A DNA stretch of 64,000 nt from Sorex araneus (taxonomy: Eukaryota; Chordata; Mammalia; Eulipotyphla; Soricidae), in the NCBI RefSeq assembly GCF_027595985.1, contig NC_073302.1, positions 98,667,234-98,731,233 on the forward strand, given 5' to 3'. The notes under the pieces are model-generated. The model did no database searches. It was not told the DNA's origin and saw nothing but the letters and a program-made list of their open reading frames with translations. This document shows positions 1-64,000 of the stretch, piece after piece (the stretch's first letter is position 1; each line of letters begins with the position of its first letter). The position numbers and the translations under genes are program-made.

Positions 1-3000
1 AGATGTGGAATGAAAAGAGATTGTGTATGAAGTTGAAATAACAGGTCCCAGGGGCAGTGGAAAGGTTGAGTGCTTAACCCTTGTCACTCCCCCACACCAA
101 CTATCTCCCCAATGTGGCCTGGTGTGGCTCTTGAGGGCCCCGTAGTGGGGGCCTAGTCGTGCCTGGCACTGCAGAGCCCTAGCAATCAATTTCATGGTCT
201 GACTGGGCTCAGGAGTTATCAGGAGCGACCCAGGCTCCCTGCTGGCTAGAGAGGGCCCTCCCTCCTCCATCCAACGCAGAACAGTAAGAAGACAACAGCT
301 AAGGGAGTTTAGTTTGTTTCTGGTACAAAATGTCTGTATGGTTTTTGGCAAACACTTAAGTCTTTTTTTTTTTTAGCTATAAAATAGAGGGATGAAATAA
401 TAGAAACTCCAACATTCCTCTTGTGCTAGAATTCCTAGAAGTTAGAAAAAATTCCTTCTTTTTTCTCTCCAAATCACTGTTTTTATGTGGACTTATGTTA
501 TGAATCAAGATAGGTTCATATTAGTCTATTTCTATATGAGCCAATCTCTTAATTTTCTTAAGAGAAAACATATGTTCTAAATTAGTTATGATTAATTTGG
601 TATAAAAAGATCAACACTGGATAATACTCATTATTTTTTCAAAAACACTCAGTGAGTGCTGAGGAGAGAGTAGAGAGTACAGAATACAAAGTACATAGAA
701 GATAAGTACCTGCTGCCTTGCACCTAGGTCCCAGGACTGTAACCCCAAGAATCATCAGTGCATCACTGGAGGTTCCAACAACCTTGGTGCACATGTTGAA
801 TCATATTCTCCAACCCAAAACTTAATTTTCCATTGGTGACCCTGGAGAACACGCATGGCTGGGAGCACCCTGCCTCCTCCACCCAATCAACCAGTTTATT
901 TAGAATTGTGGGGAAAGGCCCAAGAGCCTCCTAAACATTGCTTGGAAATCCCTACCTCCAATATACCATAATGATTGAAACTGAGTATTTCTCTGGAGTA
1001 TGTTGTAAAGTAAAAGAAATGAGAAATATAAAAATAAGTTTGCTATCCCATTCATACCTGGAGGAAGTTCCCATGTGTGACAATTAGAACTACTCCTTAA
1101 CGTTCTGCTCTGATGGGTCGATGCAGCAGTGCTGAAAATTTAAAAGCAATTATGTGAAAGTATTCTAAAGTGTGCAGAAAACTAACCTTGTCTCCTGTCC
1201 CACGCGTTGACAATATATCAAATTTAAAACTAATTCAGGAGACACAGAGAGTCTAGCTTCATGTTTTCCACACGTCACCGTCATCATCATGACCCTAAGC
1301 AGAGATCAAACTTGAAGCTGGAAACTCATTTCGAGTAACTTGTTCTGAAATTCTCAAAAGATAAAGAACCGTAAGACTCCACACGAGCCTGACCGGTGTC
1401 CAACTACACCTGCCACTGTGGTTTATGTGCCTCTAGGAAATCACTAGACAGGGAATAGGGCCCTGTCTGCTCTTTTCAGAACACTAAGAGGATGTTGTAG
1501 GTAACTCCTGAGCTACCGCAGGAGCCTGGAAACCTCGATATTTAAAAATCGCACATATTATAAAAATGAGATTGTTTAGTATTTTGTATTAAATGTCTCA
1601 AGCAATGGTGCCAAGTTAGTGCGATAGATGGAATTCTCTATTGTACAGATGAGAAAATCAATAATAATTATGGATATTATTTATCAATCACTTTTCTAAG
1701 CATCTTACAGAACTCCTTATATATTCTATTATGTTTGATCAATACAATGTGCTAGAAACAATGATTTGAAGCAAGAAAATGAAAGTTGGGGTAGATGAGA
1801 TGCAGAATATCTTGTTCAAGGTCACATAGCTACCAAGCAGTATAACCGGAATGCACATTCACGTCTGCCTGACATCAGTTTCTATGAACTTCTATTCTGC
1901 ATAGTTTAGTGTTTCTGGCAGTTTCATTTTGGAAACTGCCTTCAGGGGGCTTTTCTTAACCCAATACTCAGTTTGACTTCAAAATTTCAAGGTGGCATAC
2001 TAAAAGAACCTGCACTATTGCTTTTCAGAGACCCTTTATATGAGTAATATTCAAATGTGATACTATGTTTTATAACCTGTACTTTATAGTTTTTGATTGC
2101 ATGCCCAATATTTGAAAAAGAACTATCAAATTTCTTTTTTATACCTTATAGAACACATCGATAATTATGTACCTGATTCTATTTCCCTAGAAGTTATGTG
2201 TTTTGTTTCAATTCTCAGGGGAATTTTTTTCTGTATTAAGGCAATTACTCTAATGTTTATGCACCTCTCACTGCTCAGTGGTGTGGCTAATCATGAATTT
2301 TTTCTTTCAGAATCTAGTATGTTCTTGAAGAATATTAACTCCATCTTTTACTGTCAAATTTGTTTTATCCTTTTCTTCTTTTACCCTCTGCCCTACTTTC
2401 TTTTATACTTCCCAATATTTTCTTCTTTCCTTCCTTTCTCATTCATCTTCCTTTCATAGTCAATTTTATTATGACTATTGGAATTCACAGCCAATCTGAG
2501 GCAATAGATATTTGTATTAAATCAACTAATATAAAAGTAAAAAGCAATAATATGTCATAGATGATATATATGTAGATTTTATGTAAGTTATCATAAATCA
2601 TAATAATAGTTCCCTAAGAAATACCTAAAAATTGTGATTGAATATCAGAATCAAATTACCTTTTTTAAAAGGAAAGAAGGTTATTTTGCTCGAAGAGAAA
2701 TCAATAGGAAGTATAAAACATATCTCTCACTCACTAACCTCTAAGTGCAGACTGTGTACATACACTTTTCCAATTTAAATACAGTGTAATTTCTTTGCCT
2801 CTGCTGCCCCCCTCTGCCTGGAATAGCCTGAAATATCACTTTCTCTCAAAGTCAGCTCAAGGGTAAATCTGCAACATCCTCTGCCAGGCCTTCTTCTGCT
2901 ACCTGACACGATCAATCAGCTTTCCCTTAGATCCCCAAATCATGTTGCACATAACTAAATTAACACCTCTCACTTTGTTGTGTGAATTTCTGCTTATGCC

Positions 3001-3660
3001 ATCTTTGTGTCAGCATTAAATGTTATCTACTTATTGTCTAAATCTCAAAACATTAACAAGGTAAAGCCCAAACAAAAGACTCACAATGTCCTCTGGGCAT
3101 TAACTATATTTTTAAAAAGCACTTATGAGCTTGGTCCTTAAAGTTTGTGAGTTAAGAGGCTTTGAAGTTAAGGGCTCTGTTCAATTCAGATTAGTCTCAA
3201 AATTGCTGACTCTGTGGGTTAGCCATGAATTAAATAACAATATACATGATATACATGAATTGTTTGAAAATGCTAGAATTGTCGGCATGGAATGGCGGAT
3301 TATATTGTAAGTATGAAACCAAAGCATAAGTATGCACAGAGAGATAAATGAAGCATTTATATAATTATAATATCTGAGTCCACTACAAGTTTATGTTGCA
3401 GGCCACCAGGGACACCATGAGTAAAAAACATTCGTCTGCATATATTCTGTAATATGAATGGGGTATGCTGTGCCTAGAATTTGATAACAAAGGAAACTTT
3501 TCAGATTAGGTATCTAAAAATACAGAAAAATATCAAATCTGAAAGGGAAGCCCCAAACATGAATGTTCCTAAAAACAGCAAAATATAAACTAAGACCATG
3601 TGAAACTAAAAGTCTGCATAGAAAAAGACATTAAGAAAATAAAGTTGCAACCTAAAATGG
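1..3660. other. Unassigned AT-rich intergenic DNA
   Basis: No coding region, RNA gene or clear recent transposon is supported. Open frames are short, lysine/phenylalanine-rich or low complexity, and look like chance. Around 70-300 a GC-richer stretch could be an eroded SINE, but I cannot align it convincingly. Confidence 0.55.
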
Positions 3661-3834
3661 AATTTTTTTTTGCTTTTGGGGTCACACCCGGTGATGCACA
3701 GGGGTTACTCCTGGCTCTGCACTCAGGAATTACCCCTGGTGCTGCTCAAGGGACCATATGGGATGCTGGGAATCGAACCCGGGTCGGCCGCCTGCAGGCA
3801 AATGCCCTACCTGCTCTGCTATCGCTCCAGCCCC
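3661..3834 (-). mobile_element. SINE-A copy (shrew tRNA-derived SINE)
   Basis: Read on the - strand it starts GGGGCTGGAGCGATAGCA, has a tRNA B-box-like GGTTCGATTCC motif, the CATCCCATATGGTCCC body and GGTGTGACCCC followed by an A-rich tail (T-run on + at 3661-3670). It is one of the better preserved copies. Confidence 0.93.
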
Positions 3835-4688
3835 AAGGAAAATAATTTTAAAGCATAATTTTATATTTCAGTTTAAACAAATGTCAGATAATATTAACAT
3901 TATGAAAATGGAGTATCTCTAAGATGGAAAATAATCTCTCAGAACATCAACCACTATCTATGAGACAGTCTGGAAGTTAGAAAGGGCTTATGGGTGTTCC
4001 AGCTTTAAAGTAGGTTAAAATACAGGGAACTCTAGGTTTCAAATGAAGGTGTGTGAAGTACCCAGGATTGTCATACAAGCTTGTTTCCTATTCAGTCCTC
4101 AATGGAGGTGAATAGCCTCTTCTATTAAAGGAGTTAACAAGAAGAGGGGAGAGAGGGAATTAGGCTCATAGGGGTTAACCTTCTTTTGCAACCCTAACTT
4201 TCTGAAAAGGGACTTTGTTAAAGTACAGAAAGTGAAGAAATGGACCAGGAAAGTAAAAAGCCTGAAAATTCCAAGTTGGATTTAAAATCTAAAATTCCTG
4301 ATTCTCTAGTGCTTTTAGTTCTATTCTAAAAGAAAGTCAAAATCATATTGAAATTAATTATTATAATTGATAAGCTTACCATTCTGAAGAATTTCTAATG
4401 GAACATAAAAATAAATTTTGTTCCATGATTCAATGCCAATTCTTTGTCTCTTTGTTTACAGAAAGAATAACATGGACCACAGTCTCCTAGTGACATATAG
4501 TGTCTTCTATATCAGAGTGTACAAAATGTAGGAATAAAATTAAAATAAATTACCTTTGTATTTTACTACACCTTTCCAGAATCTGAAACATGGAGGGCAT
4601 GTTCCAGTTTTTAAAGATGACGCATCATGGTTTCATGCTGGTGTCTTGGTATGTTAACAAATAGGAAAGAACAAATAAATAACAAAAC
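3835..4688. other. Unassigned intergenic DNA
   Basis: AT-rich sequence with no recognisable gene or repeat. Confidence 0.5.
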
Positions 4689-4837
4689 AAAGAACAAAAT
4701 CCCATTCACTGTAGCACTGTCATCCCATTGCTCGTCGAATTGCTTGAGCAGGCACCAGTAACATCTCCACTGTGAGACTTGTTGTTACTGTTTTTGGCAT
4801 ATTGCCATGGGTAGCTTGCCAGGCTAAAGAACAAAAT
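4689..4837 (-). mobile_element. 5'-truncated SINE-B with 12-bp target-site duplication
   Basis: The insert at 4701-4825 is the 3' half of SINE-B on the - strand (cAGTAACATCTCC...TTTTTGGCATATTGCCATGGGTAGCTTGCC on +). It is bounded by identical 12-bp repeats AAAGAACAAAAT at 4689-4700 and 4826-4837, the mark of target-primed reverse transcription. The tRNA-like head is missing. Confidence 0.9.
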
Positions 4838-4867
4838 AAAGTTAAATTTATTTTGTCAGTAATTTTG

Positions 4868-5023
4868 AGCCCCTGAATGAATGGTTTGAGGAACTTCCTG
4901 TCCCTGGAGTGAGCAGATGTCATTGGGCTACACTAGCACGCGACAGGGACAAATAGAGACGTTACTGGCACCCGCTCGAGCAAATTGAAGATAAACGAGA
5001 ATACAAGTGATACAAGTGATACA
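4868..5023 (+). mobile_element. RTE-clade LINE 3' terminal fragment
   Basis: Matches the last ~150 bp of the longer RTE copy at 26490-27478: the end of the reading frame (around CCCTGGAGTGAGCAGATGTC) and the terminal GACGTTACTGGCACCCGCTC block. It ends in the short tandem tail ACAAGTGATACAAGTGATAC, as in the other RTE copies, not in poly(A). Confidence 0.85.
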
Positions 5024-5519
5024 ACTTTGAGCACCTATGTGCCCAACCATCTTGAAAGTTCTAGTAATAGAGCTGACTAAAATGGAATCCCTGCCCTTAA
5101 AATATTGGCACTCAGATCAGGGGAAACCGAGGTGGTGTTACAAAATTACATGCTTCCAAGTCCAATTGGGCTGGTTTCACCCCCTGAATATGACAAAGTG
5201 TAGCCACGAAGACCCTCATTCCCCACCATCGTGTTCAGCACTGCAGGGGCAAGCAGAATCTGGACCAGCTGGCTTCAAGTCATGGGGTGAGGGTAGGAGG
5301 CTTCTGGGCCCACCAAGTATATCGTGGGAGGCAACATCCACAAAATCCTGAATTTCAAATGACACAGCTGAAAAGATATCCCAGTGACAATTTCATAAAC
5401 AGACAATTTCATAAACAGACAATTTCATACCAGAAAATTATGAGAACTATGAGACATTGGAAACAAAGATGTTTGTCATGGAAATATGGTTTAAAAGCTT
5501 TATTTAAAATAAACTTTAG
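5024..5519. other. Unassigned DNA with a 16-bp triplicate
   Basis: No gene seen. It holds three near-perfect copies of the 16-mer GACAATTTCATAAACA starting at 5386, 5402 and 5418. Confidence 0.6.
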
Positions 5520-5692
5520 GGGCTGGAGCAATAGTACAGTGAGTAGGGTGTTTGCCGTGCACTCGGCTGACCAGGGTTAGAATCCCAGCATCCCATATGG
5601 TCCCCTGAGCACCACCAGGAGTAAATCCTGAGTGCAAAGCCAGGAGTAACCTCTGTGCATCGCTGAATGTGACTTAAAAAGCAAAAAATAAA
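5520..5692 (+). mobile_element. SINE-A copy
   Basis: Full-length: GGGCTGGAGCAATAGTACAG head, CATCCCATATGGTCCCC body, AAAAAGCAAAAAATAAA tail. AAAATAAACT just upstream and again at the tail end may be a short target-site duplication. Confidence 0.93.
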
Positions 5693-6339
5693 ATAAACTA
5701 TTATTACTATCACAGAAACTCAGGTTTTTAAATGAATAAAGGGATATAACAAATAAGCATTTCTTTTTGTCCCAGCATTGCACATAACATATTCAACAAA
5801 GACTAATGAGAACCTCTGATGTGACATAAAATGTTTCAGTTACTGACGTCAGAACAAATTTTATTTATTATTTTTCCAAGTTTTTCCCCATTTTTAATAG
5901 TAAATTTATTTAGGTAAAAATTCAACTAAATAAAACAAAACTCTTTCTTCATGTTTTTTAAAATTAAAGAACAGTAGTTTACAAAGTTTTTGATATCTGA
6001 GTTTTAGGCACACAGTATTTCAATATCAATCCCATTACCAGTGTCAATCAGTCCCATATTCCCTCTCCACCCTAACCCCCCCCCACACCATCCCTGCCTT
6101 TTAACCTAAACAGAAAATTAAAATTTCAGTGGTTGCATCTTAGGTTGTATACTTTTAGTTTTTTTGAGTTTGTATTTTGGATATACGGCTATAATACTCA
6201 CTCATATCAACAGTACAAGTGAAGCCTTGATGCCATTACTTTCAATTTTTTCCCCACCTTGATTTCTTTCTGTCTCTGTCCTTCTCCTATCTAAATACTG
6301 GGGTAAGGGAGTCTAGGCATTCCCCTTTTCAATTCTATT

Positions 6340-6935
6340 CAATTCTAAGTTTACTGAGAACTCTCCATATTGTTTTCCAGACAGCATTCCTACCAGGAGT
6401 GGATGAGAGCAACTTTCTCACCACATTCCTGCCAACACAGATTATTTCTACTCTTTTTGATATGTGCTATTTTCACCGCTGTGAGAGGGCATCTCATCAT
6501 CATCTTGAGATGGGTATATTGGTGGATAAGTGCCTACTGTCATCTGCCTATCTTTCTCTAAGAAGTGTCTATTCATTTCGTCTCCCCATTTTTAATAGGT
6601 TTTTTGAATTTTCATTGTCATTAATCTTTGTGAGTAATTCATATATCCTGAATAGGAGGTGTTTTAGCCTATGCAGGTGTTTTTGCCATGCAGAAGCTGT
6701 TTAATTTTATGTAGTGCTGTTTGTTTAGTTTTTATCGTGTTACCTTTGCTAGTGACATCAGATTAATATTTGAATCCCTTTGAGATTCAAATATTGAAAG
6801 GTTCTGCCTGCATTTTCCTCATTGTATTTCATAGTTTCTGGTCAAATCTCAAGGATTTTAATCCACCTTTGAATTGACTTTTATGTTAGATGTAAGATAT
6901 GGATCTAACTTAGATCTCTTTCACATGAGGATTAC
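6340..6935 (-). mobile_element. Old L1 fragment, antisense
   Basis: The - strand resembles the 3' part of an L1 ORF2 and the flanking 3' region; + strand landmarks are ACTCTCCATATTGTTTTCCA and the segment ending near the GATCTAACTTAGATCTC region. Strongly diverged with many stops. 5860-6340 may be its 3' untranslated part, but I cannot confirm this. Confidence 0.65.
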
Positions 6936-7512
6936 ATCCTACTTGCAAAATGAATAAGGAGGCTGGAAGTGCTGATGAGCCACAATGCCTTGTCTCTGCC
7001 CATCAAAGCCATTATTGCTGAGAAGAGCTGAAGAGCATGGGTACCCAGATCCAGGAGGCCTAAAGGGTACAGCTAAATGAAAATCAAATAACAATACCCC
7101 AAGACACATCCTCATCAAAATGACAGAAAGAATAGAGATGAATACTGAAAGGAGTAATATGGTAATTACACACAAAGGAGCATCCTTAAGATTTACAGCA
7201 GATTTATCAGATAAAACCCTCTGGGCCCAAAAGACAGTGGTGGGATACAGTAAAAAAAAAAAATCTCAATTAAATGAACGTCACAAAAAGAATACTTTAC
7301 CCATTAAGATTTGAAGGAATAATACACAACTTCACAGAAGAGCAACTCAGGAACTTCATAAACTAAAAACCGTTGTTACAAGATAGATCTACTTTAAGAT
7401 AAGGCAAGTCCTACAAATACACCAAACTCCTGCAGACAGATAACACAAAACCCCATAATAATAATAATCTCTCTCAATGTCAATGGGCTAAATGCACCAA
7501 TCAATAGGTACA

Positions 7513-7678
7513 GAGGGTTGGAGCAATAGCACCCTGAGTACGGTGTTTGCCTTGTATGCGGCTGACTTGGGTTCGATTCCCAGCATACCATATGGTCCCC
7601 TGAGCACCGCCACAAGTGCAAAGCCATGAGAACCCCTGAGCATCACCAGCTGTGACCCAAAAAAGCAAAAAAAAAAAA
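7513..7678 (+). mobile_element. SINE-A inserted in L1
   Basis: Complete copy from GGTTGGAGCAATAGCACC to the tail AAAAAAGCAAAA. It splits the L1 endonuclease coding region: L1 reads CCAATCAATAGGTACAGAG before it and GAGTGGCAGAATGATTAG after it. Confidence 0.93.
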
Positions 7679-8169
7679 AAGAGTGGCAGAATGATTAGAA
7701 AATTGTACCTAACACTCTGCTGCTTATAAGAAACACTTTTTGAACAGTGAAAACAAATACAGATTCAAAGTCAAAGCCTGGGAAACAATTCTTCATGCGA
7801 ACAATTACTTCAAAAAGACCAGGGTGACCATACTAGTATCCAAAAGGCATTATCAGAGAGATGCAAATCAAAATAAGAATAAGACATTATCTCACCTGTA
7901 AAGACTGACACACATAAAAAAGAACAACCAGTGCTGACATGAATATGGAGAGAAAGGGCCTTTCATTCACTGCTGGTATGCTGATTAGACCAACCTTGCT
8001 GGAAAACGATATGGACATTCCTCAAAACGCTAGAAATTGAATTTCCATATGACCATCAATACAGCTCCTAGGAAAATACCCAAAAACACAATGCAGAAAA
8101 TCCATCTGCACTCCTAAGTTCATTACAAAACTTGGGCACTTGGTGGATAAAGAAGCTATGGTACATTTA

Positions 8170-9188
8170 TGTAGGATAACATAGCCTGAGGTAGTTTAGG
8201 TTTATTGGGTTGTTCCCATCACAGTGCTCCCTAACCTTTGTGTTTATTTCTTTCTTCTTTCTTTGTGCTCTGTTGACTTGTAAATATGGTTTTTTTCTTC
8301 CCCCTAAATTCTTTGTGTAGTTTATTCAGAGTAATGTCCTTTTGTATGGGCACAGAAAGACAGTAGCAAATGCTATGCTTTTGTAACCTGGGAGTCACTT
8401 GACTCTAAATGATATTTTCCTCCTGGGCATCTGTTCTCTTGACCTCAGCTGCCCTTACTTCCTAGCACCCCCAAAAGCAGGATCCTGACAAGGGACTGGA
8501 TGGACCCAGGGCAAGCGGTGAGCTATGTGCTACCCTGGCATTGAGAAGGGCCTGGCCAAAGTGCCTAATGCTTAACTATAAGTTAAGGGCTTGATCATGG
8601 ACAGATGCTGTCATGATCCAAAAAGTAATAACTATTTTCACAGACCCTGCTAGGGTTAGGAATGATTAATCTGGCCTGAGCTTTGTAGTCTGAGTCTGTG
8701 GCAATACCTTCCCAGGAGAGCTGCCCTACAAGCCAAATAACTAAAGAAGAAAGACACCTTAAGAGGTATTTTGCCTGTGGGCATCAGGAAGGCCTTCCTT
8801 ATGTTGTTTTTGCTTCCAGACTGGGTGGAGCTTGGGCTGGGAGGGCAAGGTGGAGAGAGATAAGTAGGGGTGGAGAGAGAAGCAGGTTGAGTCAGAATCG
8901 AGAGAGGAGAGGGAGAGCCCAGGCTTCTAGACACAGCTCAGAGACATGAGTAGGGATCGAGGAATGAGGAATGAGGGGCAAGGAAGGAAGAGTGCATGAG
9001 ATGGAAGAGAGAGAGAGAGATTGAATAAACAAGTAACTAATCAGCAGCCAGCCTGGTCTTCTTCCTTCACCTGCTCATCGCCTACAGCTGTCCCAATCCT
9101 GTCCATACACAGCAGCTCGAGAGCACCGAACATGGGCGGTGAGAGAGAGAGCCCTCGAACACAAATCCTTCCGCGGGGGTATTCCTTA
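8170..9188 (+). mobile_element. Solo LTR, family 1 copy 1 (endogenous retrovirus)
   Basis: A ~1.02-kb LTR beginning TGTAGGATAACATAG, with poly(A) signal AATAAA at 9024-9029 and no retroviral genes. The flanking L1 is continuous across it, and 6-bp CATTTA occurs at 8164-8169 and 9189-9194 as the target-site duplication. The 3' end reads TTCCTTA, where CA is expected. A 6-bp duplication suggests a class II (betaretrovirus-like) element. It is homologous to the copies at 37637-38740 and 58886-60264, for instance in the AGGGCAAGCGGTGAG and GCTGTCATGATCC blocks. Confidence 0.85.
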
Positions 9189-9847
9189 CATTTATACAGT
9201 GGAATACTACATGGATGTTAGAAAAAAATGAAGTTATGAAATTTGCCTATATATGGATGGACATAGAGAGTATCATGCTGAGTGAAATAAGTCAGAGGGA
9301 GAGGGACAAAAATAAAATGATTGCATTCATTTGCGGGATATGAGATAAAACTATAGTATGTGAATAATACCCAAAGATAATAGAAACAATATCCATGATG
9401 GCGAACTTGCCACCAACAGAGAGGTGGAGGCAGTTAGGCCAGAGGAGGAACCATTATGACAATGAATTTTGGAAACAGTCACTCTGGACAGACTGCAGAA
9501 AGGAGGTAAAGTGCATAACACCTCTTCAGTCACAATATTGCAAATCACAGTGTCTAAAAGTGAAATAAAGGTGGGCTTGAGGTAAGGGGAGAGAAGTGTC
9601 TGCCATACAGGCAGGCTGTGGGGGCTGAGTGGGGGGAGGAGGGCAGGATGGAAATTGGGGACATTGATGGGAAATGTGCATTGGTGAAGGGACAGGTGTT
9701 GGAGCATTGTATGATTGAGACTTCATTATGACAACTTTGCAACTGTGTATCTCACAGTGGTTTAGTAAAATCAATAACATTCTGTATTTATTCAGAAGAT
9801 AGATCACAGTCAACTGAAGAAGTCTGAACAGTGGGGGAAGCCTAAAC

Positions 9848-10071
9848 AGACTGGAGCAGGTAGGGCTTTTGCCTTGCACGCTGCCAACCCGGGTTTGATT
9901 CCTCCATCTCTCGGAGAGCCCAGCAAGCTACTGAGAGTGTCTTGCATGGCAGAGCCTGGCAAGCTACCTGTGGCGTACTTGATATGCCAAAAACAGTAAC
10001 AAGTTTCACAATGGAGATGTTACTGGTGCCTGCTTGAGCAAATGGATGGACAGTGGGATGACAGTGCTACA
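9848..10071 (+). mobile_element. SINE-B copy
   Basis: tRNA-like head with GGGTTTGATTCC, then the CTCTCGGAGAGCCCAGC body, ATATGCCAAAAACAGTAAC and the RTE-like tail GTTACTGGTGCC...GAGCAAATGG, ending GACAGTGCTACAT. Confidence 0.93.
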
Positions 10072-10589
10072 TATTGAATAAATGATTTAAAGGAATTGTT
10101 GATTGGTCAAATATAAATAAGAGGAAAACAAGTCACTAAGAGGATGATTTCAATATGCTTGAAGTATTTGAAAAAGATGAACTTTAAAAAAATCAGTAGG
10201 ATGTTATGTTTGGAGGAGCTAAATATCAAGAATTCAACTTTGAATGTTTTAAATTTGAAGTGTCTATTATCTGTCCAAGTGAGGATTTCAATAGCAGTTG
10301 TATAGAATCTCAAGTTCAAAGAAGTAATATTTGAACATTATCAACGTATAGATAGTACTTAAAGTCATTAGATTGGGTAATACTATCAGTGTTATTACTA
10401 TTTTATTGCATTATAATTATTGCAATTTTAATTTAATTTAATATATTAAATTATATATTAATATATTATTATTAACTCATGTCATTTTTAGCAGAGTTTT
10501 AAAAGCCCTTTTTTTGTAGAGGATACGACTTTAACCTCCCACCTTCACCCCATTTCTGTTCTTTTTAGGCAAGAAGCATTAAAAATATG
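10072..10589. other. Unassigned AT-rich DNA
   Basis: No gene seen. A very AT-rich stretch near 10395-10480 (ATTTAATTTAATATATTAAA type) is the only notable composition. Confidence 0.55.
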
Positions 10590-10765
10590 TTTAGGGGGCT
10601 GATAGTATACAATGGGTGGTGTGCCTGCCTCGCTAGGGCTGACTGGGATCCAGTCCCTGGCATCCTGTATGGCTTGAATCCTGCCAGGAGTGATCCCCAA
10701 CTGCATAGCCAGTAGCAACCCCTGAGATCTGTCAGGTATGACCCAAAGAATAAACAAAAAATCTT
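10590..10765 (+). mobile_element. Diverged SINE-A copy
   Basis: GGGGGCTGATAGTATACA head, GGCATCCTGTATGG body and GGTATGACCCAAAG end still align with SINE-A, but divergence is high, so the copy is old. Confidence 0.8.
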
Positions 10766-11019
10766 TTATAACCCTGGCTACTTCTCTCCTCTCCACCCCA
10801 AATTAAGATGGGAAACTGAATAAAGTCTCCCTAGCTCACCCACATGACAAGATGCCTTGTCAAAGTCCTGTATCAATGTCTGAACCTGCCCAAGCTTGGA
10901 ATTATAAAGTTAGTTGGAATTATTGCATTTTAGAAACCTGACGCAGTCTAACTAAACAGTGGTCTTCATTTTTCCAGTTTGATATATTTGTTCCTTTTTG
11001 CTTGAAGAAATGAAACAAA

Positions 11020-14000
11020 CCGTAAAAGCTCTACCAAAAAAGTTCCTAGAAACAATAGATTTGTATAGCAAAGTGGCAGGTTAAAATGTCAATACCCAAC
11101 AGTCCATGGCTTTCCTACTTGAAAATAATTAAAGAGAAGAAAATGATGTTTAAGAAACAATCCTGTTCACAATTGTGCCACAGAAAATCAAGTACCTTGG
11201 AATCACTTTAACTAAAGAGGTAAAGAACCTATAGAGAGACTCACCTAGCCATGCTGCCAGACCTCGTGCCAGGCTGTTTTATTTGGGGTACTCCAGCAGA
11301 GGTTGCGAGGCCCTGACCCATCCTGAGGGACTCAGCCCCAACAGTTAAAAACCTTCAGAACTCAACCACCGCCATGCTCACGGCTGCTCTCCACATGCTT
11401 TGGCCGAACCTCACCCATGAGTGAATCTACTGAAAACCCAGGTATTTGGGACTTGTGACTGAAAGCTCTAGGTTCAGCAGAACTGGGAGTGAATGACCTC
11501 CCTCTGTCTCCCCCTGTTTCCAGCAACTCGACAGTCACACCCACAAGCCACCTCTAGCTGGTGCCAGATAATCTTATCAACACCCATGATCCAGAGACTC
11601 ATTATAAATCTCTTGGAAGATAGCACAGAATGACATGCCATAGTCATGCCACCAGACCTATGCCAGGCTGTTTCATTTGGGGCACCCCAGAGGGCGGTGG
11701 GTGAGGCTCATCCCCACCCCAAGGGACCCAACCCCAGCAGCGAAAAACCTCCACAACTTAACTACCACTATGCTCATAGCTGCTCTCCACACACTCAGGC
11801 CAAGCCTCACCCATGGGTCAACTTATTCCTGGACCATGCGACATCTCATACCTAGAGTAGCACACCATATTTGGTGCAGATTTAGGTAGAAGGCAACCAA
11901 TCTTAGAACCAAAGTTAGAAATATATTTTTACAGATATATGTGTATATATATATGTATGTACACAAAGCTCAACCTTTAACAACATGTTAGTATCTCTTA
12001 TATAAGGGCTTAATGGTCCCTGGTGAAATACAACAGTCTTCACACTCCTTGCTCTAAGTAAACTTTTTTTGAGCATTTTTAGCGGTTTATTCATAACAAA
12101 AAATACAAAATAAATTATTTTGGTTCTGCTTTGGGGCAGGGGTTGGGGTTTAGGATAGAAACACCTGAAATGTGGTGGTGGGAAGGTGTAATGGTGGTAG
12201 GATTGAAGTTTGAATATTAAATGTAATCAAATATTGTGAACTACTTTATAAAAATAAAATAGAATTATAAAAAAGCAAAAATAAAAGAGGGCATGAAGAA
12301 ATGAAAACACATTCCCTGGTCATGGATTAGGAGAATTAACATTGTCAAAATCGCAATACTCCCCACAGCACTATACAGTTTCAATGCAGTCTCTATAAGG
12401 ATATCCATGACGTTTTTCAGAGGAATTGATCAAACACTACTGAAATTCATATGGAACAATAACCCCCCATTAATAGTTAAAACAATTCTTGGGAAAAAGA
12501 AGATAGGTGGCATCACCTTCCCCAATTTCAAACTCTACTACAAAGCGATAGTAATTAAAACAGCATGGTATTGAAATAATGACAGACCTGCAGACCAGTG
12601 GAATAGAGTTGAATATCCTAGCACATGCCTAAAATATACAATCATCTAATCTTTGATAAGGGAGCAAGAAATATGAAGTGGAGCAAGAGAACAGCAAGTG
12701 GTGCTGAGAAAACTGGACAGCTACATATTAAAAAGTCAACTCTGACCTCTACCTTATGCCATGCACAAAAGTCAGATCAAATGGACTAAAGACCCCAACA
12801 TCAGATCTGAATCCTTAAGATACATGGAAGAAAGCATAGGCAAAACTCTCCATGACACTGAAGCTCAAGGTATCTTCAAAGCACTTCACTGCTGGCCAAG
12901 CAAGTGGAAGCTGAAATTAACAAATAGGGTTACATTAAACTAAAAAACTTCTGCACCTCAAAAGAAGAGTGATCAACATACAAAGACATCCCATGGAAAT
13001 GGAAAAACTATTTACCCAGTACCCATCTTATAAGGGGTTAATATCAAAGATACACAAGGCACTGGTAGAACTTTACAAGGAAAAAACACCCAACCCGATC
13101 AAAAAATGGGGAGGAGAAATGAACAGAAACTTTCTCATAGAAGAAATTCAAATGACCCAAAACACACATGAAAAAGTGCTCTTCATCAGTAATCATCAGG
13201 GAGCTGCAGATCAAAACAACAATGAGACATTATCTCACACTACAGAGACTGGCACACTTACAAATGAACAAGAATAACCAGTGCTGGTGCGGATGTGGGG
13301 ACCAAATTCATTGCTGGTAGGAATGCCAATTGGTCCAACCTTTTTGGAAAACAATATGGATATTCCTCAAAGAACTAGAAATTGAGCTCCCATTTGATCC
13401 AGCAATACCACTTCTGGTAATATACTCTGGGGTTCCAATGATATACAGCAGAAACACCATCTGCACTTCATGTTCATTGCAGCACTACTCACAGTAGCTA
13501 CAAGCTTGGAACAACCTGAATGCCCAAGAACAGATGTATGGATAAAGAAACTGTGGTACATCTATACAATGGAATACTACCAGCTGTTAGGAAAAATGAG
13601 GTCAGGAAATTTGCCTATAAATGGATAGATTTGGAGACAATCATGCTGAGTGAAATGAGTCAGAAGGAGAGGAACCAATATAGAATGACTGCACTTATTT
13701 GTGGTATACTAAAAAAATAGTATGAAACTAATACCCAAGGCCAGGGAAAACAGACCAAGAAGACTGTCCATGGTTTGTCAGTGGTATACGAGATGGAAGT
13801 AGTTAAGATAAAGAAGGATCCACTATCTTAACTAGACAATACTATTTGGAAATGATCACTTTGGACAAGAACTAAGCCTGGAAATCAGGTACAAAGATAT
13901 ACAGAACAAACTTCCAGCATCTGTATCACAAACCATAATGCCTAAAATGAGAGAGACAAAGAGAAAGAGAGCGAGAGAAGAGATCAGTAGTTTTAAGTGG

Positions 14001-14150
14001 GGGGAGGGAAACTGGGGACATTGGTGCTGGGAAATTACACTGGTGGAGTGATGGGTGTGGGAAGATTGTATGACTGAAATTCAATCATTAACAATTTTGT
14101 AATGCTCTACCTAATGGTAGAGGTTTTTTTTTTTTCAATAAAAAAACCCT
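11020..14150 (+). mobile_element. L1 ORF2-3' end, split by a dimeric repeat
   Basis: 11020-11235 matches L1 ORF2 just after the reverse transcriptase core (AGTGGCAGGTTAAAATGTCA; AAAATCAAGTACCTTGGAAT). L1 resumes at about 12286 with GAAATGAAAACACATTCCC and continues through the ORF2 C-terminus to a 3' UTR with a purine-rich AGAGAGACAAAG tract, ending at a T/A-rich tail near 14150. Reading frames are broken throughout. The interruption is the repeat at 11236-12285. Confidence 0.88.
11236..12285 (+). mobile_element. Dimeric ~380-bp-type repeat with A-rich 3' end
   Basis: Two head-to-tail copies of a GC-richer module begin near 11248 (CTAGCCATGCTGCCAGACC) and 11637 (CATAGTCATGCCACCAGACC), so the period is about 390 bp. 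The second is truncated. A 3' segment follows with GTGTAATGGTGGTAGGATTG and ATAAAAATAAAAT. The same module and 3' segment occur at 46765-47410, and the module with a different tail at 23629-24695. The element sits inside an L1. I do not recognise the family. Confidence 0.75.
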
Positions 14151-14475
14151 TTATAATTTGATCTGTAAGACTCAAAACTTTCAAAACTTTCCTCAGTCTC
14201 TCAAAGAATCTCCCTGACTAAGGATGTTTGTGCTTCTTTTATGCTTACGCATAGCTGATTCTTTCCTACTTGGCAATTATCATACATTTATATGCACTAA
14301 AAAATTATATGCACTATTACTAAAGAAGTTTGCCTTCCTGCATTGATCACAGTACAATCATTATTCTGACCTTAGTCCTGGTTTCCAGTTAATATAGCTG
14401 ACCTATCTAACACTGGTCCCAGCAAGGACCAGTAATCTAGGCCACTACAGAGCTTCACAGGAAAAGGAGAATGAG

Positions 14476-15373
14476 CTTCTTTATTCTTTTTTTTTTTTTG
14501 CCTTTTCGTCCACTTTATTTCATTATTCCCACCACAATAATGATTCCTTTAATTTAAACTAAAAACCATAGAGGGTTCCTGAAAGGGTGGCAGTGAATAA
14601 ACACAGAGGTGTCAAAGACCAAGGGAATGGTAGGGCAGGGAATCAGCGAATTGTCTTGACTGGACTCTTTAAGTTGCTGGCTGCTTGGAGCTGCAGCTGG
14701 TAGGCCATTGGATGGATCTTGAAACCGTAGAGCCTGGGCACAAACTGGTTGGCAGGGCGCTTGGGCCGGTACTCAGGATGCACCATGAAGAGCATGTGAG
14801 GGAAACTGATGCCGAAGTAGGCGCAGTCCGTGTGGTGGTGCCTCGATGACTTGGGTGTGTACACGTCCATGCCCTTGGGGCAGTTGAGCTTCACCACGGC
14901 CTCACCTGGGATGTTCAAAAGGCCTATAGGAAGCTTTGGCTGGTTCTCACAATACACCCGGGAACAGTAGCCAGTCTCCCTGCTGGTAGTTTCCAACATC
15001 TGGGCGATGCCACGGTTGGTGAGGATATAGCGGGCGTGGATCAATCCATAAACATCTCAGCCGCCTGTTCAATGAGGTTGCTCTAGTTGGGGTTGTCTTC
15101 CAGCTCTTCATCAGGTTCCAAGTCCAAGATCATGCCTAAAGTTTGTTGATAGTGAGTCACCTGCTCATTGAGGTTGAATTTGTCCTGAATGTAGTCTTCA
15201 TCCACTTCACAGAAGAATTAATTGCCACGGAGCCCACAGAACCAGGGAACCAGGACACCTCCTCAGAGCTGCTCATCTTCACATCAGCGACGGAGGGCCG
15301 GGTCTAGGGTGGGGGAGGGGAGCTGCTACTTCCCAGGAATGGCTGCGACGCTTCAGCCGCTTATTTATTCTTT
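14476..15373 (-). pseudogene. CSNK2B: Processed pseudogene of casein kinase 2 beta subunit
   Basis: Intronless - strand copy of the mRNA for the regulatory subunit of protein kinase CK2. Recognisable on translation are MSSSEEVSW at the start (ATG near 15273), [12 protein letters not shown], the [16 protein letters not shown] block, the zinc-binding region around [12 protein letters not shown] and [20 protein letters not shown], and the C-terminus ending SPVKTIR at 14643. Defects: a 1-bp deletion shortly after SEEVSW, loss of three codons in the NLTGLNEQ region, a CAG-to-TAG stop (NPN-stop-SN), a frameshift before HARYI, and Cys-to-Gly in the CPKC zinc motif. Part of the 5' UTR is kept, and a 3' UTR runs to the poly(A) tract seen as T-run on + at 14490-14499. 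Target-site repeats CTTCTTTATTCTTT (14476-14489) and CTTATTTATTCTTT (15360-15373) match at 13 of 14 positions. This is a retrocopy made by L1 machinery; no function is implied. Confidence 0.95.
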
Positions 15374-16069
15374 GTGGCGAAAGTTGACCTGTGTAAAATT
15401 CTCCAAGCCAATATTCTTGGAAAATTTTTTCTCTACCCAATCAGCTAAACACGACCAGTTCACAATGTGAAATTGTGAAATTTCACAACACCCAGTACAT
15501 GTCCCTTTCATATGCAGGAAATGCCTTACACGTAGTATCTATATTTTTGTCTATTAATATATTTTACTATAGTAAACAAACTTAATAAATAATTATTAGT
15601 TCATGCCAATAGTGCATTTGATAAAGGTCAACACTAATTTGTGATTTAAAATAATTAAAAGAACTACCCACTGGCCCACACTTCAGATTTGCTGTGTACA
15701 TTGTACTGGTATATACAGATATTGGTAGATCTACATGTGTGAGAAATAGTAAGAATACGTTGCTTTTTAAAAATACTCCCTCCACCTTCCTTCTTCTCCT
15801 CATAGTTTTATTTTGTTGTTCCAAGGACTGAATCCAGAGAATCATGCAAATAAGACATGTGCCCCATTTCTTTCTTTTTAATGCTAGAAAATATTATTGA
15901 AATGTTCATATGATCAAACATACAACAATAAATATAAATGAATGTTCAATAATAAATAGTTCATCACTAAAAACATAAAAACTATTTTAGCAAGATAGGA
16001 GATTTCTAAATCTAGTAGAAGAAAACCAAAAGCGTCATGAGTGAGTGCAATAGTCAATGCTATGTGGTG
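15374..16069. other. Unassigned AT-rich DNA
   Basis: No gene or clear repeat. Short frames here carry no recognisable protein similarity. Confidence 0.5.
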
Positions 16070-16727
16070 AGCTTTGTTTGCCTAAGGAAGCTCCTCTAAT
16101 GCTTCTTGAAAGACTAGTTTCAAGGCTCTAAATTCAAAACTGTTACCTGTCCATGAATCTATATTGTTCATTCAAATCTGAATGATAATCTATCTGGATA
16201 GAGTATTCTTGGTGATGTTTTCATTTCACTGAGTTTTTGTACTATTATTTTCTGGCTCATAGATCTTCTTTTGATAAGATCTTTGTGAATAAGGTCAGGG
16301 CTTTTCTTTATAAAGCTCCTTCTTTGATTTTGTTGCTTTCAATGTTTTATTTATTCTATGACATTTGTCATTCTGAGTACAAAATATCTTGGAATTTTCC
16401 TGTTTGAGTCTATTTTCACTGAGACCTTTTGGACCACTTGGATCTGGATGTCTATATTCCTCAACTCTAAGGAATTCTTATCTATAATTTTTAAAGTATT
16501 GGTTCTTCAATGAACTGCCTTCATACTCTTCAGAAACTCCTGTCTTAGATTGTTTCTCTTGAACTCATCCCATTGATCTCTGCTGTGCTATTTACTTTCC
16601 AGCCCCTCACCCCCATCTTCATTGTTTTATATAGGTTTTCTCCATCTCATCTTGTAATTCTTTGATTTTTTTTTCTCTCAGGTACTATCATTCTTCTGCT
16701 CCAAACTTCTATTAAGTTTTTTTGATT
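16070..16727 (-). mobile_element. Probable old L1 ORF1 region, antisense
   Basis: T-rich on +, with phrases typical of antisense L1 such as TCACTGAGTTTTTGTACT and CTCTTGAACTCATCCCATTG. It appears to continue after the L1 insertion at 22825-23100. Divergence is high, so the call rests on general resemblance. Confidence 0.45.
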
Positions 16728-16742
16728 AATCATCACTTTCCA
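16728..16742 (+). repeat. Left target-site duplication of full-length L1
   Basis: AATCATCACTTTCCA, identical to 22810-22824. The perfect match over 15 bp fixes both ends of the insertion. Confidence 0.95.
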
Positions 16743-16930
16743 GGTTCCCCAGCTGTGGGGGGCTCCCCTGGAACCCCTGAACTCCCTGCGCTGCGTGGAA
16801 GCACCTCTCTGCTCCTCTGTAATGTCAAACTCCTGATCAGGTACTAACAAACAGGATGGGGACTCCGACTACCGACCGAAGGAGCACTCTCCCACCCGCC
16901 TACCCCGCCGTGTCCCCCAAGAGATTACTG

Positions 16931-16979
16931 GGGGCGTGGCCTGCAGTGCAGGGGCGTGGCCTCAGAAGGGGGCGTGGCC
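16931..16979 (+). promoter_or_regulatory. Three tandem GC/CACCC-type boxes in the L1 5' UTR
   Basis: GGGGCGTGGCC occurs at 16931, 16951 and 16969 (spacing 20 and 18 bp) within the first 240 bp of the L1. GGGGCGTGGC fits Sp1/KLF-type binding sites, and internal promoters of L1 lie in the 5' UTR, so these are plausible core promoter elements. The roughly two-turn spacing would put them on one face of the helix. Function is inferred. Confidence 0.6.
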
Positions 16980-17346
16980 ACTTGCCAGAGCAGCCACAAT
17001 TTTAATTTTTCTTACATTACATACTCTATAACCTGTTTCTTTGAAAATCACCATGGCCATCTAAATCGTTTTTTGCAAAAATAGTCCTTTAGCTGAGTTG
17101 AACTTCACAAAAGCTATTAGTGGACAATAGAATCTCCACAAACTCCTTGAAAAGACAGCATAGCCTTAAGTCATCACTAAAGGCCCCACATAAACCAAGA
17201 GGAGAGTCTGAGAATAAGGAAGTATTCTGGAATTTGAACAAAGCCTCCAACATCAACTTAGCACCAACAGAATCCCCCTGCCCCCGCAGAAAGATCAAAT
17301 AGGGATAGAAAACTAGAAGGCTACAACTCTAGACTTCCACAACAGT

Positions 17347-18300
17347 ATGAAGAAAGAGCGAAAATCCCCTCCACGAAGAGAAGATGAAGAAAAGATTCCA
17401 GAAATCTCCAAAGGTCCACCCACATACTGGACCTCTCAGAAAACAAATTCAGAGAAGAAATCTTGAAGAGAGTAAATGTACTCAAAGCAACCATGGAACA
17501 GACATCCAATAAATTAAGGGAGGAGATGAACGATGCTTTGAAATGGTCAACCAAGAAAATGCAAGAAGAAATGAGATCAGACATTTCAAAGCTACAAACA
17601 GATGTCACAAAGCTACGAACAGAAGTCACACAAATAAAGGAGTCGGTAGATGAATTAAAAATCTCAGTAGGTGCCCTCAACAGTAGAATGACTACAGCTG
17701 AAGACAGAATCAGTGACATAGAAGATGAGCTGCAGAAAGCTTACAGACAACAACAAATAATGGCAAAAGACCTCAAAATGGCTATAGAGAAAATCAGAAT
17801 CCTTGGGGATGACTTCAAGAGGAACAATATAAGAATCATTGGAGTACCAGAAGCACAGGGAAGTAATCCCAATGAAAAAAACACAGTCAAAGACATCATT
17901 ACTAAGAACATCCCAGAGCTGGAGAAGGCAGGCATCCAGATCCAAGGAGTCCGAAGAGTACTAGCAAAAAGAGACCCGAATAAAAAGACTCCAAGGCATA
18001 TTATAGTCAGAATGACAGATGCAGTGGATAGAGACACAATTCTGCAAGCAGCAAGGTCAAAGAAGAAAACCACATACAAAGAAGCACCCCTCAGATTTAC
18101 AGCAGACCTATCAGAGGAAACCCTCCGAGCCCAAAGACAATGGTAGAACATAGTGAAAAAATTCAACAAAATGAACGCCTCACCAAAATACTTTATCTGG
18201 CTAAATTCTCACTCAAACTCGAAGGAACCATACACTACTTCTCATATAAAAAACAGCTCAGGAACTTCATAGACTCAAAACCAAACTTAAAAGAAGGATT
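17347..18300 (+). pseudogene. L1 ORF1 protein, frameshifted
   Basis: ORF1p is the RNA-binding trimeric chaperone of the L1 ribonucleoprotein. The likely start is the ATG at 17347 (MKKERKSPPRREDEEK, a basic/acidic N-terminus). A frameshift near 17430 leads into the main block, which reads LDLSENKFREEILKR, then a long heptad-type coiled coil (about 17500-17790), the RRM-like region (NNIRIIGVPE at ~17822) and the C-terminal domain (TPRHIIVRMTDA at ~17990; APLRFTADLSEETLRA at ~18085). A stop at 18144-18146 and frameshift follow; the next frame continues the family C-terminus through LRNFIDSKPNLKEGLKGLL until SINE-A at 18315 cuts in. The block upstream of 17463 has no in-frame ATG in its own frame, so the start relies on the shifted frame. 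Confidence 0.88.
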
Positions 18301-18512
18301 AAAGGGGCTATTGTGGGCCAGAGTGATAGCACAGTGGGTAGGGCATTTGCCTTGCACGTGGCTGACCCGGGTTCGATTCCCGGCATCCCATATGGTCCCC
18401 CAAGCACCGCCAGGAGTAATTCCTGAGTGCAAAGCCAGGAGTAATCCCTGAGCATCGCTGGGTGTGACCCAAAAAGAAAAAAAAAGCAAAAAAAAAGTAA
18501 AGGGGTTATTGT
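18300..18512 (+). mobile_element. SINE-A inserted at the L1 ORF1 end
   Basis: SINE body 18315-18497: GGGCCAGAGTGATAGCAC head, GGTTCGATTCCCGGCATCCC, and tail AAAAGCAAAAAAAAAG. Target-site copies TAAAGGGGCTATTGT (18300-18314) and TAAAGGGGTTATTGT (18498-18512) match at 14 of 15, so it is younger than the L1 it sits in. Confidence 0.96.
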
Positions 18513-18556
18513 AAGTGAAGGAAGAATCCCACAAGAACAACAAAACCCACAGAAAG

Positions 18557-21500
18557 ATGACACAAAACCCGATGACAATAATCTCTCTCAATGTCAATGG
18601 CCGAAAGGCACCAATCAAGAGACATAGAGTGGCAAAATGGATTATGAAACTAAACCCAACATTCTACTGCCTGCAAGAAACACACCTGAACAGTCAGGGC
18701 AAACACAGACTCAAAGCCAAAGGATGGAAAACAATCCTGCAAGCAAACAACTCCCTCAAAAAAGCTGGGGTGACAATACTAGTATCCGAAAACATAAATT
18801 TCAGGTTGAAAAAGATTAGGAGGGACAACGAAGGTCACTTCCTATTTATCAAGGGATATGTGCAATAGGAAGAAATCACACTCTTAAACGTATATACACC
18901 CAATGAGAGACCGGCTAAATACTTAAAACAACTCCTAACAGACTTTAAGGAGGACATCGCTAACAGCACAATAGTAGTCGGAGACTTCAACACTGCCTAT
19001 CACCTCTGGATAGATCGACAAGAACAAAACTCAGCAAAGAAACACGGACTCTGAAGGAAGAAATAGAAGAGAGAGGCCTAATAGACCTATACAGGGCTTT
19101 ACACCCCAAAAAGAAAGAATACACATTCTTTTCCAGTGCACATGGAACATTCTCCAAAATAGACCATGTACTGGGTCGCAAAACATACCTCAATAAAATC
19201 AGAAAAATAGAAATTGTATCAACTATCTTCTCAGACCACGATGCACTGAAGATAGATGCTAATCACACACAGACGCAGAGAATCAAAACAAACACCTGCA
19301 AATTAAAGAGCTGAATGTTGAACCGTAAGTGGGTCAGGAAGGAAATCAAGGAAGAAATCAAGAGATACCTCGAAACAAATGAGAATGAAGACACAAGCTA
19401 CCAAAACCTATGGGATGCAGCTAAAGCTGTGTTAAGGGGAAAATTTATGGCTCTGCAAACATTCCTTAGGAAGGAAGAAAGGGCCTACATAGACAGCTTG
19501 ACTTCACAGCTCAAGGCCTTAGAAAAGAACCAGAAAAAGGAACCCAAACTAGACCAAATGAAAGAAATAATAAAAATTAGAGCAGAAATTAACGACATGG
19601 AAACCCAGAAAACAATCCAAAAGGTCAATGAAACCAAGAGCTGGTTCTTTGAGAAAATAAACAAGATTGACAAACCACTAGCAAGACTCACAAAGAAAGA
19701 GAGAGAAAGAACCCTAATAAACCAAATCAGGAATGAAAAGGGGGACATCACAACAGAAACCAACGAAATTCAAAAGATTGTCAAAGACTACTTTGAAAGC
19801 CTGTATGCCACGAAACAAGAGAACCTAAAAGAAATGTATGAATTCCTTGATTCCTACAATCTCCCAAGACTGAACAAAGAAGACTTGGAATACCTGAATA
19901 GACCCATTAATATTAAGGAAATTGAAACTGTAATCAAAAATCTCCCCAAAAACAAAAGCCCAGGTCCAGATGGATCCACTGACGAATTCTTCCAAACATT
20001 TCAAGAAGACCTGTTGCCAGTTCTCCTCAAGCTTTTCCAGGAAATTGAAAAAACAGGAACTCTCCCAAACAGCTTCTATGAAGCACACATCTCCCTAATA
20101 CAAAAAGCAAACAAAGACACCACTAAGAAAGAAAATTATAGACCAATATCCCTGATGAACACTGATGCGAAGATGCTCAACAAAATATTAGCAAATAGGA
20201 TCCAATAACTCATCAAAAAGATCATACACCATGACCAAGTGGGATTCATCCCGGGGATGCAAGGATGGTTTAACATTCGGAAATCAATCAACATAATCCA
20301 TCATATCAACAAAAGTAAAGATAAAAACCATATGATCATTTCAATAGATGCAGAGAAAGCATTTGACAAGATCCGGCATCCGTTCATGATGAAAACCCTC
20401 ACCAAAATGGGTTTTGGAGGAACTTTCCTCAAGATAGTCGAAGCCATCTACCACAAGCCTACGGCAAGCATTATCCTCAATGGAGAAAAACTAAGTGCCT
20501 TTCCTCTAAGATCAGGCACAAAAGAAGGATGCCCGCTCTCACCACTTCTCTTTAACATAGTACTGGAAGTACTTTCGGTAGCCATTAGACAAGAAAAAGA
20601 GATTAAGGGCATCCAGATAAGAAAGGAAGAAATCAAACTCTCACTATTTGCAGACGATATGATACTATACCTAGAGAAGCCTAAAGCCTCTACAAAGAAA
20701 CTCTTAGAAACAGTAGACTTATATAGTAAAGTTGCAGGCTACAAAATCAATACCCAAAAATCCATTGCCTTCCTATATACAAACAATGAGGCAAAGGAAA
20801 TGGACATGAAAAAAGCAATCCCATTCACAATCGTGCCCCAGAAAATCAAGTACCTCGGAATCAGCTTAACCAAGGAAGCAAAAGACCTCTACAAAGAAAA
20901 CTATAAAACGCTACTCCATGAAATAAAGGAGGACATGAGGAAATGAAAACATATACCCTGTTCATGGATAGGGAGAATCAATATTGTCAAAATGGCAATA
21001 CTCCCCAAAGCATTATTCAGATTCAACGCGATCCCTATAAGGATACCCATGGCATTCTTCAAAGAAACGGATCAAGCAATCCTAAAATTCATATGGAACG
21101 ACAAACGCCCACAGATAGCTAAAACAATTCTTGGGAAAAAGATGATGGGAGGCATCACCCTCCCCAACCTCAAACTTTACTACAAAGCGGTAACAATTAA
21201 AACAGCATGGTACTGGAGCAAAGGCAGAGCTGCAGACCAATGGAACAGGGTGTAATATCCCTACACACAACCCCAAATGTATGATCATCTAATCTTTGAT
21301 AAGGGAGCAAGAGATGTGAGTGGAGCAAGGAAAGCCTCTTTAACAAATGGTGCTGGCACAACTGGACAACCACATTCAAAAGAATGGGCTTAGGCCTCGA
21401 CCTGACACCATGCACAAAAGTCAGATCAAAATGGATTAAAGACCTCAACATCAGACCACAAACCATAAGGTTCATTGAAGACAAAGTTGGCAAAACCCTC

Positions 21501-22348
21501 CATGATATTGAAGATAAAGGTATCTTCAAAGATGACATGTAACTGGCCAACCAAATGGAAACAGAGATCAACAAATGGGACTACATTAAACTAAAAAGCT
21601 TCTGCACCCCAAAAGATACAGTGACCAGAATACAAAGACTATCTACAGAATGGGAAAGAATATTTACTCAATACCCATCCGATAAGGGGTTGATATCAAG
21701 GGTATATAAAGCACTGGTTGAACTCTATAAGAAGAAAACATCCAACCCCATCAGAAAATGGGGCAAAGAAATGAACAGAAACTTTCTCAAGGAAGAGATA
21801 CAAATGGCCAAAAGGCACATGAAAAAGTGCTCTACATCACTAATCATCAGGGAGATGCAGATCAAAACAACCATGAGATACCACCATCCAAAAGAACAAA
21901 AGCACCCACTATTGGAGAGGATGTGGGGAGAAAGGGACCCTTCTACACCGCTGGTGGGAATGCCGACTGGTTCAGCACTTTTGGAAAACAGTATGGACGA
22001 TGCTCAAAAAATTAGAAATTGAGCTCCCATTTACCCAGAAATACCACTGCTGGGAATATATCCCAGAGAAGCAAAAAAGTATAGTCGAAATGACATCTGC
22101 ACTCATATATTCATTGCAGCGTTATTTACAATAGCCAGAATCTGGAGAAAACCCGAGTGCCCAAGAACAGATGACTGGTTAAAAAACTCTGGTACATCTA
22201 TACAATGGAATACTATGCAGCTGTTAGAAAAAATAAGGTCATGAACTTTGAATATAAGTGGATCGGTATGGAAAGTATCATGCTATGTGAAATGAGTCAG
22301 AAAGAGAGAGACAGACGTAGAAAGATTGCACTCATCTGTGGAATATAG
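18557..22348 (+). pseudogene. L1 ORF2 (endonuclease-reverse transcriptase), disrupted
   Basis: The start ATG at 18557 opens MTQNPMTIISLNVNGRKAP, the usual L1 endonuclease N-terminus; LQETHL and VVGDFNT mark catalytic endonuclease motifs, and IFSDHDAL the SDH motif. The reverse transcriptase follows: NKSPGPDGS (~19950), [10 protein letters not shown] (~20237), [13 protein letters not shown] (~20335), the [17 protein letters not shown] block (~20508) and the catalytic FADD at 20647-20658. The C-terminus ends KIALICGI with TAG at 22346. Length is ~1,264 codons, close to normal. Breaks: TAG at 18866, a frameshift between ~18990 and 19045, TGA at 19312, TAA at 20206, TGA at 20944, and further shifts after 21255. 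The cysteine-rich C-terminal motif near 21900 is out of frame. Confidence 0.93.
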
Positions 22349-22809
22349 AATAACAGAGTAGGAGACTAACACCCAAGAATAGTAGAAATAAGTACCAGGA
22401 GGTTGACTCCATGGCTTGGAAGCTGGCCTCACATTCTGGGGAAAAAGGCAGCTCAGAGAGAGAAGGGAATACCAAATAAAATGTGGTTGAAGGCCACGCG
22501 GGAGAAGGGTGAAGAGTGCTGAATGTAGACTAGAGACTGAACACAATGGCCACTCAACACCTTTATTGCAACCCACAACACCTAATTAGAGAGAGAGAAC
22601 AAAAGGGAATACCCTGCCTCAGTGGCGAGGGGGGATTGGGGGAGATGGGATTGGGGGGGTGGGAGGGATGCTGGTTTTATTTGTGGTGGAGAATGGGCAC
22701 TGGTGAAGGGATGAGTTCTCAAACTTTGTATGAGGGAAACATGAGCAGGAAAATGTATAAATCTGTAACTGTACTCTCACTGTGACTCACTAATAAATAA
22801 ATTTAAAAA
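22349..22809 (+). other. L1 3' untranslated region
   Basis: Contains a purine stretch (TTAGAGAGAGAGAAC), a G-rich run near 22627-22670, the conserved GGGCACTGGTGAAGGGATG motif and terminal AATAAATAAA. These motifs identify the many isolated L1 3' ends elsewhere in the window. Confidence 0.85.
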
Positions 22810-22824
22810 AATCATCACTTTCCA
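22810..22824 (+). repeat. Right target-site duplication of full-length L1
   Basis: Identical to 16728-16742. Confidence 0.95.
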
Positions 22825-23479
22825 TCCATTTCACATCTTCATTTCTGTTGTACTTTTTTCATTTCAGCTCTTAAAGCTCTGCTGAGTACCTGTGTCATCA
22901 TTTATTTGAACCCATTAAATAGTGACCTTGGTGCCACTAAAGTTATTCTCTGAGCACGCATGGAAGTAGTTAGTGTTGGTTTGGACTACAATGTAATTAC
23001 TTTTCACTTATTGCACTTGGTGGGCTTCTATGTATATTCCTCACTGCATTTGCTGTGCTTCTCCCATGCAAGGGTGAATCTTTATAGTTACCACACCCCC
23101 TCAAATCCCTGCCCACCTGAGAGTCTCCGAGGGATTTAGACTTTGAATTTAGATTCTTTTTCTTCTCCACTTGTCCTTACCCAGTGACGGTAAATACAAA
23201 TGTGAGCAGTATGAAAGTTGATGAACAGTACTTAATAGAAGATGTGGAGCTGGTGCCATTGATATGGTGGAGGTCGGTCTGGAGGCTGTCAAGACCTATC
23301 TGAAAGGGAGAGGAACCCACCTCTAGTTTCGAAAGGCCTGGAAATGTCAGTATGAAAATCAATCTCACCTAGAGGTTGGGGCACAAAAATATAATCTATT
23401 TTAATCCAATTATTGATATTTTAGAGACTTTTTTCCATATTTTCTCACGTATAAATACCCTTATTTGGCTAATTCCTGA
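22825..23479. other. Unassigned, possibly old antisense L1 continuation
   Basis: Directly continues the sequence that the full-length L1 interrupted. No reading frame is convincing. Possibly eroded antisense L1. Confidence 0.4.
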
Positions 23480-23617
23480 TACCTTGCATGTGGCCCACCC
23501 GGGTTTGATTTCCAGCATCCCATATGGTCCCCTGAGCAACACCAGGAGTGATTCCTGAGTGCAGACCCAGGAGTAACCCCTGTGCATCACCAGGTTTGAC
23601 CCCCCCCAAAAAAAAAG
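23480..23617 (+). mobile_element. 5'-truncated SINE-A
   Basis: Starts inside the head (CCTTGCATGTGGCCCACCC), keeps CAGCATCCCATATGGTCCC and ends GGTTTGACCCCCCCC plus an A-run. Confidence 0.9.
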
Positions 23618-23628
23618 ACTAGATAGGT

Positions 23629-24662
23629 AAAGAGTCTCTTGCCTGTGCACCTGGCTGTCTTTCCTGGGGCCCCTTGGAGGGGATGGGCTCTAGCTTCCCT
23701 CCCTGCCCCGAGCAGAGCTCCCAGTGGCTGAAGACCTCTGGAACCTAGCCACAGCCATGCTCAAGGCCTCTCTCCACATGTGCAGATGAGCCTCACGCAT
23801 GAAAGTACAGGCAGAGGAACCCAAGTTTGTGGGACCCGGGGCTGAGATCTCCAAGCCTGCTCAGATCAGGACTGGGCCTCCTCCACCCAGATTTCCCATT
23901 TCCCAGTAGCTAGGCAGTCACACCCAGGGACTGCCCCTGGTGCTGTGTAATCCCATCCACGGCCAGCATCCAAAGACTTAAATGCAAGCTCCCGGAAGAG
24001 AGCGATGCAGAAAGTCTCTTGCCTGTGCGCCTGGCTGTCTTCACCGGGGCCCCTTGGAGGGAATGGGCTCCAGCTTCCCTCCCTGCCCCGATAAAAGCTC
24101 CCTGCTGCCGAAGACCTCCAGAACCTAGCCACAGCCATGCTCAAGGCCCCTCCATACGTTCAGATGAGCCTCACACATGAAGGAACCGGCAAAGGAATCC
24201 AGGTATGTGGGACCCAGGGCTGAGACCTCCAAGCCTGCTCGGATCAAGACTGGGCCTTCTCCACCCAGATTTTCCATTCCCAGTCACACCCAGGGACTTC
24301 CACTGGCGCTGTATAATCCCATCCAAGGCCAGCATCCAGAGACTTAAAAGCAAGCTCCCAGAAGTGTGTGGCTGAAAGTGGCCATGTGATACCTTATAGC
24401 CTACTTCTCCTCTGGGAGAACCTGGCAAACTACCAGGAGTTTCCTGCCCACATGGGAGAGCCTCGAAAGGTCCCCATGGTGTATTAATATGCCAAAACCT
24501 GTAACAAGCTGGGTTACTGGTACTCATTCTCCTGACCCTGAAAGAGCCTCCAATGCGGTATTGTTGGGAAGGATGAGTAAAGAGAGGCTTCTAAAATCTC
24601 AGGGCTAGGACAAATGGAGACGTTACTGAGACCACTTGATAAATCTGACAATCAATAGGATA

Positions 24663-24694
<32 letters not shown>

Positions 24695-24695
24695 A
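23629..24695 (+). mobile_element. Dimeric 380-bp repeat with an RTE-type 3' tail
   Basis: Two tandem copies start at 23631 (AGAGTCTCTTGCCTGTGC) and 24011 (AAAGTCTCTTGCCTGTGC), period 380 bp, sharing blocks such as CACAGCCATGCTCAAGGCC and AAGCTCCCGGAAGAGAGCG. After the second unit (~24378) comes a SINE-B-like body and the RTE terminal motif GGACAAATGGAGACGTTACTG...ATCAATAGGATAATGATG, ending in an ATG microsatellite. One related unit lies inverted at 32190-32745. Probably a non-autonomous retroposon moved by RTE. Family not recognised; no coding potential supported. Confidence 0.72.
24663..24695 (+). repeat. (ATG)n microsatellite
   Basis: About ten ATG/GAT repeats forming the 3' tail of the preceding retroposon. 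A simple-repeat tail instead of poly(A) fits RTE-dependent elements. Confidence 0.9.
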
Positions 24696-25390
24696 CCGGA
24701 TAAAGAAACTATGATACATTTACACAATGGAATACTATGCAGTCACCAGGGAAAATAAAGTCATAAAATTTGCTTATAAATGATGAACATGGAGAGTATG
24801 ATGCTGAATAAAATGAGTCAGAAAGAGAGGGACAGACATAGAATGATTGCATTCATTTATTGGGTATTTAAAAACATAGTATGTTTATGTACCCAAGGGC
24901 AGTAATAATTATAATGGATAAGGATAGTAGAAACAAGGGCCAAGAGGACTGGTTGGAAGCTTACCACAAGTGTGAGGGGTCAGGTGGTGGTGGTGGTGGC
25001 GGGGAATATGACAGCCAGGATAGAGAAGGGACCACTATGATAATGATAGTTTGTTATGATCACTCTGGCCAAGAACTGAGTGCTGAAAATAAGTAAAGGG
25101 ACAAACATGATAACCTTCCAGTAACTGTATTGCAACCATAATGCCCAAAAGAGAAGAGATAGCATAAGAGAGAAAGAGAGAAGGACAGAGAGAGAGAGAA
25201 AGAGAAAAGAAAAGAGGCAGGCTGGAGTGGAGGTGGTGGCTGGAAGGAAACTGAGGGCATTGGTGGTGGGAAAGGTACAATATGAAGAAGCGGGTGTCGG
25301 AACATTATATAACTAAAACCCAATCATGAGCAACAACTTTGTAACTGTGTATCTCACAGTTATTCAATTAATTTTTTTAATAAAACAAAA
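24696..25390 (+). mobile_element. 5'-truncated L1 (end of ORF2 and 3' UTR)
   Basis: GGATAAAGAAACTATGATAC and TGGAATACTATGCAGTCACC match the L1 ORF2 C-terminus; then the 3' UTR with an AGAGAGAGAGAAAG tract and the ending CTGTGTATCTCACAG. Confidence 0.9.
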
Positions 25391-25439
25391 AAAGACAGAT
25401 TAAGGCATTGCTGGACATCAAGAAAATGCAGTCTAACGA

Positions 25440-25592
25440 TTTTAATCATATATTTTTTAGGACCACACCTAATAGTTTTCGGAGATCAGTCCTGGTTATG
25501 TGTGCAGGGGTCATTCCCGGACTGCTCAGGGGAATGTGTTTGGTGCTGGGGATCCAGCTCTGCCTGCTGCACTACCCCTTGGCCTCCGCGAA
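25440..25592 (-). mobile_element. Diverged SINE-A
   Basis: + strand reads AGGACCACACCTAATAG, GGGGTCATTCCCGGACTGC and GTGCTGGGGATCC, the reverse of an old SINE-A body; head eroded. Confidence 0.7.
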
Positions 25593-26194
25593 ACTGCAGA
25601 GACGCGGGGATCAGTTAGAAAAGTTTGGGTTTTCCTACCATAAAGTGAATGTGAATTAGGGTTGGGGCTGTAAGAGACATGTAAGATTAGTGCACACGAG
25701 CATCACAGGTGTATACGGCTCAGCAGCACATGCAGGACCCCCTACGTCTGGGACAGCAAAGCCCAGCTGTCATATGTCAGCTCACCCCAGAAGTATCTCT
25801 CTGGCTCTGCCATACACGCCAGCACCAGTGGCCCCTTCTTCACCACCTTCTCCTTCCCTAAAGCCCAGAAGGCCCTGCTTATATAGGTTATCCCTACCCC
25901 CACCCTTGCTCTTCAATTGTTTTCCCCTTAAGCAAATGAGGCACTTATGGAACTGATCAATCAGGTTATGATGTTGTAGGCAAGATCTGGGTTTAAAAGC
26001 AGCCAGTTCAATAGCACATGTAAGTAAGAGCACAGGAACTAAGGCCTGATGAGACCTTTACCCCACACCAGCACAGACCCAGGCAAACTGCACATTCCCT
26101 CTGGGAGAGAAGCTCCAGCACCACACACTGAAAATTGGGGAGGGGGGGGGGATCTGTCATTTAGGGAAGGGGCAACTTTGTTTGGGGGAAACTT
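25593..26194. other. Unassigned, moderately GC-rich DNA
   Basis: No reading frame with recognisable similarity. A TATA-like CTTATATAGG at ~25877 and pyrimidine-rich sequence could be an old LTR, but no ends are visible. Confidence 0.4.
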
Positions 26195-26362
26195 TGTGGT
26201 TTTGGGGGCCATACCCAGTGATACTCTGGGGTTATTCCTGACTCTGCACTTAGGAATCACTCCTAGCAGCCTCTGAGGACCAAATGAGATGTCAGAGATC
26301 AAACTCAGGTGCGCCACAAGAAAGACAAGTGCCTTACCCACTGTACTGTTTCTCCAGCCTCT
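26195..26362 (-). mobile_element. SINE-A, diverged
   Basis: GGGGCCATACCCAGTGATAC (tail side) to CACTGTACTGTTTCTCCAGCC (head) on +. Confidence 0.85.
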
Positions 26363-26489
26363 AGATTCAGAGTTTTGGAGGAAAAAAATATTTACTCAGC
26401 TTGCATCATCTCTGCACTGAAGGACTGAAAAAAATTTTTAGGGAAAAATTAGAGATTTTTCTTCACTAAATGAGTCTTACTTCTTTATA

Positions 26490-27478
26490 GAAGTAAGAGA
26501 AGGGATCGACCTAAAGAGAGGGATGCGGCAGGGTGATACCATTTCATTCTAGTGCCACCCTCGAGAATGTCATTCAACGATTGGAATGGGAAGGAATGGG
26601 GGTGAAGATAGATGATCAGCAACTACACCACCTCCACTTCGCTGATGACATTGTTCTAATAACACCAAGCATTAGCCAAGCGGCACAAATTCTGGCCCAC
26701 TTAGACCACGAGTGTGGAAATATCAGACTACAGCTGAATCTCACCAAGACAATGGTCATAAAAAATGAACTAGTCCCTGACGTTCCATTTGCTCTCAATG
26801 GAATGAACATCTCCAAATGCAGCGGCTATGTGTACCTGGGTCGAGAACTTAACATGAAGAACAACTTTGCACCAGAACTGTGAAGGAAGAAGAGAGCAGC
26901 GTGGAAAGCCTTCAAGAGCGTCGAAGAAGTGGTAAGAAGGACAAAGAACCTCTGGCTCTGGGCACATTTTTTGACTCCACCATTCTTCCTGCACTAACAT
27001 ATGCCTCAGAGATCTGGCCCCTATGAAAACAGGATGAGAATGCTATTCGGGTTTCCCAAAAAGGCACTGAAAGAGCAATGCTAGGAGTATCTATCACGTT
27101 TCACTCAAGTGAGAGAAGGAACCTGGAGTTCCGACCTCCGTCAATGATCAAGAATCAGGAACACTGTCTCATTTGCCAAGGCGTTGAAAATCAGATGGGC
27201 CGGACACGAAACGCGTTTTAGAGATGACCACAGGACTAGAGCTGTTACCTCCTGGATTCCACAAGACATCAAAAGACCATGTGGCCACCCAGCAATGAGA
27301 TGGTCAGACTTCTTCATCAAAACCCTGAATGAACGATTTGAGACTCTTTGTGTTCCTGGAGCAAGCAGATACCATTGGGGAACACTAGCACATGACAGGG
27401 ATGAATGGAGACATTACTGGTGCCCACTTGAGCAAATCTAAGATTAATGGGATGACAAGTGATACAAGTGAAATGAGT
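26490..27478 (+). pseudogene. RTE-clade LINE: reverse transcriptase and C-terminus, truncated and frameshifted
   Basis: The translated pieces differ clearly from L1. GIDLKRGMRQGD begins near 26500; after a stop/frameshift, SATLENVIQRLEWEGMGVKI and LHHLHFADDIVLITP follow (catalytic FADD at ~26638-26650), then LNLTKTMVIKN and GYVYLGRELNMKNN to 26880. The thumb/C-terminal region continues broken (RRKRAAWKAFKSVEE; LPALTYASEIWP), and 27184-27441 reads KIRWAGHETRFRDDHRTRAV to HDRDEWRHYWCPLEQI, the family C-terminus. A non-coding end ATGGGATGACAAGTGATAC follows. The RAGH/HRTRAVTSWIP and RDEWR motifs are typical of RTE elements. The 5' endonuclease half is absent. Its 3' end matches the SINE-B tail. 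Confidence 0.88.
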
Positions 27479-27687
27479 CTTACAAGAAATAATGATTTTT
27501 TGTATAATGAAAATAAATCTTATTTAGAAGTAGTAAGAGATCAAAGCATAAAAAGAAGGGGAGAGAATGATAACAGAGACTCAGAATGAGTTTGAAAATA
27601 CCTTGCTTTCAACTTAAAAATCTTAAAATAGACTATGACCTTAGAAATTTATGTGTAAATCTATGGTAACTTCAGAACAAAAATACT

Positions 27688-27925
27688 GCATTGTAGCACT
27701 GTCATCCTATTGTTCATTGATTTGCTCGAGAGGGCACCAGTAACGTCTCCATTGTGAGATTTGTTACTATTTTTGGCATATCAAATACTCCATGGGTAGC
27801 TTGCCAGGCTCTGCTGAGTGGGCAAGATACTCTTGGTAGCTTACCAGGTTCTCCGAGAGGGACAGAGGAATCGAACCTGGGTTGGCTCTGTGCAAGGAAA
27901 ATGCCCTACCTGACTGGACTGGAGA
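27688..27925 (-). mobile_element. SINE-B copy
   Basis: Full-length on -: tail at 27690 (GTAGCACTGTCATCC on +), ACGTCTCCATTGTGAG, GAGGGACAGAGGAATCGAAC and the head ending ACTGGACTGGAG. It lies just after the RTE copy. Confidence 0.93.
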
Positions 27926-28041
27926 AACTCTTTAGAAAATAAAAACTGCAAGTAAATTTTCCCTTAAAATAGATGGGAACTAGGTGGCATTTTCCAGTGA
28001 TTAAAAAAAAAAGTCCACGACCCCATAAAAAAATGATAGAT

Positions 28042-28392
28042 CACATATAGTGAGTTGACAGTCAAGAATCAGGGATGCTGTCTCATTTGCCAAGACATCA
28101 AATTCAGATGGGCTGGACATGTAACGCGATTCAGAGATGACGGCTGGACTAGAGTTGTTACCGACTGAATTCCACGGGACGTCAAAAGACCGTGTGGCCA
28201 CCGACCAACGAGATGGTCAGACTTCTTCATAAAGACCCTGAATGAAGGGTTTGATGCTCTTCCTGTCCCTGGAGCGAGCAGATATCATTGAGCTACACTA
28301 GCATGCGACAGGGACAAATGGAGACGTTATTGGCACCCGCTCTATTAAATAGAAGATCAACGGGAAGACAAGTGATACAAGTGATATAGTGA
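28042..28392 (+). mobile_element. RTE-clade LINE 3' fragment
   Basis: Second copy of the RTE C-terminal region (GTCAAGAATCAGGGATGCTG, AGATGGGCTGGACATGTAAC, TGGTCAGACTTCTTCATAAA) through to the AAGTGATACAAGTGATATAG tail. A stop lies in the GTTACCGACTGAATTCC segment, where the longer copy reads a Trp codon. Confidence 0.88.
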
Positions 28393-28545
28393 GTATTAAA
28401 CAAGTGTCCAAATTTTAGTATGCTAGCTTCAATCTGATGTCAATGAACAACACACTCAATTCCATTAAATAACGAAGTAATAATTTTCCTCCCTTTAATA
28501 GTTATGTACCATTTGTCAGTTTTAGATATTACCGAGTAAAATTAC

Positions 28546-28782
28546 TATCATTGTATCACTGACATCCCATTGTTCATTGATTTGTTTGAGCGGGCGCCAG
28601 TAACATCTCTATTGTGAGACTTGTTACTGTTTTTGGCATATTGAATACCCCATGAATAGCTTGCCAGGCTCTGCCCTACAGCAAGATACTCTCAGTAGCT
28701 TTCAGGGCTCTCTGAGGAATTGAACCCAGGTCTGCAGCATACAAGGCAAAAGCCCTACCTGCTGTGCTATCACTCCAGCCCC
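28546..28782 (-). mobile_element. SINE-B copy
   Basis: ATTGTATCACTGACATCCC tail to GCTATCACTCCAGCCCC head on +; all internal SINE-B blocks present. Confidence 0.93.
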
Positions 28783-28914
28783 TGAGTAAAATTAAAAAAA
28801 AAACTGTTCAATTAGAGCAGAAAACAGAAATTAGTGTTTCGACCAAAATTTGGGGAAAATATTCATAATTATTTTTTTAAAGGTAGCTAGAAAAGTACAC
28901 ATCACAAGCCACAG

Positions 28915-29152
28915 AGAACTTTAGAATCCGAGTGAGCGTGGAGAAAGCTGGGGAGACCGCAGGGATCGGGAACGCACTGTGCACCCAAAGGCGGCACGTC
29001 TTCCATCAGGCACCGTCCAGCGCTGGGCTCCACGCTTGGTGGCCCCGGGGAAGCGCCGGTCATCGCGCCAGCTCCCCGAGGCGGGACAGTCTTGGGACAG
29101 CTCGTCCTGCTCGGCCAAGGTCACGCTGGTGCTATTACTCCAGCCCCATATT
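28915..29152 (-). other. GC-rich insert beginning with a SINE head
   Basis: A ~235-bp GC-rich island in AT-rich DNA. On the - strand it starts GGGGCTGGAGTAATAGCACC, the SINE head, then changes to unrelated sequence with an open frame (MTLAEQDELSQDCPAS...; 67 codons, ATG at 29124). It may be a chimeric retrocopy of a SINE-containing or template-switched transcript. An A-run on - lies at ~28871-28880. I do not recognise the product; a real gene is unlikely. Confidence 0.45.
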
Positions 29153-29427
29153 AGATTTAATTACATAAATTATTAAATAAATCTCCTAAGATGGAATCAA
29201 TTTATAAAAAATTAAGAACAGGTTATAAATAAATTGAAAAATAATATTTTATACTTCCAAGAAACAAAATCCAAGACTAGTGGTGTCTTTAAGTGAATTA
29301 TTCTAGACTTTTAAAGATAACCTACTAGCTATACTTCTCAAGCTCTTCTGAAATTCTAAAATGAAGGAAAATCTTATGAAAAAAAAAGGCTTACCTTTAA
29401 AATGTTTCAACGAATTTAATTTATTTA

Positions 29428-29613
29428 TTTTTGGTTTAGGGACCACACCTGGTGGGCAGCTCCTGGCTCTACTCAGGGCTTACTGCTGGTTCTGAGCTCA
29501 GGAAATAACTTTTGTCAGGGTGTAGGGAACCATATGAGATGTTGAGGACTGAATTCAGGTTGGTTTCATGAAAGACAAGTGCCCTACCTGCTGAACTGTC
29601 ACTCTGGTCCCTG
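29428..29613 (-). mobile_element. Diverged SINE-A
   Basis: GGGACCACACCTGGTGGGC through CCCTACCTGCTGAACTGTC to CTCTGGTCCC on +. Confidence 0.85.
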
Positions 29614-29689
29614 AATGGCCCCTAAAGTTAGATGTAATTAAAATTAGATGTAAGTAAGATGGTTATAATTATGTTAGCTTGTATGGTTT

Positions 29690-30345
29690 TGTTATACAGA
29701 ATTCCTTCATCTCCATCACTACTAATATGCCAAAGATCTTCCACAACTGTCTCTAAATCACTTCTTCCTTTACTTAATGCACCATTTTCTTTGATCATAA
29801 ATTAACTGTCCATATATAGAAAGGTTATTTCTGAGTTCTCAATTCTATTTCATTAGCCTGAAAGGTTGTTTTAATTCCAGCACCACACTTAAAAAATAGA
29901 GCTTTATTATATAGTTTAAAATAGGGAATTGAATGTATCTTGTATTTTTAACCCCAAAATTGCTTTGGCTGCTTGGGAAGTAGTAGGTTTCTATGCATAT
30001 TTTATGAGAATTATTCTATGTCCCTTAAGAATGTCACTGGAATTTTGGTAAGAGTTGTGTTCAATCTATATAATACTTTGGGCAGTATGATCATTTTGAA
30101 AATGTGAAAATGTTAATTCTCCCATTATACAAACATAGTGTATTTTCTATTTTCTTGTGTCCTTTATTTATTTATGACATAATTTAGATGTATTTCACAT
30201 ATTTTGCTAAGTTTATTCTTATGTTTAAGTTTTTTTCTTCTTATTCACTGCATATAAAATGCAACTGAATTTTGTGGATGATTTTCTCCTGCTACTTTAC
30301 CTAATTGGTTTATTGCTTCTACAGAGTTTTTAGTAGACATTAATT
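29690..30345 (-). mobile_element. Old L1 ORF2 fragment, antisense
   Basis: T-rich + strand with L1 antisense phrases (AAATTGCTTTGGCTGCTTGG; TTTTGTGGATGATTTTCTCC). Frames destroyed. Confidence 0.75.
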
Positions 30346-30360
30346 TTAAAAGATGTGTAA

Positions 30361-30505
30361 GGACCAAAGAGATTGCACCATGGGTACTTGCCTTGCACAC
30401 AAATGACTTGGATTCAGTCTATAGAATTGTGTATTCAATCTTACAAGCGCCACTAGGGGTGATCCCTAAGCACATAGACAAGAGTAAGTCCTCAAATGTG
30501 ACCCT
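30361..30505 (+). mobile_element. Old SINE-A
   Basis: GGACCAAAGAGATTGCACC head, CTTGGATTCAGTC in place of the B-box region, CACTAGGGGTGATCCC body and AAATGTGACCC end. Confidence 0.7.
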
Positions 30506-30509
30506 CCAC

Positions 30510-30965
30510 TTAAAAAAGATATAAGCACACTTATGTCATTGCAGCATTCAATACAATGAACAGGATACTGAAAGAACACTAATGTCCAATGACAGACAAG
30601 TAGATAGTAAAGGTGTGGTACAAATGCACAATGGAATAGTACACAGCCATAGAAAAGATTAAACCATACATGCAATGTTAATAGAGGTAGTGGTTATCAT
30701 GTTTTTTAAAAAATAAGCCAAAAAGCAAACAAATTATGGATGGTCCCTTTTATTGTGAGATACAAAACAAGAAAATCAATAATTTCAAGTCATAGTAACT
30801 CTTTTGCCCTAGATTACGGAGTTCAGTGTAACCAGCAGAGCAGTGGGTTTGGAGCGTGTAATAAAGTGGCCTGTATGCAACACGAGGGTCCTGATGGGGG
30901 GCCTTTGGCACTTTCATGATAGTAAGGTGTGTATGACTCTGTACTTCAAAACATTAAAAAATAGC
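30510..30965 (+). mobile_element. Old L1 3' end
   Basis: GGTACAAATGCACAATGGAAT and the following AAAATAAGCCAAAAAGC region match an older L1 3' terminus. Confidence 0.7.
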
Positions 30966-31044
30966 ACTATTATGTAAATGTGACCTATAGAGTAAAAGTA
31001 GCTAATTTAATTAAATTAATTGCAAAATTTAAAATCACCTTCAA

Positions 31045-31440
31045 AAATAACTTTTTAATGGATTTTAGGGTCTTCGATGTGCATTATCAAGATATGTTTA
31101 AATGTTGATAGTTTAAATTTTTTCCCCAATTTGGATGCCTTTTATTTCTCTTTGTTGCCTGATTGCTTATGGCTATGAATAAAAGTGGAAAATATGGACA
31201 ACCTTGCCTTTTGCTTAATCTGGAATACCTGAAATTAATTTCACTGATCGCTGGAATCCCTGAAATCAATTACATGGTGTGTGATCCATATGACATTCTG
31301 TATAATTAGGTTCACTAATAATGTGTTGAGGATTCATATTTCTTCCAAATTCTGGAAGTTTGAGGAGCAAAAACAATAAGTCTTCATTGAAAATTCATTT
31401 AGAAATTTAGAAAAAGTTTGCACTATTAGCAGTTTTTTTA
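31045..31440 (-). mobile_element. Old L1 fragment, antisense
   Basis: GGATGCCTTTTATTTCTCTT and GAATAAAAGTGGAAAATATG on + are typical antisense L1 ORF2 phrases, as in the block at 29690-30345. Confidence 0.7.
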
Positions 31441-31589
31441 ATCATGGTGCCTAAATACAAAAAAGAAATGAAACTCAAACAATTTAATGCCAAATAAAAA
31501 TTGAATAAAAATAATTTTTCAGAAGACACACATATGTAAAAATAACATGATATATATGCTGGTTATATTTAATGTAATATATTATATAT

Positions 31590-32022
31590 AATATATATTC
31601 AAAGGCCGTTTCCCACCGCTGTCCGGCTCTCGGCTCTGGTGGCGGGGAGGCTGGAGGGGCCACCTCGCAGGGACGCCGATGCCCGCTTGCGCCTGTCTGC
31701 TGAGAACTCAGCGGCTCAGCTCTTGCCATGCTGGGAGTCGTCTGCGGGGCGTCTGGGATCCAGAAGACCCAGGAGGACACAGATGCCACCACCCAGGTGA
31801 CCCAGGCACACAATAACACGGCGTCCCTTAGCAACATTGACTGGGAGATCGGGGCGACACACACAGCACGGCCCGGGGCGCGGGGTTGCTGCAGACACTG
31901 CCCCTGTAGGTCGTGTGGCCACACTCAGCGGAGCACTGTGACATGGGCGGCCCCCAGGTCCAGGTCTGTCTTCGAGGAGTACACCATGGGATTTCGTGAT
32001 CGTGATCGTGAATATATATTCA
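31590..32022 (+). mobile_element. GC-rich retroposon-like insert with 12-bp target-site duplication
   Basis: The insert 31602-32010 (409 bp, strongly GC-rich) is bracketed by AATATATATTCA at 31590-31601 and 32011-32022. It ends GGGATTTCGTGATCGTGATC, resembling the repeated tail of RTE-type elements. Frames on both strands are open for 60-120 codons, but none resembles a known protein. Its source transcript is not recognised. Confidence 0.6.
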
Positions 32023-32189
32023 TAATATATATTGGTTATATTTATAACCAACAAGTACATGGAAAAATTTCAGCATCACTTATTAGGAAAGGCAAATAAA
32101 GTCATAAAGAGATGACGCTACTCCTCTGAGAATGGCTTATATTTAAAAACCTGAAACCAGCTTGTATTGGTGAGGATGCAGAGAAATCA

Positions 32190-32745
32190 CAAACGATCAC
32201 GAAATCCCGTTAATCACTGATTTCTTGGGCGGGCTCAGTAACCTCTCACCTTGTCCTTTCCCTGAGATCTTAGAAGTCTATCTCAACTTGGCCCGCCTAA
32301 TGATGTCGCACTGGAGGCTCTTTCAGGGTCAGGGGAATGAGATCCAGCTTATTACTGGATTTAGTATATGAATACACCATGGGAAGCTTGCAAGGCTGTC
32401 CCATTTGGGCAGGAAACTCTCAGAAGATTGCCAGCCTCACCCAGAGGGAGAAGTGGGCTACAAGATATCACAAAGCGGCCAGGCGCTTCTGGGAGCTTGG
32501 TTTTAAGTCTCTGGATATTGGCTGTTGATGGGATTACACACACCTGGGTTCCTCTGCCAGTACCTTCATGAGTGGGGCCTATCCGAACATGTGGAGAGGG
32601 GCCTCGAGCATGGCTGCAGCTAGGTTCCGGTAGTCTTCGGCTGTCGGGAGCTCTGCTCAGGGTGGGGAGGGAAGCTGGAGCCCATCCCCTCTGAGGGGCC
32701 CCAGGGAAGACAGCCAGGCATGCGGGCAAGAGATATAAAAACTCT
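32190..32745 (-). mobile_element. Single unit of the 380-bp family with RTE-type tail
   Basis: Inverted relative to 23629-24695: the unit end is at 32730 (GGGGCCCCAGGGAAGACAGCC), then CCTCTGCCAGTACC and GCTTGGTTTTAAGTCTCTGG, then the SINE-B-like body, ending at ~32195 with (- strand) GATTAACGGGATTTCGTGATC. Only one unit is present. Confidence 0.7.
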
Positions 32746-32824
32746 TATTCTTTTGGTAGGAATATGAATTGATGTCGCCTCTGTGATACGCTGATATTTT
32801 ATTTAAAAGGAGTCAGGAAGAAAT

Positions 32825-32925
32825 CTCAAAGTGCAGATTCTCATGCTTTGCATGCAAGAGACTCGAATTTGATTCCTGATACCACATGGCCCCTACAAAC
32901 TCCTGCAAGTGATTCTAGAAAAATT
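32825..32925 (+). mobile_element. Eroded SINE-A fragment
   Basis: GCTTTGCATGCAAGAGACTC and TTTGATTCCTGATACCACA resemble the SINE-A head and body start. Confidence 0.5.
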
Positions 32926-33211
32926 TACAAAGTCTTTGAATACTCCAAGGTGTGGGCCAAGATACAAATAGGCAAAAAAATGAGCAATATAAGTATAAAT
33001 ATAAATACAATATAAATTATGTATTTGTATTACCCAGCAACACAATTCCTAGGCATTTATGTGAAAAATATGAAAGCACTAATTCAAGTAAACATGCACC
33101 CTGTGTTTACTGTAGCATTATTCATTGTAGCCTGCACATAGAGGAGGAAGGGGGGTGTTCATCTACAGACAACTGCATAAGGAAGGTGTAGTTCAAAAAG
33201 TTAATTAAGTA

Positions 33212-33678
33212 AATTTTTGTTGGGAAACAGTTATCTCGCCACACATTTCGCAACAGGTCTGGTCAGGAGCCTGGCCGCAGGGCGAAGGAGGAAAAGTGTG
33301 TGGAGGAAATCCTCTGGGAGCAGTTAATCACAGCTCTCTTTATTGCCAAATATACACATTTTTATAGAGGGTCTTGGCTTACAGGAGGCCCCATCACATA
33401 CAGCTTAACACTATTGGCCTATCACTTTCTCCTCTCTGCTTTGTCCCTGTCCAATCCCTTTCAAGCCCTTTCAAGGCTCTATATTGCAGTTAGAGTGACT
33501 TGCTAAAGGCATAGGTGATGGTTTCTGCACTCCGGGCGTTGGAGACTAGGGGGTCAAGTTTTGCTAACCTGTTTTGCTAACTTTACCAGTTACTCCCTCT
33601 TGCGAGATTTCCCATCAGGTGCTTTGCAAGGTCAAGTTTTTCCTGGTCCAGTGCCTGTCACCTTGCTCCACAAATTTT
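33212..33678 (-). mobile_element. Solo LTR, family 2 (endogenous retrovirus)
   Basis: The LTR at 33218-33672 (455 bp) starts TGTTGGGAAACAG and ends GCTCCACA on +, so it has the TG...CA termini, and is flanked by AATTTT at 33212-33217 and 33673-33678 (6-bp duplication). Orientation is - : TATA-like CTATAAAAATG and, ~24 bp on, the poly(A) signal AATAAA read on that strand. It is not homologous to family 1. The 6-bp duplication fits a class II element. No internal retroviral sequence remains. Confidence 0.85.
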
Positions 33679-33689
33679 TCAAAGATGTG

Positions 33690-33915
33690 GTATCATTGTA
33701 TCACTGTATCACTGTCATTGTATTGTTCATCGATTTACTCGAGTGGGCGCCAGTAATGTCTCATTCGTCCAACAATTGGAGGCTCTTTTTAGGGTCAGGG
33801 AAATGAGATCTGTTATTGTTACTGTATTTGGTATATCGAATACGCCACAGGGAGCTTGGAAGGCTCTTCCATGTGGATGGGATACTCTCAGTAGCTTTCT
33901 GGGCTCTCCGAGAGG
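33690..33915 (-). mobile_element. SINE-B variant
   Basis: Tail GTATCACTGTCATTG and GTTCATCGATTTACTCGAGTG, then an extra segment GGAGGCTCTTTTTAGGGTC that ordinary SINE-B copies lack but the element at 32190-32745 has, then GAATACGCCACAGGGAGC. Truncated at the head. Confidence 0.85.
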
Positions 33916-34004
33916 CATATATATATTTCCATTTATGATGATGTGTCATGCTGCCACCTTGCAGCCACGTGATCCAAGAATATGTTCACTAAAAGGGTCA
34001 TATT

Positions 34005-34440
34005 CTTGGGTATATGACCCAAGAATAGTAGAGATAAGTACCAGGAAGATTATTCCACAGCTTAGAAGCCGGACTCGCATGCTGGGGGAAAAGGCAGCTC
34101 AGATAGAGAAAGGACCACCAAGTAAAGGGTGCTAGGAGGGCCTGCTCAGGATGGAGATGCAGGCTGAAAGTGGACTATCGACCAAACATGATGGCCACTT
34201 AATACCTCTTTTCAAAACCACAACACCCAAAAGGAGAGAGAGAGAATGAAAGGGAATGCCCTGCCACAGAGGCGGGGTGGAGGGTGGGGTGGTGGTGTGG
34301 GAGGGATACTGGGACATTGGTGGAAAATGGACATTGGTGGAGGGATGGGTACTAGATCATTATATGATTGAAATGCAAGCACGAAAGTTTGTAAGTCTGT
34401 AACTGTACCTTTACGGTGATTCACTAATAAAATTTTTTTT
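34005..34440 (+). mobile_element. L1 3' UTR, 5'-truncated
   Basis: CAAGAATAGTAGAGATAAG, GGAGAGAGAGAGAATG, GGACATTGGTGGAGGGATGG and terminal CTAATAAAATTTTTTTT. Confidence 0.9.
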
Positions 34441-35097
34441 AAAAGATGTGGTATATGTATATATTTAATGAAATATCACCTAGCTTTTAAAAGTCTGCAA
34501 GTTTGCCTTTGGGACCAACAGTGGCCTGTGGAGCTGGTTTAGGGCTAGAGAGAATGCCCTTTTGATAAGGAGCCCCTTAACCTCCAGTACTGTATGTCCT
34601 GCCCTGCCCCCCAGGTCTGCAGGATGTATTTCAACGAGTTGTAATATTTCAGTTTACTCATTCTGCCTGTAACTGTTTTTCCTAAACAGTGCAATAAAGT
34701 AACAGTTCTGTGCTTCAACAGGCTACCGGCAGGGGCCCTCAGAGCAAGCCCCAGCCTGGTTTCTTGGTCGTTTCTGTTGCTAAAGGCTGGCTCTACACTG
34801 CACCAGATGGTCCAAGATAATCCGGAAGAAGCAGCTGAGCTGGGTGAGTCTATCTGCACACCACCTATCTACACACCGCCTGAGGGGCTCATGCCCGTCC
34901 CGAGAGGGGCTGCTGAGCACTGCAGCTAGCTAGGAAAAGAGCTGGATGACACCTGGAGTCGGCTTCTGCAAACACCGTTAGAATGGAAACGAAAGACCAA
35001 GACAAGCTGCAGATAACCTCTCATGCCAAGTCTGCCCACAAATTCCTGCCCCCTGTACTGATTTTATGGGAGAGATTAGTCCCCTGACATGAAAGGA
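34441..35097. other. Unassigned; starts with old L1 end
   Basis: First ~50 bp resembles an older L1 3' end. The rest (34500-35097) has no recognised gene or repeat. The longest - frame (34545-34859) shows no recognisable similarity. Confidence 0.45.
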
Positions 35098-35146
35098 TTT
35101 ATTGCTCCAGCAAGTCGATGAACAATGGGACGACAGTGCTACAACG
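35098..35146 (+). mobile_element. SINE-B 3' tail fragment
   Basis: GCAAGTCGATGAACAATGGG and GACAGTGCTACAACGCTAC are the last ~45 bp of SINE-B. Confidence 0.75.
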
Positions 35147-35299
35147 CTACAGCGAGGAGCTCGGTTGCTTGTGCTATTCGATGTTTCCTTTCGGTGTGTG
35201 ACCTTTCACTGTCTTTGACAGAGCTGTGTTCGTTCCAAATATGTGCTGAACTGTTGTTTGTTTGAGAATGCTTTTATCCCTCTTGCACTATGAGTGACG

Positions 35300-35760
35300 A
35301 TTTTGATGGCTTTTGTTCGGGATCTCTTTTCATTCAATAGTTCGTCCAAAAAATACTCACTGTTCTTTCATTCTTTTCTTGCTTGTAGAGTTTTGTTAAG
35401 AACTCTGCAGTGAATCCATTGCTTCTTCCCAGTGTGTGGAATTTTGCTTCTGTCTTGTGGTATCTGTCTCTGTCTCTGGTTCTTGCCATTTTGATTACAC
35501 AATGTCTTTGTGTTATTTCATTTGGGTTTCCTTTGGTTGATACCCTTTGGGTCTCTTGGATCAGTTCTATCTCACTCTTCAGGTAGGAAAATTCTCAGCA
35601 TTTTTTTCTTCAATTAGTCTTCCTTTTCATATTTCTCTTCTCCTGAAATTCCTGTGATTCTGGAGCAGTTCCTCTTGGAATTGTCAATAATATTTCTTAT
35701 ATTCTCTTTGTTTTCTCTGATTCTACTCTTTTTGTTTTCTTCCTTGCTGGAGTTGTTAGC
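35300..35760 (-). mobile_element. Old L1 ORF1 fragment, antisense
   Basis: The - strand translates in broken frames to ORF1-like text such as STKGNPNEITQRHCVIKMAR. It abuts a + strand L1 ORF1 piece at ~35760, as in a 5'-inverted L1, though two separate insertions are also possible. Confidence 0.65.
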
Positions 35761-36430
35761 GTATTATAGTCAGAATGACAAAAACTAAAGACAGAGACAA
35801 AAATACTGAAACACCAAGCTCAGAAGAAAATTACATATAAAGAGTCTTCCTTTAGAATCAAAACAGAAATTTTAAGTAAAACTGTGACAGGTTAGGAGAA
35901 AATAAGGGAATATAGTAGGGAAAAAATTCAGTTAAATGAACACCTCACCAATAATATTCTATTGAGGTTATTATCATTCAAATTTGAATGATGATGGATA
36001 ATAGGTCAGAAGCTTTATAGCCTTGAAACAAGTACTACACAAAGAATTGAAGAAATTTCTTCAAAAAACAAAACAAACTCAATAAACATGTATAATCTCA
36101 ACAAAATGATGGAGTGAATTTTGTCATATTAATAATATAAATTGGACTGAACTTACTAATCAAGAGACTCAGAAATACAAAAGATCATGAGAGGTTACTA
36201 TGAACAACTTTTTGTGCCCAGTCTTGAGAAACTAAAACAACTAGATAAATTTTTAGAACATTACCACTCTCAAGTTTGAACCAAAGGAAACTAGAAAACT
36301 TGAACAGAACAATCATGAGTTAGCAAGTTAAAATTGCAGCTTAAAATCTTCCCAAGAACAAAATTCCAGACCCAGATGAGTTCACTAATGAGTTCTACCC
36401 AAACTGCAAAGATTTAGTTAATCCTCCCTT
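35758..36430 (+). mobile_element. Old L1 ORF1 end/ORF2 fragments
   Basis: GCGTATTATAGTCAGAATGA matches the ORF1 C-terminal region; ~36340-36430 matches ORF2 near the PGPDG motif (ATTCCAGACCCAGATGAG). Internally deleted. Confidence 0.75.
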
Positions 36431-36654
36431 GTGATTCCTTGAATATTTCCTTCCAGTCCAGAAACACTTGTTTGTCATGCAAACGAGTCCTACTGCTGAA
36501 TGGCTAAAAACTTGGGCGACTTACTTTTGACTTGCTGGCACCTCCCTCAGAGAAGAACGGCATGTCCAGAGAACACTGGGACATGCCCCGCTCTGAAGAG
36601 TGACTGCTTCTTCCAGGAAAGTTTGAGGTTTCAGGTAGGATCTTATGCTTCACA
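36431..36654. other. Unassigned
   Basis: Short unique-looking insert between L1 pieces; no product recognised. Confidence 0.4.
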
Positions 36655-36900
36655 AAGGGGGTTTAAAAATAGCGGGCAGAAAAATTAGAGAGAGAGAAAG
36701 AGAAAGTGAGAGAGAGGAGAAAATGCCTGCAATAGGGCAGGCTGGGGTGGGGGTGGCTTGAAGGGGTGGGAGTGACACTGGTGCTAGAAAATTACACTGA
36801 TGAAGGAATGGATGTTGGAACACTGTATGACTGAAATGCAATCATGAACAATTTTATAATGCTCTATCTCATAGTGATTCAATAAAAAAATATTTAAAGG
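36655..36900 (+). mobile_element. L1 3' UTR fragment
   Basis: AGAGAGAGAAAGAGAAAG tract, GGGTGGGGGTGGC and GATTCAATAAAAAAATA end. Confidence 0.85.
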
Positions 36901-39900
36901 TCATTTTCAAAATGACCTTCCTCGCTGAATTGGATTTTGCAATTCAATTAGTACTCATACTCCTCAAGCTCTTCCAAATTATCAATGAAGCAGGAACCTT
37001 CCCTAATAGCTTCTATAAAGCCATTATTGCCTTTGTACCAAAATAAATAAATAAGTAAATGAACAAAACAGACAAAACTACTAAAAAGAAAAGCATGCCT
37101 TAATATTCATGATGAACATTGATGTAAAGATCCTCAACAAAATGCTAGTGAACTGAATTTCACAATATATCAAAAGGTTTATCTGCCATAGTCAAGTAGG
37201 TTTTTCCCAGGAAGGCAAGGATGGCTCAGTATGTAAGAAAAATAATGTAATTTGCCCTCAATAAAGGAAAGATAAAAAACATGTGGTTATGTCAATTGAC
37301 ATAGATAAAAATTTTGACAAGATCCAACACCATTTATCATTTAAAAAACTTCCAAAAATAATTACAAGGAGCATACTTCAAGATAGTAATGGCCATTTCT
37401 ATGAAACCCATAGACAATATCTTATGCAATGATGAAAAACTAAAAGGCAAAGGCAAAGATATCCATTTTCATCACTTTTAGTCAACAAAGCTTTGGAATT
37501 TCTTGCCACAGCAATTAGACAAATTAAAGATACCAAAGAAATTCAAATTAGAAAAGAAGTTAACCTTTCACTATTTGCAGATGGTATGACTGAAAACCAA
37601 CAAACAACTCATAAATAATAAACCAATGTGGTAAGATGTTGGATATCATTGGTTTGTCCTTTCCCCTTGCCACTAGGAGCTTAGGTTTATCAGTCACACC
37701 CATCAAAGTGCTCCAGAGTCACTTCCATTCCTTTGTTTATCTGTAACCACTTCTACCAGTTTATCTGCTCTTCCTCTAATCAAACTCTGTTAATTGGTAA
37801 GGTCAGAACTTCCTAGGACACTGAATATTATAACATTGCCTTTCTCTCCTCTTTATACCTTTTGAATAATTTACTTTAAAGCTATGTCTTTTTTGTATAG
37901 ACACAAGAAGACAATATTATGTTTTTATAACTTGGGACTTACTTGGCCTCGAATATTATTCCCTCCCGGGCATCTGCTTTATCCACTTAAGCCTCAGTTG
38001 CCCTCAGTTCCTAGCACCCCAAAAGCAGGGTTCCGACGAGGGACAGGAAGGATCCAGGGCAAGCGGTGAGTTATGTGCTACCCTGGCATTGAGATGGGCC
38101 TGGCCAAAGTGCCTAATTCTTAACTATAAGTTAAGAGCTTGATCATAGACAAATGCTGTCATGATCCAATAGTAATTATGAGACTAGGACCCTGCTAGGG
38201 ATAGGAAAGACTGTTCTGGCCTGAGCACTGTAGTCTGAGATTGAGATGGCCCCAGGAGAGCAATTCTATAAGCTTTAATGCATCTCTTATTGTGTCCATA
38301 CAAAATGATTAATATTATGAATTCTTATATGTTTGCTGGCTGAGGAGAAGAGAAACACATTCATGGGACTCTGCCCTTGGGTGGGTCCTCCTGCTGAAAG
38401 AGAATTAAGTCCTAGGAGAAGCATCCCCTGAGGGAAAGGAACCTTACCCTATTGCTGACCACACCTATGTGTATGCCCCAACCCCCTCATGCTGTGGAGA
38501 TTTAACTAGGCTGTAAGAGTGGGTTGGGGGCCAGATCCACAGATCGAGAGAGAGGAGTTCCAGAGAGGAGCAGTGAAGGAGAATGAAGTAGCATGGGGGA
38601 GGAAGAAGCAGGAGGAGAATCAGAGGAGAATGGAGAAAGAAGTTTGGAATAAACTGCAGTGAGACCAACCATCTTGGCTCCGTTCCTTCACCTGCCTCGC
38701 CGCCCGAGCTCCTTTTCTTTTTATTTTTGTGTTTTACACAGTAAGATAGTCACTGTAAGATAGTAGGTTACAAAATTAATGTATGTGGCATTTCTGTATG
38801 TAAATATTGAATTAAAAGGAAAAAAATTTTAAAGACAATCTTTATCAAAACAGTGTCCAAAAGCATCAAATACATGGGATCCAACAAAAGAGGTTGAAAA
38901 GGCATCAATTATTGTTGAAAGAAATAGAATAGGATACCTTCTCTTATACATAATAAAAGGAAATAGAAAGGTATTCATTGTCCATGAATTGGAGGAATCA
39001 ACATCAGATTCAATTAAATGCCATTAAAATTCCAATAGCATTTTCTTAAATGCTTGGAGCAAGTTGTATTAAAAATTGCATAAATCCATAAAATTCCATA
39101 TCTAAAGAGAAAAAATTGAAATCATAAATTACACCATTCACAAAATAAATCTGAAGCAGACTAAAAACCTCAAAACTAGACCAGAATCCATAAATTGCAC
39201 TGAAGACAATACACTGATAAATCTTTAGAAAATAGACCTCAGAGGTGACGTCAATGAGATGACCACAGAAACAGACAACAAATACAAAAATAAACAAATG
39301 GGACTTTGTAAGATTCAAAAGTTTCCACAGTGCAAAGGTGAAACTCTAGCTAAAAGGAAAAAAATATCTTACCGAATGGGAGAAAATATCTGCACACAAT
39401 ACTGGGCTAAAAGCACTTACAAAGCTCGACAACAACAAAAAATTCAATAAGCCAATCTAAAAATGGGGAGAGGAAATGAACATATATTTTCCCCCAAAAG
39501 ACATGTGTAGAAGTATGCATATCAAGAAGTGTTCATCATCACTTATGATTAAACAATTGCCAATTGAGAAAGCTGTGGTATTATCTCACACCAGAAAGAA
39601 TGGTCTATATCATAAAGTCTGGAAACACCCAGTGTTGGCAAGGTTCTAGTGAAAAAGGAATCCTCATTCAGTGTTGGTGGGAATGGCATCTGGTTCAATC
39701 TCTGTGGAAAGCAATACGAATATTTCTCAAAAAGTCAGAATAGAATGCCCATATTACCTAGAGATACCACTTGTCAGTATCTACCCCCAAAACAAAACAT
39801 GAAAACAATGAATTCTAAAAGGGATATATGCACACCTTTGTTCACCGTAGTGCTCAATACAATAACCAAGATATGGAAAACAACCCAAATGCTCAACTAC

Positions 39901-40265
39901 AGATGGACAGATCAAGGAGTTGTGATCCATAGAATGTAGTTTTAAGAAAAGACAAAATCAGGAAATTTGTCATTACAAGGATGAAACTATAAGGTATCCT
40001 GCTCAGTGAAGTCATTCGAAGAATAAGGGTAGATATAGAATTATCTCTAATATGCAGTACTGAAAGATTCACAGTAATGTATCAACAAACTGCCCTATAG
40101 GAGAACTGGAGAGTTGGTCCACAGAACTGAATTGTGTGGGGTGGGGGGAATGGGGTCTGAATGTGAGGGGCCTTTAGGACCTTGGTTTAAAGAAATGGGT
40201 ACTCTGGTGATGGATGCAGTATTGGAATGATGTATGCATAAAACTATCACTAACAGTGCTGTAAA
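36901..40265 (+). mobile_element. Old L1 ORF2-3' end, split by a solo LTR
   Basis: 36930-37620 follows ORF2 through the reverse transcriptase (TCATCACTTTTAGTCAACAA region; CTATTTGCAGATGGTATGAC, where the FADD codons have become FADG). L1 continues at 38747 (GTAGGTTACAAAATTAATG) to ~40265. Many stops; no coding capacity. Confidence 0.82.
37631..38746 (+). mobile_element. Solo LTR, family 1 copy 2
   Basis: The LTR at 37637-38740 (1,104 bp) starts TGTTGGATATCATTGG and ends TGTGTTTTACACA, flanked by GTAAGA at 37631-37636 and 38741-38746. Poly(A) signal AATAAA at 38648-38653. Homologous to the copies at 8170 and 58886. No retroviral genes; a single LTR left by recombination. Confidence 0.92.
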
Positions 40266-40850
40266 TCACAGTACATCGATGAAGCTGTTAGGAGAGATGA
40301 AGTCATTGAAATTTGCTTATAAATGGATAGACATGGAGAGTATCATGCTAAGTGAAATGAGTCAGAAAGAGAGGGACAGACATAGAAGGACTGCACTCAT
40401 TTCTGGAGTATAAAATAACATCACATGAGGCTGACACCCAAGGACAGTAGATACAAGGGCCAGGAGGATTGCCCCATAGCTGGAAGCCCGCTTCATGAGC
40501 AGAGGGGAGAAGGCGTATGGAATAGAGAAGGGATCACTAAGAAAATGATGGCTGGAGGAACCAGTTGGGATTGGAGATGCGTGTCGAAAGTAGGTAATGG
40601 ACCAAATATGATGACCTCTCAGTGTCTGTGTTGCAAGCCATAATGCCCAAAAATAGAGAGAGAGTATGGGGAATATTGTTTGCCATGGAGGCAGGATGAG
40701 GGTGGGATAGGAGGCATATACTGGGGATATTGGTGGTAGAGAATGTGCACTGGTGGAGGGATGGGTGTTTGATCATTGTGTGATTGTAACTCAAGCATGA
40801 AAGCTTATAACTATCTCACAGTGATTCAATAATTTTAAAAAATAAAATAA
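40266..40850 (+). mobile_element. Younger L1 3' end
   Basis: GATGAAGCTGTTAGGAGAG, ATGGAGAGTATCATGCTAAG and the 3' UTR with AGAGAGAGTATGG and GTGATTCAATAATTT. Confidence 0.9.
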
Positions 40851-42639
40851 AATAAATTAAAAATTAAAACTGTGTTTAGTACTTATTGCATATGTAACCA
40901 GTAAAACTATTGAAAACCAAAGTTGGAGTTTGAGTTTTGTATTTCCTGTTCTGCCACAGATCACAAAAGCATTCTATTTATCTAATAAAAGTATTGCATA
41001 ATCTTCAAAAATGTGTTTTCAGATTAAATAAAATGCTTATATCTGAGTCATACTAGTGAAGGCAAAACTTTTTATATAATTTATAGGCTAAAATTAAGTA
41101 TTTTTATTTATCCATTTGTCATAATCGTCGTTATCATCATGTGATTTTAGAGAGACATTTAGTAGTGCTCAGGGACTACTCCTGGTTCTGGGCAAATGGT
41201 CACTTTCAACAGAACTCGGGGGACCACTACGTACTGAGAGCCAAATCTTGGCTCTTATAAGCAAAGTATGTACTCAGCCTGTTGAAATAGTTTGTGGTCC
41301 CCAAATTAAACATTTTATATTGTTTTATGCTGTTCTATTGTATGAAAAGAATATTTTTATCAGACAGTTTTAGTTAATATAGAAATAATTTAAACTGTTT
41401 AAGTGTAAAAATGTAAATTCGATGCCTCAAGCAGCACCTTAGCACTACTGCAGCTAGCACAGGACCTCAAACACCCCAAACAAATAAAATGTTAAAGTAT
41501 ATATTATGAATATTATGTGTAGATTTTTCTGCCAAGAAAAATCCTTTCTCGATGGGCACTCTGGTCCTGCAGAGTAAATAACAACTGAAAATATGTCCCC
41601 TTTCCTGAATTAAAGTTTTATTCTGAATGTATTCCTAAACTGAGAGAAGAAAGATTGGCCGCATCATATCTTAATGTATCTAGCTATCCACAAGTAGCAA
41701 CATGCTATGTAATAGGTGAGCATTTTAGGGAATAATTTGTTTAAAGCTATTAAGCTATTATTCATTGTTACAAATGAACAAGAAGTCTATAATGATCTTC
41801 TGAAAACAAGCCATTGCTTTTGTTTCTGGCTCTTAATCTTGGATTTCTAGCATGTTTATTCTTCTATTTAGGCATGAATTTCTCTCTCTTGTAAAATTTT
41901 TGCAATAATAGTATTGGTCACTTGTTTTACTACTTCATTTATGTCATCATCTCATAATTATTTAATTTCTTGCCATACTATATCTCATTCATCTAAAAGG
42001 ACATTTCTATGAATGAGGATTTGTGGTAAATCCAAAATGTAGAAATCAGTACAATACTGTTTGTAGCACCAAGAAGCTTAAAGTCTGAAAGGAAAAAGAA
42101 AAGGAAATTGTGTACAATATATGGTAGCAATTAAAATCAAAGAAATGTTGAGATATGCTTAATAGTACTAAATGCCAGTGGCTATCAAGAGGACCTCACA
42201 ATCCTGGTATTTATAAATAAGCTCTTTAAAGAGAGAGAAAAACCGGAAAGTGGAAATATGACTTCCACCTAAAACAGAACATCTATATTGCATATATTTT
42301 AAATAAAATATTATTAAACAAATGATATGCTGCTTAGTTTTCATTTGGAGGGTTTAATGGATGTGTGAAGGAAGTTAGGGGGCAAGGGCAGGAGAGGACA
42401 GAATGAAACAAGTGATCTTGAACTTAAGCCTATTAAAGATTTTAATTTCTTGAGAAAAGTCTTGATAATTAAATAAAATAATTTATGAAAAGCATACAGA
42501 AGTGAGAGCCATAATTAACTGAAAATTTGATAGGAATAAGCACTTTCTAATGCATTTCTTTAGCAGAATTTTTTTCTTACTTTTTAATTGACAAGGAAAA
42601 AAGAATCAGAAACAGTAAAGGATTGTATAACTATATTAA
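40851..42639. other. Unassigned AT-rich DNA
   Basis: No gene supported. 41150-41300 (GTGCTCAGGGACTACTCCTGG) may be an eroded antisense SINE-A. Nothing else recognised. Confidence 0.5.
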
Positions 42640-44364
42640 ATATGTAGAGGCAGGACCAAGGTGACTGAGAGGCAGACCCTAAACCATTTTATCTCCTGAA
42701 AACTGAAAAGCTTTACACCAAAATCTCAGATCAATAGAAGAATCTTGCCTGAGGTGCCATGACTCAGGATGAAGAAGATATGGAGGACCACACTGATTGG
42801 AAATTAAGTTCAAGATCCTCAGTAGGAGTGAAAGCTCATACAGACAAAACCTGTAGCACAAAAGGAGCATAGGTGAATCTAGGCAAAAGAAGACAAGTCG
42901 CAGTGCAGGCTGTTTCTAAAGTACTAAACACTGCCCCAGCTCACGCAAGTGTGCAATTCTATTTTTGCACTGTATCAAAGTAAAGCAAGAGACTGAGTTG
43001 AAAACACAGGATCCGAGGCTGTGGCAGACATGCTCTCAATGACCTTCAGCAGTCTGAGCGGAGAAGCCATTCCTGCACTGAGCTCTATAGTAAACCAAAC
43101 TGGCCTCTCATTGACACTCACTTAGCCAAGCCAGACTTGGCCTTCTTTACCAGAGATGCCAGCTATTAAGCGGGACACACCTCCCAAAGCAGCACCAGCT
43201 ATCAAAGTGCACTTGTCTCTTGTGCCAACATTCAGTCCAGAGAGCAGGCTTTGTAACTAAACCTCCAGTTCGCACTTAAACCCAGTCCTCCACACGCAAA
43301 TCACTTTTCTACTTAAAGATCTGTGTGGCCACTTCAGGACAGCAAGGGGACTGGCAATAAGGAGACTTTAACTGCTACTCAGGTACTTCAATTGGGGGAG
43401 ACATGGGAGTCTTTGAAATCTGAAGTCCAGACCCCAAGCTGAACAAATTGGCCCACAGCTGTCTCTCAGACTTACAAGCTGAACTCTGGTCATAGCTGCC
43501 TAGATCATGTAAAGAGACACAAAGGTATACCCAGACACTCAAAATCTAGGTCCTCAGGCAACCAAACCTCTAACCACAAGCCTTATTCAGTAGGTTATCA
43601 CTCAGATTTTAAAAGGGGAAATTTGAAAAAAAAACTTTCAGACAAATAACAGCTAAGGGGATTAGTTGCCACTAAACTAAAATGATAACTGGGTTAGGTC
43701 TTCCATAACAAACCTAAGACTTGTTTTAAATTTATAACTGGAGTGAGGGGGCGTGGTGCTGTCAGCAGATCAACCTGTACCAGCAGGGCGAGTGCATCAG
43801 CAACCTGATGAAGTCTTCAGGCTTCCTGATACCCCAAAACTGTTGCTGTGCCTCTGGCCACACCCCAAAAACTTGGTACCAAGTTTCCCAAGAAATTAAA
43901 TGGCAAAAATTTGGCATGTGAGAGCCACACCCACAAACCACCTCCAGCTCAGCTATCCAAGCTAATTTCTCAGCCTTGCTTCAGAGAGACCTGTGCGTGG
44001 CTGAACATCAGAGGACATATAAGAAGGGGGCTGACCAGCCTGGTGCCTGCCCAAGAAGAGCCTGCCCTGGCAGCCACTTGCTCCCATAATCCAAAATCAA
44101 CACTATGCACCCTGCTGGACTCCACCATCTCAGGATGGACCTCACCAAAACAAAAATCTGCTGAAAACTCAGGAATGTGGGTTTTGTGACAGAAATGTCC
44201 AGGCTTTATTGGGGTAAGGAAGAGCTACATTCCCTCATCCCCCTGTACTTCTTGAAGCCTCAACAGTTATGTCCGCACCCCAAAGCTTCCACCCAGTTAA
44301 AATCTACTGAAGCCTTATTTTCCTGATAGAAACACTGAACGCCCTGAACAAACTCAACGACCTC
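42640..44364 (+). mobile_element. Long repeat related to the 380-bp family (tentative)
   Basis: Shares short blocks with the modules at 11236 and 46765: CCCACAAACCACCTCCAGC, TGAAAACTCAGGAATGTGGG and a CAGGCTTTATTGGGG segment. No reading frame is recognisable. It runs directly into an L1-type 3' UTR at ~44365, so it could be a composite. Confidence 0.45.
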
Positions 44365-44610
44365 TTAGAACCTGTATTGCAAACCATAATGCACAAAAGG
44401 AGAGAGAGAAAGAAAAAAAAATGACTGCCATAGAGACAGGCTGGTGGGGTGTGTGTTGGGGTTTAGTGGGAGGAAAATGGGGACATTGGTGGTGGGAAAG
44501 GTCCACTGGTGGAGGGATGGGTGTTGGACCATTGTATAATCAATCATGAACAGCTTTGCAATGGTCTATCTCACAAATATTCAATAAAAAATTAAAATAA
44601 ATAAAATTGG
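44365..44610 (+). mobile_element. L1-type 3' UTR
   Basis: CAAACCATAATGCACAAAAG, AGAGAGAGAAAG, GGTGGAGGGATGGGTGTTGG and TTCAATAAAAAATTAAAA. Confidence 0.85.
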
Positions 44611-45234
44611 AGTGACTAGAAAGTTTGCTCAAGGGGGCTGAGAACATGCTTTGATGCAGGCACAACGCGAGGCCACAAACACTGCTAGAACATTCCCCTA
44701 TAAGTACAGAGTGAGGAATAGTACCCTAGCAAAGCCTGAGGCTAAAACTAAAAAAAAAAGTTTTCAATAGACATAAGCTTAGAATTACTTACCTGAACAA
44801 CATAGTAATTGCAAGGCAAACATACTTAGAAGAAACAAATAAAAAGAGCCAAATAGAAACTGATCAGTACACAAAAGCTAAAGTACAGTTAGAAAAATAA
44901 TAAGGCAATAGAAAGGTAAACCGCTAAATACTTCAAATCTATATTTAAAAGGCAATCAGTCCATGTATGGCAATAATTTCTCCAAATATCAATGGATTGA
45001 TATCTCCAATTAAAAAGCAGAAATTTAACAGATGAATCTAAAAACACAGTACAACCTCCTGTTACCTATAGGAGATTGCCTACAGGAGATTCTGGGGTCC
45101 CATCTGTATTTGGCCACGTTAGTGGATTGTGATAGTAACTATAAACAATCATAGCTCTAGAGGGCATGATTTTGGTATATTCAAGTAGTATAATGATGAC
45201 ATAATGAAATAGAGCTTGCTCAGAAGTGATATCA
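44611..45234 (+). other. Mostly unassigned; short L1 ORF2-start fragment
   Basis: 44895-45065 resembles the ORF2 N-terminal region (AATTTCTCCAAATATCAATGG). The rest is unassigned. Confidence 0.45.
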
Positions 45235-46400
45235 GGACAATATTAAACTAAGAAGCTTCTGCACCTTAAAAGAAACAGTGACCAAGATACAAAGATAGCC
45301 CAAAGAGCATGAAAAACTATTTACCAATACACATTTAATAAGGGATTAACATCAAAGATATGTAAGGCACTGATGGGACTCCAGAAAAAAAAATTCAATT
45401 GCATCAAAAAATGGGGAGAAGAAATGAACAGAACTTTTCTCAGAGAAGAAATACAAATGGCCCTTTTGGCACATGAAAAAATGCTCTACATTTCTAATCA
45501 TTAGAGAGATACAAATAAAAACAACTATTAAATATTATCTCACACCACAGAAACTGATAAAGAACAAAAAGAACAAAACAACCAGTGCTGATGTGGATAC
45601 AGGAAGAAAGGGAGAAAGGGAGATACGGGATATGGGAATAGGGGGATAAGGGGATAAAGGGTTCCTCCTTCATTGTTGGAGGGAATGCTGACTGGTCTAG
45701 CAATTTTGGAAAACAATATGAGCATTGCTCAAAAAACTAGAAATTGAATGCCCATAGGACCAAATTGAATGCCCATAGGACCCAGCAATACCATTTCTGG
45801 GAATATGCCCTAGGGGTGAAAAAACACACTCAGAAACGCCATCTGCACTCCTGTGTTCATTGTAGTATAGTTCACAATGGCCAGAATCTGGAAGTAAACA
45901 AATGCCCAAGAACAGACGAATGAATAAAGAAACTATGGCTCATCTACACAATGGAATACTATGCAGCCACTAGAAAAAAGGAAATTATGAAATTAGCTTA
46001 TAAATTTATGGACATGTTGAGGTCAGGCTGAGTGAAGTGAGTCAGAGAGAGAGAGAGAAACATACAGAAAGACAGATAGACATAGAATGATTTTGCTTAT
46101 TTGTGGGATATAAAAAAAATCACAATCTGAGGCTAATACCCAAGGCCAATTGAAACGGGGCCAAGAGAAACTGGTCCACGATTGGAAACTTGCCACAAGC
46201 GGTGGAGGTGAAAGGCAGTTAGGATAGAGAATGGACCACTGCAACAAGGATAGTTGAAAAGTATCACTCTGAACAAGAAACTGAACAAGTGCTGAAAGTA
46301 GGTAAAGGGACAAACATGATAACCTTTCAGAACCCATAGTGCAAACCCTAATGCCAAAAGGCAAGAGAAATTGAGAGGGTATGCACATGAGAGAAAGTGG

Positions 46401-46444
<44 letters not shown>

Positions 46445-46605
46445 ATATAGAAGCAGGCTGGGATGGGGGGGTGAGGGCAGGAGGGAAACTAGGAACATTG
46501 GTGCTGTGAAATGTATACTGGTGAAGGGACAGGTGTTGAAACTCAATGATGAACAACTTTGTAACTGTATATTTCATGGTGATCCACTTAAAAAATGTAT
46601 GTTTA
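45235..46605 (+). mobile_element. 5'-truncated L1 (ORF2 C-terminus to 3' UTR)
   Basis: TTAAACTAAGAAGCTTCTGC, TGGGGAGAAGAAATGAACAG, ACAATGGAATACTATGCAGC, then a 3' UTR with a (GA)n tract at 46407-46442. ORF2 frames are broken. Confidence 0.9.
46407..46442 (+). repeat. (GA)n microsatellite
   Basis: Pure GA run in an L1 3' UTR, an expansion of the family's purine tract. Confidence 0.9.
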
Positions 46606-46764
46606 AAGAAGACCCAGAAACAACTAATGCTTACAGGGATGTGGAGAAAAAAGGAAACTTCATTCATTGTTAATGGAAATATAAATTAGCTCTATCTCTA
46701 TGGCAAACAGTATAGTGATTTCTCAAGAAATTAAAAATAAGTCTCATAAATGAATCTCAGAAGA

Positions 46765-47410
46765 GAGCAACACACTGCAGAGATGTCTCCCACTCCGGGC
46801 CAGGCTGACCTCACCGGTGCTCCTTGGAGGGGAGCAGGTATTGTTTCTTTGCCTGCTCCAAATGAACCCCAGTGGCTGCAAACCTCCAGAACCCAATGGC
46901 CACCATGCTCAGGGCCAACCTTCACAGACTCGTCCCAAGCCGAGAAGTTCATGCGTGAGAACGAATCCGCTGAAAAAACTAGCTATGTGGGACTAGTGAC
47001 TGAAAACTTCAGGCTTCACGGAGACGGGAATGGACCACCTCTCCCAATTCCCCACTCTTCTGGTTTCCTAGCAGTGATGCCCACGGACTGCCTCTGGGCA
47101 CCATTTAAGTGCATTACCCAGAGACTCACAAATTAATATAAGAAGAGAGCAGGATGCCACGGAGACGTCTCCGGACCCCAATTATTTAAAATTTTAAAAT
47201 TCCAGGAGTGACATCTCATACTATTCATGGCAAGCAATACAAAATAAATTAGTTAGTGTCTGACTGTGGGGCAGGCTTTAGTGGTGGTGGAAAAATTCAA
47301 AATAATGGTGGAAGGTGTAATGGTGGTAGGATTGGTGTTGAAATACTGAATGTAATCAATTATTGTGAACAACTTTATGAAAATAAAATTAGAAAATAAA
47401 ATAATAAAAT
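46765..47410 (+). mobile_element. 380-bp-family module with A-rich 3' end
   Basis: The module spans about 46775-47185: CAGAGATGTCTCCCACTCCG, GGCCACCATGCTCAGGGCC, GAAAACTTCAGGCTTCACGG. The start of a second unit is hinted at by GCCACGGAGACGTCTCCGG. The 3' part has GGTGTAATGGTGGTAGGATTG and TATGAAAATAAAATTAG, as at 12180-12280. Confidence 0.7.
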
Positions 47411-47727
47411 ATAACCATAGGATTATTAAACAATTTAATTCTTCAAAATTAAAACACCTACTTCAGAAAAATATATTCACACATATTCTCATTGAAGCAT
47501 TATTGATCTGGAAATAAAAGTGTCCAATAAAAGAAGACTGTATGAAGTAATTGTGATATATACACACAATAAAACTGCTCAGTTTAGGTACTGTTATAAG
47601 CAAAGAAAAATTGCATTTTTTTCTATAATGTGGGTGGAATTGAAATGGTTCATGTTAAGTGGAGTGGCACATGTCAGAAAAAAAAGAATCATTTCACTCA
47701 TGTATGGTATGTTAAGAAACTAAGAAC

Positions 47728-47885
47728 AGAGAGATAGTTCAGTGGGTAAGTGTTTGCCTTGCTTGAAGCCTATCCCGGTCTGATCCCCAGCATGACAAAT
47801 GATCCCCTGTGTACCGACAGGGAGTAATCTCCGATCATAGAGTCAGGAGTAAGCCCAGAGCACTGCCAGGTGTGGCTCAATTAAT
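47728..47885 (+). mobile_element. Old SINE-A
   Basis: ACAGAGAGATAGTTCAGTGG head, CTGATCCCCAGCATGAC, CAGGTGTGGCTCAA end. Confidence 0.8.
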
Positions 47886-48155
47886 GAATGAGGGAAAAAT
47901 ATGAGGAAAGAAAGAAAGAATATCAGAGGAATGCAATCAAAGCAATGGCACTGGTGATGCACAATTTTAAAAAAATCCCTTACACTCTAACTGTAGAAAT
48001 GACATCACCAGCCGGGAATAGATTTGGGGGCCAGGGAATCTATGGAAAATAATGGAAGAATCTTGACACTATTTTGTTGGTAGTGGTGTGGTAACATTGT
48101 ATCCTAAAACATAAATATATACACACTATTGAAAACCATTATTTCCTAATAAGAA

Positions 48156-48408
48156 CTGTAGCACTGTAGCACGGTCATCCCGTTGTTCATTGATTTGCTT
48201 GAGTGGGCACCAGTAATGTCTCCATTGTGAGACTTGTTGTTACTGTTTTTAGTATATTGAATACGCCACAGGGAGCTTGCCAGGCTCTGCCATGAGGACA
48301 GGATACTCTTGGTAGCTTGCCGGGCTCTCTGAGAGGGACGGAAGAATCAAACCCGGGTTGATTGCATGCAAGGCAAACGCCCTAGCCTCTGTGCTATTGC
48401 TCTAGTTC
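48156..48408 (-). mobile_element. SINE-B copy
   Basis: GTAGCACTGTAGCACGGTC tail, TTGCTTGAGTGGGCACC, GAATCAAACCCGGGTTG, GTGCTATTGCTCTAG head (on +). Full length. Confidence 0.95.
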
Positions 48409-48837
48409 ACAAAACATATTCTAGACTAGAAAAGAAATTAATCAATTTAGATTTGTTTTGTTTTGTTTTGTTTTATTTTTAATTTATTCTTTTATTGAAT
48501 CACCATGTGAAGTTACAAAGCTTTCAGGTTTAAGTCCCAGTTATACAATGAAGTGAGGAATTTATCATCTCTATGCTTTCTTTAGATGTCCCCATATTTG
48601 AAATCATATTTTGTAGTCACATTTCCAAGATAACCAGAACCTTCTTTCATGTAAGTCAATACATAAATTTCATGTGCTAATGAAGTTACAATAAAAAGAA
48701 GAGGAGATTAGAGGTTGAAAAATATTAGGCAATAAGTCATAGAATCAATAAGTTACTGAAGAAGTGTCTAAAGATATATCTGACTATCCTAGACCATTTT
48801 CTTATATCACATAAATTTTAAACAGTGAATAGTTTCA

Positions 48838-49010
48838 GGAGTTGGAGCAATAGCACAGCAGGTAGGGCGTTTGCCTTGCATGCGGCCAACCCAGGTTTGA
48901 TTTCCAGCATCCCATATGGTAAACCAAGCGCTGTCAGGAGTAATTCCTGAGTGCACGAGCCAGGAGCAACTCTTGAACATTGCCAGGTATGACCCAAAAA
49001 GCAGAAAAGT
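48838..49010 (+). mobile_element. SINE-A copy
   Basis: GGAGTTGGAGCAATAGCACAG to GACCCAAAAAGCAGAAAAG. TGAATAGTTT before and TCAATAGTTT after may be target-site copies. Confidence 0.93.
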
Positions 49011-49499
49011 CAATAGTTTTATTTCCCCATGAATAATATCATTTTAATTACCATAATACCAATATAAAATATCTTTGAGTTTGCTTATGCAAAATTTTGC
49101 TTTCAAATGAGCACATACTTTATTAATAGGCATTGTGCTAAATATTTTATAATATTGTCATATTTTAAATGTACACAAGGTTTAAGAAGTGTACTATTAA
49201 CCTCAGATTAAATAAAGAAACTGAGACTGAAAATTATTTCATGATGCTATGATGGCTACCTAACCAATCAGGAAATGGTGAAGGTGAGGTTAATTTATTT
49301 GGTAAGCGGACTTCCTCTGGAGGCCATGCAATGCTGGAGATAAAATGCTGGCGTAGTACATGCCTTTCACTCACCCTAACTTTGATACTCTCTTCCAAAG
49401 TTCTTTGGGTGAGGATTTGGGGAGTGGGTGAAGGCTGGGCCATACTTGGAGTGCCTGTACTACTCCTGACTCTATGCTCAGGGTCATTCCTGAATTAGG

Positions 49500-49911
49500 G
49501 GGCCTGGAGCAGTAGTACAGAGGGTAGGGTGTTTTCCTTGCATGCATACAACCTGGGTTCAATCTCTAGCATCCCATATGGTCCCCTGAGCACCTTCAGT
49601 AGTAACTCCTGAGTGCAGAGTCAGAAGGAACCCCTGAGCATCGTTGCCGAGTAGCTCTATAATTCATTGATTTGCTCGAGTGGTTACCAGTAATGTCTCC
49701 ATTGTGAGACTTGTTGTTGCTGTTTTTTTTTTTTGGCCTATCAAATAGGTCATGGGTAGCTTGCCAGGCTCTGCCGTGCAGGTGGAATACTCTCGGTAGC
49801 TTGCCGGGCTCTCCGAGAGGGATGGAGGACCCGGGTCGGCTGTCTTCAAGGCAAATGCCCTACCCACTGTGCTATCATTCCAGTTTCATTGCTGAGTATG
49901 ACCCATAAAAG
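49500..49911 (+). mobile_element. SINE-A interrupted by SINE-B
   Basis: GGGCCTGGAGCAGTAGTAC to GAGCATCGTTGC (49645), then after the nested SINE-B the SINE-A end TGAGTATGACCCATAAAAGC (to 49911). Confidence 0.9.
49650..49887 (-). mobile_element. SINE-B nested in SINE-A
   Basis: Runs from GAGTAGCTCTATAATTCATTG to GCTATCATTCCAG on +. Similar sequence CATCGTTGCCGAGTA / CATTGCTGAGTA on its two sides is the probable target-site duplication. It carries an internal T-run at ~49723-49734. Confidence 0.88.
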
Positions 49912-49913
49912 CA

Positions 49914-49982
49914 ATATATATATATATATATATGTGTGTGTATATATATATGTATATATATTATATATATGTATATATATAT
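49914..49982. repeat. (TA)n microsatellite
   Basis: Alternating TA with one TG-rich core (TATGTGTGTGTATA). Could extrude as a cruciform. Confidence 0.9.
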
Positions 49983-50012
49983 CAAATGGAAAGAAGAAAG
50001 AATAGAATTAGG

Positions 50013-50155
50013 GACCAGAGAGATAGTACAAGGGCTAAGGCATTTGCCTTGCACCTGTCTGTTCAATTCCTGGCACTGCATATGGTACCCAGACCACAGC
50101 AGGAGTGAACTCTGAATAGGACAAGAGTGAGCCCTGAGTACTGCTATGTGCATCC
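50013..50155 (+). mobile_element. Old SINE-A
   Basis: GGGACCAGAGAGATAGTACA head, TTCAATTCCTGGCACTGC, GTGCATCCCA end. Confidence 0.75.
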
Positions 50156-50717
50156 CAACTGCCCCTCTCTCAAAGAAATAGAGTTATATGCAAATAATCC
50201 AGAAAAAAAAGACACTCCAAAGCTCATGTTTTGCACAGTGAGAAAGAAATACCATGGAATTAAAAAGTTCAAAAGTACTTAATTATCCCAACAATAAGAT
50301 TACTTTATTTTGTTCAGTCTTTGTGGAGATACCTTTTCTTCTGTCTTAGATAAGTACCACATGGCAAAGAATTACTTTTGTTTAACTTTGTCTTCTTCCC
50401 TTTACTCAATCCACTAATTATGCCAAATAACAGAATTTTTACTTGTATAATTTGAACAAAATCATTTACTGATTGAATATAAAGAAAATCCTGACTATAA
50501 AATGCTTTGAAATGGATGCAAAATGGGTCTGATTTGGTGTTTGTTGCATGGTATTATACTATACATCATATACTGTCATATTATTTATTTAGTAATTATT
50601 TATGAGGACCTGTTGTGTTTTAATTTGGTGACCTAAGATGTATCCACTCTGATTAATATATGTATTAGACCAGCAGTAAGTGATTTGAATGTTGCCCTAG
50701 TTCTTCACATATAATCA
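50156..50717. other. Unassigned AT-rich DNA
   Basis: No gene or clear repeat recognised. Confidence 0.5.
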
Positions 50718-51835
50718 TAAGATGGGAAAACGAAGAAAGAAAGAAAAAGAAAGAAAGGAGGTGACAGGGAGGGAGGAAAGAATGGAGGGAAAGGGAGAGA
50801 AGGAGGGAATAAAGAAAGAGAAGGAGGGAAGGATGGAAAGAAATACAAAAGGGAGGAAGGAGAGAAGAAAGGAAGGAAGGAAGGAAGGAAGGAAGGAAGG
50901 AAGGAAGGAAGGAAGGAAGGAAGGAAGGAAGGAAGGAAGGAAGGAAGGAAGGAAGGGAGGGAGGGAGGAAGGTAGAAAGGGAGGAAGAAAGGAAGAAAAA
51001 AAGGAAGAAAGAAAGGAAAAAGGAAGAAAGAAAGAAGGAAGGAAGGAAGGAAGGAAGGAAAGAAAGGAAGGAGAAAAGAAAGAAGGATGGAAGAGAAGGT
51101 GAGTAAGAGGGAGGGAGGAAGGAAGGATGGAGAAAGAGCGAGTGAAGGACAGGGATAGAAGGAAGGAGGGATGGAGGGAATAAAGAAAGAGAAAGAGAGA
51201 GGGAGAGAGGGAAAGAAAGAAGGAAGGAAAAGTGAGATAGAGAATTTAAAACAGAAAGAAAAGAAAAGAAAGAGAAAGAAAGAAAAAGAAGGAAGGAAGG
51301 AAGGAAGGAAGGAAGGAAGGAAGGAAGGAAGGAAGGAAGGAAGGAAGGAAGGAAGGAAGGAAGGAAGGGAGGGAGGGAGGGAGGGAGGAAGGTAGAAAGG
51401 GAGGAAGAAAGGAAGAAAAAAAGGAAGAAAGAAAGGAAAAAGGAAGAAAGAAAGAAGGAAGGAAGGAAGGAAGGAAGGAAGGAAGGAAAGAAAGGAAGGA
51501 GAAAAGAAAGAAGGATGGAAGAGAAGGTGAGTAAGAGGGAGGGAGGAAGGAAGGATGGAGAAAGAGCGAGTGAAGGACAGGGATAGAAGGAAGAAGGGAT
51601 GGAGGGAATAAAGAAAGAAAGAGAGAGGGAGAGAGGGAAAGAAAGAAGGAAGGAAAAGTGAGATAGAGAATTTAAAACAGAAAGAAAAGAAAAGAAAGAA
51701 AAAGAAGGAAGGAAGGAAGGAAGGAAGGAAGGAAGGAAGGAAGGAAGGAAGGAAGGAAGGAAGGAAGGAAGGAAGGAAGGAAGGAAGGAAGGAAGGAAGG
51801 AAAGAGAAAGAGGGAGAAAGAAAGGAAGAGGAGAC
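50718..51835 (+). repeat. Large GGAA-rich purine tract with a ~420-bp higher-order repeat
   Basis: Over 1.1 kb of almost pure purines on +. Three long (GGAA)n runs (about 50872-50955, 51289-51367 and 51705-51801) alternate with mixed purine spacers. The spacer is duplicated: GGTAGAAAGGGAGGAAG starts at 50971 and 51391 (period 420), and GAATTTAAAACAGAAAG at 51241 and 51668 (period 427). The long open frames on both strands (e.g. poly-PSFL on -) are by-products of the repeat. Confidence 0.97.
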
Positions 51836-52000
51836 CACTGAGATGTGATCCCGGGGCCGCACGCGTGTGCGGCCTCTCCGCAGCTGCAAGAGCATGAATC
51901 CAGACCCAGCAAAACCTCTTTCGGCATGGACAACTCCTCGCAAAATGCCTCCAGCCTGAGAACTAAGCCTCGGCCCCGTGCCCGCCCAGGAGGGGAAAGG

Positions 52001-52098
<98 letters not shown>

Positions 52099-52556
52099 CT
52101 CTCCGGGGATGAAGGGCGCGGTGTCCGCCATATTATGACGACCACACATTGCGTTTTGAAGCCTGCAATGATCCAATATCTGGAAGAAATCTCCCTGGAC
52201 TTAGTTGTTAAAGTACAGAAATTCAAAATAAGGTCGCGCAGCAGTAGCGGCCGCACGACCTCATTTGTCTTCACAGTAGGTCTGAATCTAGTGGGGTACT
52301 CCTAACAACAATAGTGAGGTTTGTGTTGAAATATTGAATGTAACCAAAGTAAACAGAAAGTTAAATGAAACTTATCAGTTACAAGGCGGGGGGTGGGGGG
52401 GGCGGGATGTGTTTTTTTTTTTTTGGTGGTGGTATATGGGCACTGGTGAAGGGATGGTTGTTTCAGCATTGTATAACTGAGACCTAAGCCTGAAAGCATT
52501 GTAATCTTCCACATGGTGATTTAATAAAATAAAATTTTTATTTAAAAAATAAATAA
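51836..52556 (+). mobile_element. Composite element: GC-rich module, (TC)n, L1-like 3' end
   Basis: Starts with GC-rich sequence (CCGGGGCCGCACGCGTGTGC), then a (TC)n run, then a CpG-containing part (GGGCGCGGTGTCCGCCATAT; AGTAGCGGCCGCACGACC), then TGTTGAAATATTGAATGTAA as in the 380-bp-family 3' end, then an L1-type end GGGCACTGGTGAAGGGATGG and ATTTAATAAAATAAAA. Layout recalls primate SVA elements by analogy only. No protein supported. Confidence 0.55.
52005..52092 (+). repeat. (TC)44 microsatellite
   Basis: An almost uninterrupted TC run of about 88 bp. With the purine tract just upstream on the same strand it forms a complementary pair. Confidence 0.95.
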
Positions 52557-52734
52557 ATAAATTGCAAAAAAAAAGAAAGGAAGAGGAAAAGAGAAAGAGG
52601 ACAAAAGTATGGAAGGAAATAGAACAGTCTCTACCATGTAGGACATGCTCATAATGTTAATTAGATTTTAATTGCTTTAACATTTATGTCTTCCTTAATT
52701 GTTGATTCTGTAGCCTTCGCTGAAGACACCGTAT

Positions 52735-53945
52735 CATTAAAGATACCTTCGAGAATAAACAAATGTGACTTCATCAAATTAAAGTTTCTGATGGTAAAAG
52801 AAGAGGGCTAAACCTGAAAGAGAGATAACTGAATAGGGGAAAATATTTGCAGTCAGCACATCATATAAAGGGATAAAGTATTGATATCTAGAATATATAA
52901 AGTACCCACAAAAATCAAGAAAAACAACCCAGAAACTCCATCAAAAGATTGAGAGAGAAAATGCACACAGAATTCACTGAGAAAGACCAAGTACAGAGTG
53001 ATGGGCACATGAAAAATTGCTACTCATAACTTGTTATTAGAGAAATACAAATCAAGACAACGATGAGATAACATCTTATACCAGCAAGAATGGCACATAT
53101 CTAAAATACTGAGAGCAAATTGTGTTGGCAGGGTTGTGGTGAAAAAGGAATTCTTATCCACTCCCTGGTAGAAATATTTCCTGGTTCAACCTCCATGGAA
53201 AATGATATATAGAGTTCTCATTAAACTTAGAATTAAGCCGCTATATGACCCAGCAATTCTTCTTTGGGTTATCTACCCCTACAACAAAATAAATATTTCT
53301 TCATAAGAGTATATGTATACTATTATTCATTGCAGCACTGAGTACAATAACTAAGATACAGAATTAACCTAGATGTCCAACAATAGATAAATGGATTATA
53401 AAAATGTGGCACATGTACACAGTGGAATATTACTCACCTATAAAGAACAATAAAATCTTTGCAAATCACTTCAACATGGATAGTTGAAGATGAAAGAACC
53501 CTTGTTACCTGAAGTAAGCCAGAAGAATAAAGACAAATACAGGATGACCTCATTTCTATGTGGTATATAGAATAACTGGATGATGCAATGCATTGTTTTA
53601 TAGGGGAAATACTTAGATCACCCTTGACCACAGAGCACAGGGAGGAGGACAGAGAAGGAAAGAATTCCAGAATCAAGGGGAAGAAACCACAATGGGACCA
53701 GGGTGGGGAGGGGGAGTTTATGTGTAACAGTGATGCAAAGGAATGGTATAGGTAAATACTCAAACTACAGAGTGAACAATATTGCAATCACAAGACCCCA
53801 AACTGTAATAACCACTGTTACAAAGGTACCTGTCAAGAATCATGCTAGAGGAGGGTAGGGAATGGGGGAGGAAGCCTGGGACCCTGGTGGAGGGAAGTTG
53901 ACACTTTGTGAGAACACTGCCTTGCTATGAATCACTTCATAAATT
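52735..53945 (+). mobile_element. Older L1 subfamily, 3' portion
   Basis: AAATGTGACTTCATCAAATT, AAATACAAATCAAGACAACG, ACAGTGGAATATTACTCACC, then a 3' UTR (GGGGAGGAAGCCTGGGACC; CCTTGCTATGAATC) unlike that of the younger L1 at 22349. Confidence 0.85.
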
Positions 53946-53947
53946 AT

Positions 53948-54195
53948 GGAGCTTTAAGTAAAAGCATAGCGGGTAGGGCGTTTGCCTTGCATGCGGCTGA
54001 CCTGGATTTCTTCGCCCCTTTCGGAGAGCGGGCAAGCTACCAAGAGTACCCCACCCGCGTGGTAGAGCCTGGCAAGCTCCCTGTGGCGTATTAGATATGC
54101 CAAAAACAGTAACAAGTCTCACAATGGAGACGTTACTGGTGCCTGCTCGAGCAAATCGATGAGCAATGGGATGACAGTGATACAGTGCTACAGTA
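53948..54195 (+). mobile_element. SINE-B copy
   Basis: AAAAGCATAGCGGGTAGGG head (5' end slightly eroded), CTTTCGGAGAGCGGGC, ATATGCCAAAAACAGTAAC, GAGCAAATCGATGAGCAATG and GACAGTGATACAGTGCTAC. Its 3' end is nearly the same as the RTE 3' end at 27440-27470. Confidence 0.94.
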
Positions 54196-54639
54196 ATATT
54201 TTTTAAGTATGTCTTCTTTTTAAAGTGTAAGCTCCGTGTGTGCAGGAGACATCCTTTTGTTAAGATCTGAGAGTTACTCATTCACTCTCTAATTTTTAAA
54301 AATTTATTCCAACTTGCTGTATAGGGCATGAATTAATTTGTTATAAAGTTCTACTCTTCAAAAAAATAAAAACCTATTCTCATGTTGAACAAAGTATGAC
54401 TGCTTCACTTATGGTCACATCTGAAATTCTAAACACTTTTATTATATATCAACTCTTCCTTCATAAAAATAAAATCTCCATTATGTTACTAGATGATCAC
54501 ACATTTCACAAGTGAGGCATGTATTCAAGTACGCCAAATGCTAAAGTTTAGTTCTTGTCTTCTACTCTGATAACAGTACTCCTTTGCAGTACTCTCGGCA
54601 AGTGTACTTCTGCTAAATAAAAAATTTGGGACATTTTTT
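54196..54639. other. Unassigned AT-rich DNA
   Basis: No gene or clear repeat. Confidence 0.5.
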
Positions 54640-54805
54640 GCTGTTTTTCTTTTTGATTTTTGAGCTACAATAGACAGTATTCAGGAATTATGCCTGGCTT
54701 TGAGCTCAAGCAGTGCTCAGGGGACCGTAAGGATGCCAGGAATCCAATCTGGGTCGGCTAGTACAGGGCGGGTGCTCTACCATCTGTACTGTCTCTCTGG
54801 CTCAG
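54640..54805 (-). mobile_element. Diverged SINE-A
   Basis: AGGAATTATGCCTGGCTTTG, GATGCCAGGAATCCAATCTG, TACTGTCTCTCTGGCTC on +. Confidence 0.82.
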
Positions 54806-55022
54806 GACTGGAGTGTTTTAGAGAAGGGCGGACATTGAATTACTTTTAGGTTTTGTGTCTCTGCGTGATTTTCTTCATCTAGTTAAATTTTTTTATATAT
54901 GCTAAATAAAAGGGCAATAGTACCAAGTTTTAAGAGTTGTAATGATAACTATGATTTAATTTATTAAAGAGAGATTTTTCTTGTTTGTTTATACTAAGTG
55001 CTCATCAAATATTCTTCTACAA

Positions 55023-55110
55023 GAGGTTAGAGAGACAGTACAGCAGGGAGGGTGCTTGCCTTTCACAAGCCACTTGGATTTGATCCCCAGCATCCCAAAT
55101 GTTGGAACAC
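55023..55110 (+). mobile_element. SINE-A head fragment
   Basis: GGTTAGAGAGACAGTACAGC to GATCCCCAGCATCCCAAA; the 3' half is missing. Confidence 0.75.
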
Positions 55111-55267
55111 TGCATGCATGAAAAGACATCATTAACATTAATGTAAATCACTGGGGCCTAAAGTTTTTTTTTTTTAAAGAAACTTTAATTTATAACAGGG
55201 ATAGAAGTATGTGCAACTGCCATTAAGGTTAATTCAAACAAAAACTTATTTTATAGTCATTTATAAA

Positions 55268-55358
55268 TCAACAAAAACAGTAACAAGTCTCACAATGGAG
55301 ATGTTACTGGTGTCCGCTGGAGCTAAATAGATGAGCAACGGGTGAGAGTGACAGTGAT
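55268..55358 (+). mobile_element. SINE-B 3' fragment
   Basis: CAAAAACAGTAACAAGTCTC, GATGTTACTGGTGTCC, GATGAGCAACGGGTGAG. Confidence 0.88.
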
Positions 55359-55670
55359 TATAAATCAGCAACAAGTGCCTCTGGATTATGAAAGTGGCAT
55401 ATCTATGACCAGAAAATTTTAATATTATTTCTTTTAAGTGGCATTGTTCTTTAGATTAATGAATAGCTTCCCTGGGAGCTTGCTAATATCAGCGCTCTTC
55501 ACCAGGAGCAGCACGGGCGGGCTCTCGCCCGGCACCAGGGCACCCTTAACGCCCCTCAGCAGCGCCAGACCCAGCCAGCTTGTCCTGCTTGCCTCGTCAG
55601 CGTGTCCCACTGCACGTGTGCTCGGCAAAGGGTCTGTGAGATCTGCTGAACAGTCCGGCCTGGCAGCACA
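55359..55670. other. GC-rich DNA upstream of the minisatellite, unassigned
   Basis: Composition changes from AT-rich to GC-rich at ~55490. A - strand frame (55434-55628; VGHADEASRTSWLGLAL...) stays open for 64 codons but is not recognised; it could be a small retrocopy or chance in GC-rich DNA. Confidence 0.4.
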
Positions 55671-55903
55671 CCTGGGTCAGGGGATGCCCTGACAGCAGCC
55701 CACCTGAACCGGGGATGCTCCCTCCCCCACAGGCCACCTGGGTCAGGGGATGCCCCGACAATAGCCCACCTGGACCCGGGAGATGCCTGATACCGCCAGC
55801 CAACCTGGGGCAGGGATGCCCCAACACCAGCCCACCTGGATCGGGGATGCTCCCGCCCCCATCAGCCCACTTATACCCGGGGAACCCCCGCCCCACGCCC
55901 AGC
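55671..55903 (+). repeat. 33-bp minisatellite upstream of FOLH1
   Basis: Seven degenerate units beginning CCTGGGTCAGGGGATGCC or similar at 55671, 55703, 55737, 55769, 55804, 55835 and 55870 (spacing 31-35 bp), each ending around CAGCCCA. It lies about 220-450 bp 5' of the exon 1 ATG. Confidence 0.9.
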
Positions 55904-55959
55904 TCCCCTCCCTGCCTCCCCTCTCTGTCTCTCCCTTCTCTCTGCGCGGTGAGTGAAGG

Positions 55960-56122
55960 GCAGCTGGACAGCTGCAAGACAGACCCGGCTGTGGTCAATC
56001 TGGGCCCTCCCGCAGGACCCGCCCTGAGTCCGCCTCCATGCGGGGATTGGCCGGGAGGGCAGCGGCGGGCAGCGGCGGCGGCGGCGGGCAGGCGGCGAGG
56101 CAGCGCGCGGCGGCCGGGCTCC
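55960..56122 (+). promoter_or_regulatory. FOLH1: FOLH1 GC-rich promoter / 5' UTR
   Basis: Dense in CpG and G/C, with an inverted CCAAT box (ATTGG at 56046-56050) ~75 bp before the ATG, GGC-repeat sequence, and no TATA box in the last 150 bp. This fits a CpG-island promoter with dispersed starts. The transcription start cannot be fixed by eye. Confidence 0.6.
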
Positions 56123-56219
56123 ATGTGGACCTTCCGGGGCGCAGGCCGGTGCCCCCGCGGGCAGTGCGCGTCCGCCCTGGGGCTGGCCTCGGGGCTGCTG
56201 GGCCTGGGCTTCCTGCTCG
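56123..56219 (+). CDS. FOLH1: FOLH1 exon 1: cytoplasmic tail and transmembrane anchor
   Basis: FOLH1 (glutamate carboxypeptidase II, NAALADase I, PSMA) is a type II membrane zinc peptidase of the M28 family. It releases glutamate from N-acetylaspartylglutamate and from poly-gamma-glutamyl folates at the cell surface. This exon encodes 32 codons plus one base: MWTFRGAGRCPRGQC, a short basic cytoplasmic tail, then the hydrophobic ASALGLASGLLGLGFLL anchor. It ends ...CTGCTCG with donor GTAGGT at 56220. The start was chosen because MW begins the family protein and exon 2 joins in phase with the conserved LLGWF. The Kozak context is weak (T at -3) and the same frame is open upstream to 55715, so a longer N-terminus cannot be excluded. 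The segment is seven residues shorter than human, and only the hydrophobic anchor and MW are alike. Confidence 0.82.
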
Positions 56220-57214
56220 GTAGGTGCGGGCCGCGGGCCGGGCGGGCTGCGGAGGTCCCAGGGTCCGACCGCGCTGGGACCCCCAGTCCTCCGTGCAGGG
56301 ACTTGCAGGGCCCCTCCCGGGCAGTGCGTTTCCCTTTGAGCTGCTCAGAACTTCTTTAGTTTAAGGTGGACTCGTTTCTTTATCTTAACTTTATTTGCTC
56401 TTGATGTGTTCAAGAATAATAAAGAACTATGAAGAGAAACATAAAGAATAAAATGACTGGGGCAGAGGTTGCGGACCTGACTACGCTTTCATGCGTTTTG
56501 TAGTTGGGCCCGATAAGTCCTATGCGCAGACTTCGTTCGAGCCATTATACATTTGAGTGAATTTTCATGTATGCTGCTTAATTTCCCAGGATATTGCCGG
56601 CAACCCCTACCCCTTTCACCGCATCTGCCCCGCTCCTTCCTTGTCTGGGTCCGGGGTGGTGTGATGCTGGGGCTGCCAGGCCTGTGCCAGGTCACGGAGA
56701 CTCCTGCGTGCCCCGCCCGTGGCAGCCCGCGGAGCTGCTCTCTGGACCCTCGTTTGAGTTTCGTAAATTGATCCCGGTGTCCCTGTTCAAATGCCACATT
56801 GTTTCTATTACTGTGGGTTTGTAAAGTAGTTCACAGAGAACACTCGTCCGTTGTGGTGTTGTTGTTCTGTATCTTGAGCGTGGGCTTTTCAAGGCCTATT
56901 TTGGCTTCGTGATGATTTAGGATTTTGAATTCTATTTCTGTGGAGAATGCCATTGGGATTTTGGTAAGATTTTAATGAATCTTAAATATTACTTTAGGTA
57001 AAATGTCTCTTTTAGTGGTTTCGTCTTTAGACACATCAGCATGGAACACCTTTTAATTTTCACTTTTTTTAAAAAAATGCATATAGAAGCATAGCAGATT
57101 TTTCAAGTGAATGGAGGCCTCCCAACAGTGCCTGGAAAGTTCCAGGGGTCACTGCAGACTGTATTCATCCAACCAAGTTGCGTGCTTCGGCCCCATGGCG
57201 CCAGGGACCATCAC

Positions 57215-57350
57215 TGCCACAATGGCAATGCTCAGGGACTTATACCCAGTGTTGCTGTGGGTGGTGTGAGGGAACCATGTGGTTTCAAACTCAGGTTTCC
57301 CCTCTATCAAACTGTGCCTGTGACCACTGAGCTCTTCTTAGGCCCAGGTT
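57215..57350 (-). mobile_element. Eroded SINE-A, FOLH1 intron 1
   Basis: GCTCAGGGACTTATACCCAG and GAGGGAACCATGTGGTTTC on + resemble the reverse SINE-A body. Confidence 0.55.
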
Positions 57351-57437
57351 TTTGTCTTTTGTTCTTTATCTGCCACTAATGTCCCCAGTTTGCCTCCCAC
57401 ATTACCCCAGCCTGCCTCTATGGCAGACTCCTACCAC

Positions 57438-57515
<78 letters not shown>
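57438..57515 (+). repeat. (CT)n microsatellite
   Basis: About 38 CT dinucleotides, an expansion of the L1 3' UTR purine tract read on the other strand. Confidence 0.95.
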
Positions 57516-57518
<3 letters not shown>

Positions 57519-57746
57519 TTAAGGCACTGTGGTTTGCAATATTGTTACTGAAAGATTATCACATATATCACTTTAACTTCTCAGTTCTTGTCCAGAATGA
57601 TCGTTTCCAATTATCATTGTCATACCTGTCTCTATCCTAACTGCACTCCCCCACAAATTGTGGCAAGCTTCCTACCATGCACTGGTCTTCTGGCCCTCGT
57701 TCCATAGACTTTGGGTATTATTCTCATGTTATGCTTTTATATATAG

Positions 57747-57890
57747 TGTTTGAAGAAGGCTTCAGAAAGCTGCAGTGAAACTATAATTCACCCAACATCT
57801 CTGTGACTATCCAGTGCCCACAGGGGATCATGTCCAGCCAGATCGTATTATCACCATTAACACTGGGAAATTGGCTCTAAATGGACAGCA
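57747..57890 (+). repeat. Left arm of a ~145-bp inverted repeat
   Basis: TTCAGAAAGCTGCAGTGAAAC ... GGGAAATTGGCTCTAAATGG; its reverse complement recurs with roughly 85-90% identity by eye at 58735-58885. Unknown dispersed sequence inserted in L1. Confidence 0.8.
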
Positions 57891-58734
57891 GATCCCACAA
57901 ATGAGTGTGATCAATCTATATCCTGTTTCTTCTGACTCATTTAACTCAGTTTGTGACTCTCCATGTCCATCCAAGTATAAGCAAATTCCGTGACCTCTTT
58001 TTCCTAACAGCTGCATAGTATTCCATTGTTTAGGTATACCTTGGTTTCTTTATCCACTTATATGTCCTGGGCACTCAGGTTCTTTCCATATTCTGGCAAG
58101 TGTGAATAGTGCTGCAATGAACAAAGAAGTGCAGATGATTTTTCTGCATTGTACTTTTGGGCTCTTGGGGAATATTCCTAGGTGTGGTATTGCTGGGTCT
58201 TATGGAAGCTCAATTTTCAGTTCTTTGAGGAATATCCATATTGTTTTCCAAAAAAAAGCAGGGCCAGCTGACATTCCAGCAATATTGAATGCCCTTTCTC
58301 CTGGCATCTGTGCCAGTTCTGGTTATTCTTATTTTTCTTGATGTGTGTCAGACCCAGAATTTTATATATTGATTTTATACAATTTTTGTTTTTTACTTTT
58401 CCCTTCCCTCCCCTCCCTCCCCTCCCCTGCTCTCATACTGCCACTGGGCTGCATCTCAAGCTGTATACTCTGATTTTGTTATTATTTCTAATAGATTTTT
58501 TCTCTTCTTAGTGGAGTACCAGAAGAGGTTTTCTATTATTGTATGCTTCTTTTTCCTGAAGAAAACATTGTTCTCCCTTACCCCGAAGACTCCCTCTTCT
58601 TCATTCTGCTTAATTTTAGATCACAATTGAAATATTTAAGCCTCAATGTTCTGGAAACCTCCAGAAAAGCTAGCTGAGTGATTTGGGAAACCATTTTATG
58701 TTCAGATTAAGTAGTTTTCTTAAAGAAATCTTGT

Positions 58735-58885
58735 CAGATGTCCATTTTCCTCAGATTTAGAGCCAATTTCCCAGTGTTAACAGTGATAAAATGATCTGGC
58801 TGGACATGATCACTCCTGGGCACTGGATTGTTGCAGAGATGTTGGGTGAATTGTAGTTTCACTGTAGCTTTCTGAGGCCTTCTTC
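58735..58885 (-). repeat. Right arm of the inverted repeat
   Basis: TTTAGAGCCAATTTCCCAG ... GTAGCTTTCTGAGGCC. The family 1 LTR has inserted at its outer end, in GAAGAA/TTCTTC. The sequence between 58370 and 58735 is probably part of the same unknown element. Confidence 0.8.
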
Positions 58886-60270
58886 TGTGTAAAAACACAA
58901 AAGAGAAAGGGACCAATATGGGGCTCTATTTCTCCCGCTGCCTGCATTCAGTAGTCTCACACCGCTTCCCCACCCCGGGGGAGGTTGATGATGATGATGA
59001 GGCAGGTGAAGGAAGGAAGATGATGAGGCAGGTGAAGGAAGGAACGAGTGCCAGGCTGGTTGGTATCAGTTGCAGTTTATTCCAATCTCCGTTCCTGTTC
59101 TGCTTCTCTCTCTCTCACCCCCCACTTACTCTCACTTCTTTTGCCTTGAGCTCTTCTTCCGTATCTCCCCTGCTTCTCTCTGTCTCTGTAGTCTCTCCTC
59201 TGGTCTCTTCTGACTACTCTGTCTCTGCTTCTGCATCTTCTGTGTTTTCTTCTGTCTCTTCTGTCTTCTTCCTCTGTCTCTCTGTCTCTTCTATCTCTCT
59301 GTCTTCTTCATCTGTCTCCTCTTCTGTCTCTTTCTTCCTCTGTCTCCCTTGTCTTCTTTCTCTCCCCCTCAGTGCCCCACAGTCTTAGTTTATATAGCAA
59401 ATTACATAGGGTGGTGACACAAAGGTGGGTTGAACATTAACAAATCAACAAACAAGGGTAAAATTATTTCTCGAGGAGATTAACAAAATCTCATCTAAGG
59501 AAATCTCATCTAAGGAGATCCACTCAAGGGTGTGATTCCAAACAAGGGTGTGTCAGGGTGTGAGCTAGTAATCTGCTTAAATATAGTAAATCTACTTTTA
59601 ATATTTCTAGCAATGTCATTCTGTATGAGCACAGTAAGAGATATAACCTTAAAGTTTGGTTCTTCCTGAGGACATTCACTATATATTCCAGACCACAGTC
59701 CTCAGGCCAGGTTAATCTTACTAACCCCAGCAGGGTCCTAGTCTCGTGTTACCTTTGGATCATGACAGCATTGTCCATGATCATGCTCTCAACTTATAGT
59801 TGAGTATTGTGGCGCTTTGGCCTGGCCCATTTTGATGCCAGGGTAGCTCACAGCTTGCCCTGGGTTCATTCTGTCCCTCGTCGGGACGCTGCTTTTGGGG
59901 TTCTAGGAACTAAGGGCAACTGAGTCGAGAAAGCAGATGCCCAGGAGTAAATATTATTGGAGTCAATCAACTCCCAAGTTACAAAGCATAATATTAGCTG
60001 TCTTCCTGTGTCCATACAGAAAAGACATTGCTTTAAGGTAAACTATGCAAAAGACACTAACTTACAATACAAGTTCAGAGTCCTTAGAAGGATCTGATCT
60101 TACAAGATAACAAAATCTGATTAGGAAAAGGTGATTAACTGGTTGGGAAGGAGGGTGCAGAGAAGAGTTTACAGATAAACAAAGGAATGGGAGTGTCTCC
60201 TGGAGTGTCTAAACCTAAGCTCCCTGTGGCAAGGTTAAAAAGAAAAACCCCATGTTCTCCTACATTCTTC
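58880..60270 (-). mobile_element. Solo LTR, family 1 copy 3, antisense in FOLH1 intron 1
   Basis: The LTR at 58886-60264 (1,379 bp) begins TGTGTAAAAACAC and ends TTCTCCTACA on +, flanked by TTCTTC at 58880-58885 and 60265-60270. Read on -, TATA-like CTATATAAAC lies at ~59388-59397 and poly(A) signal AATAAA at 59076-59081; the R region between is purine-rich (pyrimidine-rich on +, 59095-59370). Longest copy of the family here. No retroviral coding sequence. Confidence 0.93.
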
Positions 60271-60784
60271 AACTAGGAACACAAAAGCTTAGTGTATTTT
60301 GTTGCAGTTTCTGAACCAGTAAAAGTTCTAGTTTTTACTGGTTCAACTGTTTAGGGTAAAATATGTATTAGGAATACTATGATCAATGCATTAAAGCATT
60401 GTAATGTTTATTCTGTGTCAGCAGAAGAACAAATACTAAGTATGAAGCTTCAAGGAACAAGCACTCTTCCTTTGCCTTCATAGTCAGGACATCTGTTGAC
60501 CCCCATTGAAACATTTTTGTGCTTATTTTTTTCATAAACCATATCTCAGGATAACAAAAATATTTATTATTGAAATTGGATTTTTAAGATATGTCGATTG
60601 ATTTGAATTTAAAAATCTGTTTGATTTTTCCCCAAGTAGAAATAGAATTAAGTTCAGATATTAAATACCAGAAAATCTGTTAAATGTCAGACCATGATAA
60701 CTTATGTCTTGCATATAATGCAGTAGTAAAAATATATCTTGTCTATTAGTGCATATCTCATCCTAATATTCATATATTTTATAG
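60271..60784 (+). other. FOLH1 intron 1, 3' part
   Basis: AT-rich; no repeat recognised. Ends with the acceptor TTTTATAG before exon 2. Confidence 0.6.
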
Positions 60785-60893
60785 GATGGTTTATGAAGTC
60801 ATCCCATGAAGCTACTAAAACTGATCTACATCATGATATGAAGATGGCCTTTTTTGAAGAATTGAATGCTGAGAACATCAAGAAATTCTTATA
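60785..60893 (+). CDS. FOLH1: FOLH1 exon 2: stalk
   Basis: 109 bp, phase 1 to phase 0+2. It encodes (G)WFMKSSHEATK ... FFEELNAENIKKFL(Y), the end of the membrane anchor and the stalk leading to the ectodomain. WF.KSS.EAT and AENIKKFLY are family hallmarks. Acceptor TTTTATAG (60777-60784); donor GTAAAC at 60894. Compared with human, the N-glycosylation sequon in EATNIT is absent (EATKTD) and one residue is added before FFEEL. The donor overlaps an in-frame TAG (TTA TAG), so intron retention would terminate at once. Confidence 0.95.
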
Positions 60894-61011
60894 GTAAACA
60901 TTTACCAGAAGTTTATTGTTGGAAAATTTTGTTATTCTACTTTGAAATGTTGATGCAATACAAAATCTTGGTGCAATATTTAGTAACTAGATTTTCTTTA
61001 AGTTTTAACTC

Positions 61012-61105
61012 TCCTGAGCACTGCTAGGAGTGATTCTTGAGTGCAGAACCAAGAGTATAACCCCTGAGCATCAGTTGGTGTGTCCTCAAAATAAAAACAA
61101 AGTCA
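61012..61105 (+). mobile_element. SINE-A 3' fragment, intron 2
   Basis: TCTCCTGAGCACTGCTAGGAG to GGTGTGTCCTCAAAATAAAA; head missing. Confidence 0.75.
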
Positions 61106-61687
61106 CCTAAAAGGACAGGAGTGTGTTGATTTTAGAAAAAACCTATATGTTTAGAACTAAGAACTCGTTTAGTTCATGCAGTTCATGACTTAGAAACTTA
61201 GAAGTGTTTCTATTACACATGATGATTTTGTTGAATGTTTTTCATAAAGAAATTAAAAAGATAATATAATAACAATGAGCTGAGTCTTCAGGAATTTTAA
61301 CATTTGTTTCTATGAAATGGGAGAAATTTATTGTACTCATTTGCTACTTGTTTATTAACTAAGATAGCATAAGTTTACTTAATTGTATATGTTTTAGGGG
61401 CAAAAATAAATGCACTGGTATTTAAGTATGTTAATTAAGAAATTAGTCTACCCATGAAAATATTTCTGCTAGATAAAATTTGATCACATAGTTTATTTGT
61501 TAGTCATTTCTGATATTACTAGTTTTTATCATGGATTTTAAATATATTAGATTGCACAATTGATGGAGTACAGGAAATTTATTCTACTCGTGTTCAGAAA
61601 TTTTTCAATGAAGATACTTTATAAATGATTACAAGCAGAAAGGTTTCTTACTTGATTATAGTTTTCAGCATTTAAAAATAAATGCTG

Positions 61688-61852
61688 AATCGGAAGGATA
61701 GTATAGAACGTAAGGTGATTGCCTTATATGCAGCTGACCTGGGTTCAATCTCTGGCATACCATATGGTTCCCAGAGCATTGCCAGGAGTAATTGCTGAGT
61801 ACAAAGCATGAGTAACTCCTGAGCATCACTGGGTGTGACCCAAAAACTAAAA
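61688..61852 (+). mobile_element. SINE-A copy, intron 2
   Basis: ATCGGAAGGATAGTATAG head, GGGTTCAATCTCTGGCATACC, TGGGTGTGACCCAAAAAC end. Confidence 0.9.
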
Positions 61853-62106
61853 AGATATTCAAAATACTTCAAAAATACTATTTGGGATCACGAGCTGAGC
61901 TTGGGTAGAGCACTTGCCTTGAATGTACAGAGTTCTAGATTTGAGCCCCACCATACAAAAAATATATATTTGATGCATTAATAATATTATTTTGGTTTTT
62001 TAATGTATTATATTTCAAAGAATTTTTATGTAAATCTATCTTATCTGGCAACTGATTTTGGATGAAGCTGACTAAATGTTTCTAATTACTTTCAATTTTT
62101 TGTTAG

Positions 62107-62293
62107 TAATTTTACAAGAATACCACATTTAGCAGGAACAAAACAAAACTTTCATCTTGCAAAGCAAATTCAATCCCAGTGGAAAGAATTTGGCCTGGAT
62201 TCTGCTGAGTTGGTCCAGTATGACGTCCTGTTATCCTACCCAAATAAAACTCATCCCAACTACATCTCAATAATCGATGGAAGTGGAAATGAG
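62107..62293 (+). CDS. FOLH1: FOLH1 exon 3: start of the ectodomain
   Basis: 187 bp, completing the Y codon and 62 codons: [58 protein letters not shown]. This is the N-terminal part of the protease domain. Wording such as [11 protein letters not shown] favours FOLH1 over its paralogue NAALAD2. Acceptor TTTTTGTTAG (ends 62106), donor GTAAGA at 62294. Sequons NFT and NKT are kept. Confidence 0.97.
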
Positions 62294-62893
62294 GTAAGAA
62301 AAAGAAAGGGGAAGGGGCAGCAGACAAAGGAAATAAAGGAAAGGCAAGATGAGATAGAAAAGAAAAACTTTCCCACTGGTTATGCTCCTTTTCCGTTGCT
62401 AACTTTATGGAAGAATGCTATACAACTCCCAGACAATGTTATGAATTGACATAATTGAAATTTGTGAATGATGCCTTTTCCTATCTGCTTACTACGATGA
62501 ACTACTTTCTTATGAGTTGTGAATGTACTGTGTGTTTTGAAAATCTGTGAAAACTAATGCATGGTGATGTTGCTATTTTTATTTTTAATATTTACATTTA
62601 ATGTTGCTATTATTTTGTTATTACTTAACATATTGGTAAATTTCTAAACAACTAGTTAAGTGCAGTTTTATAGGTTCACACTGTAAAAAATACTACACAA
62701 GTTGTTAAGAAACCTAGAGACTCAGGTGCAAAATTGCTAATCAATATTGTCTTATTAGGCTTCTAAACTGATCTTATCAAATCAGAAATTGGTGCTTAGA
62801 GATCCAGAAGGATTTGTAACTTCACTTGCCTCAAAAATTTTCACCTTTTTCAGCAAAGTATTGAGTATTTGATATGTATTTTACAAAAATTGA

Positions 62894-63052
62894 AAGGGGT
62901 CAGAGATATAGTATAGGGGTTAAGGCACTTGCCTTGCAGGCAACCAACCCTAGTTCAGCACCTAGCAGCTGCGGCAGTAGCAGGAGTGAGCCCTGAGCAC
63001 AGAGCCAACAAGAGACCTTGAGCATCTTCCTGTGGTCCACAGCCCTCTCCCT
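62894..63052 (+). mobile_element. Old SINE-A, intron 3
   Basis: GGGGTCAGAGATATAGTATAG head, AGTGAGCCCTGAGCACAGAG body, TCCTGTGGTCC end. Confidence 0.75.
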
Positions 63053-63134
63053 CTAAAGATGGAATGAATAACTATCTGCTGATGAGAAATCATACCTATT
63101 TTCCCATTTACTTACTGTTATTGTATTCCTTTAG

Positions 63135-63236
63135 ATTTTCAACACATCCTTATATGAACCACCTTGTCCAGGATATGAAAATGTTTCAGATGTTGTGCCA
63201 CCGTTCAGTGCTTTCTCTCCAAAAGGAGTGCCTAAG
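63135..63236 (+). CDS. FOLH1: FOLH1 exon 4: ectodomain, ending at a duplicated splice donor
   Basis: 102 bp, 34 codons: IFNTSLYEPPCPGYEN, VSDVVPPFSAFSPKGVPK. Matches the family (IFNTSL.EPP.PGYENVSD.VPPFSAFSP.G.P). Acceptor TTCCTTTAG ends at 63134. The donor GTAACC at 63237 keeps frame; the joined exons 1-4 total 495 bp = 165 codons. Sequons NTS and NVS are kept. Odd: a Cys replaces a Pro in EPPPPGY, and the last 9-12 exon bases with the donor recur downstream in tandem. The donor AAG|GTAACC lacks the usual G at +5, so it is a modest site. The metal-binding and catalytic residues lie in later exons outside the window. Confidence 0.95.
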
Positions 63237-63942
63237 GTAACCGCACAGCACACACACACACACACACACACAAACACGCACACGCACACACACGCACACA
63301 CACATGCACACACGCACTGAGGCAGGGGGTGCCTAAGGTAACCGCACAGTACAGACACACACACACAGACACACACACGCACACACGCACTGAGGCAGGG
63401 GGTGCCTAAGGTAACCGCACAGTACAGACACACACACACACACAGACACACAGACACAGACACACACATGCACACACGCACTGAGGCAGGGGGTGCCTAA
63501 GGTAACCGCACAGTACAGACACACACACACAGACACACACACACACACGCACTGAGGCAGGGGGTGCCTAAGGTAACCGCACAGTACAGACACACACACA
63601 CACACAGACACACAGACACAGACACACACATGCACACACGCACTGAGGCAGGGGGTGCCTAAGGTAACCGCACAGTACAGACACACACACACACACAGAC
63701 ACACAGACACAGACACACACATGCACACACGCACTGAGGCAGGGGGTGCCTAAGGTAACCGCACAGTACAGACACACACACACAGACACACACACAGACA
63801 CACACATGCACACACGCACTGAGGAAGGGGGTGCCTAAGGTAACCGCACAGTACAGACACACACACACAGACACACACACAGACACACACATGCACACAC
63901 GCACTGAGGAAGGGGGTGCCTAAGGTAACCGCACAGTACAGA

Positions 63943-63980
<38 letters not shown>

Positions 63981-64000
63981 CACGCACACAGAGGCAGGGA
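63225..64000 (+). repeat. Tandem array of exon 4 splice-donor units with CA-rich spacers
   Basis: CCTAAG|GTAACCGCACAG occurs nine times, with the donor GT at 63237, 63338, 63411, 63502, 63573, 63664, 63755, 63840 and 63925 (spacing 101, 73, 91, 71, 91, 91, 85, 85). Copies 2-9 are each preceded by CACTGAGGCAGGGGG or CACTGAGGAAGGGGG and followed by TACAGACACACACA-type CA repeats. The exon copy is preceded by AAAAGGA. The array runs off the window end; the last unit is incomplete. Open frames on - (repeated VCVCVCV) are repeat artefacts. Confidence 0.95.

Follow-up and report, generated by a model that had tools for sequence, protein, structure and literature searches.

The 5' splice site of FOLH1 exon 4 in Sorex araneus has been copied, together with the end of the exon, into a tandem array of nine units. 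In the window, by which we mean the whole stretch of 64,000 nucleotides that was analysed, CCTAAGGTAACC was found nine times, always exact and always on the forward strand, with starts from 63231 to 63919, and 100 shuffles in which one mismatch was allowed gave a mean of 0.18 matches and at most 1. The block common to all nine copies is 21 bases long (GTGCCTAAG|GTAACCGCACAG, first at 63228) and consists of nine exon bases and twelve intron bases. Thus the two central claims of the initial annotation, that the end of exon 4 and its donor are repeated nine times at 71-101-bp spacing with an unchanged core, and that the repeat unit spans the exon-intron border, were borne out. With nine tandem units of tens of bases (71-101 bases), each bearing the exon-end donor, the array is a minisatellite. 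We think it probable that this minisatellite is young and local, and that its unit 1 acts as the working donor while the other eight units are near-silent decoys.

The units, all on the forward strand, follow one another at spacings of 101, 73, 91, 71, 91, 91, 85 and 85 bases. Unit 1 (63228-63328, 101 bases) contains the exon end, the presumed working donor at 63236/63237 and a spacer of its own with (CA)12. It is followed by unit 2 (63329-63401, 73 bases; donor 63337/63338), unit 3 (63402-63492, 91 bases; donor 63410/63411), unit 4 (63493-63563, 71 bases; donor 63501/63502), unit 5 (63564-63654, 91 bases; donor 63572/63573), unit 6 (63655-63745, 91 bases; donor 63663/63664), unit 7 (63746-63830, 85 bases; donor 63754/63755) and unit 8 (63831-63915, 85 bases; donor 63839/63840). 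Unit 9 (63916-63999; donor 63924/63925), with its own spacer carrying (CA)14, forms the right edge. If the donors of units 2 to 9 were used, exon 4 would be 203, 276, 367, 438, 529, 620, 705 and 790 bases long, respectively. The array ends at about 63999 at GAGGCAGGG, where ordinary intron begins; it lies entirely inside the window, and no further exact copy of the core was found downstream on the chromosome. The CA-rich spacers had been said to vary in length, and this holds for the array as a whole, the units differing also in GAGGCAGG versus GAGGAAGG, but no difference at all exists among units 3, 5 and 6 (91 bases each) or between units 7 and 8 (85 bases each). Units 1 and 9 differ most from the rest, as the edges of arrays usually do.

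The gene looks like a working FOLH1. The exon 4 peptide matched 13 sequences, with 53.7-53.9 bits against 12 glutamate carboxypeptidase II chains and 35.1 bits against the single carboxypeptidase III, and 28 of its 34 residues (82.35%) are identical to human FOLH1. By these scores the peptide is closer to glutamate carboxypeptidase II than to III, which identifies the exon as belonging to FOLH1, as had been annotated. On the forward strand, the coding part of exon 1 (56123-56219, start codon at 56123) taken alone matches only weakly (60% over 25 residues) but is in frame with exon 2 (60785-60893), which is followed by exon 3 (62107-62293) and exon 4 (63135-63236). Exon 4 has 34 codons and phase 0 at both ends, and its final nine bases are the left part of unit 1. 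Intron 3 is 841 bases long and intron 4 is 14,419 bases long. Exons 1-6 could be joined in frame and the later exons follow in order downstream; the exons are ordered, open where read, and provided with splice sites. When the genome was searched with the peptide of exons 4 and 5, four matches were returned, namely the two exons described here and, on contig 2, two from a single paralogue; one FOLH1 locus and one paralogue were thus found. We thus rejected the possibility that the locus is a pseudogene or a second FOLH1 copy. Exon 4 of the paralogue ends in M-P-E with the donor GAG|GTAAAA, and no tandem array was found at that border. Within FOLH1, where 10 donors and 5 acceptors were tested, the exon 4 donor was the only site with a tandem array within 30 bases. 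Two other arrays were seen further upstream. With periods of 31, 35 and 66, the GC-rich one (55664-55870) is situated some 250-460 bases before the start codon and is likely to be in the promoter or first-exon region; the other is an AGGA-type array of about 1 kb (50766-51802), purine-rich on the forward strand, about 4 kb upstream of exon 1.

The junctions of the array suggest how it could have arisen. They read AAAAGGA|GTGCC at the exon, GGCAGGGG|GTGCC between units and GGCAGGG|ATGTT at the right flank, as would be seen if, in the first duplication, the intron at GAGGCAGGG had been fused with the exon at GTGCC by way of a few G common to both. The duplicated segment would have contained about the last nine bases of exon 4, the donor and the CA microsatellite up to GAGGCAGGG; once copied in tandem, it would have grown by single- and multi-unit steps. 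The identity of units 3, 5 and 6 and of units 7 and 8 implies that the later growth was recent and took place partly in multi-unit steps. The invariant core is no evidence of selection, because the recent units are just as uniform in their spacers; selection on the core was rejected on the ground that identity extends past it through whole units, and the sameness of the core appears to reflect youth instead. An origin from a dispersed repeat was also rejected, since a genome search with the 20-base core found nine exact places, all in the array, and one place elsewhere with two mismatches, both counts being lower bounds. AAGGTAACC was not repeated on the forward strand within 151.8 kb around FOLH1, and the right flank, considered as a repeat copy, gave only four short weak matches besides itself (E 0.17-0.59) within the 151.8 kb.

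Because all nine donors are equal, the choice among them rests on position and context. The eight extra donors had been reported to match the real one at positions -3 to +6, and the identity in fact extends beyond these positions. The donor itself (AAG|GTAACC), which the initial annotation had called only modest, ranks 10th weakest among 18 FOLH1 donors when scored with a donor-frequency matrix and 8th weakest when ranked by its U1 pairing energy of -6.5 kcal/mol. The 18 donors were picked by eye at exon ends, and a few of the other duplexes took unusual registers. By both rankings it is modest but ordinary, a donor of middling strength. The available text of PMC9225289 sets the border of exon definition at an intron length of about 250 bases, and introns 3 and 4 both exceed it. 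In five minigenes of that report, which contained two identical strong donors (CAG/guaagu) and 365-base introns, the upstream donor was used exclusively, and among human events between two long introns the upstream of two donors with near-equal scores was preferred. What weighs the other way is that, without a filter on donor strength, about 60% of human events favoured the downstream donor. When the donors were very weak, exon skipping was seen in the larger constructs, while the smaller ones kept the upstream choice. The same text describes a preference for shorter exons, which, given that the extra donors of the shrew would produce exons of 203 to 790 bases, weighs toward copy 1. The minigene donors were strong, whereas the exon 4 donor of the shrew is middling. 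We propose that exon 4 would be recognised across the exon, and that among equal donors the one nearest to its 3' splice site would win. By exon definition and this nearest-donor rule unit 1 would stay the working donor; copy 1 should dominate splicing and most of the extra donors should be near silent.

An in-frame TGA (63318-63320, forward strand, in frame with exon 4) precedes donors 2-9 and would be met upon use of any of them. When copies 2-9 were joined to exon 5 by computation, all eight products stopped at this TGA, just as had been predicted; the stop comes after 192 residues. With many junctions lying downstream of a premature stop, decay of such transcripts is expected. The accompanying statement that the extra donors should yield products for decay is, however, not supported in quantity, since introns of 841 and 14,419 bases make an exon-definition setting and, in the minigenes described in the available text of PMC9225289, the upstream donor was used exclusively. 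We expect at most a small leak to copies 2-4, which would lead to the 192-residue truncation and its removal by nonsense-mediated decay. In human IFI6, two downstream units are used besides the first, according to the available part of PMC4526556, a point in favour of some leakage to copies 2 and 3. It is likely that some use of downstream donors takes place here.

If the extra donors were used at a real rate, each use would end in decay and the number of units would set the output of FOLH1. The identity of all eight extra donors to donor 1 and the uniform stop after 192 residues are consistent with such a control of dose, as are the middling strength of the donor and the use of downstream units in IFI6, in the text available on that gene; arrays of this make-up would also be expected to vary in number. 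But the exclusive use of the upstream of two identical donors in minigenes, together with the disfavouring of long exons, both from the available text of PMC9225289, makes this reading unlikely.

A second alternative concerns the protein. The best protein match was that of Sorex fumeus (94% over query residues 70-260), and a second search, directed at the N-terminal part of the protein, listed 15 proteins, of which three were from shrews, all of them Sorex fumeus isoforms. Exon 4 ends in V-P-K here and in T-P-Q in Sorex fumeus, while the preceding 31 residues are the same. Among the best 120 of 1244 homologues, an alignment that includes isoforms and paralogues, E occupies residue 171 in 116 sequences and Q in 4, including the three S. 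fumeus isoforms, whereas K occurs there in none; residue 169 is M in 83, T in 16, V in 14, L in 5 and I in 2. At least two base substitutions separate T from V and at least one separates Q from K, which places three or more substitutions within the nine coding bases of the repeat. The chance that at least 2 of 11 differences in 200 residues fall in this three-codon stretch is 0.008 when all sites are assumed alike, but sites are not alike and the stretch was picked after the fact, and the clustering of substitutions in the repeat-borne exon end is only suggestive. The initial annotation had named orthologous exon 4 donors of different sequence that do not match the core as evidence against its reading; in part such a difference was found, because T-P-Q of S. 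fumeus cannot be encoded by the repeat core, a comparison made at the protein level. By this comparison the two Sorex species did not both inherit the present core from their common ancestor, which implies either that changes in the exon preceded its amplification or that exchange with the array changed the exon. That the intronic units, by concerted evolution, rewrote codons 169-171 to Val-Pro-Lys through exchange with unit 1, as a minisatellite-driven protein change, and that unit number at the same time sets the loss of FOLH1 transcript to decay, seems to us improbable.

CA tracts lie directly behind each donor. Intronic CA-repeat elements bound by hnRNP L are reportedly the subject of primary papers by Hui et al. 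The available text of PMC7708053 states that hnRNP L activates or represses splicing via elements that are CA repeats or rich in CA, and reports a KD of 7.2 nM for a 20-base ligand; all nine units align to this ligand at 13.5-15.5 of 20, although any CA-rich tract may match equally well. It is probable that hnRNP L binds the CA spacers, by which the leak could be raised or lowered, and the array is plausibly a string of alternating candidate sites for U1 and hnRNP L, with an effect in either direction. It could be supposed further that the repeated U1 sites, the CA tracts and G runs form a platform that helps donor 1 or guards the intron from early 3' end formation. The position of the CA tracts immediately after each donor, the two-way action of hnRNP L, the alignment of all nine units to its ligand and the 14.4-kb length of intron 4 (14,419 bases) would suit such a role; on the other side, the ligand alignment would come out likewise for any CA-rich tract, hnRNP L bound within an exon or close by can also exclude U1 (it can keep U1 off a donor in CHRNA1, in the available part of PMC3796306), and FOLH1 of other mammals presumably manages without an array. 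We regard this role as quite doubtful. Two further ideas were rejected. A hairpin (GTGC...GCAC) that hides or presents the donor was not favoured by folding, in which four stretches gave z of -0.89 to 0.49, no better than shuffles, and the reading of units as combined acceptor-donor steps of recursive splicing did not fit, there being, on a reading of the sequence by eye, no pyrimidine tract before AAG|GT in the CA-rich units.

Least probable of all, and in our view very improbable, is that one donor beside a CA tract was misassembled into copies: some units are identical throughout, as this would produce, but others differ in spacer length and in GAGGCAGG versus GAGGAAGG, the edges differ as they do in real arrays, and the locus lies inside a 452.7-Mb sequence of a 65-contig, 2.406 Gb assembly.

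Up to nine identical donors at one exon make a natural experiment on splice-site choice. Length alleles, if they exist, would provide a test within the animal of whether, among equal donors, the winner is always the one closest to the 3' splice site of the exon, and would show how repeat number turns into decay; the locus would also show whether tandem-repeat turnover can alter codons at the end of an exon. It already adds, from another gene in another mammal, a clear instance of a minisatellite whose unit is founded on a splice donor.

When terms for the shrew or its assembly were paired with FOLH1 in the literature, none of the matches listed treated FOLH1. The variable-length CA tracts just downstream of a donor resemble the CA elements bound by hnRNP L, as far as the available texts on them go, but in the shrew they alternate with copies of the donor and the hnRNP L sites are putative. 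In the available part of PMC4974935, a tandem duplication across an exon-intron border of a potato RdRp gene made a new intron. Both cases are tandem duplications that cross such a border and carry splice signals; from what that text gives, however, a single duplication led to a new intron in potato, whereas the nine copies of the shrew lie in an intron that already existed, with no sign of a new one.

Among the papers listed in our literature search, most subscription journals being outside it, IFI6 was the one other donor-bearing minisatellite that we met. The IFI6 unit is 12 bases long, and its isoforms lie four residues apart. A minisatellite with multiple splice donors in this human gene (also 6-16 or G1P3) was reportedly described by Turri et al. 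in 1995. In their available parts, PMC3618361 cites IFI6 as a minisatellite that interferes with splicing and PMC2572611 only lists the case. Like the shrew array, that of IFI6 is, from the texts available, a minisatellite at the end of an exon with a splice donor in each unit, and the idea of a splice site that has become part of a minisatellite unit has a precedent there. Unlike it, the shrew units are 71-101 bases long and CA-rich and belong to another gene in another mammal, and downstream use, known for IFI6, is putative here. IFI6 produces coding isoforms, whereas in shrew FOLH1 each of the eight extra donors would lead to the same TGA. The principle is shared with IFI6; the unit, the gene, the species and the predicted fate of the products differ.
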